A DNA stretch of 56,213 bases. It comes from an uncultured Ruminococcus sp. GTDB taxonomy: Bacteria; Bacillota; Clostridia; Oscillospirales; Acutalibacteraceae. Both the position numbers and the translations under genes were made by a program. Every line of letters begins with the position of its first letter. Within the stretch, counting starts at the first letter, position 1. The notes under the pieces are model-generated. The model did not search any database, was not told where the DNA came from, and worked only from the letters and a program-made list of their open reading frames with translations. The DNA is taken from the NCBI GenBank assembly GCA_902765855.1, contig CACXBF010000012.1, positions 1-56,213 on the forward strand, given 5' to 3'. Below, in pieces: positions 1-56,213 of this stretch.

Positions 1-189
1 ACAAACTGAATAAACAGCTCCAGACTCGGCTTTTGCCTACCCCCATTTTCAATCGCCTGTAAATGCCTTGGGTCGTAGTCAACGATACTGGCAAGCTGTC
101 CTCTCGTCATACCCTGTGCTGTTCTGGCTTTCTTGATAGACAGACCGATTGGCGTAAAATCGAAATCAAAATCATTATTTTTCGCCTAT
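1..189 (-). pseudogene. decayed XRE-family regulator, 3' end outside window
   Basis: A minus-strand helix-turn-helix reading frame about 80 percent identical in DNA to the intact XRE gene at 2231-2449. The helix-turn-helix core is readable (IKKARTAQGMTRGQLASIV). At the place of the intact copy's ATG this copy has ATA, and one base is missing a few codons later, so the frame stops at once. It is therefore a decayed duplicate. It marks the left edge of the first cargo module in the window and runs off the left end. Confidence 0.7.
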
Positions 190-201
190 AAGTTCACCAC
201 C

Positions 202-284
202 TTGTACCGATATAATATTTCTATTATATTTTACAGAAATAAGAGTTCTTATTGAACGGTCTAAAATCTCTTGTTGCAGGATAT
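202..284. repeat. boundary repeat copy A with XRE operator dyad
   Basis: About 83 bases strongly similar to 4368-4451 (copy C) and, around the dyad, to 2464-2530 (copy B). It contains the inverted repeat ATATAATA-TTTC-TATTATAT at 210-229. In copy B the matching dyad lies just upstream of an intact XRE start, so this is probably the operator-promoter of that regulator. Here the regulator is broken. Confidence 0.65.
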
Positions 285-365
285 AAAATCTCTGATTATA
301 AGAAGTAATAACACTCGACGAACTTGTTTGATTTGTATAACTACAATTTATTTACACAATTACCC

Positions 366-418
366 TTGACAGCTAATTGAAATTAGCTTATAATAAGTGT
401 AGCTAATGGCAATTAGCT
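366..418 (+). promoter_or_regulatory. promoter with two TetR operators
   Basis: A consensus promoter: TTGACA (366-371), a 17-base spacer and TATAAT (389-394). The dyad AGCTAAT-n4-ATTAGCT at 371-388 fills the spacer and recurs at 401-418 over the expected transcription start. This is the usual layout for autorepression by the TetR protein that starts at 433. Confidence 0.85.
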
Positions 419-432
419 TTAGGAGGTATTTT

Positions 433-1047
433 ATGAATACAAAACAAAAAATCTTAAATGAAGCACTCACTCTTTTTTCTGAAAAAGGATATAGTTCTGT
501 TTATGTCGGTGATATAGCCGATGCTGTCGGTATTAAAGCTCCGTCGTTATACAAACACTATAAAAATAAACAAGAAATTTTTGATTCTTGCATAAAAGTT
601 TTTTCCGAAAGAATGGAAGACATTAGGACTTGTCTGCGATTGCCCGACACTTCTAAAGCAGATATTAACTATCAAACCGCAAATATGGAAACTATTATTG
701 AAATAGCGAACAGTTTGTTTATGTTTTATTGGCAAGATGATGTTGCTGCAAAATTCAGAAAAATGCTGATGATTGAACGCTATCATAATCCAGAATTAAA
801 TGAGTTGTTTGAGGATTTATTTATAAATGGTGCAATAAGACACGAAGAGAAGATATTTTATGATTTAATACAAGCAAAAATCATCAAGAAAGAAAATCCA
901 CATATTATTGCGCTACGCTTTTATACGCCTATTTTCTATTTGTTGCAAAAATATGATATGCACCCTGATATGATTGAAGAAGCAAATGAGGAATTAACCT
1001 TAATGGTACAGGAATTTTGCAATACTTATGGGATAAAGGAGCACTAA
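433..1047 (+). CDS. TetR/AcrR-family transcriptional repressor
   Basis: About 204 residues with an N-terminal TetR DNA-binding domain: MNTKQKILNEALTLFSEKGY, then IADAVGIKAPSLYKHYKNK as the helix-turn-helix (residues about 25-45). The C-terminal half is an all-helical ligand-binding and dimer domain of typical size. The start at 433 is chosen because AGGAGG at 421-426 is well placed; the upstream in-frame ATG lies inside an operator. It overlaps the next gene (TAATG), so the two are co-transcribed and probably share regulation by the twin operators upstream. The ligand is unknown. Confidence 0.9.
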   Translation: MNTKQKILNEALTLFSEKGYSSVYVGDIADAVGIKAPSLYKHYKNKQEIFDSCIKVFSERMEDIRTCLRLPDTSKADINYQTANMETIIEIANSLFMFYWQDDVAAKFRKMLMIERYHNPELNELFEDLFINGAIRHEEKIFYDLIQAKIIKKENPHIIALRFYTPIFYLLQKYDMHPDMIEEANEELTLMVQEFCNTYGIKEH

Positions 1048-1970
1048 TGATGAGAAGAAAGGCTTGGTATAAACGGATGTGGATATATATCGTTGGAGGT
1101 ATTCTACTTTTATTTGTAGTATATCTTATTGTTCAAGGAATACGGTGTAATATTGCCGTGAAAGAAAGTAAAGAACGGCTTACCACTTATGGGGCAGAAA
1201 CAGTTAATTTGAGTTATGGGAAAATGAGTTATGTTGACACTGGCAAAGGCGAAGCAATCTTGTCTGTACACGGGATTTTTGGGGGCTATGACCAAGCCTA
1301 TGACACCTGCAAAGATTTAAGTTCAGATTACAGGATTATCGCACCATCGCGGTTTGGATATTTAGGTAGCGATATTTTGGGTGACGGAACGCCCGCTGAG
1401 CAAGCAACAGCATATGTGGAATTGCTAGATAAATTAGGTATTGACAAGGTGTATCTACTGGCAACATCGGCAGGAGGAAGCGTTGCTATTCGCTTTGCTT
1501 TGGATTATCCGGAACGCACAAAGGGGTTGATTTTATACTGTTCTGCAATGCCTTTTATAGAAAAGCCAGAGAATTATTCTGAATATGCGGGACCGCCTGC
1601 ATTTTTGTGTAATGATTTTACAATGTTTCTTATTAGTCCACTATTTGAACCCATTATGGGTATGGAGCCGTCTACGATTTACAGTATGCTTCCTGTTAGT
1701 GAGAGAAAAGATGGTGTGGTATTAGATTCCTCTGTAACCAATCTTGATATGGCAAGAAATTATGACGATTATCATATTGAAGATTTGCAAGTGCCAACAT
1801 TGGTTTTTCAAGCAAAAGACGATAAATTGATAAGCTATTCAGATACCGAAAAAGCTGTCAAAAGAATTCCGAATTGTACCTTTATTCCTTTTGAAAGCGG
1901 TGGACACTTGATGGAAGGACACGGGGAAGAAATTAAGGAAGCTGTTTCAAAATTTATAAAAGAGCGGTAA
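1047..1970 (+). CDS. membrane-anchored alpha/beta hydrolase
   Basis: About 307 residues. One N-terminal membrane segment (IYIVGGILLLFVVYLIVQGI) is followed by an alpha/beta hydrolase fold. The oxyanion-side motif is HGIFGG. The nucleophile elbow is ATSAGG with Ser near residue 141; the usual first Gly is Ala. Probable Asp near 258 (AKDDKL) and His near 287 (GGHLMEG) complete a triad. AAAGGAG precedes the overlapping ATG. Substrate unknown; pairing with a TetR repressor suggests an inducible detoxifying esterase or lactonase, which is inference. Confidence 0.85.
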   Translation: MMRRKAWYKRMWIYIVGGILLLFVVYLIVQGIRCNIAVKESKERLTTYGAETVNLSYGKMSYVDTGKGEAILSVHGIFGGYDQAYDTCKDLSSDYRIIAPSRFGYLGSDILGDGTPAEQATAYVELLDKLGIDKVYLLATSAGGSVAIRFALDYPERTKGLILYCSAMPFIEKPENYSEYAGPPAFLCNDFTMFLISPLFEPIMGMEPSTIYSMLPVSERKDGVVLDSSVTNLDMARNYDDYHIEDLQVPTLVFQAKDDKLISYSDTEKAVKRIPNCTFIPFESGGHLMEGHGEEIKEAVSKFIKER

Positions 1971-2008
1971 TTTACGCCATTATAAAATGCTTGGAGGGGG
2001 ATATAAAT

Positions 2009-2182
2009 ATGGAAAAACAATTTCTGAATGTCTACATTGCCCCATCTGCGGCAATAAAACAAGGGCGTAGATATGTGATGATTGTCTATACCGTTGAGGG
2101 TAACTCTGGCGATGCTTGCAGGCAGAAGCAATACGCCGTCGGCAGCAGCGTTATCTACAGGTACGGTATTCCCGCCTATTAA
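2009..2182 (+). CDS. small hypothetical protein
   Basis: A 57-residue reading frame starting MEKQFLNVYIAP, preceded by a strong GGAGGGGG ribosome site. I do not recognise a domain. It lies between the hydrolase and a bidirectional terminator, so it may be the last gene of the TetR module or the remnant of a longer mobile-element gene. Confidence 0.4.
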   Translation: MEKQFLNVYIAPSAAIKQGRRYVMIVYTVEGNSGDACRQKQYAVGSSVIYRYGIPAY

Positions 2183-2194
2183 AAAGGGCAAAAG

Positions 2195-2227
2195 AAAAAC
2201 AGAGGTTTTTCCTTCCTCTGTTTTTTT
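2195..2227. terminator. bidirectional intrinsic terminator
   Basis: Inverted repeat AACAGAGG / CCTCTGTT with T-runs on both sides. It lies between the plus-strand module ending at 2182 and the minus-strand XRE gene ending at 2231 and can serve both. Confidence 0.8.
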
Positions 2228-2230
2228 GCC

Positions 2231-2449
2231 TTACATAAACTGTTGACGGTTGTTTCTGCAATGGACAGTTCTCACAAACTGAATAAATAACTCGATACTT
2301 GGCGTTTGTTCATCATTTTCGATAGCCTGTAAATGCTTTGGGTAATAGTCAACGATACTGGCAAGCTGTTCTCCTGTCATACCCTGTGCTGTTTTGGCTT
2401 TTTTGATAGCCAGACCGATTAGTGTAAAATCGTTATTTCTTTCGTCCAT
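2231..2449 (-). CDS. XRE-family helix-turn-helix regulator (intact copy)
   Basis: 72 residues starting MDERNNDFTLIGLAIKKAK, with a classic XRE helix-turn-helix (GMTGEQLASIVDYYPKHLQA). ATG at 2449 is preserved and preceded by AAGGTGG. This short single-domain regulator type is common in Tn1549/Tn916-like conjugative elements, where it precedes cargo or transfer genes. The perfect dyad at 2468-2491 just upstream is probably its own operator. A decayed copy lies at 1-189. Confidence 0.8.
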   Translation of the reverse strand: MDERNNDFTLIGLAIKKAKTAQGMTGEQLASIVDYYPKHLQAIENDEQTPSIELFIQFVRTVHCRNNRQQFM

Positions 2450-2463
2450 AAGCTCACCACCTT

Positions 2464-2530
2464 GTGCCAATATAATTCTCTTATTATATTGATTTGTGTT
2501 TTCTTATTAAACGATGTAAAAATGCCGACT
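2464..2530. promoter_or_regulatory. boundary repeat copy B with perfect XRE operator
   Basis: Contains the 9-base-arm inverted repeat CAATATAAT-n6-ATTATATTG at 2468-2491, between the divergent XRE gene and the excisionase-like gene at 2639. It corresponds to the dyads in copies A and C, but both arms differ from those while still matching each other. Confidence 0.65.
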
Positions 2531-2638
2531 GTGAGATATTTCACTTCCTATAAACAGAAACATAAATTCATATTTGAACACTTGATATATTTCGTTCAAA
2601 CGGCTGTAATAGAAACAGTACGCTAAGGGGGAATAGCT

Positions 2639-2818
2639 ATGTTTGAGTATATGACCGCACAGGAAGCCGCAGAAAAATGGAATGTATCTCTGCGTTGGGT
2701 ACAACGGCTATGCAAGGCAGGACGGATTGACGGTGTTATGAGTGTTAGTCGGGTATGGCTGATACCAAAGGATACAGAAAAGCCGATAGATATGAGAAAG
2801 AAGAAAAATGTGAAATAA
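2639..2818 (+). CDS. excisionase-like helix-turn-helix protein
   Basis: 59 residues, MFEYMTAQEAAEKWNVSLRW..., with a winged-helix/MerR-like fold signature (AQEAAEKWNVSLRWVQRLCK) followed by a short basic tail. The start has AAGGGGG upstream. Such small proteins in integrative elements act as excisionases or DNA-binding accessory factors. It lies divergent from the XRE gene, sharing its operator region. Confidence 0.7.
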   Translation: MFEYMTAQEAAEKWNVSLRWVQRLCKAGRIDGVMSVSRVWLIPKDTEKPIDMRKKKNVK

Positions 2819-2940
2819 AAGGGAGTTTTTTGTAGTTGCAACTGTCAGTTGACATATTGAATGGTCTGGATTGGTGGTTAGCAACTTCACAAAATGCTAA
2901 AATATGAGCATAACAATCAAATTAACAGGAGGATAAAAAT

Positions 2941-3927
2941 ATGATTTTTGCCGATAAGCTTATTTTGTTACGAAAAAAAGCAGGTTGGTCGCAAGAGGAG
3001 TTAGCTGAACAAATGAATGTCACACGACAATCTGTTTCAAAATGGGAGGGAGCACAATCTGTTCCAGACCTTGAAAAAATGATACGCCTTTCCAAACTAT
3101 TTGGAGTAAGTACAGATTATTTACTTAAAGACGAAATTGAAGAAGCCGAGCATATCAACTCGTCCAATGATATGCCGTCATTAAAGCGTGTATCTATGGA
3201 GGAAGCAAATGCTTTTCTTTCTGTAAAATCAAGGACAGCTAAAACAATAGCGTATGCTGCTTTTTTGTGTATCTTATCTCCGATAGCTCTTTTGATGTTG
3301 GGTGCAATTAGCGAAAGTACGGCAGGTGTCTTGAACGAAGATATTGCTAATGGAATTGGAATGATTGTTCTTATTATTCTTGTAGCAATAGCCGCCGTAA
3401 TGTTTATATCAAGTGGTAGCAAAACTGCCCCCTTTGCATATTTGGAAAAAGAAAAGTTTGAAACCGAGTATGGTGTGAGTGGAATGGCTAAAGAACGCAA
3501 AGCACAATACAAATAATTGCACAAAAAGAATAATATTGCGGGAACTTGCTTGTGTATTATTGCCTTAATTCCTCTTTTTATTGGAGCAATAATTGATGCT
3601 GATAATGACCTGTTTCTAATGATTATGCTTTCTCTTTCATTTCTCATTGCAGGCGTAGGTGTGATTTGTTTTATTAAGACAGGTATTATATGGGCGAGCT
3701 ATGAAAAGCTTTTGCAAGAGGGCGAATATTCTAAAGAAAACAAGGTAAAACCGTCTATTGCTGGTACTATATATATCGCATATTGGATAATTGCAACAGC
3801 AATTTATTTAGGATACAATCTATCATCAAATAATTGGGGGCAGAGTTGGATAATTTGGGTTGTTGCGGCAGTAATATTTCCTGCTATCGTTGCAATTACT
3901 AATGCCTTTGAGAAAAAATCAAAATAA
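2941..3927 (+). pseudogene. membrane XRE regulator split by one in-frame stop
   Basis: One continuous frame interrupted only by TAA at 3514-3516. The first 191 residues hold an XRE helix-turn-helix (SQEELAEQMNVTRQSVSKW) and two membrane segments. The following 136 codons, in the same frame, encode three or four further membrane segments and end in NAFEKKSK. No credible ribosome site or ATG follows the stop; only TTG is there. I read it as a former single protein of about 328 residues with a nonsense change. GGAGG precedes the ATG at 2941. The first half may still be made. Confidence 0.75.
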
Positions 3928-3930
3928 TAG

Positions 3931-4264
3931 AATGGATACTCAGTCCGATTTGTGGCAGTAAAATTCGTCAGAAATAGCGGATACATATATTGTATCACGC
4001 AGGAACGAGGATATATTATATGTAAAATCTTTTGATACGACAAATTCGCTTAATGTAAAAGAATTTTGATAGAAACATTTGCGTTTTGAGTGATAGTATG
4101 CTCTTAGGTCAAGAACTAAAACCCGTAGCAGAATTAGAGAGGATACGATATTAAGAAACTATCCTTTTTATTGTCCAAAATGCAAGCAGGAAACTTTAAT
4201 CAATGCCAAGTGTTACACATAAACTGTTATCAAAGAACCAGACACAAAAACGCAGAGCCGATGA
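3931..4264 (+). pseudogene. cysteine-rich KTR gene remnant, copy 1
   Basis: The start (WILSPICGSKIRQK) and end (YPFYCPKCKQETLINAK ... KTQSR) match the family seen at 7256-7453. About 120 unrelated bases, frameshifts and stops separate them, and the first Cys is Ser. It is clearly broken. Cysteine-rich KTR proteins are small zinc-ribbon-like proteins typical of conjugative elements, often next to resistance cargo. Confidence 0.65.
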
Positions 4265-4303
4265 ACTTGTGAGACACCTCACAGCTCGTCGGCTCTATTT
4301 TAT
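4252..4303 (+). terminator. long hairpin terminator of KTR unit 1
   Basis: A hairpin of about 19 pairs (AGAGCCGATGAACT... / ...CTCGTCGGCTCT) with loop ACAC, followed by ATTTTATT. The same element recurs at 8611-8659 and in altered form at 7440-7489. Confidence 0.8.
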
Positions 4304-4367
4304 TACATAAAGCTTTAAGGCGAAAGCACGCCATTACTGCCTAAACCTTTGTGTAAAATAAAAATCA

Positions 4368-4451
4368 TTGTACCGATATAATACTTCTATTATATTTTAC
4401 AGAAACGAGGCTTCTTAATAAAACGGTCTGAAATTTCTTTCATAGGGATAT
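4368..4451. repeat. boundary repeat copy C
   Basis: Strongly similar to 202-284, including the dyad ATATAATA-CTTC-TATTATAT (4376-4395), but with no XRE gene attached. It sits between the KTR unit 1 terminator and the next cargo promoter. The rest of 4304-4576 holds only this repeat and the promoter described next. Confidence 0.7.
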
Positions 4452-4485
4452 GTAGAAGTTAATTTAGAAAATTTGGCGCAAATGC

Positions 4486-4532
4486 TTGACTTATATATCA
4501 GGCTGATATATAATAAACATATCAGTCTGATA
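4486..4532 (+). promoter_or_regulatory. promoter with two PadR-type operators
   Basis: TTGACT (4486-4491), a 17-base spacer and TATAAT (4509-4514). The dyad TATATCAG-G-CTGATATA (4494-4510) fills the spacer and reaches the -10; a second dyad, TATCAG-T-CTGATA, is at 4520-4532. ATCAG/CTGAT dyads fit binding by the PadR protein encoded downstream. Confidence 0.8.
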
Positions 4533-4576
4533 CATTATGAGAATATAGATGAACAGACAATAAATGGAGGTGCAAC

Positions 4577-5329
4577 ATGAAAAGACAGAAAATAAGGAAA
4601 TTGTTACTTATAATTTCACTACTTTTATTTCCTGTAACGCTCTATTATTTTAGCCCTGCCTTAATCATAAATGCAGGATTGCAAGGAATAATTAACGGGA
4701 GTTTTATAGTATTTGTTTTAATGTTTCTACTTTCCATTCCTTTTGGGCGACTATTTTGTTCCTATTTTTGCCCTGCGGGTGGATTACAAGAATGTTCTTT
4801 TTTAATCAATGAAAAGAAGCCCAAACAAGGGTGGAAAAATTATATAAAGTTTGTAATATGGGGAATTTGGATAGTTTCAGTTATCTTTTGTTATTTTTAT
4901 AATGGCGAGGTTTTATCGGTAGATTTTTTCTTTGAAACAGAAAACGGTATATCCGTTTCTTCAATACAAAGCTATATTATATATTATGGAATTATTTGTT
5001 TGATATTTATCCCTTCTGTCCTGTTTGGTAAAAGGGTGTTTTGCCATTATTTTTGCTGGATGGCTCCGTTTATGATATTAGGAACAAAGCTCCGTCGTTT
5101 TTTGCATTTACCGGGGTTACATATCAAAACAAGCAAAATAGACAGTTGCATATCTTGTGGAAAATGTAATAAGTCTTGTCCTATGGGAATTGATATTATG
5201 AGTAAAACAAAGTCTGGAAAAGTTGATAATTCAGAATGTATTCAATGTGGAGCTTGTGTTGATAATTGCCCCAAAAATATCCTTTCCTATGGAATGATTG
5301 AAAAAAAGGAGAATAGTAATGGCAAATGA
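4577..5329 (+). CDS. polytopic membrane protein with two 4Fe-4S clusters (NapH/NosR-like)
   Basis: 250 residues with about five membrane segments and the family motifs FCSYFCPAGG and FCHYFCWMAPF, each with two Cys. A C-terminal ferredoxin domain carries CISCGKCNKSCP (from residue 191) and CIQCGACVDNCP (from 221). Relatives pass electrons between membrane quinol and cytoplasmic or extracytoplasmic partners. No dedicated reductase partner is nearby. GGAGG precedes the start, and the 3' end overlaps the PadR gene, so the two are co-regulated. Confidence 0.8.
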   Translation: MKRQKIRKLLLIISLLLFPVTLYYFSPALIINAGLQGIINGSFIVFVLMFLLSIPFGRLFCSYFCPAGGLQECSFLINEKKPKQGWKNYIKFVIWGIWIVSVIFCYFYNGEVLSVDFFFETENGISVSSIQSYIIYYGIICLIFIPSVLFGKRVFCHYFCWMAPFMILGTKLRRFLHLPGLHIKTSKIDSCISCGKCNKSCPMGIDIMSKTKSGKVDNSECIQCGACVDNCPKNILSYGMIEKKENSNGK

Positions 5330-5870
5330 GAAAAAAATTGATTATGTAATTTTAGGTTTGTTAAGCCATGAAGACCTGACAGGATATGAAATAAAAAAAA
5401 GAATGGATACAACACTAAAATATTTTTGGGGTGCAAGCTACGGTAGTATATACCCCGCATTAAGTGATTTAGTTAATCGTGGATTTGCAACAAAGAAAGA
5501 AGATACGAAGAACAAAAGAAATAAACTGATTTATACCATAACAGATGAAGGGCGAAAGTACCTCAAAGAATGGCTAACATTTCCTGTTGAAAAAAATGAA
5601 CTTCGTTACGAAACTTTGCTTAAATTATTTTTTGGAAATGAGCAAGGATCAGAGCAAGCGTTGTTACATATAAAATTATTCGAGGAAAAAGTAAAAAAAG
5701 AATTGCCATATCTTTTAGGTGCAGAACAAACTTTAAAAAATTGTCTGGACGATGATACTACCCACAAATACTATTTGCTTACAGTACAGTTTGGGATAAA
5801 AACTTATCATGCTTACTTAGAGTGGTGCGAAGAAGCCAAAAAAATTTTGATGGAAACGGAGAACGGATAA
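5319..5870 (+). CDS. PadR-family transcriptional regulator
   Basis: 183 residues: an N-terminal PadR winged helix (YVILGLLSHEDLTGYEIKKR ... YGSIYPALSDLVNRG) and a C-terminal helical dimer domain. The start at 5319 has AAAGGAG upstream and overlaps the end of the preceding gene. It probably represses its own operon through the two dyads at 4494-4532. Confidence 0.9.
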   Translation: MANEKKIDYVILGLLSHEDLTGYEIKKRMDTTLKYFWGASYGSIYPALSDLVNRGFATKKEDTKNKRNKLIYTITDEGRKYLKEWLTFPVEKNELRYETLLKLFFGNEQGSEQALLHIKLFEEKVKKELPYLLGAEQTLKNCLDDDTTHKYYLLTVQFGIKTYHAYLEWCEEAKKILMETENG

Positions 5871-6359
5871 ATGATAGGACATTTAGGTTTTTCATATATC
5901 GGATTGATATTTTTACTTTTATTATTTGTTCCTAATATTATTTGGACAAAAAGAAAGCCGCACGGATATACTTCTGCAAACGAAAATAAAGTATTGATGA
6001 TTTTTGAAAGAGCAGGAGAAGTTTTGACCACAATATGTGTTTTGATTTTTGATGATTTTAATTTGCACAGTTTCTCAAACTGGACTTGGTGGCTTATTGC
6101 AGCTTTTGGCTTCATGGCAATGTATGAATGTTGGTGGGTACGCTATTTTCATAGTGAAAGAAACTTATCAGACTTTTATAGTAGCTTCTTGGGTATTCCG
6201 CTTGCAGGAGCAACACTGCCTGTAATTTCTTTTTTTCTACTTGGTATATATGGGAAAGTTATTTTGATGTTAATTGCAGCTATTATTTTGGGGATTGGTC
6301 ATATAGGCATACACAGTCAGCACTATAAAGAAATTTGCAGAGTTAAAGAGAAAAAATGA
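5871..6359 (+). CDS. membrane protein of unknown function
   Basis: 162 residues with four or five hydrophobic segments (for example IGLIFLLLLFVPNIIW and VILMLIAAIILGIGHIG). It starts one base after the PadR stop. No named family recognised. Its place as last gene of the PadR operon suggests it works with the iron-sulfur membrane protein, which is inference. Confidence 0.75.
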   Translation: MIGHLGFSYIGLIFLLLLFVPNIIWTKRKPHGYTSANENKVLMIFERAGEVLTTICVLIFDDFNLHSFSNWTWWLIAAFGFMAMYECWWVRYFHSERNLSDFYSSFLGIPLAGATLPVISFFLLGIYGKVILMLIAAIILGIGHIGIHSQHYKEICRVKEKK

Positions 6360-6380
6360 AAAATGGCGAGGTAAGACGAT

Positions 6381-6603
6381 ATGAAAAGAAAAATCCTTAG
6401 CATCATTATAGACCTCGTGTTGATAATCGGCGTGTTCTGAGCTATGAACAAATCGAAATGGTTATTATGCTCCATCTACAAATACTTACGAGCGTAAAAC
6501 AACCGAAAAAACATCTATTCCACCCATATTCGCTTTATAAGGGGTGTAGTTTTGCAAGTGAAAATGCTATTCTTATTATGAAGAAACAAAGGAGGTTTCA
6601 AAA
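6381..6603 (+). pseudogene. remnant of a membrane-anchored protein
   Basis: ATG at 6381 begins a 19-residue signal-like peptide (MKRKILSIIIDLVLIIGVF) and stops at 6440; another frame is open afterwards up to the next gene. The N-terminus resembles class B sortases carried by similar elements, but too little remains to be sure. No other gene is seen in 6360-6603; a GGAGG at about 6591 serves the next gene. Confidence 0.35.
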
Positions 6604-7068
6604 ATGGAACAAATCACAATAGGAAAGTTTATTGCAAAAAAACGCAAAGAACAAAATTTAACCCAAGAACAACTTGCCGAACGCCTGGGTGTTTCAAACA
6701 AAACCATTTCAAAATGGGAAACAGGAAAATGTATGCCCGATTATGCTGTAATCAAGAACTTGTGTGAGGAATTAAAAGTCTCGGTTTCTGAATTGATGGA
6801 CGGTGAAGAAGCTGACGATAAAAGTGTTCGTGTATATGATGATGAACAAATCCTCGATTTGTTGAGAAGAACACAAGAATTAGAAAAGCAAAAAGTAATG
6901 CTAATTGGTGTTATTCTTATCGTTATGGGAATTGCTTTTCAAGCATTATCGCATACCTTGGGTGGTTCAAATGTCAAAGATTTTTTCTCAGGACTTTTAT
7001 TGGGGCTGTCTATCGTTGAAATGTTGGCAGGTATTTGTGTGATCGCCAAAGAATGCAAAAGAAAATAA
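6604..7068 (+). CDS. XRE regulator with C-terminal membrane hairpin
   Basis: 154 residues: helix-turn-helix (LTQEQLAERLGVSNKTISKW, residues about 19-38), a linker, then two membrane segments (VMLIGVILIVMGIAFQAL and FFSGLLLGLSIVEMLAGICV). Such membrane XRE regulators usually sense envelope stress or antimicrobial peptides together with a membrane partner. The likely partner directly downstream is frameshifted. GGAGG sits well before the ATG. Confidence 0.85.
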   Translation: MEQITIGKFIAKKRKEQNLTQEQLAERLGVSNKTISKWETGKCMPDYAVIKNLCEELKVSVSELMDGEEADDKSVRVYDDEQILDLLRRTQELEKQKVMLIGVILIVMGIAFQALSHTLGGSNVKDFFSGLLLGLSIVEMLAGICVIAKECKRK

Positions 7069-7086
7069 TATAGGAAGTAACATATT

Positions 7087-7256
7087 ATTACAAAAGAAAT
7101 AATTATACTGATTGTTGGAACTTTTTGTTCATTGTAGGAATTGCGGCTGTTTGTGTTGGGCATAACGAAGCAAACCAAACTTTGTTATATGCGGGTGTAA
7201 CTTTCACTACTATTGAATTTCTGTTATCTTGCATTTTAAGAAAAAATGACAAATAA
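7087..7256 (+). pseudogene. frameshifted small membrane protein
   Basis: The first part reads TKEIIILIVGTFCS, and after a one-base shift near 7127 it continues FIVGIAAVCVGHNEANQTLL to a stop at 7254-7256. Together they would form a two-segment membrane protein of about 55 residues. The stop overlaps the ATG of the next gene (TAATG), indicating a former operon. Confidence 0.55.
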
Positions 7257-7453
7257 TGCTTTTAGAGGTAAAAATAGAATTTATTTTATGCCCCGTCTGT
7301 AAAAACAAAACTCGGTTGAAAATACGAGAAGATACCGAGCTAAAAAACTTCCCGCCGTTCTACCCTGAATGCAAGAATGAAACCTTAATTGATGTAAGAA
7401 ATTTACATATAACAGTCATCAAAGAGTCCAACGCAAAGACGCAGAGCCGATGA
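7256..7453 (+). CDS. cysteine-rich KTR protein, copy 2
   Basis: 65 residues, with CPVC near the start and a second pair reduced to YPEC: the family's first Cys of that pair has become Tyr, so a zinc site would lack a ligand. It ends KTQSR inside the terminator hairpin, like the other two copies. It has the only open frame of the three copies. Function of the family is unknown; it is typical of conjugative-element cargo regions. Confidence 0.6.
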   Translation: MLLEVKIEFILCPVCKNKTRLKIREDTELKNFPPFYPECKNETLIDVRNLHITVIKESNAKTQSR

Positions 7454-7489
7454 ACTTGTGAGCAATCACAGTCATTTACTCTGCGTTTT
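7440..7489 (+). terminator. altered hairpin terminator of KTR unit 2
   Basis: Begins like the other KTR terminators (CGCAGAGCCGATGAACTTGTGA), but the 3' arm is different: TCACA pairs with TGTGA and CTCTGCG with CGCAGAG, followed by TTTT. The outer pairing was rebuilt relative to copies 1 and 3. Confidence 0.65.
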
Positions 7490-7525
7490 CTATTAAAATT
7501 ACCTATCCATATTTCAATAATAGTA

Positions 7526-7574
7526 TTGACTTTCTAACGATTGTTAGGTATAATTATATCTAACAGTTGTTAGA
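7526..7574 (+). promoter_or_regulatory. promoter with two TetR-type operators
   Basis: TTGACT (7526-7531), a 17-base spacer and TATAAT (7549-7554). Dyads CTAAC-n4-GTTAG at 7534-7547 and TCTAAC-n4-GTTAGA at 7559-7574. Same layout as at 366 and 4486. The regulator expected downstream survives only as a short N-terminal stub. Confidence 0.8.
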
Positions 7575-7587
7575 AAGGTTGGAGTGA

Positions 7588-7653
7588 ATGATGGGTGATA
7601 CAAAGCAGAAAATATTATATCGAGAAATTTTTTGCAGAGATAGAGGTGGTATA
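7588..7653 (+). pseudogene. TetR N-terminal stub joined in frame to the dehydrogenase
   Basis: Twenty-two codons starting MMGDTKQKIL, which resembles the TetR start at 433 (MNTKQKIL). The sequence then runs, without a stop, into the short-chain dehydrogenase. It looks like a deletion that removed nearly all of a TetR gene between its start and the next gene's ribosome site. Confidence 0.5.
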
Positions 7654-8433
7654 ATGTCTAACATTGTAATTACTGGTGCAAATCAAGGAATTGGATATTA
7701 TTTTGTGGAGCAGGCTCTAAAGGTTGGAAACAAAGTGGCTGTGTTAGATATAGATACAGGAAACCTTGAAAGATTGGCACAAATATTTCCGAATAAACTT
7801 CTTTACTACAAGGTAGATGTATGTGATGAGATACAGATACGCACCGCTATTGCAAACATTATTAAAATTTTTCAACGAATAGATATTGCTATTCATAATG
7901 CCTGCCTTTGTACCTTTGATAAAGAAACAGCTACCGATTTCAATGTATATGAACGGGTTTTTGATGTGAATTATTATGGCGCACTTCGATTGGTAAAGAG
8001 TGTATTGCCTTATATGCAAGAACAAAAATACGGAAAAGTTATTTTTACAAGTTCTGGTGTAGGAGTAACAGGCTTTATCGGAATTTCCCCTTATGCCTCG
8101 TCTAAAGGTGCAATAGAAGCATTGGCAAAGTGCCTTAATTTAGAATATGCTTCTGTCGGTGTTACCTTCCATATTATTCACCCGCCATTAACTCGAACAA
8201 AATCGGCGGAGCCGTTACCTGTTCCGAAAGAATTTATGGCTGACCCACAAAAAGTAGGTTATGGACTTGCAAAGCATATCTCGTCCAAACGATTTATTAT
8301 TTGCCATAGTTTAGTGCAAAAAATCCAGACGATTGTCTGCTATCTTTTCCCAATTAAAATGGGCAGACTAATGTCAAAAATGACATCACGATATATAAAT
8401 AGTGAAAATCAATCTAATATGAAGGATAAATAA
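7654..8433 (+). CDS. short-chain dehydrogenase/reductase (SDR)
   Basis: 259 residues. The Rossmann motif GANQGIG is at the N-terminus, NAC replaces the usual NAG, the catalytic Ser lies in TSSGVG, and YASSK supplies the Tyr and Lys. ATG at 7654 follows AGAGGTGG, which is why I prefer it to the fused start at 7588. It oxidises or reduces a carbonyl/alcohol with NAD(P); substrate unknown. Promoter dyads indicate former TetR control. Confidence 0.85.
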   Translation: MSNIVITGANQGIGYYFVEQALKVGNKVAVLDIDTGNLERLAQIFPNKLLYYKVDVCDEIQIRTAIANIIKIFQRIDIAIHNACLCTFDKETATDFNVYERVFDVNYYGALRLVKSVLPYMQEQKYGKVIFTSSGVGVTGFIGISPYASSKGAIEALAKCLNLEYASVGVTFHIIHPPLTRTKSAEPLPVPKEFMADPQKVGYGLAKHISSKRFIICHSLVQKIQTIVCYLFPIKMGRLMSKMTSRYINSENQSNMKDK

Positions 8434-8434
8434 C

Positions 8435-8623
8435 TTGGATAAAACGGAATGGATATTTTGTCCTGTTTGTGGTAGCAAAAATGGTGATAGGTTTAGATAA
8501 GATACGGTATTAAAGAACTATCCTCTTTACTGCCAAAAATGCAAGCAGGAAACTTTGATAAATGCAAAGGAATTAAATATAACCGTCATCAAAGAGCCAG
8601 ACGCACAGACGCAGAGCCGATGA
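8435..8623 (+). pseudogene. cysteine-rich KTR gene with one in-frame stop, copy 3
   Basis: A 63-codon frame from TTG: WIFCPVCGSK, then TAA at 8498-8500, then DTVLKNYPLYCQKCKQETLI to KTQSR. All four Cys are present. Family members have RED where this reads R-stop-D, so GAA became TAA. It is otherwise intact. Confidence 0.7.
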
Positions 8624-8659
8624 ACTTGTGAGAAAACTCACAGCTCATCGGCTCTTTTA
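8611..8659 (+). terminator. long hairpin terminator of KTR unit 3
   Basis: The same hairpin as at 4252 (AGAGCCGATGAACT... with ...GCTCATCGGCTCT), loop AAAA, followed by TTTT. It ends the SDR module. Confidence 0.85.
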
Positions 8660-8681
8660 TTATCAATAAATTTGGCAGTAC

Positions 8682-8717
8682 AGCCCACCAAATAAAAAAA
8701 CGGTGCTTTGGTGGGCT
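8682..8717. terminator. hairpin, probable terminator
   Basis: Perfect 11-base arms AGCCCACCAAA / TTTGGTGGGCT around a 14-base A-rich loop. The A-run lies in the loop and no long T-run follows, so it could be a terminator or a structure of the element's end region. Confidence 0.5.
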
Positions 8718-8843
8718 GCTCTGTCACGCCCAAACAAAAATAGCGCAGCCTTCCAAGCTCGTTTAAGGTTTGGAGGGATTTTTTATGTGTTGGTCTAATA
8801 TGACCGCAACGCTGCTCGTGGTACTCTTATGGTTTTTAAATAG

Positions 8844-9092
8844 AGATTTCATAGCCCTACGGTCATTATCGCCCCTATCACAAGTCGGGTACACACAAAA
8901 GCAAAACTGCCTACGCACACCTTAATTAAAGACTTCGACGGTCTGGATAAGAACTCAATTATACTGTTTGAGCAAATTCGCACCATAGATAAACAACGCC
9001 TGCGAGAGTACTTAGGAACTCTTGACAGGCGTTTTATTCATTGCGCAGACAAAGCCCTTGCCATCAGCATCGGGCTTGCAAAAAAGGATTAG
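8844..9092 (+). pseudogene. 5'-truncated MazF/PemK-type toxin
   Basis: The frame reads SPTVIIAPITS, then LPTHTLIKDFDGLDKNSIIL and IRTIDKQRLREYLGTLD, ending GLAKKD; these are the conserved central and C-terminal parts of MazF endoribonucleases. The N-terminal strand and start are missing, with a stop just upstream at 8841. No antitoxin is seen. It was probably a stability module of the mobile element. Confidence 0.75.
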
Positions 9093-9361
9093 CTCTCTCG
9101 TTATACGGTACAAGCGGTAGCTCATATACATTAGAAACGAGGGAGGTGTTGCGGCTGTTGCATAGAGAATTTGTTTATGTTGGCGACCCTGTTCCAGAAT
9201 TAAACGAGCAGGAACACGCTGCGTTCCTTATGAATATCCAAAAGTCGATACTCCTTTCTTTGGAGAAAAGAAAGCTGCTGACACATTCTCAGCGGGAACG
9301 CTGTTTGGTCGAGCTTGAAAAGCAATATAGCAGGGAGCAAAAAAGCAGACGCCGAGCATAA
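9041..9361 (+). CDS. small element-borne protein upstream of the recombinase
   Basis: The open frame gives up to 106 residues, but its first codons overlap the mazF remnant in another frame. The protein-like part starts near LYGTSGSSYTLETREVL and ends EKQYSREQKSRRRA, with a helical, charged C-terminus. Start uncertain. Small charged proteins of this kind sit before large serine recombinases in related elements. Function unknown. Confidence 0.55.
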   Translation: MRRQSPCHQHRACKKGLALSLYGTSGSSYTLETREVLRLLHREFVYVGDPVPELNEQEHAAFLMNIQKSILLSLEKRKLLTHSQRERCLVELEKQYSREQKSRRRA

Positions 9362-9375
9362 CGCTTGGCGTTTTT
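9349..9375 (+). terminator. intrinsic terminator
   Basis: ACGCCGAGC-ATAAC-GCTTGGCGT followed by TTTT. It closes the small gene and insulates the recombinase promoter region at 9376-9476. Confidence 0.8.
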
Positions 9376-9476
9376 ACATAGCCGAGTAAAAAAACAAATT
9401 TGCACATTCGACACCGCACACACTTTTTTCTATAATTAAATACAGTAACAAAGTTTACTGAGAAAGGAGCTTCGCT

Positions 9477-11177
9477 ATGATAAATAGATATGAACGCCTA
9501 AACCAAGAGCTGAAGATGGTTGAAACGAAAAGAAAGGTAGCTGCCTACTGCCGTGTTTCAACGGATAATGAAGACCAAGCCAATTCGTTTGAAAGCCAGC
9601 AGCGGTATTTCAGACAGTATATTGAGCGCAATTCCGATTGGGAGCTTTATGAGATTTTTGCCGATGAGGGCATTTCTGGCACGAACACAAAGAAGCGCAA
9701 AGAGTTTAACCGTATGATAGCGTGCGCCAAGAACGGCGACTTTGATTTGATTATTACCAAGGAGATTTCCCGTTTTGCGAGGAACACCCTTGATAGTATA
9801 TATTACACCCGTGAATTGAAAAAGCATGGCGTCGGTGTTATATTTATGAATGACAATATCAATACCTTAGACGGCGATGCAGAGCTTCGTCTGGCGATTA
9901 TGTCCTCTATTGCACAGGAAGAAAGCCGTAAGACTTCCGAGCGTGTGAAGTGGGGACAAAAACGCCAGATGGAACAAGGTGTTGTGTTCGGCAGAAGTAT
10001 GTTAGGCTATGATGTTGAGGGCGGCAAAATGACTATCAACGAAGAAGGCGCAAAGGTTGTTCGCCTTATCTTTCATAAGTTCGTCAATGAGGGCAAAGGA
10101 ACGCATGTCATCGCCCGTGAGCTTCGTGAGGAAGGTATCAGCCCTATGCGGGTCAAGGAATGGAGCAATACGGTCATTCTGCGAGTGATACGCAATGAGA
10201 AATACTGCGGCGACTTGGTGCAGAAAAAGACCTATACGCCAGACTTCCTATCTCACGAAAAGAAATACAACCGTGGGCAAGAGGAATTTGTTATCATTAA
10301 AGACCATCACGAGCCGATTATCTCCCGTGAGCTGTTCGATGAAGCCAACCGCATTTTAGATGCAAAGTCGCTCTCTCAGGAGGGTAAGGCGAAGCATTCT
10401 AACCGCTATCCGTTCTCTGGCAAAATCAAATGCGGCTGCTGCGGTTCAAGCTATGTAGCAAGGTATAAAACCAGAAAGGACGGCAGCCGATATAAGGCGT
10501 GGCGCTGCAACGAAGCCGCAAAGCACGGAAGCCCCCATATCGACAAGGCAGGAAACCAAGTCGGCTGTACGGGCTTGTCTATCCGCAATGAGGATGCGAC
10601 CCACATTATGTATCTCGTAACCAAGACCCTTAAATACAACAGAAACAAAGTCATAAATAACCTAACTGCCGTTATTCAGTCCATTATTGCTATGGATACG
10701 ACGGGTACGGATGTCCTAAAGCTGCAAGAGCAGATTAAAAAGGTTGAGGGCAAGCGGGCTAATCTGATTGACCTGTATATGTCCAATCTGATTAACAAGG
10801 ACGAATTTACCGCCACCCGTGCAAGCTGCGATGCGGAAATCGAGGAGCTTCAATCTATCATTGAAAGCGTTGATAAACAGCGGGAAATGATAGAGCAGCA
10901 ACAGCAGCTTCTAAAAGAGATTGAGGACGCAATCAAAGAGATTGTCAGCGGCGTGGAGTACGAAGATGAGTTCTATAAGCACATTTTAGACAAGATGGTA
11001 GTTCAAGATAAGGACAACATAGATGTATATCTGAATTTACTTCCTATGAAGTGGAGCTATACGGTTGCAAAAGCATCAAAAAAAGCCGTAGCCTCTGAAT
11101 GGAACATTTCAGAGGCTTCTCTACCTATGTCCGTCAATATTGCCTTAAGTTCAGGAAACGGCATAGAAAATCTTTGA
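9477..11177 (+). CDS. large serine recombinase (element integrase)
   Basis: 566 residues. N-terminal resolvase domain with nucleophile Ser near residue 28 in YCRVSTDNE and the conserved ISRFARN motif. The recombinase domain follows, then a Cys-rich zinc ribbon (IKCGCCGSSY ... WRCN ... GCTG, residues about 320-365) and a long coiled coil (about 410-490). It integrates and excises the element by serine recombination. AAAGGAG precedes the start. Its last ~18 codons lie in DNA that is antisense cotJC, so the present C-terminus seems to come from the insertion site. Confidence 0.92.
   Translation: MINRYERLNQELKMVETKRKVAAYCRVSTDNEDQANSFESQQRYFRQYIERNSDWELYEIFADEGISGTNTKKRKEFNRMIACAKNGDFDLIITKEISRFARNTLDSIYYTRELKKHGVGVIFMNDNINTLDGDAELRLAIMSSIAQEESRKTSERVKWGQKRQMEQGVVFGRSMLGYDVEGGKMTINEEGAKVVRLIFHKFVNEGKGTHVIARELREEGISPMRVKEWSNTVILRVIRNEKYCGDLVQKKTYTPDFLSHEKKYNRGQEEFVIIKDHHEPIISRELFDEANRILDAKSLSQEGKAKHSNRYPFSGKIKCGCCGSSYVARYKTRKDGSRYKAWRCNEAAKHGSPHIDKAGNQVGCTGLSIRNEDATHIMYLVTKTLKYNRNKVINNLTAVIQSIIAMDTTGTDVLKLQEQIKKVEGKRANLIDLYMSNLINKDEFTATRASCDAEIEELQSIIESVDKQREMIEQQQQLLKEIEDAIKEIVSGVEYEDEFYKHILDKMVVQDKDNIDVYLNLLPMKWSYTVAKASKKAVASEWNISEASLPMSVNIALSSGNGIENL
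11113..11125. other. junction of mobile element with cotJC (att site region)
   Basis: Read on the minus strand, CotJC similarity holds through LTDIG and probably the next codon or two, then stops abruptly where family members continue with TEELAH. The crossover therefore lies about here. The matching left junction, with the 3' part of cotJC, must lie outside the window. Confidence 0.6.
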
Positions 11178-11308
11178 CTCAAATACCTTAGAGATGCTCC
11201 TAATTCACCGTCAGGACCGCCATATTGTGTGCAAATTATTTTTGCGAGCTTTGGATTAGGATTTTTTATTCTTATAGGATATTCAAGCTTTTTCTCGTAA
11301 ACCCACAT
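11115..11308 (-). pseudogene. cotJC: 5' fragment of spore coat gene cotJC, interrupted by the element
   Basis: MWVYEKKLEYPIRIKNPNPK, GGPDGELGASLRYLSQRFSM and ELKAILTDIG match the N-terminus of CotJC, a manganese-catalase-like coat protein of about 190 residues. After about 62 residues the match ends at the integrase junction, and the frame continues through element DNA to 11057. The catalytic iron/manganese region is missing here. It lies two bases after cotJB, as in intact cotJABC operons. Confidence 0.85.
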
Positions 11309-11310
11309 AG

Positions 11311-11568
11311 CTAATTCCCCTCCTCGTTGTTATCCCATGGCCATGGGTTTGAAATCCATGCCCAACGATTGGCATTATCTCTCTTTGCCTGAATAGGTCC
11401 AAATTTTTCCTCATATTCCTTTCTGAGGGCGTTGCTCTTAGCATTATAATCAGCTAACTTATCCGCAACAGCTTTATCATTCGGATGTGTATCAAGATAA
11501 ATATGAAGTTCAATAACAGCAAAATCATATGACGAGATTCGTTTCATAAGTCTTTCTCGTTCAGTCAT
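11311..11568 (-). CDS. cotJB: spore coat protein CotJB
   Basis: 85 residues with the family pattern SSYDFAVIELHIYLDTHPND and the Trp-rich end WAWISNPWPWDN. Full family length. It overlaps the cotJA stop by four bases. In Bacillus the cotJ operon is made in the mother cell and its products enter the inner coat. Confidence 0.92.
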   Translation of the reverse strand: MTERERLMKRISSYDFAVIELHIYLDTHPNDKAVADKLADYNAKSNALRKEYEEKFGPIQAKRDNANRWAWISNPWPWDNNEEGN

Positions 11569-11771
11569 TCTTCAGCACCTCCGCACTTTTCGCAGTTCGG
11601 ACAGAAAGGCTTGTCTAAGCAAGGAAACATAGTTCCGCTTGAAATTCCCTGCTCTACGCCATAAAGTCTTTGAGCATTTTGATATGGAACATAAGCCATA
11701 GCTATCACAGGGTTATCAGGAAGTGGAGAAATATTATATTCCATAGCCTTTTGCCTTACAATATCTTCCAT
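11565..11771 (-). CDS. cotJA: spore coat-associated protein CotJA
   Basis: 68 residues with the conserved core AMAYVPYQNAQRLYGVEQGI and a Cys-rich tail (CPNCEKCGG). AAAGGAG precedes the start. First gene of cotJABC. I could not identify a convincing mother-cell sigma promoter upstream. Confidence 0.9.
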   Translation of the reverse strand: MEDIVRQKAMEYNISPLPDNPVIAMAYVPYQNAQRLYGVEQGISSGTMFPCLDKPFCPNCEKCGGAEE

Positions 11772-11840
11772 AGAAACAAACTCCTTTCACAAATTATCAA
11801 TACATAATATGCAAAATCCTAAAAACTGCTACCAGAAAAA

Positions 11841-11869
11841 TTGACACTAATTGAAATATATGATATTAT
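11841..11869 (+). promoter_or_regulatory. promoter of the queuosine-salvage operon
   Basis: TTGACA (11841-11846), a 17-base spacer and TATTAT (11864-11869). The transcript would begin near 11876, directly before the putative riboswitch hairpin. Confidence 0.75.
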
Positions 11870-11877
11870 AAAAAATA

Positions 11878-11918
11878 CGGCAGTTCGTAACCATCCTGCC
11901 GAGATAAAGCCAATAGGT
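11878..11918 (+). promoter_or_regulatory. putative preQ1 riboswitch (class I-like)
   Basis: Stem CGGCAG/CTGCCG (11878-11883, 11895-11900) with a 12-base loop TTCGTAACCATC. The loop length and its TTC start match class I preQ1 aptamers. An A-rich tail ends in AATAGG, whose GG could pair with loop CC to form the pseudoknot. It precedes a queuosine-precursor transporter, the classic target. The tail is not the canonical AAAAAACTA, so class is uncertain; a Ruminococcaceae class III aptamer is the alternative. Confidence 0.6.
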
Positions 11919-11947
11919 ACTTTGTCTAATCAAAACTAAGGAGGAAA

Positions 11948-11975
11948 AGGCATAAGGCATTACTATGCCCTTTTT
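11948..11975 (+). terminator. first hairpin of the riboswitch expression platform
   Basis: GGCATA / TATGCC with a 9-base loop, followed by CTTTTT. It is downstream of the aptamer and upstream of the coding start, as expected for ligand-controlled termination. An AAGGAGG at 11938-11944 lies just before it. Confidence 0.6.
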
Positions 11976-11976
11976 A

Positions 11977-12004
11977 GTGCACCTCTTTTTAGGGTGCATT
12001 TTTT
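11977..12004 (+). terminator. second tandem terminator of the leader
   Basis: TGCACC / GGTGCA around an 8-base loop, followed by six T. Two terminators in a row before the same gene are unusual. Confidence 0.6.
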
Positions 12005-12018
12005 ATGCCGAAAAAAGT

Positions 12019-12714
12019 ATGGAAAGGTATAGCATTATTCCCGAAAAGAACAAACGAGAAATAGTTCTTCTGCGAGGCTCAGGTTGCATTTATAAAAAAT
12101 GCACATTCTGTGACTATTATACAGATAGCTGTAAAAATCCGCAGGAAAACTATCTTCTCAACAAATCTGTCTTGGAACAAGTCACTGGTCAGTATGGCAA
12201 TCTTGAGGTCATTAATTCAGGTTCAGTCTTTGAGCTTGACGAAAAGACGCTCCACTTAATTAAAGATATTTGCTACGAAAAAAAGATTTCAACTATTCAT
12301 TTTGAGTCGCATTATCTCTATCGAAAGAAAATCCCTGATTTAAGAAAGGATTTCTCAGATTTCGACCTTAAAATGAAACTTGGTCTTGAAACATTTGATT
12401 ATGATTTCAGAGAATCGGTTTTGCATAAGGGTATCAACGAAAAAAATCCTACTATTATTGCAGAACGCTTTGATGAAGCAAACTTTCTTTTTGGAATCAA
12501 TGGTCAAACTGTTGAAAGTATGAAACGAGATATTGAGCTTGGTTTGGAAAATTTTGAACGAATCTGCCTTAATATTATGTGTGATAATACAACAGGAGTT
12601 TCACCGGATAAAGTAGTTATAAACAACTTTATTGAACGTCTCTATCCTATTTATAAGAATAATGAGCGTGTTGACATTTTGATTAATAATACTGATTTTG
12701 GAGTGGGTGATTGA
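12019..12714 (+). CDS. queL: radical-SAM protein, probable queuosine lyase (QueL-like)
   Basis: 231 residues. The cluster-binding motif is C23-x4-C28-x2-C31 (CIYKKCTFC), one residue longer than the canonical Cx3Cx2C. It lies one base before yhhQ and behind a putative preQ1 riboswitch. In Clostridioides difficile a radical-SAM enzyme of this context, QueL, frees queuine during queuosine salvage. Assignment rests on context and the motif. The start at 12019 (MERYSIIPEKNKRE) follows where protein-like sequence begins; an in-frame ATG at 11965 would read through both terminator hairpins. Confidence 0.65.
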   Translation: MERYSIIPEKNKREIVLLRGSGCIYKKCTFCDYYTDSCKNPQENYLLNKSVLEQVTGQYGNLEVINSGSVFELDEKTLHLIKDICYEKKISTIHFESHYLYRKKIPDLRKDFSDFDLKMKLGLETFDYDFRESVLHKGINEKNPTIIAERFDEANFLFGINGQTVESMKRDIELGLENFERICLNIMCDNTTGVSPDKVVINNFIERLYPIYKNNERVDILINNTDFGVGD

Positions 12715-12715
12715 T

Positions 12716-13420
12716 ATGAACGAGATTTTACTTATTTGTTCTGTAATTTTTATCTATGGTATGGCACTTATTGGCTATAAATTCTTTGGAAAAACCGGTC
12801 TTTACTGTATTTCAGCAGTTGCTACTATTCTTGCAAATGTTGAAGTTATATTACTTATAAATGCTTTTGGAATGGAACAAACTTTAGGAAATGTACTCTT
12901 TGCTGTAACCTTTCTTATAACTGATATTTTATCGGAATGTGAAAGCAAAAAATCAGCAAATAAAGCTGTATTTGTCGGAATGTTTTCTTCAATATTCTTT
13001 TTGATTTTATCACAAAGCTGGATGTTATACACTCCAAGTGTAAATGATACTATGATGGATTCCGTAAAATCGGTTTTCGGAAATACACCAAGAATGATTA
13101 TTTCATCACTTCTTGTTTATACAATAAGCCAGTTATTCGATGTATGGCTTTATCATAAGTGGTGGGGCTTTACCGAAAAGAAATTCGGTGATAAAAGAAA
13201 ATTTCTATGGTTAAGAAACAATGGTTCAACACTTATCAGCCAAATTCTTAATACTGCACTCTTTACATTTCTTGCTTTTGTAGGTACATATGACTTACAG
13301 ACAATGATTTCTATATTCTTCTCAAGCTATGTAATTTATGTATTTACAAGTCTTTTGGACACACCATTTGTCTATTTGGCAAGGCGAATTAAGGATTCTG
13401 AAATGAAAAAATCAAAATAA
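12716..13420 (+). CDS. yhhQ: queuosine precursor transporter YhhQ (DUF165)
   Basis: 234 residues with six or seven membrane segments. Family signatures include LFAVTFLITDILSE near residue 65 and SQLFDVWLYH near 145, with polar Asp residues inside membrane helices. It imports preQ1 or preQ0/queuine. GGAGTGGG precedes the ATG. Together with queL and the leader it forms a salvage operon. Confidence 0.9.
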   Translation: MNEILLICSVIFIYGMALIGYKFFGKTGLYCISAVATILANVEVILLINAFGMEQTLGNVLFAVTFLITDILSECESKKSANKAVFVGMFSSIFFLILSQSWMLYTPSVNDTMMDSVKSVFGNTPRMIISSLLVYTISQLFDVWLYHKWWGFTEKKFGDKRKFLWLRNNGSTLISQILNTALFTFLAFVGTYDLQTMISIFFSSYVIYVFTSLLDTPFVYLARRIKDSEMKKSK

Positions 13421-13440
13421 TATTAATAATAAATTGAAAA

Positions 13441-13500
13441 GTTTGTAGGGGTTAAGTATAGCGTCCTTTGTAGGGTTTAAGGGCGATGCTCTTAATATTT
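13441..13500. repeat. dispersed intergenic repeat, TTTGTAGGG family
   Basis: TTTGTAGGG appears twice (13442 and 13468), followed by GTTTAAGGGCGATGCTCTTAATAT. The last part matches 28516-28544 upstream of pheS, and the first part matches 47369 and 51424. Confidence 0.55.
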
Positions 13501-13545
13501 CTTTATTAATTTTTTCGTCCCTATTTATATACTTTTTCAGTAAGA

Positions 13546-13586
13546 TAAAAGCGATAAGGCTAAATAAATTGCCTTATCGCTTTTAT
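13546..13586. terminator. bidirectional terminator between yhhQ and the PAP2 gene
   Basis: Perfect arms AAAAGCGATAAGGC / GCCTTATCGCTTTT with A- and T-runs on both flanks, between convergent genes. Confidence 0.9.
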
Positions 13587-13591
13587 ATGTT

Positions 13592-14146
13592 TTATTTAGT
13601 TTTTTCGTGCTTTGGCTTGTGTTTTCTGTTTGAGATAAAATTGTATAGAGCTTTTTCAATGAAATATCCTGCTATACCAAAGCCAATTCCAAATATAGCT
13701 CCCGCAATAACATCGGTAGGATAATGTACATATAAATACATTCTTGATAATGCCATAAGTATAGCAAGAATATAACAGCATATACCAATTTTTTTATATC
13801 GCATAAAGATTACCGTAGCGGCTGTAAATACAAAGTAAGTATGAGCCGATGGGAATGAAAAATCGTGTGGAGCGTTTACTATTATTTGAATCGCGGTATT
13901 GACATCATAAGGTCTGATTCTTGCGATTGCAGGCTTTAGAATCAAATTTCCTATGATAAAAACAGATACAGTTGAAATCAGTAGGGCAATACCTGTTCGC
14001 CTGGTTTTTTTGAATATAATCAAAAGAATCATAGCAACAATTATAATAGGAATAACAGCACTGCCAAAGAATTTTGAAATTGCATCAAAGACAGGATTTG
14101 AAAAATTGGCTCTGATAGAATCAAGAAAAGCAAATTCCCAATCCAT
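13592..14146 (-). CDS. PAP2-family membrane phosphatase
   Basis: 184 residues with five or six membrane segments and all three phosphatase motifs: KPAIARIRP (K-x6-RP), FPSAHT (PSGH type, Gly to Ala) and SRMYLYVHYPTDV (SR-x5-H-x3-D). It removes phosphate from a membrane lipid, such as undecaprenyl diphosphate or phosphatidic acid. The start at 14146 follows AAGGGGG. It stands alone on this strand. Confidence 0.9.
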   Translation of the reverse strand: MDWEFAFLDSIRANFSNPVFDAISKFFGSAVIPIIIVAMILLIIFKKTRRTGIALLISTVSVFIIGNLILKPAIARIRPYDVNTAIQIIVNAPHDFSFPSAHTYFVFTAATVIFMRYKKIGICCYILAILMALSRMYLYVHYPTDVIAGAIFGIGFGIAGYFIEKALYNFISNRKHKPKHEKTK

Positions 14147-14204
14147 AAAAATAACCCCCTTAGATATATAAATAATATATTTTACACAAAATGTGTTCAA
14201 ATAC

Positions 14205-14344
14205 TTGACATATAGAAATTTTCATTCTATAATTGAAGTATAGATATACACATTAAGTGTAACTACAAACTTTTAATTGTATTTGCGGTGAATAAGTTGC
14301 TAAAAGTAGGTGCATAAGAGCGTTGCCAATTAAAAGTTTTTTAA
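14205..14344 (+). ncRNA. candidate small RNA with promoter and terminator
   Basis: TTGACA (14205-14210), a 17-base spacer and TATAAT (14228-14233) point right, but no gene follows on that strand. About 30 bases later a perfect 13-base stem AAACTTTTAATTG / CAATTAAAAGTTT (14267-14279, 14327-14339) closes a 47-base loop and is followed by T6. The unit would make an RNA of about 105 bases. I do not recognise the family. The loop (GCGGTGAATAAG... GGTGCATAAGAG) may be a protein or ligand site. The rest of 14345-14550 holds one dyad (AGCTAA/TTAGCT near 14356) and no gene. Confidence 0.5.
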
Positions 14345-14550
14345 AAATTTAATATAGCTAATAAGTGTTAGCTTATAGCAATTCTATGGAAAATATATAC
14401 TATTTAAGTGCTTAATTAACAATGAACTACCGTAGAATTAGAATCGTGTCAAGTGACTATCTGCGATAAGTTTTGCTTAAATTTTTTTCAAAATGACTAT
14501 GCACTAATAACTATCATCAAAATTATGTTGATATAACAAAGCTATGTTTA

Positions 14551-16152
14551 CTATTGTTGTTTTTGAGAAATGAGCATTTCAGCACATTTTATGCCGTCAA
14601 CTGCGGCGGAGATTATTCCTCCCGCATAACCGGCACCCTCTCCGCATGGATAAAGTCCACGAAGTGTTGGAGATTGCAAGGTATCATCACGCATAATTCT
14701 CACAGGAGATGAACTTCTGCTTTCAACTGCGGTCAAGAGAGCGTCATTTGAAGAAAAACCTTTCAAACGCTTATCCATTTCAAGAATACCTTCACGCATA
14801 GACTCTGTTATGAAATCAGGTAGACAGTCATCAAGATTAGAAAGCGTAACACTTGGCTTATATGTTGGAAGAACTTCTCCAAAAGCCGTACTCTTTGTAT
14901 GGTTCAGAAAATCTCCCACACGCTGACAAGGTGCTTTATATCCGCCGCCACCGAGTAAAAAAGCCGAACTTTCAAGCTTTCTTTGAAGCTCCATACCGGC
15001 AAGAACGCTGTCACTTCCAAAATCCTTTGGTGAAATTCCAACAAGTAGGGCACTGTTCGAGTTTATATTGCTTCGGTCATAAAGGCTCATGCCATTGGTT
15101 ACAAGGCGGTTTTCCTCGCTTGCAGCAGCAACAACGAAGCCACCGGGACACATACAAAATGTGTAAACACCTCTGCCGTTTTTAAGATGAACGGCAAGCT
15201 TATAATCGGCAGGTGGAAGTCTAAGTTTTTCAGCTTCTGCACCGAACTGCACAATGTCAGTTGTTTTTTGCAGATGTTCAATTCTTGCTCCAACAGAAAA
15301 AGGCTTTGCCTCCATCAATATTCCGCTTTTATCGAGCATTTCAAAGGTATCTCTTGCACTGTGACCTATCGCAAGAATAATATCATTTGTTTCGATTATT
15401 TCGGCAGATTCTTCATGCTGAATCTCAGCACCGATAACAGTATTGTCCTTGGTGAGAATTTTAGTCAATTTGGTTTCAAAGAAAACCTCTCCGCCGAGAG
15501 ATATTATTTTTTTGCGAATGTTCTTGACAGTAGGTCTCAGCTTGTCCGTACCGATATGGGGCTTCGCAAGATAGAGAATATCTTCGGTAGCACCATTTTC
15601 GACAAACTCCTCAAGAACTTTTCTTGCGCGAGTATCTTTAGTGCCGGTGTTTAGCTTCCCGTCAGAGAAAGTTCCTGCACCGCCCTCGCCGAACTGAACA
15701 TTTGATTTTGTATCAAGAATACCAGTTTTCCAGAAGTTTTCTACATCTCTTATACGGGAATCTACATCTCTGCCACGCTCGATAAGTATAGGTTTTTCAC
15801 CTGCCTGAGCGAGAATAAGAGCCGCAAAAAGTCCCGCAGGACCGCTCCCGACAACAAGCGGTCTTTGATTTAGTTTTCGTCTGTTTTCTGGAAGCTGATA
15901 TTTATATGGTTCGGCTTTAAAAATACTTGAAGAACCATAGCGTTTAAGAATGGTATTTTCACCGACTGAAAGTTTTACATCAATAGTTGCGGTATAGTGG
16001 ATATTATCCTTTTTTCGAGCGTCAATGGAACAGCGATAAAGAGATGCACCGCTGATTTGTGACTCGTCAATTCTAAGTTTCCTGCAAACGGCTTTTCGCA
16101 TAGTTTTATCTGTAAAGCCAATCGGCAGAGAAACAGAAGTAATTCTAATCAT
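14551..16152 (-). CDS. FAD-dependent oxidoreductase (COG2509 type)
   Basis: 533 residues. A short N-terminal domain of about 85 residues (SLPIGFTDKTMRKAVCRKL...) precedes a dinucleotide-binding fold with VVGSGPAGLFAALILAQAGE and a second FAD motif near the C-terminus (GLYPCGEGAGYAGGI). These are marks of the COG2509 uncharacterised dehydrogenases. Substrate unknown. The start overlaps the stop of the upstream membrane gene, so it is the last gene of a five-gene minus-strand run. Confidence 0.85.
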   Translation of the reverse strand: MIRITSVSLPIGFTDKTMRKAVCRKLRIDESQISGASLYRCSIDARKKDNIHYTATIDVKLSVGENTILKRYGSSSIFKAEPYKYQLPENRRKLNQRPLVVGSGPAGLFAALILAQAGEKPILIERGRDVDSRIRDVENFWKTGILDTKSNVQFGEGGAGTFSDGKLNTGTKDTRARKVLEEFVENGATEDILYLAKPHIGTDKLRPTVKNIRKKIISLGGEVFFETKLTKILTKDNTVIGAEIQHEESAEIIETNDIILAIGHSARDTFEMLDKSGILMEAKPFSVGARIEHLQKTTDIVQFGAEAEKLRLPPADYKLAVHLKNGRGVYTFCMCPGGFVVAAASEENRLVTNGMSLYDRSNINSNSALLVGISPKDFGSDSVLAGMELQRKLESSAFLLGGGGYKAPCQRVGDFLNHTKSTAFGEVLPTYKPSVTLSNLDDCLPDFITESMREGILEMDKRLKGFSSNDALLTAVESRSSSPVRIMRDDTLQSPTLRGLYPCGEGAGYAGGIISAAVDGIKCAEMLISQKQQ

Positions 16153-16598
16153 ATTTTCTTACCTTTCTTGGCTTTTGCTATATATATCAATGTACTGACC
16201 AATGCGGTTATTATTAGTAAATGTAAAATTGTATGATATAAATCAGGTATGTATTTTCCATCAATATTAAGCCATTTTATAGTTCCTGAAAAGAACTTAA
16301 TTTTTCCATCTAATGAACCCATAATTCCGCTGTTGAATATGGTATACCATTCGTGACATAAAAATTGTATTAAGAACCATATCGACAACCAGAGCGCAGT
16401 AAGCCATTTGCTAATTTTTTCTTTAAAAATGAATATAAGAAAAATCACGAAATAAATTATAAAGAAAATCCCATCATCTTTATATGATGTTGTTACTAAA
16501 CAATTTTCTCCGAAATATAAGCCTGTCATATCAAGAAAAAACCATATCAATAATGCTGTTAAAGGAATCATACAATATTTTTTTTTCATTTTTAACAC
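16149..16598 (-). CDS. membrane protein of unknown function
   Basis: 149 residues with four hydrophobic segments (MIPLTALLIWFFLDMTGLY, FFIIYFVIFLIFIF, ALWLSIWFLIQFL, ILHLLIITALVSTLIYIA). I recognise no family. AAAGAGGTG lies before the start. It overlaps the FAD gene by four bases, which suggests coupled translation. Confidence 0.75.
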   Translation of the reverse strand: MLKMKKKYCMIPLTALLIWFFLDMTGLYFGENCLVTTSYKDDGIFFIIYFVIFLIFIFKEKISKWLTALWLSIWFLIQFLCHEWYTIFNSGIMGSLDGKIKFFSGTIKWLNIDGKYIPDLYHTILHLLIITALVSTLIYIAKAKKGKKI

Positions 16599-16611
16599 CT
16601 CTTTTTATAGC

Positions 16612-17832
16612 TTAAATTTCTGCACAAAGCATACCGCTTGCCCACGCAAAGGATAGATTATAGCCTCCGCAATCGCCGTCAATATCTAATATTTCACCAC
16701 AGAATTTTATTCGCTTATCTGATTTTAATGCAAGCGATTTTACATCAATTTCTTTGCTTGTGATACCGCCTGCTGTAACTTGTGCAGTAGCGTTATTGTC
16801 AGATTTTATAGGCATGAAATCCATTCTTGAGAGAATATTCGCAAGACGCTTGATTGCGCTGTCGTTTATCGACTTTATATTAATTTTCTTTGCGATATAA
16901 TTTGCTAATTTCTCATCAAGGATTCCTGCAAGAAGTTCTTTACAATCGGCTTTCGGAAAGGCTTTTCGGCGATTTTGCAAGGTTGAGATTATTTCCGAGA
17001 AGGGATATTCGGGCATAAGATTAAGCTCAATTCTGATATTTTCACAGATGTTGCCGTTGACAGTGCCGAGCTTGAAAAATTCTCCAGCATATCTTGAAAT
17101 ATTAAAAACGCATATTCCTGAAAGTGATTTATCGGTGAATTGAATTTCGCCGTCCTCACTGTGAATTATTTGCTTATCGGCAAGAAATTTAACATTTCCA
17201 CGAACACGAACACCTTTAAGCATTGAAATATTTTCAGAAACGGCAACGCTTGTAAGTGACGGAAAGAGTGGGGAATAACTTACACCGATTTTCCCGAGAA
17301 GTTCGTAGCCAAGGTTACTGCCTAAGCCCTTATTGGCTCGTGAACCACAGGCAATTATTACGCTTGAGGCTGAAATTTTACGGCTTTCGGAGATGATTTC
17401 AAGCTTGTCCTTATGACGCTTTATATCAAGAACAGTAAAATCGGTTATAATTTCAATTCCGTACTGCTTACAGGCAAGTAATAGCGTTGAAAGCACAGTA
17501 TCAGCTCGGTTTGAGTATGGATAAACTCTACCCATAGAATCGGTTCTTATGAGAAGTCCGAGAGATGAGAAAAATTCTGATATTTCTTTATAGCCAAAGC
17601 GAGAAAAAACGCTTTCTGCGATTTTAATGTCGCCGTGAAAACTTGAAAGCGAAATATTCTCATTCATAAGATTACAGCGACCGTTTCCGGTAGCAAGTAG
17701 CTTTCTGCCGACCTTTTGACTGCGTTCAAGAACGGTTATTTTACCTGATAAACCTTTTTTTCTGATATTTCTTGCGGCACATATTGCGGAACAAAGACCA
17801 CTTGCACCACCGCCGATTATTGCAATATCCAT
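16612..17832 (-). CDS. FAD-binding oxidoreductase of the HI0933/BaiN type
   Basis: 406 residues. The N-terminus has the FAD motif IIGGGASGLCSAICAARNI, followed by the family motif KLLATGNGRCNLMNEN. The C-terminus has ITSKEIDVKSL and GEILDIDGDCGGYNLSFAWA. Members are annotated as aminoacetone oxidase, BaiN or YhiN; the true substrate in this organism is unknown. It starts two bases before the 3' end of the next upstream gene. Confidence 0.88.
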   Translation of the reverse strand: MDIAIIGGGASGLCSAICAARNIRKKGLSGKITVLERSQKVGRKLLATGNGRCNLMNENISLSSFHGDIKIAESVFSRFGYKEISEFFSSLGLLIRTDSMGRVYPYSNRADTVLSTLLLACKQYGIEIITDFTVLDIKRHKDKLEIISESRKISASSVIIACGSRANKGLGSNLGYELLGKIGVSYSPLFPSLTSVAVSENISMLKGVRVRGNVKFLADKQIIHSEDGEIQFTDKSLSGICVFNISRYAGEFFKLGTVNGNICENIRIELNLMPEYPFSEIISTLQNRRKAFPKADCKELLAGILDEKLANYIAKKINIKSINDSAIKRLANILSRMDFMPIKSDNNATAQVTAGGITSKEIDVKSLALKSDKRIKFCGEILDIDGDCGGYNLSFAWASGMLCAEI

Positions 17833-17834
17833 AT

Positions 17835-18896
17835 TTACTCCATAGCGTAGTTGTATTCTTTCATATAGAAATCACTTTCGTTTCGCTTGTCAAATTTGTT
17901 GATTAAATCAAGAGCTTTGCTCTGATAATATTCAGCAAGAACCTTTGTACTGTAAATGCCGTCAGCTTTATAAAGCTTGAATTTTTCAGGGAGTTTTAGC
18001 TTAACTTCATCTTTTTTCTGTGCAAGCTTTGTAAATACTGCCGCCGCACCCACATAAAACTTCATATTTGAATGAGAGTTTTTGGAATCAAATTCCCAAG
18101 CTAAATGATTTTCAAAGAGTTTTACACCTTTAGTTAAATCTGTTTTTGAATAAAGTTTAAGCATATCACCTATAACAAACAGATAGGTGCTGTCTTTTGA
18201 AATCCTGCGGTAGCATTTTTTACGATATTCTTCAGCTTTTTCAAATTCGCCAAGCTCATAGTAACGGTACATAATATTTTTATATGTAATATCAGGTATT
18301 TCAGCACAACTTACTTGTCCTGAAAGTATAGGATAAGCTGTTTCTAAAGCTCTTTCCATAGAGGCTGTATTAAGTTCGTATTCAACCATTGTATCTAATT
18401 CACAGGCATAGCAATCGGCTAATTCGTCACGCTTTGCAAGAATAAATTGCTGATATGCTTTCTTGGCGGCTTGTTTATCGCAGGCTTCTTCAAAGCGGTA
18501 GAGATTTTCATAGTAAGGTCTTAGGGAATAACCGTATCTTTCACAACGCTTTCTAAATTCGGCGAAAAGTTCATAAACCTTTGCTTTCGAAACTTGGTAA
18601 AAGTCTTCACAGTCTGAAAGAATCCACTTAAATTCCCACATATAGTCATGTTTGTACTCGTCAAGCCTTTCTTCGTGTTCATCGAAAATCTTTATCATTT
18701 CCGGAAATGTAAGAAAAGCTTGAAAACTGTCGCCATAAAGCTCGCTTTCACTCATAAGGTCACTTCTAAAAATATACATAAATTCATAATCTTTTTCAGC
18801 ATCAGCAAGTGCAATAGCATTTTTAATAGCCTGTAAGCGTTGTTCACCATGCGGCAAGTTTTCATATCGTTTTTGTATTTCAAATCCATCAATCAT
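17835..18896 (-). CDS. helical-repeat (TPR-like) protein paired with HSP90
   Basis: 353 residues, almost wholly helical, with repeat-like segments (YYELGEFEKAEEYRKKCYRR; FAEFRKRCERYG). It starts inside the end of the HSP90 gene (4-base overlap), so the two are translationally coupled. TPR proteins are standard HSP90 co-chaperones in eukaryotes. A bacterial HSP90/TPR partnership is inferred from gene order only. Confidence 0.7.
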   Translation of the reverse strand: MIDGFEIQKRYENLPHGEQRLQAIKNAIALADAEKDYEFMYIFRSDLMSESELYGDSFQAFLTFPEMIKIFDEHEERLDEYKHDYMWEFKWILSDCEDFYQVSKAKVYELFAEFRKRCERYGYSLRPYYENLYRFEEACDKQAAKKAYQQFILAKRDELADCYACELDTMVEYELNTASMERALETAYPILSGQVSCAEIPDITYKNIMYRYYELGEFEKAEEYRKKCYRRISKDSTYLFVIGDMLKLYSKTDLTKGVKLFENHLAWEFDSKNSHSNMKFYVGAAAVFTKLAQKKDEVKLKLPEKFKLYKADGIYSTKVLAEYYQSKALDLINKFDKRNESDFYMKEYNYAME

Positions 18897-20668
18897 TTTA
18901 ATATACCTCCGTTTATAAGTCCTTCGATACTCTTATTCATAATTGTAATCTCGTTATTTCTGAGCGGATAATGTCCAAGCAATAATGATTGAACATAAAG
19001 TATCTTAATAATATTTGTAAGTTGAGCTTTGCTTATATTTTTGAGATTTTGTATGAGAGTATTTTCGGTATTGAATACAAGCGTAGTGGTGTGGTTATCG
19101 TCAATTTCGTCTGCAAAAGCGTCATAAATATCTGCAAAAAGTGAATCGCTGTTTTCTTTTGCGTGGAGAATTTGTCTGAAAAGTTCTGCCTGCTCGTCCA
19201 TAACATAAAGAGCATAAAGCTCATGAGGCTGAAATGCTTTGATTTCCGCTTGGCAATCAAAGTCTTCAAGTGTTTCATTGGCAATATCAAGAAAGTTGTG
19301 GTATTCACTATACTCTGATTGTGGAATATCTTCAAGAGTCTGCATGAAAACTTCTTCATCAAGTTCTGCCGCATTAAGCTCATATTCCTCAATCAGCTTG
19401 ATTATAAGCCTATCATCATAGACATAGCCAGCATTGACCAAAAGGTTGTTTTGTGCAGAAAATATCGGTGAATACTGCTTGAATTTATCTGTTTGAAAGG
19501 AGAATGTGAAAGGCTCATCTAAATTTCTTATCTGAGAACCCGTCATAATTCCAGAAGTTGTTTCAAACTCAAGATAGTCTATAAAGATATTGAAAAGCTC
19601 GTCATTGTCGATAGCCATGCTCTTTATAGCAAGGTTATGTATGGAAACCATTTTTCTTAATATATCGGGTTTTGTCTTGGAAAGGCTTATAAGATAACTT
19701 TCGATACATTCTCCAATTTCTTCTTTTGCAGCTTCGAGAGCATCTTCTTCGTAGAAATCTTCACGAGATGCTGTCGGACGCAGAGAATTTGTGTTTATAA
19801 AGCATCTTACAAAAAATGCCCATTCCGGCAAAAGCGTACTGCCGTTTTCGGTGAGGAGCATATGCTTGAGATAGATTCTATGGCTGTTCTTTGCCGTGGC
19901 GGCTATTCTATATGGAAGAATATATGCAACACCACTGAAAAGCCCTGTAGGGGAATTTAATGGGATATAATCCATAAATTCAATGCCAAAAAGGTCCTTG
20001 CCGAATGACATTATGGAATCGTGCATATCGCTATTGTAGTCAACAACAGTATTTATGCGTTGAGAGCCTTCTTCGGTTTTGAGCATAATAGGGAATGGAA
20101 GCGGAAGTCCGTAATATCTTACAAGTTCGATAATTCTACCAGCCTCAAAGTATTCTTCGGAATTTTTATTTAAAGCTATATAGAAAGAAGTTCCTTCAGG
20201 ACAGCTTTCAAGACGATTTATCTTATAAATGCCATCGGGAGTACCTATCCATTCAAGATATTCGCCAGTTTTGGCAGAATGTGTTGTTAAACGGATTTCA
20301 TTTGTAACCATAAAGCAAGAGAGCAAACCTATTCCGAAACGACCGATAAATTCTTCGGAGATTTTTCCTGTGATAATATCACGCTTTGAGGATTGTCCGA
20401 TAACAGCTAAAAACTGGTTTATTTCATCATATGAAAGTCCTATACCGTTATCGCTGAATATAATAGTTTTCTTGCCGTTTATAATTTTAGGCTCAATAGT
20501 GATTTTGCCGTTGTTGAATTTTTTATCAAAAAGTTTTCTTGCGGAAATTGCATCTGTACCGTTTTGAAGAAGTTCACGAATGAAAACATCCGGCGAACTG
20601 TAAAGATGGTTGGAGAGTATATCAATCATACCACGCAGATTGACCTTGAATCTGTTTTCTTCTGACAT
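18893..20668 (-). CDS. HSP90-family ATPase (HtpG relative)
   Basis: 591 residues. Bergerat ATP-binding motifs are clear: FIRELLQNGTDA, FSDNGIGL and GRFGIGLLSCF in the first 130 residues. The middle domain has the catalytic-loop region SLRPTASRE. The rest diverges from E. coli HtpG and is shorter (HtpG is about 624). The start at 20668 has TAGGAGT upstream. It is first in a run with the TPR-like gene, both FAD enzymes and a membrane protein. The upstream 20669-20950 is AT-rich with no gene. Confidence 0.85.
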   Translation of the reverse strand: MSEENRFKVNLRGMIDILSNHLYSSPDVFIRELLQNGTDAISARKLFDKKFNNGKITIEPKIINGKKTIIFSDNGIGLSYDEINQFLAVIGQSSKRDIITGKISEEFIGRFGIGLLSCFMVTNEIRLTTHSAKTGEYLEWIGTPDGIYKINRLESCPEGTSFYIALNKNSEEYFEAGRIIELVRYYGLPLPFPIMLKTEEGSQRINTVVDYNSDMHDSIMSFGKDLFGIEFMDYIPLNSPTGLFSGVAYILPYRIAATAKNSHRIYLKHMLLTENGSTLLPEWAFFVRCFINTNSLRPTASREDFYEEDALEAAKEEIGECIESYLISLSKTKPDILRKMVSIHNLAIKSMAIDNDELFNIFIDYLEFETTSGIMTGSQIRNLDEPFTFSFQTDKFKQYSPIFSAQNNLLVNAGYVYDDRLIIKLIEEYELNAAELDEEVFMQTLEDIPQSEYSEYHNFLDIANETLEDFDCQAEIKAFQPHELYALYVMDEQAELFRQILHAKENSDSLFADIYDAFADEIDDNHTTTLVFNTENTLIQNLKNISKAQLTNIIKILYVQSLLLGHYPLRNNEITIMNKSIEGLINGGILK

Positions 20669-20956
20669 AAATATCACTCCTAAAAATAGATATAATAAGG
20701 ATATCACAGTAAGGATAGTGTAAAATTCTTATATAGAATAATTCTTATGCGATGCAACTTTAATTTTCTAATCTTACTTTTAAAATCGGAATAGCAATAT
20801 TTGTCTTAAGTATCTTAAAATAAGATGTAAAACTATTTATTTGAAAATTTCAGAAGATTTTTGAAAAAAATCTTAAAAATATAATTCCTGAAAACCTCAT
20901 AAAATAGGGGTTTTTAGATTTTTTAAAAAAATTTTTAAAAAAATTTAAAAAAAGTG

Positions 20957-20988
20957 TTGACATTCTGATGGGGTTGTGATAATATAAT
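20957..20988 (+). promoter_or_regulatory. promoter of the tRNA cluster
   Basis: TTGACA at 20957-20962, followed by TAATAT (17-base spacer) or the overlapping TATAAT at 20983-20988. The first tRNA starts 44 bases later. Confidence 0.65.
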
Positions 20989-21031
20989 ACCTGTCGCTGG
21001 CGAGAACGCCAGATGACAAACCCAGACAGAT

Positions 21032-21107
21032 GGGAGCATAGCTCAGCTGGGAGAGCACCTGCCTTACAAGCAGGGGGTCACAGGTTCGAGCCCTGTTGTT
21101 CCCACCA
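21032..21107 (+). tRNA. tRNA-Val (anticodon TAC)
   Basis: Acceptor arms GGGAGCA / TGTTCCC, anticodon stem CCTGC/GCAGG with loop CTTACAA, T-loop TTCGAGC, encoded CCA. First of four closely spaced tRNAs. Confidence 0.97.
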
Positions 21108-21110
21108 TTT

Positions 21111-21187
21111 GGCCCGGTAGTTCAGTTGGTTAGAACGCTAGCCTGTCACGCTAGAGGTCGTCGGTTCGAACCCGATCCGGGTCGCCA
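21111..21187 (+). tRNA. tRNA-Asp (anticodon GTC)
   Basis: Acceptor GGCCCGG / CCGGGTC, anticodon stem CTAGC/GCTAG with loop CTGTCAC, T-loop TTCGAAC, encoded CCA. Confidence 0.97.
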
Positions 21188-21190
21188 TTT

Positions 21191-21266
21191 GCCTTTGTAG
21201 CTCAGTCGGTAGAGCAGGGGACTGAAAATCCCCGTGTCGGTGGTTCGATTCCGCCCGAAGGCACCA
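21191..21266 (+). tRNA. tRNA-Phe (anticodon GAA)
   Basis: Acceptor GCCTTTG / CGAAGGC, anticodon stem GGGGA/TCCCC with loop CTGAAAA, encoded CCA. This is the tRNA that the T-box upstream of pheS should sense. Confidence 0.97.
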
Positions 21267-21271
21267 TATCT

Positions 21272-21347
21272 GCGGATGTAGCTCATCTGGTAGAGCGCCA
21301 CCTTGCCAAGGTGGAGGTAGCGAGTTCGAGCCTCGTCATCCGCTCCA
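21272..21347 (+). tRNA. tRNA-Gly (anticodon GCC)
   Basis: Acceptor GCGGATG / CATCCGC, anticodon stem CCACC/GGTGG with loop TTGCCAA, encoded CCA. Confidence 0.97.
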
Positions 21348-21392
21348 GTTCTAAACGGAATGTTTAATACATATATTTTATTAAGCTTCCGA

Positions 21393-21422
21393 AAGGTGCT
21401 TAGAAAGTTAAGCACCTTTTTT
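21393..21422 (+). terminator. terminator between tRNA-Gly and tRNA-Cys
   Basis: AAGGTGCTTA / TAAGCACCTT followed by T-rich sequence. It lies only five bases before tRNA-Cys, so that tRNA needs readthrough or its own promoter. Confidence 0.8.
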
Positions 21423-21426
21423 ATTC

Positions 21427-21500
21427 GGTGCCATAGCCAAGCGGTAAGGCGTGGGTCTGCAAAACCCTGATCCCCAGTTCAAATCTGGGTGGCACCTCCA
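21427..21500 (+). tRNA. tRNA-Cys (anticodon GCA)
   Basis: Acceptor GGTGCCA / TGGCACC, anticodon loop CTGCAAA on stem GGGT/ACCC, encoded CCA. It follows a terminator and precedes another. Confidence 0.96.
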
Positions 21501-21504
21501 AGTT

Positions 21505-21538
21505 AAAATCCCGAACGCTTATGCGTTCGGGATTTTTT
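21505..21538 (+). terminator. terminator of the tRNA cluster
   Basis: Perfect arms AAATCCCGAACGC / GCGTTCGGGATTT with loop TTAT and T6. Confidence 0.92.
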
Positions 21539-21580
21539 GTGCTTGTTTTTTAAATTTGAGTTAGATGTTGGTTTATAAAA

Positions 21581-21880
21581 ACTTTGAAAAAGCTCAAGTG
21601 AAATTTTTGAGTGTCTTAGAGAAATTTTGAAACTAAACGGTAGTTTAGTCCTACGCGTGTGTAGACTTCCCATACTCACTACGAGCGAGACTTGTCGAGC
21701 GATTACGCGTCTTGTCCTGTGCGGTCACGCACCGCGTCTTGGGGGCGGCGGCTCGCCGCCTTGAGTGAAACTTTTAATTTAAAAACTTCGACGCGAATAG
21801 TTAAGCGCTAATTTAACGAAAAAGCGGAACGCGTCTTGACTGCGGAGGCACTCCGCCTTGAGCGAAACTTTTAAGTTTTA
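21581..21880. repeat. dispersed intergenic repeat block with GC palindromes
   Basis: The motif (C)TTTGAAAAAGCTCAAGTGAAATTTT (21581-21608) and two later TTGAG(T/C)GAAACTTTT copies (21761, 21858) bracket short palindromes: GTGCGGTCACGCAC, GGCGGCGGCTCGCCGCC and GCGGAGGCACTCCGC. The segment 21761-21880 is clearly related to 50550-50670. Local GC content is far above the neighbourhood. No coding frame seen. Confidence 0.7.
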
Positions 21881-21887
21881 TGAGTGA

Positions 21888-22460
21888 TTACTTTTTGACA
21901 AGGGCTTTGCCGATTTTTTCGATAGCCGTATCTTTTGTGATAATTTTGCCATATTCTCTTAACTTGGATATGGTTAAGTTTCCTCCTGAAATTTTTTCAC
22001 CGTATTCATATAGAAAGGATTCAAGCTTGCGTGAAATTCCTCGAACAGGTTTTATTATTAAAAAATATCGAGAACCGTATTTATATAAATCTGAATGAAT
22101 ATATTGTATTTTTGCTTTATAGACAACAGAAATACACCGAAGCATATCTTCGGCTTCTATGAATCCTATTATTATTGGACGAGCGTTTTTGATTTTATAT
22201 ATCTTCCTTTTGTGAGCTTTCTGCGTCAGAGTGATAAGAAAAAGACAGCCGTTTATATACGGAATGGCCTCTATAAGCATTTTTTTGTTTTTTACGGAAA
22301 TTCCTGTTTCTTTACTTGCAAATTTTAATAATCGCTGTATCATTTCTTTTACATGAGGGTCGGAAAGTGTCATACTTTCAAATTCAAGTGAAAAGGATTT
22401 CATATCATCGTCACAGAGTGCAATAAGTATTCGATTGTTATCTATCTGTTCAATAGTCAT
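21888..22460 (-). CDS. mecA: adaptor protein MecA
   Basis: 190 residues. The N-terminal substrate-binding part starts MTIEQIDNNRILIALCDDD, and the C-terminal half (LFLITLTQK ... ISRKLESFLYEYGE) fits the ClpC-binding domain. MecA delivers proteins to ClpCP and controls competence and stress in Bacillus. It is somewhat shorter than B. subtilis MecA. The start at 22460 is chosen by homology; a GGTGGTG lies upstream. Confidence 0.8.
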   Translation of the reverse strand: MTIEQIDNNRILIALCDDDMKSFSLEFESMTLSDPHVKEMIQRLLKFASKETGISVKNKKMLIEAIPYINGCLFLITLTQKAHKRKIYKIKNARPIIIGFIEAEDMLRCISVVYKAKIQYIHSDLYKYGSRYFLIIKPVRGISRKLESFLYEYGEKISGGNLTISKLREYGKIITKDTAIEKIGKALVKK

Positions 22461-22635
22461 ATCAAGCACCACCGTAGTTTTTATCTCTATAATATAATAT
22501 TAGATAGACAGGCAGTGTGCAAGTGGATATTTAAGGTTGTAAATCATTACCTTGATATATAATTGAACCTCATATTGACAGCAAGGGGATAATGTTGATA
22601 AAATTATTTTATAGATGATTTCAGGGGGAGAGATA

Positions 22636-23298
22636 ATGTTGAATAAAGGTGCAATTTTTGATATGGACGGTTTGATGATAGATTCTGAAAAAATCGTGTT
22701 TATGGGATATGAATTCGCTATGAATAAGTTTGGTTATAGTAAGAAAATTCTTGATTTGGCTAAGAGTTGTATCGGACTTACATATGATGATACATGCAGA
22801 AAATTTAATGAAGAAATGGGCAAAGGTTTTGATTATGACAGTTTTAAACCTAATGTTTCTGAATTTGTACATAATTATTTCAAAACAAATGGAGTTCCTG
22901 TAAAGAAAGGGCTTTTTGAGCTTTTGGAGGCTTTAAAGCAAGAGGGTTACAGACTTTGTGTTGCAACCTCTACAAGAGCATCTACGGCAAAAGAAGAGCT
23001 TATTGACGCAGGAATACTTTCGCACTTTGAAGACTTAGTCGGAGGAGATAGCATAAAGAACGGAAAGCCTGCACCTGATATATTCCTTGAGGCGGCAAGA
23101 AGAATTTCTGTTGAGCCTGAAAACTGTATTGTATTTGAGGATTCTATAAATGGAATTAAGGCGGCTTATAATGCCGGAATGAAGCCTATTATGGTGCCTG
23201 ATATGGTAGAGCCGACAGATGAAATTCTTCCTATGATTTATAGGCGTTTTAATAGTCTTGATGAGGCTATTCCGCTTATTAAGGGTGAATTGAAGTGA
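22636..23298 (+). CDS. HAD-family phosphatase (beta-phosphoglucomutase-like)
   Basis: 220 residues. Motif I is FDMDGLMIDSE (two catalytic Asp), motif II CVATSTR, motif III Lys in KNGKPAPDIF, motif IV FEDSINGIKAA. The alpha-helical cap follows motif I, as in subfamily IA phosphatases and phosphoglucomutases. Substrate unknown. GGGGGAG precedes the start. Its stop overlaps the GTG of the next gene. Confidence 0.88.
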   Translation: MLNKGAIFDMDGLMIDSEKIVFMGYEFAMNKFGYSKKILDLAKSCIGLTYDDTCRKFNEEMGKGFDYDSFKPNVSEFVHNYFKTNGVPVKKGLFELLEALKQEGYRLCVATSTRASTAKEELIDAGILSHFEDLVGGDSIKNGKPAPDIFLEAARRISVEPENCIVFEDSINGIKAAYNAGMKPIMVPDMVEPTDEILPMIYRRFNSLDEAIPLIKGELK

Positions 23299-24386
23299 AA
23301 ATCTTAAAAGCTATTTTCGGCTATAAGAGATTATTTATTGTATTACTTACTCCGATAGCCTTTATTTTGATTTTAATTGCAAAAAATAATTCCGCCTTTG
23401 CAGAATGGTATACAGTTAATATTTATCATTATATATCTTTGTTTTGGAACTTTCTTTCATCGTTATTACCGTTTTCACTTGCGGAAATTATAGTGATTAT
23501 GCTTATTCCGCTTGCATTAACTTACATAATGGTTTCCATTGTGAAAATTGTAAGGAAAAAGGGAAGTAGGGGAAAAACAGCATATAAAGCATTTTTGAAT
23601 GTTGTCTGTGCAGTGAGTCTTGTATTTTTTCTGTTTATAACGAATTTTGGGATTTGCTATTACAGAAACACTTTTGCGGAAACAAACGGCATAGCAATTT
23701 GTGAATCTACTGTTGATGAGCTTTATTCTTTATGCGTAGACCTTGCAAAAAGTGCATCTAAGGCTCGTGAAAATCTTTCTGAAAATGATGGAATTATGAC
23801 GCTTACAAGCTTAAATGAATCAAAGACTGAAACTCAAAAAGCTATGAACAGCTTATATGAAAAATATCCGACTATTTTTGGCGGATATTCAAAAACAAAA
23901 TCTGTTATGCTCTCTGAATTGATGTCATATACTCAGATAACGGGAGTCTTTTTTCCATTCACATTTGAGGCTAATGTAAATGTAGCTGTGCCTGAATTTA
24001 GTATACCGGCAACAATGTGCCACGAGCTTTCACATCTAAGAGGTTTTGCGAGAGAGGACGAGGCTAATTTTATAGCTTATCTTGCTTGCATAAACAGCGA
24101 TAATGCAGAGGTGCAATATTCGGGATATATGCTTGCTTTTATTCATTCGGTAAATGCTTTGTATAGTTCTGACATAGAAAAATATCAGGAAGTTTTCAGT
24201 TATTTAAGTGACAAGGTTCAAGCTGATTTGAATGCAAATAACGAATATTGGGCTAAGTATGAAACACCTGTTGCTGAGGCGGCATCAAGCATAAATGATT
24301 CATATCTTAAAGCTAATTCTCAAGATGACGGAACTAAAAGCTATGGTAGAATGGTAGATTTACTTTTGGCTTATTCGAGAAAATAA
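23295..24386 (+). CDS. DUF3810 membrane protein with HExxH motif
   Basis: 363 residues. Three N-terminal membrane segments are followed by an extracytoplasmic domain bearing CHELSHLRGF (HExxH) and EANFIAYLA about 14 residues later, which could supply the third metal ligand. This pattern suggests a zinc metallopeptidase, and matches DUF3810. GTG start overlapping the HAD stop, so the two are co-translated. Confidence 0.82.
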   Translation: MKILKAIFGYKRLFIVLLTPIAFILILIAKNNSAFAEWYTVNIYHYISLFWNFLSSLLPFSLAEIIVIMLIPLALTYIMVSIVKIVRKKGSRGKTAYKAFLNVVCAVSLVFFLFITNFGICYYRNTFAETNGIAICESTVDELYSLCVDLAKSASKARENLSENDGIMTLTSLNESKTETQKAMNSLYEKYPTIFGGYSKTKSVMLSELMSYTQITGVFFPFTFEANVNVAVPEFSIPATMCHELSHLRGFAREDEANFIAYLACINSDNAEVQYSGYMLAFIHSVNALYSSDIEKYQEVFSYLSDKVQADLNANNEYWAKYETPVAEAASSINDSYLKANSQDDGTKSYGRMVDLLLAYSRK

Positions 24387-24404
24387 CAGAAAGGAAGGTT
24401 TTGA

Positions 24405-24896
24405 ATGAATATAGAAATAAGGGAATATAGAAAAGAAGATGTTTCTGATTCAATAAAAATATGGAATAAGGTTGTTGATGACGGAATGGCTTTTCCACAG
24501 ACAGAACCCCTTGATGAAATTGATGGAGATAAGTTCTTTTCTTCGCAATCATTTACAGGTATCGCATATGATACTGAAAGCGGAAATATAGTAGGACTTT
24601 ATATTTTACACCCTAATAATATAGGACGCTGCGGACATATCTGCAACGCAAGCTATGCTGTGAAATCTGATTTAAGAGGGTATCATATAGGAGAAAAGCT
24701 TGTTAGTCATTCTCTTTCTAAAGCTAAAGAACTTGGTTTTAGAATTATGCAGTTTAATGCTGTTGTTGAAAGCAATACATATGCATTAAAACTATATAAA
24801 AAGCTCGGTTTTATTCAGCTTGGAGTTATTCCTAAAGGTTTTCTTAATAAAAACGGAAAGTATGAAAATATCATATTGCATTATATAGAATTATAA
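24405..24896 (+). CDS. GNAT-family N-acetyltransferase
   Basis: 163 residues. The acetyl-CoA motif is AVKSDLRGYHIGEKLV (R/Q-x-x-G-x-G/A type), then LGFRIMQFNAVVESN and ALKLYKKLGF. Substrate unknown. GGAAGG before the ATG; last gene of the HAD-DUF3810-GNAT run. Confidence 0.9.
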   Translation: MNIEIREYRKEDVSDSIKIWNKVVDDGMAFPQTEPLDEIDGDKFFSSQSFTGIAYDTESGNIVGLYILHPNNIGRCGHICNASYAVKSDLRGYHIGEKLVSHSLSKAKELGFRIMQFNAVVESNTYALKLYKKLGFIQLGVIPKGFLNKNGKYENIILHYIEL

Positions 24897-24987
24897 CCTT
24901 TGCTGAGCCGTTTTCAATTCTACTTTTAGTAGGTTGTCTGCTTGTATTTTCTGATGTATGATTTAGTCAACAAAAGGAGTTGATTTT

Positions 24988-25566
24988 ATGAATTATATTA
25001 CAGGAAATATTATTAAAAATCTTAGAGAACAAAAAGGTATTACTCAAAAAGAACTTGCAGACAAACTTTGCGTCAGTGACAAAACTGTATCAAAATGGGA
25101 AACAAACAGAGGCTTGCCGGATATAAGCGTTATTGCGGAATTGGCTGAGGCTTTGAATGTTTCGGTTACAGAATTATTTACCGGAAACATAGCTAAAAAT
25201 AATAATCGTTCTGCGAATATTATGAAATCGGAAATTTATGTTTGCCCCTTGTGTGGAAATGTTATTTACTCTTTTGGAGAGGTGAGTTTTAGCTGTTGTG
25301 GAATTTCCTTGCCAAAGCTTGAAGTTGAAGATGATTCAAAGCATATAATTTCAGTCCAGATTGCAGACGGCGAATATTATATTACTGTTAATCATGAAAT
25401 GAGTAAGGAACACTACATTTCATTTATTGCATATTTTTCAGGGAATTCTATGCAGATAGAGAAGCTTTATCCTGAGCAAAATGCTGAATGTCGTTTCAGA
25501 ATGAACGGTCATGGGATTATTTATGCTTATTGCAACAGAGATGGTTTATTTATGGTTAAAGTCTGA
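24988..25566 (+). CDS. XRE regulator fused to a desulfoferrodoxin-like iron domain
   Basis: 192 residues. Residues 1-65 are an XRE helix-turn-helix (ITQKELADKLCVSDKTVSKW). Residues 85-105 match a desulforedoxin centre: C86-x2-C89 and C103-C104. Residues 110-190 match superoxide reductase: H119, H136 and H142 (NHEMSKEHYI) and C182 (YCNRDG) fit four of the five iron ligands, but the final His is Asp185. A regulator using this iron centre to sense superoxide or redox state is inference. AAAGGAG before the ATG. It overlaps the convergent symporter gene by 11 bases. Confidence 0.85.
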   Translation: MNYITGNIIKNLREQKGITQKELADKLCVSDKTVSKWETNRGLPDISVIAELAEALNVSVTELFTGNIAKNNNRSANIMKSEIYVCPLCGNVIYSFGEVSFSCCGISLPKLEVEDDSKHIISVQIADGEYYITVNHEMSKEHYISFIAYFSGNSMQIEKLYPEQNAECRFRMNGHGIIYAYCNRDGLFMVKV

Positions 25567-26899
25567 GTCGGTATTTATCATACTCTTTTTTGACTACACC
25601 GGAAAGCAAGACAATGGCAATCATATTTGGTATAGCCATAAGTCCGTTGAAAGTATCGGAAATTTCCCAAACAAGATTGAGGTTGAGTATACAACCAACG
25701 AAAGTAATAAGGGTATAGGCGATTCTATATGAGCTGATAAAGCGTCCATTTGTCAGATATTCAACAGAGCGTTCGCCAAAATATGACCACGAGACAAGTG
25801 TCGCTACTCCGAAAAGAGTTATTGAAAGCGACATAAAGTATTTTCCGAAATCGCCGAAAACGCTTTCAAAACAGTAGGAGCTTACTGCAACTGCATCAAG
25901 ATTTGTTTTGTGCGAGCCTGTACAGATTATACACAGAGCCATAAGCGTACACAAAACAATCGTATCAACAAAAACCTGAAATATGCCCCACATTCCTTGT
26001 TTGCATGGATTATCTGTATCGGCGGCGGCGTGAACTATCGGCGAGCTTCCTAAACCTGCTTCATTAGAAAATACGCCCCTTGATATTCCGTATTTCAAGG
26101 CTCTTGACATTCCGTAACCCATAAAGCCACCAGCCATAGAGCTTATATCAAAGGCCGATGAAAAAATTTCCCCGAACGCTTCGGGGATTTTTTTTATGTT
26201 TATGAATACAACAATCAATGCTCCCAGAGTATAGAGAATTGCCATAAAAGGCACTATTTTTGCCGTAAATGACGATATTCTTTCTATACCGCCAAATATT
26301 ACAACTCCGACTAAGGCGGTAAGAAATGCTCCTGTTACAACAGGTGAAACATCAAAGCCGATCTCCAATGCTCCTGCGACAGCGTTGGATTGAGTCATAT
26401 TTCCCATTCCGAGAGAGGCTAATGTACAGGCTATTGCAAAAATAGCCGCAAGCCATTTGCAGTGAAGTCCGTTTTTTATGTAGTACATAGGTCCGCCGAC
26501 ATATTTACCGTTTCGTGTTTCACGATATTTTACGCCGAGAACATTTTCGGCAAATATGGTTGCCATACCGAAAATGCTTGAAATCCACATCCAGAATACA
26601 GCTCCTGCACCGCCAAGTGCAATAGCACTTGCTACACCGACGATATTGCCTGTACCTATTGCACCTGCAAGAGCGGTTGCCATTGCTCGAAATGGTGTTA
26701 TTTTGCCTTTTTCGGCGGATTTATTTTCTTTGGAAAAAAGTGAGCCGATAGTTTCTTTCCACCAAAGTTTGAATTTAGTTATTTGTAAAAAGCCAAGTCT
26801 GAATGAAAAAAATATTCCAATTAAAAGTAATGCGACTAAGGCAACAGGTCCCCACACAACCGAATTTATAGTATGGTTTATTTTTACGATAAATTCCAC
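25556..26899 (-). CDS. sodium:alanine symporter, AGCS family
   Basis: 447 residues with about 11 membrane segments. Signatures: PFRAMATALAGAIGTGNIVG (residues about 69-88), GGPMYYIKNGL and NEAGLGSSPIVHAAADTDNP. It imports alanine or glycine with sodium. Monocistronic, convergent with the XRE/desulfoferrodoxin gene. Confidence 0.93.
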   Translation of the reverse strand: MEFIVKINHTINSVVWGPVALVALLLIGIFFSFRLGFLQITKFKLWWKETIGSLFSKENKSAEKGKITPFRAMATALAGAIGTGNIVGVASAIALGGAGAVFWMWISSIFGMATIFAENVLGVKYRETRNGKYVGGPMYYIKNGLHCKWLAAIFAIACTLASLGMGNMTQSNAVAGALEIGFDVSPVVTGAFLTALVGVVIFGGIERISSFTAKIVPFMAILYTLGALIVVFINIKKIPEAFGEIFSSAFDISSMAGGFMGYGMSRALKYGISRGVFSNEAGLGSSPIVHAAADTDNPCKQGMWGIFQVFVDTIVLCTLMALCIICTGSHKTNLDAVAVSSYCFESVFGDFGKYFMSLSITLFGVATLVSWSYFGERSVEYLTNGRFISSYRIAYTLITFVGCILNLNLVWEISDTFNGLMAIPNMIAIVLLSGVVKKEYDKYRLRL

Positions 26900-27094
26900 G
26901 AACTCACCTTCCGCAAAGCATTTATAATTTATATGCTTGTATATGGGGGAGTATGTTGTTATTTTTATGGATTAGATAAATATCCTCCTTATTGTAAATG
27001 CTTTGTTTTAATGCTATAATAACATCGAGCTGAAGCTTATATTCTTTGTAATACAAACTGATGACAGCATAAATTGAAATCAGGTGGAAAAACT

Positions 27095-27976
27095 ATGCAG
27101 GAAAAGAAACTTATGCCACCGCTTTGGATGGCTTATCCTTATATGGAAAGATATTCTATAGGTTGGCGAATGGGTTCTGGAGAAGAGTATAGGTATAATA
27201 TCTATGATTGGTTTGAAACTCTTTCGCCAAGTGAACAGAATGAATATATGGAACTATTTCCTGAGCCGAAAAGCTGGTGTGGATTTTGGGACGAATTTTT
27301 AGAAAGAGATTATGACGAATTTAAGGTTGAAAAACTATTCTATTTTCATAATGATTTTTCAACTCATTTTTGGCAAGAAAACGGAAAACCGCTATATGAT
27401 ATTGATTGGCTGAGAAAGAAATATAAAAGCGGTGAAAAAACTGAATTTGTTTTCTTTTGGGGACATAGACCGTCTAAAAACGGTATTACAAAATCTTGTT
27501 TTAGTCAGTGGTGGAAATCTGAATTTTGTGAGGAGCATTATAAATATTGTTGTATGGAACAATATATGATGTCCAAAAAAGCTTTGCTTTTTGATGATAA
27601 GGAAGTTTTTGAGCAAATTATGGCTTCTGATGAACCAAATGAAATAAAATCTCTTGGCAGAAAAATTCGTAATTTTGATGAAAAAATATGGAATGATGTA
27701 AAATATAGCATTGTTCTGAATGGTAATTATCTTAAATTTACTCAGAATAGAAATCTTATGAATTTTCTGTTGAGTACAGGTGATAAGATTCTTGTTGAAG
27801 CAAGTCCTTTTGATAAAATTTGGGGCATTGGTATGAGTGAAAATGATGAGCGAATAAATAATCCTGATGAATGGCAGGGTGAAAATCTTCTTGGCTTTGC
27901 TTTGACAGAAGTAAGAGAGGAAATTAAGTCCGTTTATGCAAATGAAGGCTTGGTTGATTATTCGTTTGTAAAATAG
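27095..27976 (+). CDS. NADAR-family protein (YbiA/DUF1768-like)
   Basis: 293 residues. The C-terminal half shows the family core: FWGH, FSQWW, EQYMMSKKALLFDD, GRKIRNFDEKIWND, then DKIWGIGM and NLLGFALTEVREE. Relatives are N-glycosidases acting on ADP-ribose derivatives or riboflavin intermediates. The first ~110 residues (Trp-rich, PEPKSWCGFWDEFLERDY) are an N-terminal extension. Start at 27095 after AGGTGG. Confidence 0.82.
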   Translation: MQEKKLMPPLWMAYPYMERYSIGWRMGSGEEYRYNIYDWFETLSPSEQNEYMELFPEPKSWCGFWDEFLERDYDEFKVEKLFYFHNDFSTHFWQENGKPLYDIDWLRKKYKSGEKTEFVFFWGHRPSKNGITKSCFSQWWKSEFCEEHYKYCCMEQYMMSKKALLFDDKEVFEQIMASDEPNEIKSLGRKIRNFDEKIWNDVKYSIVLNGNYLKFTQNRNLMNFLLSTGDKILVEASPFDKIWGIGMSENDERINNPDEWQGENLLGFALTEVREEIKSVYANEGLVDYSFVK

Positions 27977-27998
27977 CTGAAATATGTTATCAAATTCC

Positions 27999-28027
27999 TT
28001 GCAAGTTTTTATTTTTTATGATATAAT
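27999..28027 (+). promoter_or_regulatory. promoter of pheST
   Basis: TTGCAA (27999-28004), a 17-base spacer and TATAAT (28022-28027), directly upstream of the T-box leader. Confidence 0.75.
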
Positions 28028-28034
28028 CTACTAT

Positions 28035-28303
28035 AAACGCAATGACGAAGAGAGTAGTCTGTTTATATGCAGTCTAAAGAGAGAAATTGTCGAGGGCTGA
28101 AAGCAATTTTGTCTGTGAAATGAGATGAAGTTCACTTCCGAGCGGTACTGCTGAAATGCTTATGCAGATTAGGTGGTAACGGAGAAAAGCACCGTTAAAG
28201 GCATAATGAGAGTTTGCATATTGCAAAAACAAGGGTGGTACCACGGAAGATTATCTATGCTTTCGTCCCTGACACTAAAAAGTCAGGAACGAAAGCATTT
28301 TTT
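28035..28303 (+). promoter_or_regulatory. T-box leader for phenylalanine
   Basis: Stem I elements (ATGACGAAGAGAGTAG, GAGGGCTGAAAGC) and the specifier region GAAGTTCACTTCCGAGC, with TTC (Phe) at 28131-28133. The T-box itself, AAGGGTGGTACCACGG, is at 28231-28246. The terminator TGCTTTCGTCCCTGAC / GTCAGGAACGAAAGCA with T6 is at 28258-28303. Uncharged tRNA-Phe should open the antiterminator and allow pheST expression. Confidence 0.93.
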
Positions 28304-28304
28304 G

Positions 28305-28548
28305 TGTGGCGGCGGCGAGCCGCCGCACCCGAGACGCGGAATCGGTTTTGCAAGCAAAACCTCAACATTGATATTAAGAAGATTGTTGACGCGGTCGAAG
28401 TAACTACCGGACAGGCGAACGAAGTTCGCTCCTACATTTCTTCCTATAAGACAGTTAAAAGTTTCGCGCAAGCCTTTTCAAAGGCTTGCGGTTTCCAAAG
28501 GCAGAACCTTTGGTGGGTTTTAAGGGCAAAGCCCTTAATATAAATTTT
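28305..28548. repeat. run of six palindromes between T-box and pheS
   Basis: Successive hairpins: GGCGGCGGCGAGCCGCCGC (28308), GGTTTTGCAAGCAAAACC (28343), GGCGAACGAAGTTCGC, GCAAGCCTTTTCAAAGGCTTGC, CCAAAGGCAGAACCTTTGG and AAGGGCAAAGCCCTT. Pieces match the dispersed repeats at 13441, 21581 and 51421, some in reverse orientation. All would lie in the pheS 5' untranslated region. No terminator-type T-run follows any of them. Confidence 0.65.
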
Positions 28549-28561
28549 TGAGGTGAAAAGT

Positions 28562-29581
28562 ATGAAAGAACAGCTTGAAAACATCAGGCAACAGGCACAA
28601 GAAGAACTTGCAAAGGCGAGTTCAAAGCAAGAGCTTGAGGCTCTTCGAGTAAAATATCTCGGAAAGAAAGGCGAACTCACAGCTATTCTAAAGCAAATGG
28701 GTAAGCTTTCTCCTGAGGAACGTCCGGTAATAGGACAGCTTGCAAATGAAGTAAGAGAAAATATAACACAGCTTCTTGAATCTGCACAGGCTGACATCAA
28801 AACTAAGGAAAGAAATGCAAAGCTTGCAGCAGAAAAGCTTGACGTTACACTTCCGGGAAAGAAACATGAGCTTGGCAATAAGCACCCACTTTCTATTGTT
28901 CTTGATGAGATTAAGGAAATCTTTGTCGGAATGGGATTTGATATTGTTGATGGTCCAGAGGTTGAGTATGATTACTATAACTTCGAGGCGTTGAATATTC
29001 CAAAGGACCACCCGGCTCGTGATACTCAGGATACATTCTATATCAATGATAATATTGTTCTCAGAACACAGACATCACCTGTTCAGATTCGTGTTATGGA
29101 AAAGCAAAAGCCTCCTATTCGTATAATCTCTCCGGGTAGAGTTTATCGTTCTGATGCAGTTGATGCAACACATTCACCTCTTTTCCATCAGATTGAGGGA
29201 CTTGTTGTTGATAAGGGTATTACCTTTGCTGACCTCAAGGGTACGCTTGAAACATTCGTAAAGCGTCTTTATGGTGAGGATTCAGTTGTTCGTTTCCGTC
29301 CGCATCACTTCCCGTTTACAGAGCCTTCTGCCGAAGTTGATGTTCAGTGCTTTAACTGTAAGGGTGCCGGCTGTCGTCTTTGCAAGAACGAGGGTTGGAT
29401 TGAAATTCTCGGTTGTGGAATGGTTCACCCTAAGGTTCTCGAAAACTGCAACATTGATCCTGAGGAATATACAGGCTTTGCACTTGGTCTTGGTCTTGAG
29501 AGAGTTGCAATGCGTCGTTATAATATTGATGATATGCGTCTTTTCTATGAAAATGATGTAAGATTCCTGTCGCAGTTCTAA
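28562..29581 (+). CDS. pheS: phenylalanyl-tRNA synthetase alpha subunit
   Basis: 339 residues. N-terminal coiled coil (residues 1-85), then the class II catalytic core: motif 1 around [20 protein letters not shown], motif 2 [20 protein letters not shown] and motif 3 [13 protein letters not shown]. Forms the alpha2-beta2 enzyme with PheT. GAGGTG at 28550 precedes the start; 13 bases before pheT. Confidence 0.97.
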
Positions 29582-29594
29582 GGAGGTATAAGAA

Positions 29595-31988
29595 ATGAAT
29601 TTATCTATGAGATGGCTTCGTGAGTTCGTTGACATTGATGAAGATATCAATATGAGAGAATTTTCCGAAGCAATTACAATGAGCGGTTCTAAGGTTGAGA
29701 GCTTTGAAAAGGAAGGCTCTGAACTTAAAAATATAGTTGTTGGTCGAGTTCTTTCAACTGAAAAGCACCCTGATGCGGACAGACTTACAGTCTGCAAGGT
29801 TGATGTTGGCGAGGCTGAGACTATTCAGATAGTTACAGCCGCAACGAATGTTGTTCCTGATGCGCTTGTACCTGTCGCAAAGGATAATTCTGTTGTCCAT
29901 AGCGGTCAGAAGATTAAGAAAGGCAAGCTTCGTGGAGTATTGAGCCAAGGTATGTTCTGTTCTGTTGCAGAGCTTGGAGTAACTGTTCATGATTTCCCTT
30001 ATGCTATTGAGGACGGCATTTTCCTTATTCAAGAGGATTGCAAGGTCGGCGATGATATCAGAGATGCAATAGGTCTTAATGATACAAAGGTTGAGTTTGA
30101 AATTACTTCAAACCGTCCCGATTGTTTCTCTGTTATTGGTCTTGCAAGAGAGGCTGCCGCTACTTATAATAAGCCACTCAAGCTTCATACACCTGTCGTA
30201 AAGGGTATCGGCGAAAGCTGTGAGGGTATGCTCGATGTTAAGATTGAAAACAAAGAGCTTTGCAAGATGTATAGTGCAAAAATTGTTAAGAATGTAAGAG
30301 TAAAGCCATCGCCACGCTGGCTTCGTGAAAGACTTCGTGCTATGGGAGTTCGTCCTATTAACAATATCGTTGATATTACCAACTATGTTATGCTTGAGTA
30401 TGGTCAACCTATGCACGCTTTTGACTTGCGTTTTGTTGATGGCGCTAAAATCCGTATAAGAAATGCAAAAGCAGGGGAAACTATTACAACTCTTGACGGA
30501 ATTGAGCGTAAGCTTTCTGAAAAAAATCTTATTATAGCTGATGAAAATAAGCCTATCGCTATTGCCGGCGTTATGGGTGGAGAGTTCAGCGGAATTGTTG
30601 ATGATACAAACACTATCGTTTTCGAGTCTGCTAACTTTGACGGCGCCTCTGTCCGTCTTACAGCTAAAGAGCATGGTATGAGAACAGACGCTTCCTCACG
30701 CTACGAAAAGGGACTTGACCCGAATAATTGCTTGCCTGTACTTCAGAGAGCTTGTGAGCTTGTAGAGCTTCTTGACGCAGGAGATGTATATGACGGAGAG
30801 ATTATCGACTTTGCCGGTGAATCTATCGACAAGATAAATGTAAGAAAGAGAATTGCTCTTGAGCCTGATTGGATTAACTCATTCCTTGATACAAAGCTTT
30901 CTGTTGACGAAATGAAGGCTATTCTTACAAAGCTTGAATGTGAATTTGACGGAGAAGATGTTCTTCCACCAACATTCAGACCTGACCTCCAGCATAAAGC
31001 TGATATTGCAGAGGAAATTGCTCGTTTCGTAGGTTATAACACAATTCCATCAACTTCTATAAGTGGTGGTGCTCAGGGTAAGTATACAGCTCGTCAAAAG
31101 TTTGATAGCAAGATTGCAGCAACAATGCTTGCTCTTGGTTTGAGCGAGATTATGACATATTCTTTCGTAAGCCCTAAGTATTATGATAAGATTCTTATGC
31201 CAAAGGACAGCGAACTTCGCCGTTCAGTTGTTATAACAAATCCGCTTGGTGAGGATACAAGCGTAATGCGTACAACTGCACTTCCTTCAATTCTCGAAAT
31301 TCTCGCAAAGAACTATAACAACAGAAATGAAAAGGCTTATCTCTACGAGCTTGCTCGTGAGTATATTCCTATAACAGACGATAAGCTTCCTATCGAAAAG
31401 AATAAGCTTATCGGCGGTTTCTATGGCTTGTCTGATTTCTTTGAGTTAAAGGGTATTGTAGAGGAAACTCTCGACAGACTTTCAATCTATGATTATGATG
31501 TAGAGGCTTCTGCTGATGAATTTGCATATCACCCTGGTCGTTGTGCAGTTCTTACTATTGACGGCGAAAGAATTGGTGTATTCGGCGAACTTCACCCACA
31601 AGTAGCTGAAAACTATGGTATCGGTGAGAGAGTTTATGCTTTCGAGCTTGAGGCTGATTTACTCTTTAAGTATACAAAGTCTGAAAAGCAATATACTCCA
31701 CTTCCTAAGTTCCCTGCTGTAACAAGAGATATTGCGGTTATATGCGATGAAAATATCCCTGTTCTTACACTCGAAAAGGCTATGAAGAAGTCAGCCGGCT
31801 CTACTCTCGAATCTGTTAAGCTCTTTGACGTATATCAAGGTGAACAGATTGAAAAGGGTAAGAAGAATGTTGCATTCAGAATCACAATGCGTTCTCATAA
31901 CGAAACCCTTACAGATGAACACGCTAACAGCACTATGAAGAAGATTATGAAGGCTCTTGAAAATGAGGGTGCAGTTCTTAGAGCATAA
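29595..31988 (+). CDS. pheT: phenylalanyl-tRNA synthetase beta subunit
   Basis: 797 residues, usual length. N-terminal EMAP/tRNA-binding domain (VGRVLSTEKHPDADRLTVCK), B3/B4 editing domain (RPINNIVDITNYVMLEYGQP), B5 and catalytic-like modules, and the C-terminal anticodon-binding fold (PKFPAVTRDIAVICDENIPV). GGAGG precedes the ATG. Confidence 0.97.
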   Translation: MNLSMRWLREFVDIDEDINMREFSEAITMSGSKVESFEKEGSELKNIVVGRVLSTEKHPDADRLTVCKVDVGEAETIQIVTAATNVVPDALVPVAKDNSVVHSGQKIKKGKLRGVLSQGMFCSVAELGVTVHDFPYAIEDGIFLIQEDCKVGDDIRDAIGLNDTKVEFEITSNRPDCFSVIGLAREAAATYNKPLKLHTPVVKGIGESCEGMLDVKIENKELCKMYSAKIVKNVRVKPSPRWLRERLRAMGVRPINNIVDITNYVMLEYGQPMHAFDLRFVDGAKIRIRNAKAGETITTLDGIERKLSEKNLIIADENKPIAIAGVMGGEFSGIVDDTNTIVFESANFDGASVRLTAKEHGMRTDASSRYEKGLDPNNCLPVLQRACELVELLDAGDVYDGEIIDFAGESIDKINVRKRIALEPDWINSFLDTKLSVDEMKAILTKLECEFDGEDVLPPTFRPDLQHKADIAEEIARFVGYNTIPSTSISGGAQGKYTARQKFDSKIAATMLALGLSEIMTYSFVSPKYYDKILMPKDSELRRSVVITNPLGEDTSVMRTTALPSILEILAKNYNNRNEKAYLYELAREYIPITDDKLPIEKNKLIGGFYGLSDFFELKGIVEETLDRLSIYDYDVEASADEFAYHPGRCAVLTIDGERIGVFGELHPQVAENYGIGERVYAFELEADLLFKYTKSEKQYTPLPKFPAVTRDIAVICDENIPVLTLEKAMKKSAGSTLESVKLFDVYQGEQIEKGKKNVAFRITMRSHNETLTDEHANSTMKKIMKALENEGAVLRA

Positions 31989-32084
31989 TGCACAATATAT
32001 TGGTCATTTTAGTGTCAAATTTACAATTTGTACTTGAAATCCTATAATGTATATGCTAAAATAAGCAGTATGGAGGTGGTACTC

Positions 32085-32330
32085 GTGCAGGACAAAACTA
32101 TGGTCTTTTCTATTAACGGCAATAAAGATGAGAGCATAAGAGTTATTCTTACGACGGTTTATAAGGCTCTTGAAGAAAAGGGCTATAATCCTCTGAATCA
32201 GATTGTCGGATATATTTTGTCTGAGGATCCCACTTATATAACTACTCACAATAACGCGAGAAATCTTATAAGAAAAATTGATCGTGATGATTTGCTTGAA
32301 GCTTTGCTAAAGAATTATTTAAATCTTTAA
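32085..32330 (+). CDS. ireB: IreB-family regulatory phosphoprotein
   Basis: 81 residues starting [13 protein letters not shown], then [20 protein letters not shown] and [19 protein letters not shown], matching IreB/DUF965. In Enterococcus it is phosphorylated on N-terminal Thr residues by the IreK Ser/Thr kinase and affects cephalosporin tolerance. GTG at 32085 is preferred because GGAGGTGG ends five bases before it. Confidence 0.93.
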
Positions 32331-32384
32331 GACATCATTGCTAAAAGGAGTGCCTGATGGTTTTAAATAAAATCTGAATGCATA

Positions 32385-32480
32385 TCTTACCAAAAGAAAG
32401 AGTATTATGGTAAGACCTTAATTTGTGAATCTACTGCGTTTTTGTGCCTTGTGCAATTTCTCTTGCACAAGGCACAGTAG
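32385..32480 (+). other. structured intergenic region with two strong hairpins
   Basis: TCTTACCA / TGGTAAGA at 32385-32415, and a perfect 13-base stem GTGCCTTGTGCAA / TTGCACAAGGCAC (32444-32475) inside CTACTG/AGTAG. A tiny frame (MVLNKI) with AAAGGAG lies just upstream at 32357. It could be an attenuator or leader for the gene at 32528; only TTTCTTT follows, so termination would be weak. Confidence 0.45.
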
Positions 32481-32527
32481 TTTCTTTAACCGTTTATAAA
32501 TCATACTTACTGCGATTGGAGGATTAT

Positions 32528-32833
32528 ATGTCTAATACTAAAACTGCATTTCCGCTTTATTACAGAGGAAAACCGCTTGTAAGAAATAACGACACGATTT
32601 TTTTCGGAGATATGAAAGACCCTTATGTTATTAAGCTGCAAATCAAGTCTAAGGAAAATTCTAATAATCTTGATTGTGCCAATAAGGTTACAATTCAGCT
32701 TTTAAGCACAGATACAGAAATCAGTGCAAGAAAGCAGATTATCAAGACAGGTGAGAAAGAAAATCTTGCAGTTGCACTTGATTTAGCTGTTGCATGGCTC
32801 GAAAGAGAACTTGCAAAATCTTCTAAAAAGTAA
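32528..32833 (+). CDS. conserved small hypothetical protein
   Basis: 101 residues starting MSNTKTAFPLYYRGKPLVRN. Predicted beta-rich first half, helical tail (ALDLAVAWLERELAKSS). No family recognised. GGAGG precedes the start; a terminator follows, so it may be its own unit downstream of the structured leader. Confidence 0.7.
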   Translation: MSNTKTAFPLYYRGKPLVRNNDTIFFGDMKDPYVIKLQIKSKENSNNLDCANKVTIQLLSTDTEISARKQIIKTGEKENLAVALDLAVAWLERELAKSSKK

Positions 32834-32870
32834 AATTCAGTCTAAGAATAGTATATTAGACTTAACAAAA

Positions 32871-32903
32871 GGGGAAAATCTATTCTGTGGATTTTCCCCT
32901 TTA
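32871..32903 (+). terminator. intrinsic terminator before lon
   Basis: GGGGAAAATC / GATTTTCCCC with a 9-base loop, followed by TTTAT. Confidence 0.85.
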
Positions 32904-32956
32904 TGCTAATTATTTTTAAAAATACGATATAGATATAAAATTTATTGGAGGACAAT

Positions 32957-35362
32957 ATGGATACAGAGATTATTACATTACCTGCTATTCCGACGAGGGG
33001 TTTAGTTGTATATCCGCTTTCAACTACTCAATATGATGTAAGCTCTAAGAAAGCAGTAATAGCTTTAACTGAGTCTATAAAAAAAGACCAGAGAGTATTT
33101 ATGCCGGCTACTATAAATGTCCTTGAGGATGATGAACTTGAAAGCAATCTTACAAATATTGGTACGGTTGCAGAAATAAAGCAGGCAATAAGAATTTCAG
33201 ATTCGGAAATCAGAATAATTGTTGAAGGCTTATTCAGAGCAAATACTGTTAGGTATACTGAAACGGAATCCTTTATGGAAGTTGAGGTTCAGAAGGCTGA
33301 GCTTACTAATACAGATGATAATATAACAATATCAGCCTTGAAACAGGCAGTAAAAATAGCATTTGTAAAAAATGTTCAGATTTTACCGCAGTATCTCAGG
33401 CTTTCTAATGATACAGTTACAATGATTCGTTCTTGTGAGGACGCAGGCATTTTATGCGACCTTATAGCCGAACACGCTATTGTAAATCTTAATTACAAAA
33501 TGGATATTCTTAATGAGCTTGATATAGAAAAGCGTCTTAATATACTGCTTGAATATCTTAATGAAGAATTTATAATACTCAATACAGAACACGATATAGG
33601 CGAGAAAGTAAAAGCGTCTATGGACGAAAATCAGCGTGAATATTATCTTAAAGAGCGTTTGAAGGCTATAAATGATGAACTTGGCGAAAATATGTTCGAG
33701 GATTCTGATTTGGCAGAGGAACTTGACAAATATACCGAGGAGGTTGATAAGCTTCAACTTTCTGAAGAAAACGAGCAAAAGCTTAAAAAGGAAATTGAAA
33801 AGCTTTCTAAACTTCCGTCAATTTCTCAGGAGGCAGGAATTATTCGCTCATATCTTGACGCCTGCCTTTCTTTGCCTTGGAATACGTCTACTGTTGACGA
33901 AACAGACATTGCAAAAATCAGAAGTAAACTTGACAGCGACCACTATGGAATGAAGGAAGTTAAGGAAAGAATTATTGAGGCAATAGCTGTAAAACAACTT
34001 TGCAAAGAGAAAAATAATCAAATGATTCTTTGTCTTGCAGGACCTCCTGGAGTTGGTAAAACTTCAATAGCAAAATCTATTGCCGAGGCATTGGGCAAAA
34101 GCTATGCAAGAGTTGCGCTTGGTGGCGTACACGATGAAAGCGAAATTCGTGGACACAGAAGAACCTATCTTGGTGCTATGCAGGGTAGAATTATGCACGC
34201 TATGACTCAGGCTAAAACTAATAATCCACTTATACTTCTTGATGAGATAGACAAGCTTGGAAATGATTTCAGAGGTGACCCGACTTCCGCCTTGCTTGAA
34301 GTTCTTGACAGCGAGCAGAATTTCTCGTTCTACGACCATTATATAGATATGCCGTTTGATTTGAGTCAAGTGCTTTTTGTAACTACTGCAAATAATCTTT
34401 CTGCAATTCCTGCACCGCTTCGTGACAGAATGGATATAATAGAACTTTCAAGCTATACAAGCGAAGAAAAGCTGAATATTGCTAAAAAGCACCTTATCAA
34501 GAAACAGCTTAAAAAGAATGGTTTAACTTCTAAGAATTTTAAGATTACTGATAGTGCTTTGGTTGATTTAATCGAGAATTATACAAGAGAAGCCGGTGTA
34601 AGAACTCTCGAAAGATATATAGCAAAGCTTATGAGAAAAGCTGCTGTAAAAATTGTTTCCGGTGAAGAAAAGAGTGTAAGAGTTTCCGTTAAGAATATTG
34701 AAGATTTTCTCGGTGCAAGAAAATTCACTAAGGACGAAATGAATGATAAGGACGAAGTAGGTTTGGCTACCGGTCTTGCATGGACTTCTGTTGGTGGAGT
34801 AACATTACCTGTTGAGGTTGCTGTTACAAGCGGAAGTGGAAAACTTATTCTTACAGGCTCTCTTGGTGATGTTATGAAAGAATCTGCTCAAGCAGCATTT
34901 ACTTGTGTAAGAACTCGTGCAGAGGCTCTTGGAATTGAAAAAGATTTCTATAAGATTTACGATTTTCATATTCATGTCCCTGAGGGAGCAACACCAAAGG
35001 ACGGTCCGTCAGCGGGTATAACCATTGCCACTGCAATTACATCTGCGTTGACGGGCAGAGCAGTTCGCCGAGATATTGCAATGACGGGAGAAATTACACT
35101 TAGAGGCAGAGTTTTGCCGATAGGTGGATTAAAAGAAAAATCCCTTGCAGCATATAGGCTTGGAATCAGAACCGTTATTATTCCAAAGGATAATGTGCCA
35201 AATCTTGAAGAGATTGATGAAACCGTCAAGAATGAAGTTAAGTTCGTACCTGTAAGCACTATTGACGAGGTTTTGGATACAGCTCTTTGCTCTAAAAAGC
35301 AGACAGGAAAAAAACACGCAAAAAAAGAGCCTAAAACAGAAGTGATTGAAACTCGTATATAA
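32957..35362 (+). CDS. lon: ATP-dependent protease Lon
   Basis: 801 residues: N-terminal LON substrate domain, AAA+ domain with Walker A GPPGVGKTS and Walker B LILLDEIDKLG, and C-terminal protease domain with catalytic Ser in PKDGPSAG and Lys in GGLKEKSLAA. Degrades misfolded and regulatory proteins in the cytoplasm. GGAGG precedes the ATG at 32957. 12 bases before engB, the common lon-engB order of Firmicutes. Confidence 0.97.
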   Translation: MDTEIITLPAIPTRGLVVYPLSTTQYDVSSKKAVIALTESIKKDQRVFMPATINVLEDDELESNLTNIGTVAEIKQAIRISDSEIRIIVEGLFRANTVRYTETESFMEVEVQKAELTNTDDNITISALKQAVKIAFVKNVQILPQYLRLSNDTVTMIRSCEDAGILCDLIAEHAIVNLNYKMDILNELDIEKRLNILLEYLNEEFIILNTEHDIGEKVKASMDENQREYYLKERLKAINDELGENMFEDSDLAEELDKYTEEVDKLQLSEENEQKLKKEIEKLSKLPSISQEAGIIRSYLDACLSLPWNTSTVDETDIAKIRSKLDSDHYGMKEVKERIIEAIAVKQLCKEKNNQMILCLAGPPGVGKTSIAKSIAEALGKSYARVALGGVHDESEIRGHRRTYLGAMQGRIMHAMTQAKTNNPLILLDEIDKLGNDFRGDPTSALLEVLDSEQNFSFYDHYIDMPFDLSQVLFVTTANNLSAIPAPLRDRMDIIELSSYTSEEKLNIAKKHLIKKQLKKNGLTSKNFKITDSALVDLIENYTREAGVRTLERYIAKLMRKAAVKIVSGEEKSVRVSVKNIEDFLGARKFTKDEMNDKDEVGLATGLAWTSVGGVTLPVEVAVTSGSGKLILTGSLGDVMKESAQAAFTCVRTRAEALGIEKDFYKIYDFHIHVPEGATPKDGPSAGITIATAITSALTGRAVRRDIAMTGEITLRGRVLPIGGLKEKSLAAYRLGIRTVIIPKDNVPNLEEIDETVKNEVKFVPVSTIDEVLDTALCSKKQTGKKHAKKEPKTEVIETRI

Positions 35363-35374
35363 AGGAGCATAACT

Positions 35375-35965
35375 ATGAATTTTCAGATAGCAAGTTTTGA
35401 AGCGGCATATGGAAAATCTTCGCAGATTCCGCCGTCGGATTTACCGGAAATAGTATTTTCAGGGCGTTCAAATGTCGGAAAATCATCGCTTATAAATAAA
35501 ATTCTCAACAGAAAATCTCTTGCAAGAGTTAGCGCCACTCCGGGTAAAACTGCAACAATAAATTTCTTTAACCTCAAAACTGCAAGACTTGCAGATTTGC
35601 CCGGTTATGGCTATGCCAAGGTATCGGACAGCGAAAAAAGACGATGGGCAGAGCTTGTAGAGGGTTATTTTGCAATGGATAGAGATATTCGTATGGTTAT
35701 ACAGATTTGCGATTTGCGTCACCCTGCCACAAAAGACGATATGAATATGATAGATTTTCTTTCACACAATGGCTTTAATTTTATTGTTGCTATGACTAAG
35801 CTTGATAAGTTGAAAAAATCCCAGCGTGCCACAAGAATTGAGGAAATGCGTCAGCAGATGTCTGTATTTGGTGATGTAAGATTATTCCCTTGTTCATCAG
35901 AAAATGGAGAGGGTGTGGAAGAAATCCGCAAGGCGATTGAAGCTGCCGCAGAGGGAGAAGTTTAA
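35375..35965 (+). CDS. engB: ribosome biogenesis GTPase EngB/YsxC
   Basis: 196 residues. G1 GRSNVGKSSL, G2 region TPGKTATINFF, G3 DLPGYG, G4 TKLDK, G5 CSSENGEG. Assists assembly of the large ribosomal subunit. AAAGGAG upstream. Confidence 0.96.
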   Translation: MNFQIASFEAAYGKSSQIPPSDLPEIVFSGRSNVGKSSLINKILNRKSLARVSATPGKTATINFFNLKTARLADLPGYGYAKVSDSEKRRWAELVEGYFAMDRDIRMVIQICDLRHPATKDDMNMIDFLSHNGFNFIVAMTKLDKLKKSQRATRIEEMRQQMSVFGDVRLFPCSSENGEGVEEIRKAIEAAAEGEV

Positions 35966-35985
35966 GAAATTAAATGAGGTAAGCT

Positions 35986-36516
35986 ATGGAAATTTGGGAT
36001 TTATATGATATAAACAGGATTCCAACAGGCGAAACTATGATTCGTGGCGAAAAAATAAAAGAAAATCGCTATCATTTGGCAGTTCATGTCTGTATTTTTA
36101 ATAAACGGGGTGAAATGCTGATTCAGCATAGACAGCCTTTTAAATCCGGTTGGTCAGATTTGTGGGATATTACTGTCGGAGGTTCTGCGGTCAGCGGAGA
36201 TACAAGTCAGACTGCCGCTGAACGAGAGGCTTTAGAAGAAATAGGATATAAGCTTGATTTGAGCAATGTTCGCCCATCATTTACAATAAACTTTCAAAAT
36301 GGCTTTAATGACATTTATTTAGTTGAAAGAGAAGTTGAGATAGATGCTTTGAAACTTCAATACGAAGAAGTCAAAGAGGTTAAATGGGCAACGGCTGATG
36401 AAATCAAGTATATGATTGAGAGCGGAGAATTTATTCCATATGATAAAAGCTTTATAGATATGCTGTTCTTTTTGAGAAATCACAACGGATTGCATACGAG
36501 AGAGGATAGAGTATAA
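35986..36516 (+). CDS. NUDIX hydrolase
   Basis: 176 residues. The Nudix box runs from GGSAVSGDTS to AAEREALEEIGY and contains the metal-binding REALEEIG. N-terminus (MEIWDLYDINRIPTGETMIR) and LAVHVCIFNKRGEMLIQHRQ resemble isopentenyl-diphosphate isomerase-like and YfcD-type NUDIX proteins. Substrate unknown. Confidence 0.9.
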   Translation: MEIWDLYDINRIPTGETMIRGEKIKENRYHLAVHVCIFNKRGEMLIQHRQPFKSGWSDLWDITVGGSAVSGDTSQTAAEREALEEIGYKLDLSNVRPSFTINFQNGFNDIYLVEREVEIDALKLQYEEVKEVKWATADEIKYMIESGEFIPYDKSFIDMLFFLRNHNGLHTREDRV

Positions 36517-36517
36517 T

Positions 36518-36901
36518 ATGATACAAACTGTACTGCTATTTAATGTTCCTAAGCAGAAAGCTGCTAAAATAACTCGTGCGGCACTTCCGCTAAAACTGCG
36601 TGTAAAGACTGTTCCTAAATCTGATTTTGCCAAAACTCTTGGTGAATTTGCAGGAATTTCAGAAGCAACAGAGCTTGCATATGATGGTGACGGGATTTCC
36701 GAGGAAATGATGGTATTATGCGGATTTTCAGACAATCTTATAGACAAGCTATTCTTTGCAATGAGAAAAACAGGTGCAGGACTTGTTAAGCTTACTGCGA
36801 TTCTTACCGAAACTAACAAGGATTGGAATGTAAATACTCTTTTTGATGAGCTTAAAAAAGAGCGTGAACAAATGGCTGAATTAAAAGCTAAGAAAGAATA
36901 A
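36518..36901 (+). CDS. DUF3783-family protein
   Basis: 127 residues, one base after the NUDIX stop. LLFNVPKQKAAKITRAALPL and VLCGFSDNLIDKLFFAMRKT are typical of DUF3783, a family of unknown role in Clostridia. C-terminus is charged and helical (LFDELKKEREQMAELKAKKE). Confidence 0.75.
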   Translation: MIQTVLLFNVPKQKAAKITRAALPLKLRVKTVPKSDFAKTLGEFAGISEATELAYDGDGISEEMMVLCGFSDNLIDKLFFAMRKTGAGLVKLTAILTETNKDWNVNTLFDELKKEREQMAELKAKKE

Positions 36902-37025
36902 TTTTGAAAAGCTATCAGTTTCAAAGTAGTTTTAGTCAATATTTGGCTTTCAGAGAATTCACTACGAGGCTTAGGAGAGATATAAAGTATTTCACTGTTA
37001 AGGATATTGCCCTTTGACCTACAAA

Positions 37026-37055
37026 TCTTTGAAAAGGTTTGAGTGAAACTTTTTT
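37026..37055. repeat. copy of the dispersed TTTGAGTGAAACTTTT motif
   Basis: TCTTTGAAAAGGTTTGAGTGAAACTTTTTT, compare 21581-21608 and 50537-50563. The rest of 36902-37092 shows no gene. Confidence 0.5.
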
Positions 37056-37092
37056 AAGTTGATTTTGCTTTAATTTATTAGGTGGCGATTTT

Positions 37093-38403
37093 ATGATGAA
37101 TATACCGAAATATGTTTCTGATGTTTTAAACCGACTTGAGGAAAATGGCTTTTCTGCATATGTCGTTGGAGGCTGTGTCAGAGATTATCTGCTTGGACGA
37201 CCAATAAATGATTTTGATGTTGCAACCTCAGCTTTGCCAGAAAAAATGCTTGAAATTTTCAAGGACTATAAAACAGTGGATAATGGCATAAAGCATGGAA
37301 CAGTTGCAGTTGTATCCGAGAACAAGCTTGTCGAGGTTACAACATTCAGAAGTGATGGTATTTATACTGATTCACGCCGACCTGATTCTGTTTCTTTTGT
37401 GCGAAGTATAGAAGAAGATTTGGCAAGGCGTGATTTTACGATTAACGCTATGGCTTATTGTGAATCTGAGGGAATAATAGACCTTTATGGCGGACAGGAA
37501 GATTTAAAAAATAAGTTAATCCGCTGTGTCGGAAATCCGCATAAGAGATTTTCTGAGGACGCTTTAAGAATTATGCGTGGAATGAGGTTTGCCTCGACTT
37601 TAGGATTTAGAATAGAGGAAGAAACTCTTTCAGCTATGATTGAAACAAAACATTTACTTCAAAAAATTGCAAAGGAAAGAATTACAAGCGAATTTAGAGG
37701 TATGCTTTTAGGTGAAAGTATTTATGATGTGCTTATGTCATGCAGAGAGGTTATATATGAATTGATTCCTGAATTGCGTGTTGAGGATAATTATATTATG
37801 AAAAAATATCCTGATATGACGCTTTGGGAGCATACTGTAAGAGCGGTTTCGATGTCAAAAAATCTATATGAGAGATTATGTATGCTTTTACACGATGTTG
37901 CAAAACCATATTGCAAAGTAATAGTTGACGGCAAGGAAAAATATCCTAATCACGCTGAAAAGGGTGCAGAGATAGCAAAGGAAATTCTTTCACGATTCAA
38001 ATTTGAAAAAATAGTTAATACAGCAGTTTTGAAGCTTATAAAAAATCATAGTATAAGATTTCCGAAAACTCTTGCTGATATGAGAAGATTTGTGCGTGAT
38101 TTTGGCTATGATTTTACAAAGGATTGGCTTGATATAAAATATGCTGTTGTCTTTTCAAAACCTCATAAAGAAAGTACAGCACAACTATATTATAATGCTA
38201 TCAGATTCTTTGATGAAATATATGAAAAAAATCTTTGTTGCATTATATCCGAGTTGGATATTTCGGGCGATGACCTGAAAGAAATTGGTATAGTCGGAAA
38301 GAATATTGGTGTTATACTTGATAAGCTGCTTGAAGACGTTATTTCTGAAAATTGCGAAAATAAAAAAGAAATGCTTTTAAAACAAGCATTTCTATATAAA
38401 TGA
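37093..38403 (+). CDS. cca: CCA tRNA nucleotidyltransferase
   Basis: 436 residues. Class II head with VVGGCVRDYLLG and catalytic DFD (NDFDVATSALP), RRDFTINAMAY, RRPDSV, and body/neck RCVGNPHKRFSEDALRIMRG. The C-terminal HD domain has HDVAKP. It adds or repairs CCA ends. GGTGG precedes ATGATG. Confidence 0.95.
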   Translation: MMNIPKYVSDVLNRLEENGFSAYVVGGCVRDYLLGRPINDFDVATSALPEKMLEIFKDYKTVDNGIKHGTVAVVSENKLVEVTTFRSDGIYTDSRRPDSVSFVRSIEEDLARRDFTINAMAYCESEGIIDLYGGQEDLKNKLIRCVGNPHKRFSEDALRIMRGMRFASTLGFRIEEETLSAMIETKHLLQKIAKERITSEFRGMLLGESIYDVLMSCREVIYELIPELRVEDNYIMKKYPDMTLWEHTVRAVSMSKNLYERLCMLLHDVAKPYCKVIVDGKEKYPNHAEKGAEIAKEILSRFKFEKIVNTAVLKLIKNHSIRFPKTLADMRRFVRDFGYDFTKDWLDIKYAVVFSKPHKESTAQLYYNAIRFFDEIYEKNLCCIISELDISGDDLKEIGIVGKNIGVILDKLLEDVISENCENKKEMLLKQAFLYK

Positions 38404-38409
38404 TAACAG

Positions 38410-38442
38410 TAAAAAGGACGCTCAAATTCGAGCGTCCTTTTT
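38410..38442. terminator. bidirectional terminator between cca and the antiporter
   Basis: AAAAAGGACGCTC / GAGCGTCCTTTTT between convergent genes. Confidence 0.93.
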
Positions 38443-38459
38443 GAATTTATAATACGATT

Positions 38460-39791
38460 TTATTTTTTCTTACTTCTGATTTTTTTATCTGAAAGAGGGA
38501 GTTCAGGAATTTCTGCTTTAACTGTTTCATTGACATAGCTATCTTGAATTCTTTCTGTAACGGAATTGATGGTATTTTCCGCAGGCATAGTCTCATCAAT
38601 ATGCTTTGTCTTTTTGCTTGAGTAAACAATTTTTAAGAGAATAGGAGTTATGATAGTAGTTGCGATAACCATAATAACTATTGGTCCAAGTATTACAGAA
38701 CCAAGTAATCCCATAGACGCACCTTTATTCGCAACTATAAGAGCAACTTCACCACGAGAAATCATACCTATACCGATTCTTTTGCACTGATAATTTTTAT
38801 ATCCGCAGAGCTTTGCACCAAGTCCGCAGCCGATAATCTTTGTTATAATAGCAACAATCGTTATTACGACAGCGAAAACTACAATCTGTATGCTCATTGA
38901 TGGAAGAACAACATTCAAGCCAATGCTTGCAAAGAAGATAGGTGAGAGTAAGAGATAAGAAAGAACATCGAATTTTTTTGCAAGATATTCCGAACTTTGA
39001 GTAAGAGAGATGATAAGTCCAGCAAAGAATGCACCGGTAATATCTGCAACTCCGAATACAGCCTCTGCAACATAAGACATAGCAAGACAGAAAACAAAGC
39101 AAATGATTGTGTGTCTGTGTTTGAGGTGTTTAGAGCGGTTAGCCCACCAAATATATAACTTATAGAACGCATAGCCTGCAACTACAACCATTGCGAAGAA
39201 GCCGAGAATTTTGAGCAAGACAAGCCATACATTAACGCTTGAGTCAGCAAGACTTGTAATAATTGTAAGTGCGATGATACCAAGAATATCATCTATAATT
39301 GCAGCACCGAGGATAGCATTACCTGATTCGGATTTCAGTCTGCCGAGTTCTTTAAGTGTTTCAACTGTGATACTTACAGAAGTTGCTGTGAGGATTACAC
39401 CGATGAAAACATTTTGTAAGAATATATTGCAAGTAGCGTCAGAATCTATTATACCGGGTTTGTTAAAGAAATATGCAACTCCAAATCCGCCTATCAGAGG
39501 AACAATAACACCAAGTAAGGCTATAATAAATGAAGCCTTTCCGCATTTTTTAAGTTCCTTGACATCAGTTTCAAGACCTGCACAGAACATTAAAACGATA
39601 ACACCGATTTCTGATGTTGTGGTGATAAAATTGGATTTTTGCACGATATTAAGTATTGCGGGGCCTAATATTAAACCTGCAAGCAAAGCGCCGACAACTT
39701 GTGGCATTTTAAATTTTTGCGAGATTAAACCGAATAGCTTTGTTGTAAATAAAATCAAAGCTAAATCTAAAAGATAACGATACTCCTCCAT
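38460..39791 (-). CDS. cation:proton antiporter (CPA2/KefB-like)
   Basis: 443 residues, about 12 membrane segments. PQVVGALLAGLILGPAIL and AIIDDILGIIAL (the acidic pair in the ion path), GADITGAFFAGLIIS-like segment near 255, and SRGEVALIVA. The hydrophilic C-terminus is short and lacks an RCK/TrkA domain. Exchanges Na+ or K+ for protons. A long hairpin lies just upstream in its leader. Confidence 0.92.
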   Translation of the reverse strand: MEEYRYLLDLALILFTTKLFGLISQKFKMPQVVGALLAGLILGPAILNIVQKSNFITTTSEIGVIVLMFCAGLETDVKELKKCGKASFIIALLGVIVPLIGGFGVAYFFNKPGIIDSDATCNIFLQNVFIGVILTATSVSITVETLKELGRLKSESGNAILGAAIIDDILGIIALTIITSLADSSVNVWLVLLKILGFFAMVVVAGYAFYKLYIWWANRSKHLKHRHTIICFVFCLAMSYVAEAVFGVADITGAFFAGLIISLTQSSEYLAKKFDVLSYLLLSPIFFASIGLNVVLPSMSIQIVVFAVVITIVAIITKIIGCGLGAKLCGYKNYQCKRIGIGMISRGEVALIVANKGASMGLLGSVILGPIVIMVIATTIITPILLKIVYSSKKTKHIDETMPAENTINSVTERIQDSYVNETVKAEIPELPLSDKKIRSKKK

Positions 39792-39831
39792 AATAAAACT
39801 CCTCTTAATAATTTAAAAATGAACAGCAAAT

Positions 39832-39881
39832 GACTGTCCGTTTTAGATGAACATCATTGTTCATAAATCAGACGGACAGTC
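39832..39881 (-). promoter_or_regulatory. long hairpin in the antiporter leader
   Basis: Outer arms GACTGTCCGT / ACGGACAGTC and inner arms ATGAAC / GTTCAT. It lies 40 bases before the antiporter start and after the CAP gene start region, so it may be a regulatory leader or a terminator of the CAP transcript on the minus strand. Confidence 0.55.
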
Positions 39882-39943
39882 AATCAAAGACCATTTTTAA
39901 AAATTATAACACATTATTCGGCGAATTTCAACATAAATATTAA

Positions 39944-41032
39944 TTAACCACCAAAAAGCTGTGTCCAATATACCCAACCATCACTTGCTATATAACAGCC
40001 TACACCTGTATGAGTAAATTCAGGATTTAGGATATTTGCACGGTGACCGGAAGAATTCATCCAGGCTTCAACAACTTCTTTCGGAGTGTTTTGACCTGCG
40101 GCAATATTTTCACCTACGATTGAATAATCAAGGTTAAGAACAAAAGTGTAACCGGGGTCTCCATTAGGACGTTTATGGCTGAAATTTGTTTCAAGCTCTG
40201 TTGAACGTGTATAGGCATTATTCATAAGGGTATGATTGATTTTTAAAGGAGTTACGCCATTCTTTTTGCGTTCTTCATTAATAAGTTTTACAACTTCTTC
40301 AGCAAAATCAGAATTTGGAGAATTTTTGATTTCCAATTTTTCAATATATTTATAGTCCTTTGCCGAACATCTTAAGCAAATTCTTTGCTGAAATCCCTTG
40401 CTTGTTACAGTAGCTTCAGAAATAGTTTCCCACTCGCCCCATTGATGTCCGAGGGCTTTTTTATAATTATCAGCATAAGAATTTCCGCAATCACAGCTAT
40501 GTAGGGTATATCCTTTTGGTGTACAATTTGGGGATATAATACGCTCAACATAACTATGCTGATGAGTAGAAGTTCTTTGTGCGATTTGTTGAGTAGTTTC
40601 TTCTTTTTCAGAGTTTTGAGTTTTAGAATCTGCTTTTGATGAGGCTACATAGTTTGCTGAACTTGAAACAGATTGCTTATTCGAAGAATTACCAATTTTT
40701 TTTGATGACTCTATGTTTGATGAAGAGCTTATGGGGCTTGAAACTGAATTATTTATTGAGCTTTCAAGAATGGAACCATCATTAGGATTAAATACATTTT
40801 CAGATGCAGAAGAATTTTGCTTAGAGTCTACAGTGTAGGAATCGCCAGATGTAGGTGTATAGTTACGATTAGTAGAGAGAGAGTAGGTTTCGTAGCTTAT
40901 CATAGGAGTATGTTCATTATCTATCAGATGAAAAGAATTTATTATTGAACTTGAAATAATAATTGTAGATAATAAAAATGCAAGTATTATAAGTATTATT
41001 GCAATGATTTTTTTTAGCTTACGATGTTCCAT
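39944..41032 (-). CDS. membrane-anchored CAP/SCP-domain protein
   Basis: 362 residues. One N-terminal membrane segment (IIAIILIILAFLLSTIIISS), a Ser-rich linker (about 60-160), Cys-containing repeats (CTPKGYTLHSCDCG; TSKGFQQRICLRCS, about 170-230), and a C-terminal CAP domain (ITNG-like start NEERKKNGVTPL, NFSHKRPNG, VGENIAAG, HRANILNPEFTHTGVG). Extracellular. CAP domains have roles in spores, adhesion or lipid binding; the role here is unknown. It is 17 bases downstream of scfB on the same strand. Confidence 0.88.
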   Translation of the reverse strand: MEHRKLKKIIAIILIILAFLLSTIIISSSIINSFHLIDNEHTPMISYETYSLSTNRNYTPTSGDSYTVDSKQNSSASENVFNPNDGSILESSINNSVSSPISSSSNIESSKKIGNSSNKQSVSSSANYVASSKADSKTQNSEKEETTQQIAQRTSTHQHSYVERIISPNCTPKGYTLHSCDCGNSYADNYKKALGHQWGEWETISEATVTSKGFQQRICLRCSAKDYKYIEKLEIKNSPNSDFAEEVVKLINEERKKNGVTPLKINHTLMNNAYTRSTELETNFSHKRPNGDPGYTFVLNLDYSIVGENIAAGQNTPKEVVEAWMNSSGHRANILNPEFTHTGVGCYIASDGWVYWTQLFGG

Positions 41033-41049
41033 AAGCTTTGCCTCCTAAA

Positions 41050-42408
41050 TTATTCAGCGAGAGCAGCTTTAATAGCAATCGCACACTCAAGACGCTTTTT
41101 TTCTAATTCACAAGATGTTTCGTGAGATTTGCGAATATCACCTTCATATTTGAAGTTATTTGCATTACAACCACCGCTACAGTAGAATTTAGCCCAACAG
41201 TTCTTACATTTATCCTTTGAGTATACATTAGCAAGGGCGAATCTCGCCTTCATATCCTCATCAAAAGTACCATCATTGAGATTACCCATCTTATAATCGT
41301 CTTCGCCGACAAACTGATGACATGGATAAATATCGCCTTCAGGAGTTACAGCAACATATTCATTTCCGCAGCCACAGCCACGAAGGCGCTTAACTGCACA
41401 AGGACCTTGATCTAAGTCAATCATAAAGTGGAAGAAATTATAAAATTCTCCTTTCTTTCTGCTTTCGACAATAGTTTTTGCAAGTCTTTCGTACTCATCG
41501 AATACAGCTGGTAAATCTTCTGTTTTAATAGAATAGGAAAGAAGAGGGTCGGATACAACAGGCTCGATAGAGAGCTGTTCAAAGCCGAGGTCTTTCATAT
41601 GAAGAACATCGTTTGTGAAATCAAGATTATATCTTGTAAATGTACCACGAATGTAGTAGTCTTTATCACCACGATTTTGAACGAGTTTTTGATATTTAGG
41701 GACAATAATATCGTAGCAACCCTTGCCATTAGGAGTTATACGAAGTCTGTCGTTTACTTCCTTTCTTCCGTCAAGAGAAAGAACGACATTATTCATCTCT
41801 TTGTTAATATATTCAATTTTATCATCTGTGAGAAGCAATCCATTTGTTGTTATAGTGAAGCGGAAATTCTTGTTGTGCTGTTTTTCTATACTTCTTGCAT
41901 ATTCTATAACACCCTTGACAACGTCAAAGTTCATAAGTGGTTCGCCACCGAAGAAATCAAGCTCAAGATTTCTTCTTGAACCGGATTTTTCTATAAGGAA
42001 GTCGATAGCTTTTTTGCCAACTTCAAGCGGCATAAGACAACGACCTTTGCCGAAATCACCTTTTGCAGCAAAACAATATTCACAGCGGAGGTTACAATCG
42101 TGCGCAACATTAAGGCACATAGATTTAACAGGAGCACCTTTCATAAGATTAGCGAACTTCTCATAGTCATCGTCAGAAAAAAGTTGTCCCATTTTATAAA
42201 GCTCGTAAAGGTCGTTATAAGTTTCGGTAAGGTCTTCCTTAGAGTATTCTCCACTCATAGCCTCAATTACTGAATCGGGAATATTTTCGGTCATATTTTC
42301 GTCGAGGTAGTCGAGCATCTTATAGGAAATATCATCAAGGATATGTACGGCACCACTGTGTACATCAAGGCAAATGTTGTTTCCTAAGAGATTATATTTA
42401 TGTATCAT
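41050..42408 (-). CDS. scfB: SCIFF peptide thioether maturase (radical SAM)
   Basis: 452 residues. N-terminal RiPP recognition region, radical-SAM motif CNLRCEYC near residue 108, and the C-terminal SPASM domain Cys run (CGCGNEYVAV ... CHQF ... CKNCWAKFYCSGGC). It makes a thioether cross-link in the SCIFF peptide encoded just upstream. Full family length. Confidence 0.96.
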   Translation of the reverse strand: MIHKYNLLGNNICLDVHSGAVHILDDISYKMLDYLDENMTENIPDSVIEAMSGEYSKEDLTETYNDLYELYKMGQLFSDDDYEKFANLMKGAPVKSMCLNVAHDCNLRCEYCFAAKGDFGKGRCLMPLEVGKKAIDFLIEKSGSRRNLELDFFGGEPLMNFDVVKGVIEYARSIEKQHNKNFRFTITTNGLLLTDDKIEYINKEMNNVVLSLDGRKEVNDRLRITPNGKGCYDIIVPKYQKLVQNRGDKDYYIRGTFTRYNLDFTNDVLHMKDLGFEQLSIEPVVSDPLLSYSIKTEDLPAVFDEYERLAKTIVESRKKGEFYNFFHFMIDLDQGPCAVKRLRGCGCGNEYVAVTPEGDIYPCHQFVGEDDYKMGNLNDGTFDEDMKARFALANVYSKDKCKNCWAKFYCSGGCNANNFKYEGDIRKSHETSCELEKKRLECAIAIKAALAE

Positions 42409-42456
42409 ATTTTAGTCACGCTTTCTATTATCAAATGATTTAAATTGGCATAAATA

Positions 42457-42483
42457 AAGAGCGAACTAAGTCCGCTCTTTTTA
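42457..42483. terminator. hairpin between scfA and scfB
   Basis: AAAGAGCGAACT / AGTCCGCTCTTT with A and T flanks. On the minus strand it can attenuate transcription so that scfA is made in excess over scfB. Confidence 0.8.
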
Positions 42484-42516
42484 AGATTTGGTTTTGCGTA
42501 TTAGAATTAGCAATAA

Positions 42517-42672
42517 TTAGCGATTAGCGGACTCGCACTTCTGGTTAGCAACTGTGCAAGAAGTTTTGCAAGCACTCTGGCAAGAAGCTTGACATTCGCC
42601 GCAACCGCCCTTAACTGCTGATTCTTTAAGATTTGCGCTATTAAGTGTCTTTATGTGCTTAGTTTCTTTCAT
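42517..42672 (-). CDS. scfA: SCIFF precursor peptide (six cysteines in forty-five)
   Basis: 51 residues with six Cys at 24, 27, 31, 35, 39 and 46: KGGCGECQASCQ, SACKTSCTVA and NQKC. N-terminus MKETKHIKTLNSANLKESAV is the highly conserved leader. GGAGGTAA precedes the ATG. The mature product is unknown although the pair is almost universal in Clostridia. Confidence 0.96.
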   Translation of the reverse strand: MKETKHIKTLNSANLKESAVKGGCGECQASCQSACKTSCTVANQKCESANR

Positions 42673-42704
42673 AAGAAATTACCTCCGTATAATGTAATGT
42701 AATA

Positions 42705-42733
42705 ATTTTAACATATTATTTCAAAAATTTCAA
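42705..42733 (-). promoter_or_regulatory. promoter of scfA
   Basis: On the minus strand TTGAAA (42733-42728), a 17-base spacer and TAAAAT (42710-42705), about 33 bases before the scfA start. Confidence 0.65.
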
Positions 42734-42778
42734 CTGTTATTTTGACAATATATAAAGGTCTGCATAAAAGATAAACAA

Positions 42779-42812
42779 AAAATCGGAAAGTTTTTAAACC
42801 TCCCGATTTAGT
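42779..42812 (-). terminator. terminator of secDF
   Basis: AAATCGG / CCGATTT arms with an inner AGG/CTT part, followed on the minus strand by a T-run. Confidence 0.85.
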
Positions 42813-42815
42813 AAA

Positions 42816-43820
42816 TTATTTTTTCTTTTTGCTTTCTTTAGTTTTTTGGTTAGCTTTAGTTTTCTTTTCAGCATCTTTTCTCTTTTTATAGTTTGTCCAC
42901 ATAACCCAAAGAGGAGCGGAGATAAAGATTGAAGAATAGCAACCGAAGATAACTCCAACCATCATAGGAAGTGCAAAGCTTACGACAGTCTGAATATCAT
43001 AGATAAGTGCAACAACAAGGACTGATCCGATTGCGAGGAGAGTTGTGAATGCAGTGCAGATTGTTCTTGCAAGTGTCTGGTTAAGACTTTGATTTACAAG
43101 CTCTGCTGTTGAAGCCTTAGGACCTATATACTTACGATTTTCTCTGATTCTATCGAAGATAACGATTGTATCATTAAGAGAATAACCTATGATAGTCAGT
43201 ATAACGGCTATAAAGTTATCATCAAGCGGCATTCTGAAAATAACGAAAGTAAAGTATGCCATAATTATATCGTGTATAAGAGCGATAACGGCTGTGCAAC
43301 CAGCGGAAAGACCACCGATTTTTCTGAATCTGAAACCAACATAGAGAATCATTAGGAGAGCGGCAATACCGACGGCTGCCATACACTTCCAGAAGAATGT
43401 TGCACCCTTTGAAGGGTCAACTGATGTGATTTCGGTTCTTGTGAAATTGTTATCAGGAAAAGCCTCTTTAAGTGCGTCTGTAACACCTTTTTCAGTTTCA
43501 GGGTCAATAGTTTTTGCCTCTGTAAGTTCGATGGAAAGTGTGTTCGCATTTTCTTCAGTTGCTGCGGCAGACATATTCTTACTATACTGGAATGAAACAT
43601 CTTCTTTAGTAGCAGCCTGAACTACTTTAGAAATTTCATTTTCTGAGAGGTTATCACCAGAGTAGCTATATTTCATAATAGCACCGCCGGTGAACTGAAT
43701 ATCCAGTTCTGTGTGGAAAACGAAAATATTAAGAATAAGGCAGATAAGCATAAGGCTGAGTGTTAGTATAAAGAACTTCTTGGAATTTCCAACGAAGTCA
43801 AAATGAAATTTTTGTCTCAT
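42816..43820 (-). CDS. secF: protein translocase subunit SecF
   Basis: 334 residues. N-terminal segment, the D1-type motif FTGGAIMKY, extracytoplasmic domain, then five membrane helices with GYSLNDTIVIFDRIREN. ATG at 43820 is preferred to the GTG at 43826 because GGAGGT sits eight bases before it. Works with SecD to use the proton gradient to complete export through SecYEG. Confidence 0.94.
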   Translation of the reverse strand: MRQKFHFDFVGNSKKFFILTLSLMLICLILNIFVFHTELDIQFTGGAIMKYSYSGDNLSENEISKVVQAATKEDVSFQYSKNMSAAATEENANTLSIELTEAKTIDPETEKGVTDALKEAFPDNNFTRTEITSVDPSKGATFFWKCMAAVGIAALLMILYVGFRFRKIGGLSAGCTAVIALIHDIIMAYFTFVIFRMPLDDNFIAVILTIIGYSLNDTIVIFDRIRENRKYIGPKASTAELVNQSLNQTLARTICTAFTTLLAIGSVLVVALIYDIQTVVSFALPMMVGVIFGCYSSIFISAPLWVMWTNYKKRKDAEKKTKANQKTKESKKKK

Positions 43821-43822
43821 AG

Positions 43823-45265
43823 TCACTTACCTCCATAAAGTTTCTTGTTTCGCAGGAACTTGAAGCGTGAGAGTGACATAAGCATCAATCTTGAAGCAAA
43901 AACGCCCATTACGAAGTTTGCGATAACACCGACAAGCAGTGTGTAGCCGAATGCGTAGATAGCGCCTGTTGTAGAAGCGCCGAAAATACCTGAAAGGATA
44001 TTTGCAGGACCAAATACAAGCATAAGGATAAGAGCAACTATGATGTTTGTGATATTGCCATCAAAGATAGCTGAGAAGCTATTTTTTGTACCATATCTGA
44101 TACAGCCGTCAAGTGTCTTTCCTTGATAAAGCTCGTCTTTAATTCTTTCTGAGGTAATAACATTGGCGTCAATACCCATACCAACTGAAAGAATGATACC
44201 ACTTATACCGGCAAGCGTCATAGTAAAGCTTGAAGCGAATGGGAAGTAACCCGATACAGCTGCAAGTGACAATGCAACTTGACCAATAAGTGCAATAGAA
44301 GCAACGAAACCAGGAAGTCTGTAATATACTATCATAAAGATAATAATAAGTGCGAGAGCGATAGCTCCTGCAAGAGCCATTGCATAGAGTGCATAGTCAC
44401 CAAGAGTTGGGTTTATTGAGCCGTAGCTGTCAACTTCAAGCTCGAATGGCAAAGCACCTGCGTTAATCTTATTTGCGAGAGCTGTTGCTTCAGAAGCGGA
44501 GAAGCCAGCAGAGCCGTCAGATTTGTCTCCACCAGTAATCATACAACTATTGCTGTCGATAACACTGTTAACAGTAGGAGCAGAAATCATAGTGTCGTCC
44601 ATCCAGATGGACATAACATTTTGGCCTGAAGATTTAGCAGAAAGCTCTGTTGTAGCTTCTTTGAAAAGCTTTCTTCCTTCATCGGTGAGTTCAAGAGAAA
44701 CTATGTACTGTGCCTTACCACCGTTCTCAAGCTGTACATAATCGGCACTTGCACTTTTAATAGCACTACCATCGAGGTATATGTGAGAAGCTGTTGTTCC
44801 TGACGGTGTCTTATATACTAATTCGCCGTTAGAATCATATTCCCTTGAGGTATAGCTATTGCCTTCTCTGAAAGTAAGCTTTGCTGTTGCGGCAAGCTCT
44901 TCAATAGCTGTGCTTGGGTCGAAGTTTTCTTCGTCCTCTTTCCATGGATAACGGACGATGATAAGACCGTTATCGTTGTCCTGATAAAGCTCATAGTCAG
45001 TAATGTTATTAGTGACAAGTCTAAGCTCTATAACAGACTTTGCTGCGGACATCTGTTCTGCTGTTGCCTTGACATCTCCGGCAGGCTTGAAGGTCGCTTC
45101 AACGCCGCCCTTAATGTCGATTCCCCATCTTATGTCGCTGACACCCTTGATGTAGGTAATCTTAAAATCGCCGTTTTCGCCATATATGCCGAAGATTGAC
45201 GTATACGCCAATGCGAAGATAAGAATAGCGACGATGAAAAACACTGGTTTTCCAACTTTTTTCAT
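43823..45265 (-). CDS. secD: protein translocase subunit SecD
   Basis: 480 residues. IRWGIDIKGGVEATF (D-x-x-GG motif), RLVTNNITDYELYQ, then six membrane helices with SVGMGIDANVITSERIKDEL. The start at 45265 follows TTGGAGGAT. Its stop nearly touches secF. Medium-length Firmicute type, unfused to SecF. Confidence 0.95.
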   Translation of the reverse strand: MKKVGKPVFFIVAILIFALAYTSIFGIYGENGDFKITYIKGVSDIRWGIDIKGGVEATFKPAGDVKATAEQMSAAKSVIELRLVTNNITDYELYQDNDNGLIIVRYPWKEDEENFDPSTAIEELAATAKLTFREGNSYTSREYDSNGELVYKTPSGTTASHIYLDGSAIKSASADYVQLENGGKAQYIVSLELTDEGRKLFKEATTELSAKSSGQNVMSIWMDDTMISAPTVNSVIDSNSCMITGGDKSDGSAGFSASEATALANKINAGALPFELEVDSYGSINPTLGDYALYAMALAGAIALALIIIFMIVYYRLPGFVASIALIGQVALSLAAVSGYFPFASSFTMTLAGISGIILSVGMGIDANVITSERIKDELYQGKTLDGCIRYGTKNSFSAIFDGNITNIIVALILMLVFGPANILSGIFGASTTGAIYAFGYTLLVGVIANFVMGVFASRLMLMSLSRFKFLRNKKLYGGK

Positions 45266-45320
45266 ACGGTATCCTCCAATAAATTCATTTGTCTGTTTTA
45301 GTAGCTTTAAGGAATTTTGT

Positions 45321-45366
45321 AAAATAAAAAACCTTGTCACTCACGAAAACAGAGGTAACAAGGTTA
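45321..45366 (-). terminator. terminator of the aminotransferase gene
   Basis: AACCTTGT / ACAAGGTT closing a 20-base loop, followed on the minus strand by TTTTTTATTTTA. Confidence 0.75.
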
Positions 45367-45460
45367 ATTATATATTTTATGGTCGAAAAAGTCAATGTGA
45401 TTAAGACAAATTCATATCAAATAAAGCTAAAAGCTTTCATAATAGGGAGGAATTTATATA

Positions 45461-46741
45461 TTATTTATCCAAAAGCTTTTCTGCAGCTGCAATCTTTGTG
45501 CATAGGCAGAAAATATCAAGAGCCTTAGCAAGTTCGTCAAGAGGAGGGAAGCTTGGTGCAATTCTGATATTAGAATCGTTAGGGTCGATGCCATAAGGAT
45601 ATGTAGCACCTGCACCAGTGAGGTTGATTCCGGCTTCTTTGCAAAGAGCAACGACTTTCTTTGCGCAACCATTTAGAACATTTACGCTTACGAAATAACC
45701 ACCATTAGGCTTATGCCAGCTTGCGATATTCTTGTCACCAAGTTCTTCTGTAAGCTTGTTTATAACAAGCTCAAACTTTGGAGCAAGAATAGCCTTATGC
45801 TTTTGCATATGTGCAACAACGCCTTCATAATTATTAAAGAACCTGATATGACGGAGCATATTAAGCTTATCATAACCGATTGTCTGGAATTTATATCTGC
45901 TCTTGAGAACATCGAGGTTATTCTTTGACGCTGCGAGAGCTGCAACACCGGAACCTGGGAAAGTAATCTTAGAAGTAGAGCAGAACATAATTGGCAGATC
46001 TTCATTACCGTTTTTAAGGCATTCGTCATAAAGATTAAGGAGAGTATCAGGGGTATCAGTAAGGTCGTGTATGCAGTATGCGTTATCCCACATAATTCTG
46101 AAATCCTTAGCGGCAGGCTTTAACGCTGCAAAACGCTTAACAGTTTCGTCAGAATATGTTATACCGTCTGGGTTTGAATACTTAGGTACACACCAGATTC
46201 CCTTAACAGTAGGGTCCTCAACATACTTTTCTACCATATCCATATCAGGACCGTTTTCAGTCATAGGAATAGTAATCATTTCGATATTTTTAAAGAAGCC
46301 TGTAACACCGAAATGTCTGTCATATCCCGGAGCAGGACAGAGAAATTTAATTTTTCCCTGAAGAAGCCAAGGATCTTCTCCGCCAATACCATTTTCAGAG
46401 AAGCAAGCGATTGTATCGAACATCATATTAAGGCTTGAGTTACCGCCGATGAATACATTTTCAGGCTTAACACCGAGCATTTGTGCGAAAAGCTCTTTTG
46501 CCTCATCAATACCATCAAGAATACCGTAGTTACGGCAATCTGCACCTGATACAGAAAGGCAATCACTACCGCTTTTAAGTATATCAAGCATAGGAAGTGA
46601 AAGTTCAAGTTGAGCGGTACTTGGAACACCTCTCGCCATATTGAGTTTTAGGCCCTGGGCCTTATAATCCTCATATTCTGCTTTAAGATTTTTAAGCTCT
46701 GATTCAAGAGCATTTTTGTCCATAGACTGATAGTCTGACAT
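45461..46741 (-). CDS. aspartate aminotransferase, subgroup Ic
   Basis: 426 residues. LNMARGVPSTAQLELSLPML and DNAYCIHDL; PLP-binding Lys in STSKITFPGSG; C-terminal RIAPSFPPLDEL with the substrate Arg. These are marks of the class I subgroup Ic aspartate aminotransferases (Asp_aminotransf family). Converts aspartate and 2-oxoglutarate, which would link to the acn-icd genes. Start at 46741 after GGGGG. Confidence 0.88.
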   Translation of the reverse strand: MSDYQSMDKNALESELKNLKAEYEDYKAQGLKLNMARGVPSTAQLELSLPMLDILKSGSDCLSVSGADCRNYGILDGIDEAKELFAQMLGVKPENVFIGGNSSLNMMFDTIACFSENGIGGEDPWLLQGKIKFLCPAPGYDRHFGVTGFFKNIEMITIPMTENGPDMDMVEKYVEDPTVKGIWCVPKYSNPDGITYSDETVKRFAALKPAAKDFRIMWDNAYCIHDLTDTPDTLLNLYDECLKNGNEDLPIMFCSTSKITFPGSGVAALAASKNNLDVLKSRYKFQTIGYDKLNMLRHIRFFNNYEGVVAHMQKHKAILAPKFELVINKLTEELGDKNIASWHKPNGGYFVSVNVLNGCAKKVVALCKEAGINLTGAGATYPYGIDPNDSNIRIAPSFPPLDELAKALDIFCLCTKIAAAEKLLDK

Positions 46742-46956
46742 TATTAATCCCCCTAAAATAGAATAAATTATTTTATGAACTGCAAAATACAGTCGATTTC
46801 CGCTTAATATTTTAATATAATATATATAAAAATGCAAGTCTTATTTTATAATCTTGCAAAATTTATTATTTTATTCAAAAATAATCAGATATTAATGAGT
46901 TTTGCTTGCCTTTTTGACGGATAAAAATTCCATTTAATAAAAAACGGAGGTTTATT

Positions 46957-47322
46957 ATGAAACGAATGGCTTTCATACTTGCAATTATTCTCGTGACTAT
47001 ACTGTGTAGCTGTACGGTATCGCCACCCGATTCTGCCGCAGAAGAAATTGTACTCTATTCGTGGAAATTAAAAAATGAAAGTGACGATAACAACAAAGAA
47101 AGTAACGGTACGCTTAACTTCGAAAATGGAAATATCATTTTTAATATAAGTAAACCTGATAAAAGCAAATTGAATTTGAATGAACATTATGAAATAGATA
47201 ATGAGAAAATTATAATAGTTTCTGAAAATTACGGAAAGCTTATATTTAAATATAAGCTTTATGGAAATGAACTTGAGCTTTCATATAATAATTCTGCTTT
47301 GAGATTTATAAAAGCAGATTAA
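46957..47322 (+). CDS. small lipoprotein
   Basis: 121 residues with a type II signal peptide: MKRMAFILAIILVTILCSC, lipobox LCSC with modified Cys19. The mature part is hydrophilic and beta-rich (ENGNIIFNISKPDKSKL; YGKLIFKYKLYGNELEL), like short lipocalin-type DUFs. Function unknown. GGAGG precedes the ATG. Stands alone. Confidence 0.8.
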   Translation: MKRMAFILAIILVTILCSCTVSPPDSAAEEIVLYSWKLKNESDDNNKESNGTLNFENGNIIFNISKPDKSKLNLNEHYEIDNEKIIIVSENYGKLIFKYKLYGNELELSYNNSALRFIKAD

Positions 47323-47368
47323 ACAAGGCAACAAACCGCTTTCAAGACACATAATTGTTCTACAAGCG

Positions 47369-47415
47369 TTTGTAGGGAATGGGTTAAGCTGCCAAGCGGG
47401 CGGACGAAATTAGTT
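47369..47415. repeat. dispersed repeat, TTTGTAGGG family
   Basis: GTTTGTAGGGAATGGGTTAAG followed by AAGCGGGCGGACGAAAT, compare 13441 and 51421. The rest of 47323-47560 is AT-rich with no gene. Confidence 0.45.
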
Positions 47416-47571
47416 ATTACATGAGATATTTGTTTAATCTGGAAAATAGTTACTTTAAATTGTTTTAAGCACCAAATATTAACAAAAAAGTTTGTGCAAA
47501 TTAGACAGATTGCTTGTTAATAATTTGTATGAAAAAAATTTATAAATTCTTTTAAATTTTTTATAAATGTG

Positions 47572-47612
47572 GTATAATCAACTTAATTTGAAACCACTTT
47601 TAAGCGAGGTTT
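47572..47612 (+). promoter_or_regulatory. pullulanase promoter -10 and operator-like dyad
   Basis: TATAAT at 47572-47577 with a weak T-rich -35, then GAAACC-n12-GGTTTC (47589-47612), which overlaps the expected transcribed start. This would fit control by a sugar-responsive repressor, which is inference. Confidence 0.5.
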
Positions 47613-47641
47613 CAGATAATAAAAAAAGGAGAATTTGAAAA

Positions 47642-50419
47642 ATGGCAACAAGAACAATGAAAAAATTCTTAGCGCTACTTCTGTCACTTATGATGATTGC
47701 AGCAGTATTTGTTGTACCATCTGTTTCAGCGGCAGATGACCTCGAAATCACTGTTCATTATCAAAGAAGCGATTCTAACTATGATAAGTGGAATCTTTGG
47801 ATTTGGGCAGAAGGCAAAGACGGAGGTCAACAGGACTTCACATCAAGCGATAGCTTTGGTGCAGTATCCAAGTTCAACATGGACGCAACCGGTGTTGACA
47901 AGATAGGCTTCATTATCCGTAAGGGCGAATGGGAAGCTAAGGATACAGACGGTGACCGTTTCATCGAAACAGCTAATGCTGAAAACGGAAAGGTAGATAT
48001 CTATGTTCTTCAAGGACAAGTTGAGTTTGGCTATACAGAAGCTGAGCTTACGGCTCCAAGAATCAAGAAGGCAAAGATGGTTTCTACAAATCAGATTGAT
48101 TTCACACTTTCTCAGGAAGCAAATCTCAAGGCAAGCGATGTAACTGTTAAGGATTCCGAAGGAAACACTTATGCAGTAGCTTCTGTCACAACAGACGGCA
48201 AAAACGGTAGCTTGACAACTTCTGATGAGCTTTCTTACGGCAAGAGCTATAAGCTCTACATCGACGGCTTTATTGAGCTTGATGTTTCTACTGCTAATGT
48301 TTATGACACAGATGAGTTCGAGCAGAAGTATACTTACGATGGCAACGACCTCGGTGCTAACTACACAGCAGAGAAAACAACATTCAAGACATGGTCGCCA
48401 CTCGCAGAGAAGGTTACACTTAACCTCTACTCAACAGGCGATGGCGATACACTTATTAAATCTGTTGATATGACACTTGGCGATAAGGGTGTTTGGACAG
48501 CAGAAGAAGCAGGCGACCTCAATGGTAAGTACTACACCTACACATTTAAGATTAACGGCAGCGAAAATGAGGCTGTTGACCTTTATGCAAGAGCAGGTGG
48601 CGTAAACGGCGACAGAGGTATGATTATCGATCTCAAGTCTACAAACCCTGATGGCTGGGATAACGATGTTCGTCCGGAGTTTGGCGGAAACGCAACAGAT
48701 GCTATCGTTTATGAGCAGCATATAAGAGATTTCTCTATTGATAAGAGTTCAGGCGTTTCTGACGCTCATAAGGGTAAATATCTTGCATTTACAGAAACAG
48801 GTACAAAGAATTCAAATGGCGATTCTACTTGCCTTGATTACCTCAAGAATCTCGGAATCACACATATTCAGATTATGCCTGCATTCGACTTTGCAAGCGT
48901 TGACGAAACAAAGCTTGATACAGCTCAGTACAACTGGGGTTATGACCCTAAGAACTACAACTTCCCAGAGGGTTCTTATTCAACAGACCCTTACAACGGT
49001 GAAGTAAGAATTAACGAGTTTAAGCAAATGGTTCAGTCACTCCATAAGAGTGGTATCAGAGTTATTATGGACGTTGTTTACAACCACACAGCAGCTACAT
49101 ATGACTCTAACTTCAATAAGTCATTCCCTAACTACTATTATAGAACAAACGAAGACGGTAGCTTCTCAAATGGTTCAGGTTGCGGTAACGAAACAGCTAC
49201 TGAGCGTTCAATGGTTAGAAAGTACATCGTAGAATCTGTTGTTTACTGGGCAACAGAATATCACATTGATGGTTTCCGTTTTGACCTTATGGGACTTCAT
49301 GATCAGGAAACAATTAATGAAATCAGAGCAGCCCTCAATAAAGTTGACCCAACAATCATCACATACGGTGAAGGTTGGACAGGCGGTTCATCTACTCTTC
49401 CATCTTCACAAGCAGCTTTGAAGGCTCAGATTTCTAAGATGCCCGGCTTTGGTGCATTTAGCGATGACATCAGAGACGGTCTTAAGGGTAATGTATTTGA
49501 TGAAGAAGACACAGGTTTTGTAAGTGGTAAGAGCGGTATGGAAAGCACAGTTAAGTCTGGTGTTCTCGGTGCAACTGATTCATGGGCAGGCGCTCCTACA
49601 CAGACAATTAACTATGTTTCTTGCCACGATAACAACACACTTTGGGATAGATTTACAAATTCTTGCCCAGATGCAACAGACGAAGAAAAGGCAGCTATGA
49701 CTAAGCTTGCAAGCTCAGTTATCTTTACATCACAGGGTGTACCATTCTTCCTCGGTGGCGAAGAAATGTGCAGAACAAAGCCTCTTGCTAATGGCAAGCT
49801 CGATAGCAACAGCTATAAGTCACCTGATTCTACAAACAGTGTTAAGTGGGATACACTCTCAAGTAACCTTGTTTCAGGTGTAAGCAACTACTATAAGGGT
49901 CTTATCGAATTCAGAAAGGCTCACCCATCACTCAGACTTACAACAACAGAAGATGTCAACAACAGCATCAAATTCTCCGAAGATGTTGGCGATAATGTTG
50001 TTGCTTATGAAGTAAGCGGCAAGCCAAACGGCGAAAAGGCTGATTCTATCTTTGTAGCATACAATGCTAATAAGGAAGATGTTCAGGTTAAGCTTCCAAA
50101 GAGCGACAAGTGGCAGGTTTGCGTTAATGGCGAGAAGGCTGGTACAGATGTTATCGAAACAATCAACGGTGACACAGTAACAGTTAAGGCTCAGTCAACA
50201 ATGGTACTTGTTCTTGGCGATACAAAGGGTAATCCTGATAATTCTAATCCGGAAGATACAAGCAAGGTTACACCTACACCATCTGATAATGATAATTCAA
50301 ATGGTGTAAACACAGGCGACACAAGCACACCAATCGTTTGGTTTGCAATCGCAGGTGTAGCACTTCTTGCAATCGCAGGCGTAGTATTCCTCACAGCAAA
50401 GAAGAAGGCTAACAGATAA
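47642..50419 (+). CDS. pulA: secreted, membrane-anchored type I pullulanase
   Basis: 925 residues. Signal peptide (cleavage after SVSA, about 30), CBM41 starch-binding domain (LEITVHYQRSD ... WNLWIWAEG), CBM48-like domain, and GH13_14 catalytic domain: pullulanase signature NWGYDPKNYNFPEGSYS, DVVYNHT, nucleophile Asp in DGFRFDLMG, acid/base Glu in TYGEGW, and SCHDN. C-terminus: a Thr/Pro/Asn linker, NTGD, a membrane segment (VWFAIAGVALLAIAGVVFL) and KKKANR. It debranches starch at alpha-1,6 bonds outside the cell. No LPXTG was seen. AAAGGAG precedes the start. Codon use is strongly biased, suggesting high expression. Confidence 0.95.
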   Translation: MATRTMKKFLALLLSLMMIAAVFVVPSVSAADDLEITVHYQRSDSNYDKWNLWIWAEGKDGGQQDFTSSDSFGAVSKFNMDATGVDKIGFIIRKGEWEAKDTDGDRFIETANAENGKVDIYVLQGQVEFGYTEAELTAPRIKKAKMVSTNQIDFTLSQEANLKASDVTVKDSEGNTYAVASVTTDGKNGSLTTSDELSYGKSYKLYIDGFIELDVSTANVYDTDEFEQKYTYDGNDLGANYTAEKTTFKTWSPLAEKVTLNLYSTGDGDTLIKSVDMTLGDKGVWTAEEAGDLNGKYYTYTFKINGSENEAVDLYARAGGVNGDRGMIIDLKSTNPDGWDNDVRPEFGGNATDAIVYEQHIRDFSIDKSSGVSDAHKGKYLAFTETGTKNSNGDSTCLDYLKNLGITHIQIMPAFDFASVDETKLDTAQYNWGYDPKNYNFPEGSYSTDPYNGEVRINEFKQMVQSLHKSGIRVIMDVVYNHTAATYDSNFNKSFPNYYYRTNEDGSFSNGSGCGNETATERSMVRKYIVESVVYWATEYHIDGFRFDLMGLHDQETINEIRAALNKVDPTIITYGEGWTGGSSTLPSSQAALKAQISKMPGFGAFSDDIRDGLKGNVFDEEDTGFVSGKSGMESTVKSGVLGATDSWAGAPTQTINYVSCHDNNTLWDRFTNSCPDATDEEKAAMTKLASSVIFTSQGVPFFLGGEEMCRTKPLANGKLDSNSYKSPDSTNSVKWDTLSSNLVSGVSNYYKGLIEFRKAHPSLRLTTTEDVNNSIKFSEDVGDNVVAYEVSGKPNGEKADSIFVAYNANKEDVQVKLPKSDKWQVCVNGEKAGTDVIETINGDTVTVKAQSTMVLVLGDTKGNPDNSNPEDTSKVTPTPSDNDNSNGVNTGDTSTPIVWFAIAGVALLAIAGVVFLTAKKKANR

Positions 50420-50451
50420 TTGAGTTTAACAATTCAATAAATCTATAAAAC

Positions 50452-50491
50452 AAAAAGCTATGAAGCGGAAATCCGTTTCATAGCTTTTTTG
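50452..50491 (+). terminator. terminator of the pullulanase gene
   Basis: AAAAAGCTATGAA / TTCATAGCTTTTT with loop region GCGGAAATCCG. Confidence 0.93.
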
Positions 50492-50536
50492 TGTTTAAGT
50501 TATTGAGAAATCAATGGTAGTTTTTAATTCATAATA

Positions 50537-50670
50537 ACTTTGAAAAAACTTAAGTGAAATTTTAAATTTAAGAAAACTCAAAACACGAATAACAAGTGTT
50601 AACTTAACGAAAAAGTAGAACACGTTTTGATAGCGGAGGAGTTACACTTTGAGCAAAACTTTAAATTTTT
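50537..50670. repeat. dispersed intergenic repeat, copy near rex
   Basis: Begins ACTTTGAAAAAACTTAAGTGAAATTTT and ends TTTGAGCAAAACTTTAAATTTTT. The central part (CACGAATAACAAGTGTTAACTTAACGAAAAAGTAGAACACG) matches 21790-21833 base for base at most positions. Lower GC than the copy at 21761. Confidence 0.65.
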
Positions 50671-50682
50671 ATAAGTTTATGC

Positions 50683-51345
50683 TTAGTTGATTGTTTTTTC
50701 ATCATTTTTGTTTCGGCTATCGGTTATCATATAGCAAAGAACCATAAGACTATCATTGAGATGAACATTCTGTACAATAATATCATCAAAATCAAGCGTA
50801 AGGTCATAGTGGCTGAAATTCCAATAATTTTTTACGCCATATGAATGAAGTTTAGCCGCAAGCGATGGTGCTGCAGCCTTCGGAACGCAGAATATTGCAA
50901 CATCAGGGTGATTTTCTGAACAAAACTTCTCAAGAGATTCTGTATCCATAATGCTGATGTCACGAATTTTCTGTCCGATTTTATTTTTATCACTATCAAA
51001 AATGCCTGTGAGCTTGAAGCCACGCTTTTCAAAAGACATATGCGTTGCAACAGCTTTTCCGAGATTTCCGGCGCCAATCATTATGGCACTGTATTGATTA
51101 TCAATGCCAAGAATGTGGCCTATTTCATCGTGTAAAGCCTCAACAGAGTAGCCGTATCCTTGTTGACCAAAACCGCCGAAACAGTTTAAATCCTGACGGA
51201 TTTGCGATGCGGTTAAGTGCATTCTGTTTGAAAGCTCTCTTGAAGAAATTCTTGTTATATTTTTATCAAGCAATTCACCAAGAAAACGGTAATATCTTGG
51301 CAAACGATTGATTACCTGAACTGATATATTTTCGTGCTTAGACAA
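50683..51345 (-). CDS. rex: redox-sensing transcriptional repressor Rex
   Basis: 220 residues. Winged helix (RISSRELSNRMHLTASQIRQDLNCFGGFGQQGYGY), Rossmann NADH domain with IMIGAGNLGKAVATH, and the domain-swapped C-terminal helix. It senses NADH/NAD+ and represses fermentation and respiratory genes when NADH is low. Monocistronic, no clear Rex site found nearby. Confidence 0.96.
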   Translation of the reverse strand: MSKHENISVQVINRLPRYYRFLGELLDKNITRISSRELSNRMHLTASQIRQDLNCFGGFGQQGYGYSVEALHDEIGHILGIDNQYSAIMIGAGNLGKAVATHMSFEKRGFKLTGIFDSDKNKIGQKIRDISIMDTESLEKFCSENHPDVAIFCVPKAAAPSLAAKLHSYGVKNYWNFSHYDLTLDFDDIIVQNVHLNDSLMVLCYMITDSRNKNDEKTIN

Positions 51346-51369
51346 GTTTTATTCACCGACTTCCAAAAA

Positions 51370-51400
51370 ATAAGGTATAGAAGAATTTTTCACACCTTAT
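51370..51400. terminator. hairpin twin of the icd terminator
   Basis: ATAAGGT / ACCTTAT arms at 51370-51376 and 51394-51400. The same arm sequences form the hairpin at 51567-51597. Confidence 0.45.
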
Positions 51401-51420
51401 CTTGTTAAAAAATCACAGAA

Positions 51421-51540
51421 TATTTGTAGGGGTGGACGAAGTTCGCCCTTAAGCCCCCACGAGGGACTCTGGTCCTCAAACCCTGCGAGCAGTTTACACA
51501 ATCAAAGCTGGTGCAAAAAAGTTTGAGCAAAACTTTTGAG
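51421..51540. repeat. dispersed repeat block between icd and rex
   Basis: TTTGTAGGGGTGGACGAAGTTCGCCC with palindromes (GGACGAAGTTCGCC), GAGGGACTCTGGTCCTC, and at the end AAAGTTTGAGCAAAACTTTTGAG. Each part matches another intergenic site (28420, 13442, 50647). Non-coding. Confidence 0.6.
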
Positions 51541-51565
51541 TGTTTTTATGATATTTTTTCAACAA

Positions 51566-51600
51566 AATAAGGTGCGGGATAAATTCCCACACCTTATTAT
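51566..51600 (-). terminator. terminator of the acn-icd operon
   Basis: ATAAGGTGCGGG / CCCACACCTTAT, followed on the minus strand by TTTTGTTG. Confidence 0.8.
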
Positions 51601-51636
51601 AGCACATTTTTTACTGATTGAAAGAGATTTTTTACA

Positions 51637-52848
51637 TTAAGCCATTTTTTTATCTAATCTTTTTGCAATTTCTGTAAGGAATGTTTCTGTGTCAACCTTA
51701 GTGATATTATCAAGGCTTGAAAGAGCAGCGAGGTCGCCTGTCATAACGCCGTCCTCGATTGTTTCAATAGAAGCCTTTTCAAGCTTATCAGCAAAGTCGA
51801 TAAGCTCAGGAAGATTATCGAGTTCTCCACGCTTTCTCAAAGCGCCAGTCCAAGCAAAGAGAGTTGCCATAGAGTTTGTAGAAGTTTTTTCGCCCTTGAG
51901 ATGTTTATAGTAATGACGCTGAACAGTTCCGTGTGCAGCTTCATACTCATAAACGCCATCAGGAGAAACAAGAACAGAAGTCATCATTGCAAGTGAACCG
52001 AAAGCAGTAGCAACCATATCGGACATAACATCGCCATCATAGTTCTTGCAAGCCCAGATATATCCACCCTCTGAACGAACAACTCTTGCAACAGCGTCAT
52101 CAATCAAAGTATAGAAATATTCGATACCAGCCTCGTTGAATTTATCCTTATATTCAGTCTCAAAGATTTCGTTGAAAATATCCTTGAAGCGGTGGTCGTA
52201 CTTCTTAGAAATAGTATCCTTAGTAGCGAACCAAATATCTTTCTTTTGGTCGAGGGCAAAGTTGAAGCAAGCTCTTGCAAAACTGCTGATACTCTTATCA
52301 AGATTGTGAAGACCTTGGATAATACCAGGAGTCTTGAAATCGTGGATAAGTGAACGAGTTTCAACACCGTTTGCGTCTGTTACAACAAGCTCAGCCTTGC
52401 AGTCAGCAGGAACAACCATTTCAGTATTCTTATAAACATCGCCATAAGCGTGACGAGCAATAGTAATAGGCTTTTTCCAGCTTGGAATAAATGGTGTAAT
52501 ACCCTTAACGAGGATAGGAGTTCTGAAAACCGTACCATCAAGAATTGCACGAATAGTACCATTAGGTGACTTCCACATTTCTGTGAGGTTGTATTCTTTA
52601 ACTCTTTCAGCGTTAGGAGTAATAGTAGCACACTTTACAGCAACGCCATATTTTTTAGTAGCTTCTGCGGAATCAAAAGTAACTTGATCCTTAGTAGCCT
52701 CTCTATGCTCAAGTCCGAGGTCATAATATTCAGTCTTGAGGTCGATATAAGGGAGGAGAAGAATATCCTTAATCATCTTCCAGATGATACGGGTCATTTC
52801 ATCGCCGTCCATCTCGACTAAAGGTGTTTTCATCTGAATCTTTGCCAT
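51637..52848 (-). CDS. icd: NADP-dependent isocitrate dehydrogenase
   Basis: 403 residues, the eukaryote-like dimeric type: [38 protein letters not shown], metal-binding Asp residues in [11 protein letters not shown], and [11 protein letters not shown]. Makes 2-oxoglutarate and NADPH from isocitrate. Several ATGs are possible at 52848-52857; 52848 fits AAAGGA spacing and family length. 44 bases after acn. Confidence 0.94.
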
Positions 52849-52892
52849 CATTATCATTCCTTTCTTATATTAAAGGGGGTATGCTTGGAATA

Positions 52893-54824
52893 TCAAGAAT
52901 TTTCCTTAGTGTAGTTAAGAAGTCCGCCGGCAAGAATAATATCTCTTGTACGGTCGGAAAGCTCGCAAAGTACAGGGATTTCCTTACCTGTTGTCTTATT
53001 GATAACAGTAAGTTCACTGCCGTTCATAATAAGCTTCTTAACATCAGGAATAGCAAACTCGTCGCCCTCGCTGATAGAATCATAATCAGCTTCATTTACG
53101 AATGTAAGTGGAAGAATACCTGCATTGATGAGGTTAGAACGGTGAATTCTTGCGAAGGACTTAACCAAAACAGCCTTAACTCCAAGATAGAGAGGAGCAA
53201 GAGCAGCGTGTTCTCTTGAAGAACCTTGTCCATAGTTTACGCCACCAACAATGATACTTCCGCCGAGTTCCAAAGCTCTCTTAGGGAATTCCTTATCGCA
53301 TACTGTGAAGCAGTATTGTGAGATAGCAGGAATATTTGAACGGAGAGGAAGAATTTTAGCACCGGCAGGCATAATGTGGTCTGTTGTGATGTTGTCGCCA
53401 ACCTTGAGTGAACAAGGAACATCAATAGAATCTTCAAGCGGAGAAGTCTGTGGGAAAGGCTTGATGTTAGGCCCACGAAGAATTTCGACAGTATCCATAG
53501 TTTCTTCCGGCTCCGGAGCAACAACCATATTGTCGTTGATTTCAAACTTTTCAGGAAGCTTGATGTCTATAGCATCACCAAGAGTTCTTGGGTCTGTGAA
53601 TACACCTGCAATAGCAGAAACAGCAGCAGTTTCTGGGCTGACAAGATAAATTTGACCATCAGCAGTACCGGAACGACCCTCAAAGTTTCTGTTGAATGTA
53701 CGGAGAGAAATACCCTTAGAGTTAGGGGATTGTCCCATACCGATGCAAGGACCGCAAGCACACTCAAGGATTCTTGCACCAGCCTCAATAAGGTCAGCCA
53801 AAGCACCATTTCTTGCGAGCATATTATAAACCTGCTTAGAGCCAGGAGCGATACCAAAGCTTACATCAGGGTGAACAGTTTTACCCTTCATTATATGAGC
53901 AACTCTCATAAGGTCGAGGTAAGATGAGTTCGTGCATGAACCAATAAGAACCTGGTCAATCTTTTGTGGACCGATTTCCTCAATAGTCTTAACATTGTCA
54001 GGGCTATGTGGACATGCAGCCATAGGAACAAGTGTTGAAAGATCAATATTGATAACCTCATCATAGAAAGCATCAGCATCAGGCTGGAGCTCAATCCAAT
54101 CTTCTTCACGGCCCTGAGCTTTCATAAATTCTCTTGTGATTTCATCAGAAGGGAAGATAGAAGTAGTAGCACCAAGCTCAGCACCCATATTTGTGATAGT
54201 AGCTCTTTCAGGAACTGTAAGAGTTTTAACACCCTCACCGCCGTATTCGATAATCTTACCTACGCCGCCCTTAACAGACATAATCTTAAGAACTTCAAGA
54301 ATAATATCTTTAGCAGCAACCCATGGCTGAAGTTTACCTGTGAGGTTAATTCTAACCATTTTAGGCATAGAGATGTAGTAAGCACCACCGCCCATAGCAA
54401 CAGCAACATCAAGACCACCCGCACCCATAGCAAGCATACCGATACCGCCGCCTGTTGGAGTATGGCTGTCAGAACCTATAAGAGTCTTACCGGGCTTGCC
54501 GAAACGCTCGAGATGAACCTGATGACAGATACCGTTACCAGGACGAGAATAGTAGATACCGTGTTTCTTTGCAACAGACTGAATGAAGCGGTGGTCATCA
54601 GCATTTTCAAAGCCGGTCTGGAGAGTATTATGGTCGATATAAGCAACGCTCTTTTCTGTCTTAACTCTCGGAATACCAATAGCCTCAAATTCAAGATAAG
54701 CCATTGTACCTGTTGCGTCCTGAGTAAGAGTCTGGTCGATTTTAAGACCAATTTCAGAGCCGACAGTCATTTCGCCACTAAGAATGTGTTTTTTAATAAT
54801 TTTTTGTGCGAGTGTATAACCCAT
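52893..54824 (-). CDS. acn: aconitate hydratase
   Basis: 643 residues, the short anaerobe/mitochondrial-like type. 4Fe-4S ligands: Cys in SCTNSSYLDL and two in CACGPCIGMGQ. Active-site segments DSHTPTGGG, FNRNFEGRSG and the swivel-domain YGQGSSREHAAL. Interconverts citrate and isocitrate. GGGGG upstream of the start. With icd it gives citrate to 2-oxoglutarate; citrate synthase is not in the window. Confidence 0.96.
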   Translation of the reverse strand: MGYTLAQKIIKKHILSGEMTVGSEIGLKIDQTLTQDATGTMAYLEFEAIGIPRVKTEKSVAYIDHNTLQTGFENADDHRFIQSVAKKHGIYYSRPGNGICHQVHLERFGKPGKTLIGSDSHTPTGGGIGMLAMGAGGLDVAVAMGGGAYYISMPKMVRINLTGKLQPWVAAKDIILEVLKIMSVKGGVGKIIEYGGEGVKTLTVPERATITNMGAELGATTSIFPSDEITREFMKAQGREEDWIELQPDADAFYDEVINIDLSTLVPMAACPHSPDNVKTIEEIGPQKIDQVLIGSCTNSSYLDLMRVAHIMKGKTVHPDVSFGIAPGSKQVYNMLARNGALADLIEAGARILECACGPCIGMGQSPNSKGISLRTFNRNFEGRSGTADGQIYLVSPETAAVSAIAGVFTDPRTLGDAIDIKLPEKFEINDNMVVAPEPEETMDTVEILRGPNIKPFPQTSPLEDSIDVPCSLKVGDNITTDHIMPAGAKILPLRSNIPAISQYCFTVCDKEFPKRALELGGSIIVGGVNYGQGSSREHAALAPLYLGVKAVLVKSFARIHRSNLINAGILPLTFVNEADYDSISEGDEFAIPDVKKLIMNGSELTVINKTTGKEIPVLCELSDRTRDIILAGGLLNYTKENS

Positions 54825-54897
54825 GGTTAATCCCCCTTATAAAGATTTAGTGTAAAAACTCAAAATGAATTTTCTACACATATAAAATTCACTTAAT

Positions 54898-54926
54898 ATT
54901 ATCCGCCAAAACGTGTAATTTGTCAA
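54898..54926 (-). promoter_or_regulatory. promoter of acn-icd
   Basis: On the minus strand TTGACA (54926-54921), a 17-base spacer and GATAAT (54903-54898). The rest of 54927-55121 is AT-rich with no gene. Confidence 0.8.
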
Positions 54927-55121
54927 TGCTTTATGCGAATTTATACCATATATGTAAGAAACTTTTAAATAGTAGAAGAATAATGCTCAAAGTCAAGGTT
55001 GAAATGAAAGATTAAACGAAATAAAATTCAAAAATACAATATATAATTTGATAAGCTTAGCTATTTTGCAAAATGAACGAAGCTAAAATTCAAAGTATCT
55101 ACACAATAGATTAGTATTAAA

Positions 55122-55170
55122 GAAAAAGGACTGCTATATCAGAATGAGTTTATATCTGATATAACAGTCC
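55122..55170 (-). terminator. terminator of the two-domain secreted protein gene
   Basis: GGACTGCTATATCAGA / TCTGATATAACAGTCC with an 11-base loop and a T-rich run on the minus strand. It is 65 bases after the stop codon. Confidence 0.85.
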
Positions 55171-55235
55171 TTCCGCTTGTACTCTATACAAGCAAAGGGG
55201 TGGTGTATAAAAAATGTTTAGGAGTAAGCTAATTA

Positions 55236-55964
55236 TTATGAAAGCCTTGCAATGTTAAGGCTGCTATCAACTTTAAGAACCATAGGAACAGTTACAATAC
55301 TCTTATCAGAGGTATAATACTTGAAGTTCATATTGCAAGTCCCCTCTCTAAGACCTGTGAATGTGCAGGTATACTTATTTGTACCGAAATCATACTTAAC
55401 ATCGACCTTGATGTTAGTATTGTCAGCGGAATATGTCCAGTCATAGCCATAGGAGGTTTTGCCGTAGGCTGTGAATACATACGAGTTAGCTGTTTTAGAG
55501 CTTGTACTTGATGAAGTTGAAGAACTACTTTCTTTCTTAGAAGTGTTTGAAGAAGAGCTTGATGAACTTGAAGCATCTGTTCTTGTGATGTTAAGATTCT
55601 TATCAACCTTGAGAATCATAGGAACAGTTACAATATTCTTATCAGAGGTATAATACTTGAAGTCCATATTGCAAGTACCTTCTCTAAGACCTGTGAATGT
55701 GCAGGTGTACTTATTTGTGGCGAAATCATACTTAACATCGACCTTGATGTTAGTATTGTCAGCGGAATATGTCCAGTCATAGCCGTAAGAAGTTTTACCG
55801 TAGGCTGTGAATACATATGCTTTAGAAGACTGATTAGCCTGAGTTGAAATTGCTGTATTATTAGCTGCAAAAGCGACTGTTGCTGCACCTATTGTTGTGC
55901 CTGCGATAAGAGCTGCACCGATTGCTACTGTTGCGAATGTCTTTATAACCTTATTGTTTTTCAT
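55236..55964 (-). CDS. secreted protein with two nearly identical domains
   Basis: 242 residues. Signal peptide (cleavage after VAFA, about 33). Two copies of an about 75-residue domain (about 48-125 and 162-240), both reading YVFTAYGKTSYGYDWTYSAD and TFTGLREGTCN, joined by a Ser/Thr-rich linker. The domains are beta-rich; YGYDW and the late FKYY recall chagasin-type (I42) protease inhibitors, weakly. The copies are also nearly identical in DNA. Extracellular role unknown. Confidence 0.8.
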   Translation of the reverse strand: MKNNKVIKTFATVAIGAALIAGTTIGAATVAFAANNTAISTQANQSSKAYVFTAYGKTSYGYDWTYSADNTNIKVDVKYDFATNKYTCTFTGLREGTCNMDFKYYTSDKNIVTVPMILKVDKNLNITRTDASSSSSSSSNTSKKESSSSTSSSTSSKTANSYVFTAYGKTSYGYDWTYSADNTNIKVDVKYDFGTNKYTCTFTGLREGTCNMNFKYYTSDKSIVTVPMVLKVDSSLNIARLS

Positions 55965-56121
55965 TTTATTTTCCTCCGAAATTTATATTTTAATTTTAAT
56001 TTTTCTTTTTGCACTCTCTTGTGCTTTCACTTATATATACGAATGGGAGGAAAAAAATCCACATAGTTTTTTGAAAAAATTTATAAATTAAAATAAAAAT
56101 CGCTACTCAACAATTATGATA

Positions 56122-56213
56122 TGTACCCTCTTTGCTGGACAAAACCAGTAAGGAGGGTTATTTTTATGCGTTATAGTTATGAGTACAAAAGAAATGCCGT
56201 AGAATTATATCGA
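56122..56213 (+). mobile_element. left end of an IS3-like insertion sequence
   Basis: A likely inverted-repeat start TGTACCCTC at 56112-56122 region leads into ACCCTC / GAGGGT pairing. After GGAGGG an ATG at 56166 opens MRYSYEYKRNAVELYR, the typical start of IS3-family orfA, and runs off the window. Confidence 0.65.
56166..56213 (+). CDS. IS3-family transposase orfA, 5' part only
   Basis: 16 codons are visible, starting MRYSYEYKRNAVELYR. This resembles the first helix of the helix-turn-helix in IS3 orfA. GGAGGG upstream. The rest lies outside the window, so the family is a guess from the start. Confidence 0.6.
   Translation, partial: MRYSYEYKRNAVELYR

Follow-up and report, generated by a model that had tools for sequence, protein, structure and literature searches.

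A large serine recombinase element interrupts the spore-coat gene cotJC of an uncultured Ruminococcus sp. at a position designated here site B, and it is probable that excision of this element, at a late stage of sporulation in the mother cell, rebuilds the gene in frame. The window, meaning the whole 56,213-nucleotide stretch analysed, is the entire contig C12 of genome G000. Judged from genome sequences, it belongs to a wider pattern in which cotJC is split at recurrent sites in class Clostridia; a literature search found no report of an interrupted cotJC. The element-encoded recombinase, as the presumed agent of joining, would bring attL and attR together, the intervening DNA would be removed and an in-frame cotJC would be restored, with a small neighbouring protein setting the direction of the reaction. 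Productive excision would be timed specifically by sporulation, the forespore retaining the split gene. The mother cell is inferred as its place since the spore-coat operon that includes cotJC has a sigma-K-like promoter motif, the mother-cell type.

The interrupted cotJ operon and its detached part

As the first-pass annotation had stated, cotJA and cotJB are complete (Table 1) and CotJC homology ends at LTDIG. The 83-aa ORF at 11057-11308 of the minus strand gives a Pfam Mn_catalase match covering just model positions 1-71 of 284; homology stops at residue 62 (~11123-11125), past which the frame reads 21 codons of element and then a stop. The same annotation had placed the start of the integrase gene at this junction, which was mistaken: the gene ends there, and the final ~17 codons of its ORF are antisense cotJC. 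The product carries the Pfam domains Resolvase (5.2e-33), Recombinase (1.3e-24) and Zn_ribbon_recom (7e-10), the same order as in the large serine integrases of ICEs and prophages, which likewise have inverted-repeat arms round a short core. Its best NCBIfam scores, 126.5 bits for CcrB and 123.5 for CcrC (cut-off 900 for both) and 122.1 for XisF (cut-off 375), lie far under the cut-offs, which excludes all three named equivalogs as its identity.

Table 1. Features of the cotJC locus in the window
Feature	Coordinates	Strand	Remarks
Sigma-K-like promoter motif 5' of cotJA	11803..11830	-	AGCA-14 nt-GCATATTATG; score 15.6
cotJA	11565..11771	-	intact; Pfam CotJA 5.8e-14
cotJB	11311..11568	-	intact; Pfam CotJB 7.3e-28
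cotJC 5' part	11124..11308	-	codons 1-62, last residues LTDIG; Mn_catalase
attL-like junction	11101..11145	.	GG core 11124-11125
Large serine recombinase, 566-aa ORF, clade B1	9477..11177	+	convergent with cotJC
Small gene 5' of recombinase	9041..9361	+	no Pfam family
PemK/MazF remnant	8931-9089		element cargo
Intervening element, portion on C12	1..11123	.	runs off contig; other end G000:C19 ~403

The rest of the gene was found where the first-pass annotation had proposed looking for it, at the other end of the element. The 3' part, from TEELAHLEM to the stop codon, occupies positions 397-828 (plus strand) near the start of contig C19 of the same genome, and its presence there argues that the split is not a chance effect. 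A search of the genome with Mn_catalase returned the two cotJC parts and one further match of 11.3 bits, the cut-off being 27. Joined over their common GG core, the two parts give a single full CotJC in one open frame, the outcome that the annotation had anticipated for the rejoined gene. The 3' part elsewhere in the genome and the three-domain recombinase ORF at the junction thus bear out the claim of a serine-recombinase element inside cotJC, lying in its coding region between cotJA-cotJB and the 3' part. The element arm of the attL-like junction (11101-11122, AGAGAAGCCTCTGAAATGTTCC on the cotJC strand) matches the arm at the C19 end of the element as an inverted repeat in 20/22 positions, and none of 200 shuffles gave an equally good repeat beside the GG core. 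In G001, a genome of the same genus, cotJC is uninterrupted and the site is empty.

In the assembly, the window's element is spread over more than one contig. Its cargo within the window includes TetR, an alpha/beta hydrolase, HTH regulators, a 4Fe-4S protein, PadR and a short-chain dehydrogenase; no relaxase or conjugation module was found in the 11 Pfam-scanned ORFs of positions 1-9361, the element continuing off the contig. Homologues of the small gene preceding the recombinase were located by HMM search 5' of 26/34 B1 recombinases, a count that includes the five HMM seeds, the window's among them. The gene is an unproven candidate for a recombination directionality factor.

Recurrent cotJC splits and their recombinases in class Clostridia

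Splits of cotJC were located at about codon 32 (site A), 62 (site B, that of the window), 135 (site C) and, with fewer cases, 175 (site D). The gene comes in two to four pieces, some genomes carrying two or three insertions in it. In 92 of 110 preselected genomes the pieces have their boundary at site A, B or C, 14 of the 110 being left unresolved in the count; G455, G606, G622 and G666 were discarded as splits since their pieces abut by contig coordinates. Adjacent pieces share contig and strand in 45 of the 92, giving 52 intervals of 2.3-157 kb, assigned by hand with distant-paralog and weak rows left out; in 46 the pieces are known on different contigs only, which weighs against the excision reading, as does the single-contig genome G395, where the halves are far apart and inverted. 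The joins examined were all in frame across a common core (34/34, 33 of them distinct, L055 repeating G215). Of 33 joins compared with shuffles, L055 again repeating G215, 26 have inverted-repeat arms at p<=0.05 (11/14 at A, 11/15 at B, 4/4 at C), in a test that scanned the offset and gave the shuffles the same freedom. As a lower bound, at least 62 family genomes besides the window's are split, of 226 high-quality genomes with a match, a figure that leaves out genomes whose best match is an intact paralog.

A set of 80 named loci, chosen by likeness to the window's 5' half and hence no estimate of prevalence, contained 22 in which the resemblance to CotJC breaks off at a recurrent site, 14 of them at B, 6 at C and 2 at D, with the 3' part inside the fetched stretch in six. 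L008 and L048 were rejected as splits, their contigs ending within an uninterrupted frame, and L053, whose frame is lost close to the end of a contig and away from every recurrent site, was not counted. The one marker gene used, SpoIVA, indicates that the split hosts are spore formers: it was found at C2:68443 in the window's genome and in 69 of 71 genomes searched, including 62/62 resolved split family genomes. Indirect support for excision comes from the assembly of G338, in which an attR is followed, beyond a gap of 2 N, by a rejoined attB junction, for which an element-free strain could be the source.

When loci were fetched purely by recombinase similarity, 25/30, the window's own included, had a cotJC part no more than 1.5 kb away. 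In the recombinase tree, which carries a long-branch warning, site A corresponds to 20/20 sequences in one clade (99/98), site C to one clade of five rows (one labelled 'Cinner') and site B to two clades. By this phylogeny, the recombinases at each of sites A, B and C form a clade, or clades, particular to that site, with at least four clades overall. B1 recombinases are found in both orientations relative to cotJC, a further point against the excision reading.

Selection, promoter motifs and rival explanations

The split parts bear the marks of purifying selection. The frame of the 3' part is open in 32/32 cases, and omega of the 3' parts in four split sister pairs is 0.049, 0.018, 0.009 and 0.032 (NG86 values, 8/14 pairs being saturated and left out). 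Recombinase and cotJC have similar dS in G120/G278 (1.09 vs 1.19) and G056/G174 (0.348 vs 0.354), and both pairs of loci are collinear, which indicates that gene and element diverged together and that cotJC was constrained meanwhile. Weaker proof of selection after the split comes from L060/L077 (0.946 vs 0.395, collinear) and G386/G345 (0.755 vs 1.413, no collinearity seen). The 25 joined CotJC retain 59-63 of the 63 columns conserved among 52 intact CotJC, a set in which one intact row is an outlier (0.42 in a leave-one-out test) and the G120 and G278 composites extend just to residue 140. Split cotJC is conserved about as well as intact cotJC.

The description of the interrupted gene as a mother-cell gene is upheld by PMC3416734, in which cotJC is a member of the B. 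subtilis sigma-E regulon list, and by the sigma-K-like motif 5' of cotJ. The window motif is a resemblance to a consensus, scored with a matrix for which 106 cotJ loci served as the training set. The perfect sigma-K consensus precedes cotJ in 29/106 loci vs 7.6 in shuffles and, in a smaller set, in 9/22 vs 0.33; the sigma-E consensus occurs in 0/22, with no enrichment. The first-pass proposal of a sporulation-controlled switch stands in part: the 3' fragment and the in-frame join support it, and the absence of a detectable sigma-K/E-like promoter for the window's own recombinase does not. Sigma-E/K motifs directly 5' of recombinases, with start codons guessed by a simple rule, showed no enrichment (1 and 0 of 20 for site A, 1 and 0 of 33 for B1), nor did sigma-K motifs before the B1 small gene (2/25 vs 0.87) or sigma-K-like motifs within elements (15 vs 32 in shuffles; 60 vs 65 in a second scan). 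Three site-A elements have sigma-K-like motifs 5' of small divergent genes; in two of the three it was the motif that led to the find.

Ordinary mobile elements (ICE, IME or prophage-like) might instead use conserved cotJC codons as attB and excise occasionally for transfer with no sporulation cue, the gene being an acceptable target since it is not expressed during growth. This is unlikely, and is the strongest of the rivals. B1 recombinases that are almost identical occur in different genera (G082, G270), which shows horizontal movement, so that cotJC may be no more than a favoured attB; cargo varies widely between elements, and the 157-kb interval of the single-contig genome G428 has TrwB and T2SSE (82/98 listed ORFs scanned). 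Moreover, a sigma-A-like match is enriched 5' of B1 recombinases (3/33 vs 0.1) and sigma-K-like matches are not, pointing to expression during growth. Against it, the 2.3-kb intervals hold hardly more than an amidase and the recombinase, and are collinear in two genomes and under selection; up to three insertions occupy one cotJC, with its pieces conserved. Furthermore, two intervals contain core genes, the sole gmk copy of the genome in G107 and the sole alaS copy, plus holA, in G321. Excision during growth would be lethal there, as should any heritable loss, whereas loss in the mother cell need not matter.

Simple insertion damage, the alternative given in the first-pass annotation, would leave cotJC dead in split strains. 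The element does cut the 3' half off from its promoter and start codon, and no rejoining was observed in the window's genome; however, the open frames, low omega and retained columns of the split parts, their spore-former hosts and the recurrence of identical sites and recombinase clades across families make it very improbable. Hardly credible is a split protein whose pieces assemble as separate polypeptides from DNA that is never rejoined: internal start codons do occur in some of the 3' parts at site A (MGASLRY in G278 is one), but the conserved middle pieces of ~30 codons in G107, G247 and G335 would be tiny peptides, and this small protein is split at several places, in the joins examined always at a recombinase attachment core.

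Relation to known rearrangements and significance

In spore formers, a handful of genes are known to be rearranged during development. The skin element in sigK (B. subtilis, C. difficile) and SPbeta in spsM likewise carry a serine recombinase and split a mother-cell gene, which is precisely joined (PMC4191935, PMC5025042). Unlike these, the cotJC elements have a target with several sites and up to three insertions in one gene, and some of their intervals measure 2.3 kb while others hold core chromosomal genes. The element gin in gerE of B. cereus ATCC10987 is also a non-prophage intervening element in a sporulation gene, with a serine recombinase and a helper protein, GirX; it is a single 28.6-kb island with three recombinase genes and one site, whereas the cotJC recombinase clades sort by site (PMC5595907). 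Further sporulation genes interrupted by recombinase elements are spoVFB (vfbin), spoVR (vrin) and yabG (yin), as given in parts of PMC4191935 and PMC10747680; these parts name no gene split at several sites, unlike cotJC, and yin is reported as unique to one strain (PMC10747680), in contrast to the class-wide recurrence of cotJC splits.

The class-wide cotJC set, with its several sites, lengths of 2.3-157 kb and essential cargo, offers natural replicates for asking what draws such elements to mother-cell genes and keeps them there, and it supplies recombinase clades with inferred target sites. A broader proposal is advanced tentatively, as possible rather than probable: cotJC of Clostridia would consist of up to four DNA pieces assembled by several distinct, site-tied serine recombinases in the terminal mother cell, and the DNA removed would in some lineages hold essential genes, so that the germ line could no longer lose the split. 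The idea of a bacterial soma becomes directly testable in a cultured type strain, Clostridium viride DSM 6836, which is split at site B by a 5.1-kb interval with feoA and feoB (L047); Pseudoflavonifractor sp. An44 is a further cultured strain, apparently split at site B. If true, the broader proposal would describe a bacterial case of programmed somatic DNA elimination that essential cargo has locked in, with a logic comparable to the germline-soma DNA elimination of ciliates.

The two parts of cotJC in the Ruminococcus genome

The cotJC split noted in the window is real. The window is the entire contig C12 of a 2.39-Mb genome in 43 contigs, and its cotJC aligns with the Mn-catalase model over positions 1-71 and no further, homology being lost after LTDIG. 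The first-pass annotation had the integrase gene beginning at this junction; the adjacency on the opposite strand holds, whereas the beginning does not, since the recombinase ORF ends inside the cotJC fragment. The 3' part that the same annotation proposed to look for was located by an Mn-catalase search of the same genome, in which a third match fell far under the cut-off and no others besides the two cotJC parts were found. A GG is common to both junctions (...ACGGACATA-GG-TAGAGAAGCC... and ...GATGCTTCTCTG-GG-CACTGAGGAA...), and the two parts join in frame, LTDIG-TEELAHLEM. Inverted-repeat arms are expected of a serine-integrase attP, and the arms of the window element, a 20/22 inverted repeat, match that expectation. 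In G001, a genome of the same genus, cotJC is uninterrupted; the two halves match its protein with 100% and 99.3% identity.

A PemK/MazF remnant of 53 aa at window 8931-9089 (+; PF02452, 2.3e-08, model positions 67-108 of 109) is a degraded toxin-antitoxin gene within the element. Past the junction, the host DNA carries a tRNA cluster (Val-Asp-Phe-Gly-Cys, window 21032-21500).

Features of split cotJC loci (G, genome searched; L, fetched locus; C, contig)
Feature	Genome or locus	Position	Strand	Remarks
cotJA, cotJB, start of cotJC	window		-	consecutive
Large serine recombinase ORF	window	9477-11177	+	566 aa; convergent with cotJC
cotJC 3' part	own genome	C19:397-828	+	Mn-catalase positions 61-217; homology starts GTEELAHLEMV
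cotJ promoter-like motif	window	11803-11830		32 nt before cotJA; matrix score 15.6
Split cotJC	Clostridium viride DSM 6836 (L047)			site B
Split cotJC	Pseudoflavonifractor sp. An44 (L034)			site B
Split cotJC	Isolate MS4, under the label Amazonia massiliensis (L030)			site C
Sigma-K-like motif before small gene divergent from site-A recombinase	G309, G107, G321			16, 15 and 19 nt, respectively
2.3-kb interval	G278, G120			Amidase_6 gene, small divergent ORF, recombinase
Interval	C. viride			DtxR-type regulator, FeoA, FeoB, recombinase
157-kb interval	G428 (single-contig genome)			conjugation-type genes and IS21 genes
Site-B Cas9	G270	L142:4524-8495	-	1324 aa; REC, PI, HNH, RuvC domains
Site-C interval	G107			yicC-gmk-priA-fmt-rsmB-prkC-rsgA-thiN
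Site-A interval	G321			alaS, holA, a tRNA-Leu

Recurrent split points and their recombinases

Mn-catalase searches of the family and the class showed that cotJC breaks recur at model positions of about 32 (site A), 64 (site B, that of the window) and 150 (site C). Pieces meet at one of these sites in 92 of 110 genomes (site A in 41, site B in 56, site C in 15, more than one in 17), figures that are not prevalences, the 110 having been preselected by a weak best hit. The lower bound for the family is 62 split genomes, not counting that of the window, out of 226 high-quality genomes with a match. Neighbouring pieces share contig and strand in 45 of the 92, giving 52 intervals of 2.3-157 kb (median 9.8 kb); in 46 they lie on different contigs only, and in G395 they are inverted relative to each other. 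Four pieces are ordered on the same contig and strand in G107, and three in each of the single-contig genomes G247 and G517. At a further point, site D, CotJC homology stops in G126, L012, L060, L077 and L056; the remainder was located in L056 only, where a recombinase precedes it. G455, G606, G622 and G666 were rejected as split genomes, reducing 96 to 92, because their pieces abut (13-28 nt overlap or a 2 nt gap), perhaps through frameshifts rather than insertions.

In the single-contig G395 the halves are far apart, at C1:446947-447321 (+) and 2556912-2557097 (-); with this opposite orientation rejoining would proceed via inversion, not deletion, or the gene would be dead there. On L119 and L122, IMG/VR contigs filed as viral, a cotJC middle piece of about 35 codons lies between site-A and site-B recombinases, so that some IMG/VR entries are chromosomal DNA of split cotJC loci.

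A search with the recombinase only (E<=1e-120) matched 32 of 398 family genomes, in 22 of 135 genera. A cotJC part lies within 1.5 kb in 25 of 30 fetched loci, the window's own counted, and none was found within that distance in L097-L100 and L116. In a tree of 66 recombinases, for which the tool warned of long branches separating clades, all 20 site-A sequences fall in a single clade (support 99/98) and site C in a single five-row clade (100/100; one row labelled 'Cinner'). The site-B sequences fall into two clades: B1, to which the window's recombinase belongs (37 rows, including four that lack cotJC inside 1.5 kb and a single inner copy), and B2, whose four rows include C. viride. Each of these three sites has recombinases of its own. 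The B1 recombinases of G082 and G270, of different genera, are near-identical, which shows horizontal movement. Joining across the shared core was in frame in all 34 joins examined (33 distinct), and 26 of 33 had inverted-repeat arms at p<=0.05.

Constraint on the split gene and possible control of timing

The frame is open in all 32 split 3' parts, and in comparisons of one split gene with another omega (dN/dS) of the 3' part is 0.049 for G120/G278, 0.018 for G056/G174, 0.009 for L060/L077 and 0.032 for G386/G345. In the first two pairs the loci are collinear and recombinase dS is near cotJC dS, so the element descended vertically with cotJC under continued constraint. In L060/L077 the loci are collinear and the two dS values unequal, and no collinearity was seen in G386/G345. 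A set of 52 intact proteins has 63 conserved columns, of which each of 25 composite CotJC proteins violates 0-4. Of 71 family genomes from the Mn-catalase searches, 69 have SpoIVA, including 62/62 resolved as split; G121 and G266, which lack it, both belong to the other nine, for which no split was resolved (background, 258/287 high-quality family genomes). The G338 assembly contains a rejoined junction: attR stands at one contig end and, beyond two Ns, the next contig opens with 14 cotJC 5'-side bases and the core. A possible alternative source of this junction is a strain in the sample that lacks the element. Taken as a whole, the sequences argue that split cotJC is in use.

Of 106 loci, 29 have the untrained consensus AC-N15-18-CATANNNTA ahead of cotJC (7.6 in shuffles), mostly about 510-560 nt upstream, just before cotJA. 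With a matrix of roughly [CA]ACA - 14-17 nt - GCATAGAATG, a score >=10 is reached at 93 of the 106 (against 3.8), a count inflated by training on the same loci. The motif resembles the sigma-K consensus; sigma-E and sigma-K both act in the mother cell. For B. subtilis, the relevant portion of PMC3416734 lists cotJC under sigma-E.

No sigma-K-like motif was found before the recombinase genes, nor were its matches enriched across whole elements; sigma-A-like matches precede 3 of 33 B1 recombinases (against 0.1). The motif before a small divergent gene in G309, G107 and G321 would suit a directionality factor triggered in the mother cell; two of the three elements, those of G309 and G107, are no independent test, as they were picked up via the motif itself. 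A conserved small gene lies upstream of the B1 recombinase in 26 of 34 cases, 5 being HMM seeds, and shows no sigma-K enrichment (2/25 against 0.87). By coordinates, the site-A recombinase runs in the cotJC sense in 18 of 20 elements, so that transcription running on from cotJ might also act as a trigger there.

Cargo of the intervals and relation to known elements

A cupin-domain protein is encoded in two site-A elements of different genera (L128:5285-5728, L130:2820-3341) and may have a role in spore or stress. Neither guanylate kinase nor alanyl-tRNA synthetase is dispensable in the bacteria studied to date. The sole gmk found in G107 (C23:117296) and the sole alaS found in G321 (C48:92719) sit within the site-C and site-A intervals; hence in these two lineages excision, if it rebuilds cotJC, could not be heritable and would fit a terminal cell only. 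A chimeric contig might produce this arrangement, both assemblies being multi-contig, although each interval keeps intact att arms at its two ends (G321 17/22, G107 site C 18/22).

Among the matches listed in the open full-text literature there was no report of an interrupted cotJC, subscription papers being mostly beyond that scope. The gene is handled as an ordinary coat gene in the relevant portions of PMC3416734, PMC4028888 and PMC8745062, and cotJ is absent from the main text of a large serine recombinase survey (PMC10083194). Split targets described in extracts of PMC4191935, PMC5595907 and PMC10747680 are sigK, spsM, spoVFB, spoVR, gerE and yabG. The sporulation-controlled switch proposed in the first-pass annotation is supported as far as sequence reaches, and the window would belong to a variant of the sporulation gene-intervening elements that is widespread and occupies several sites.
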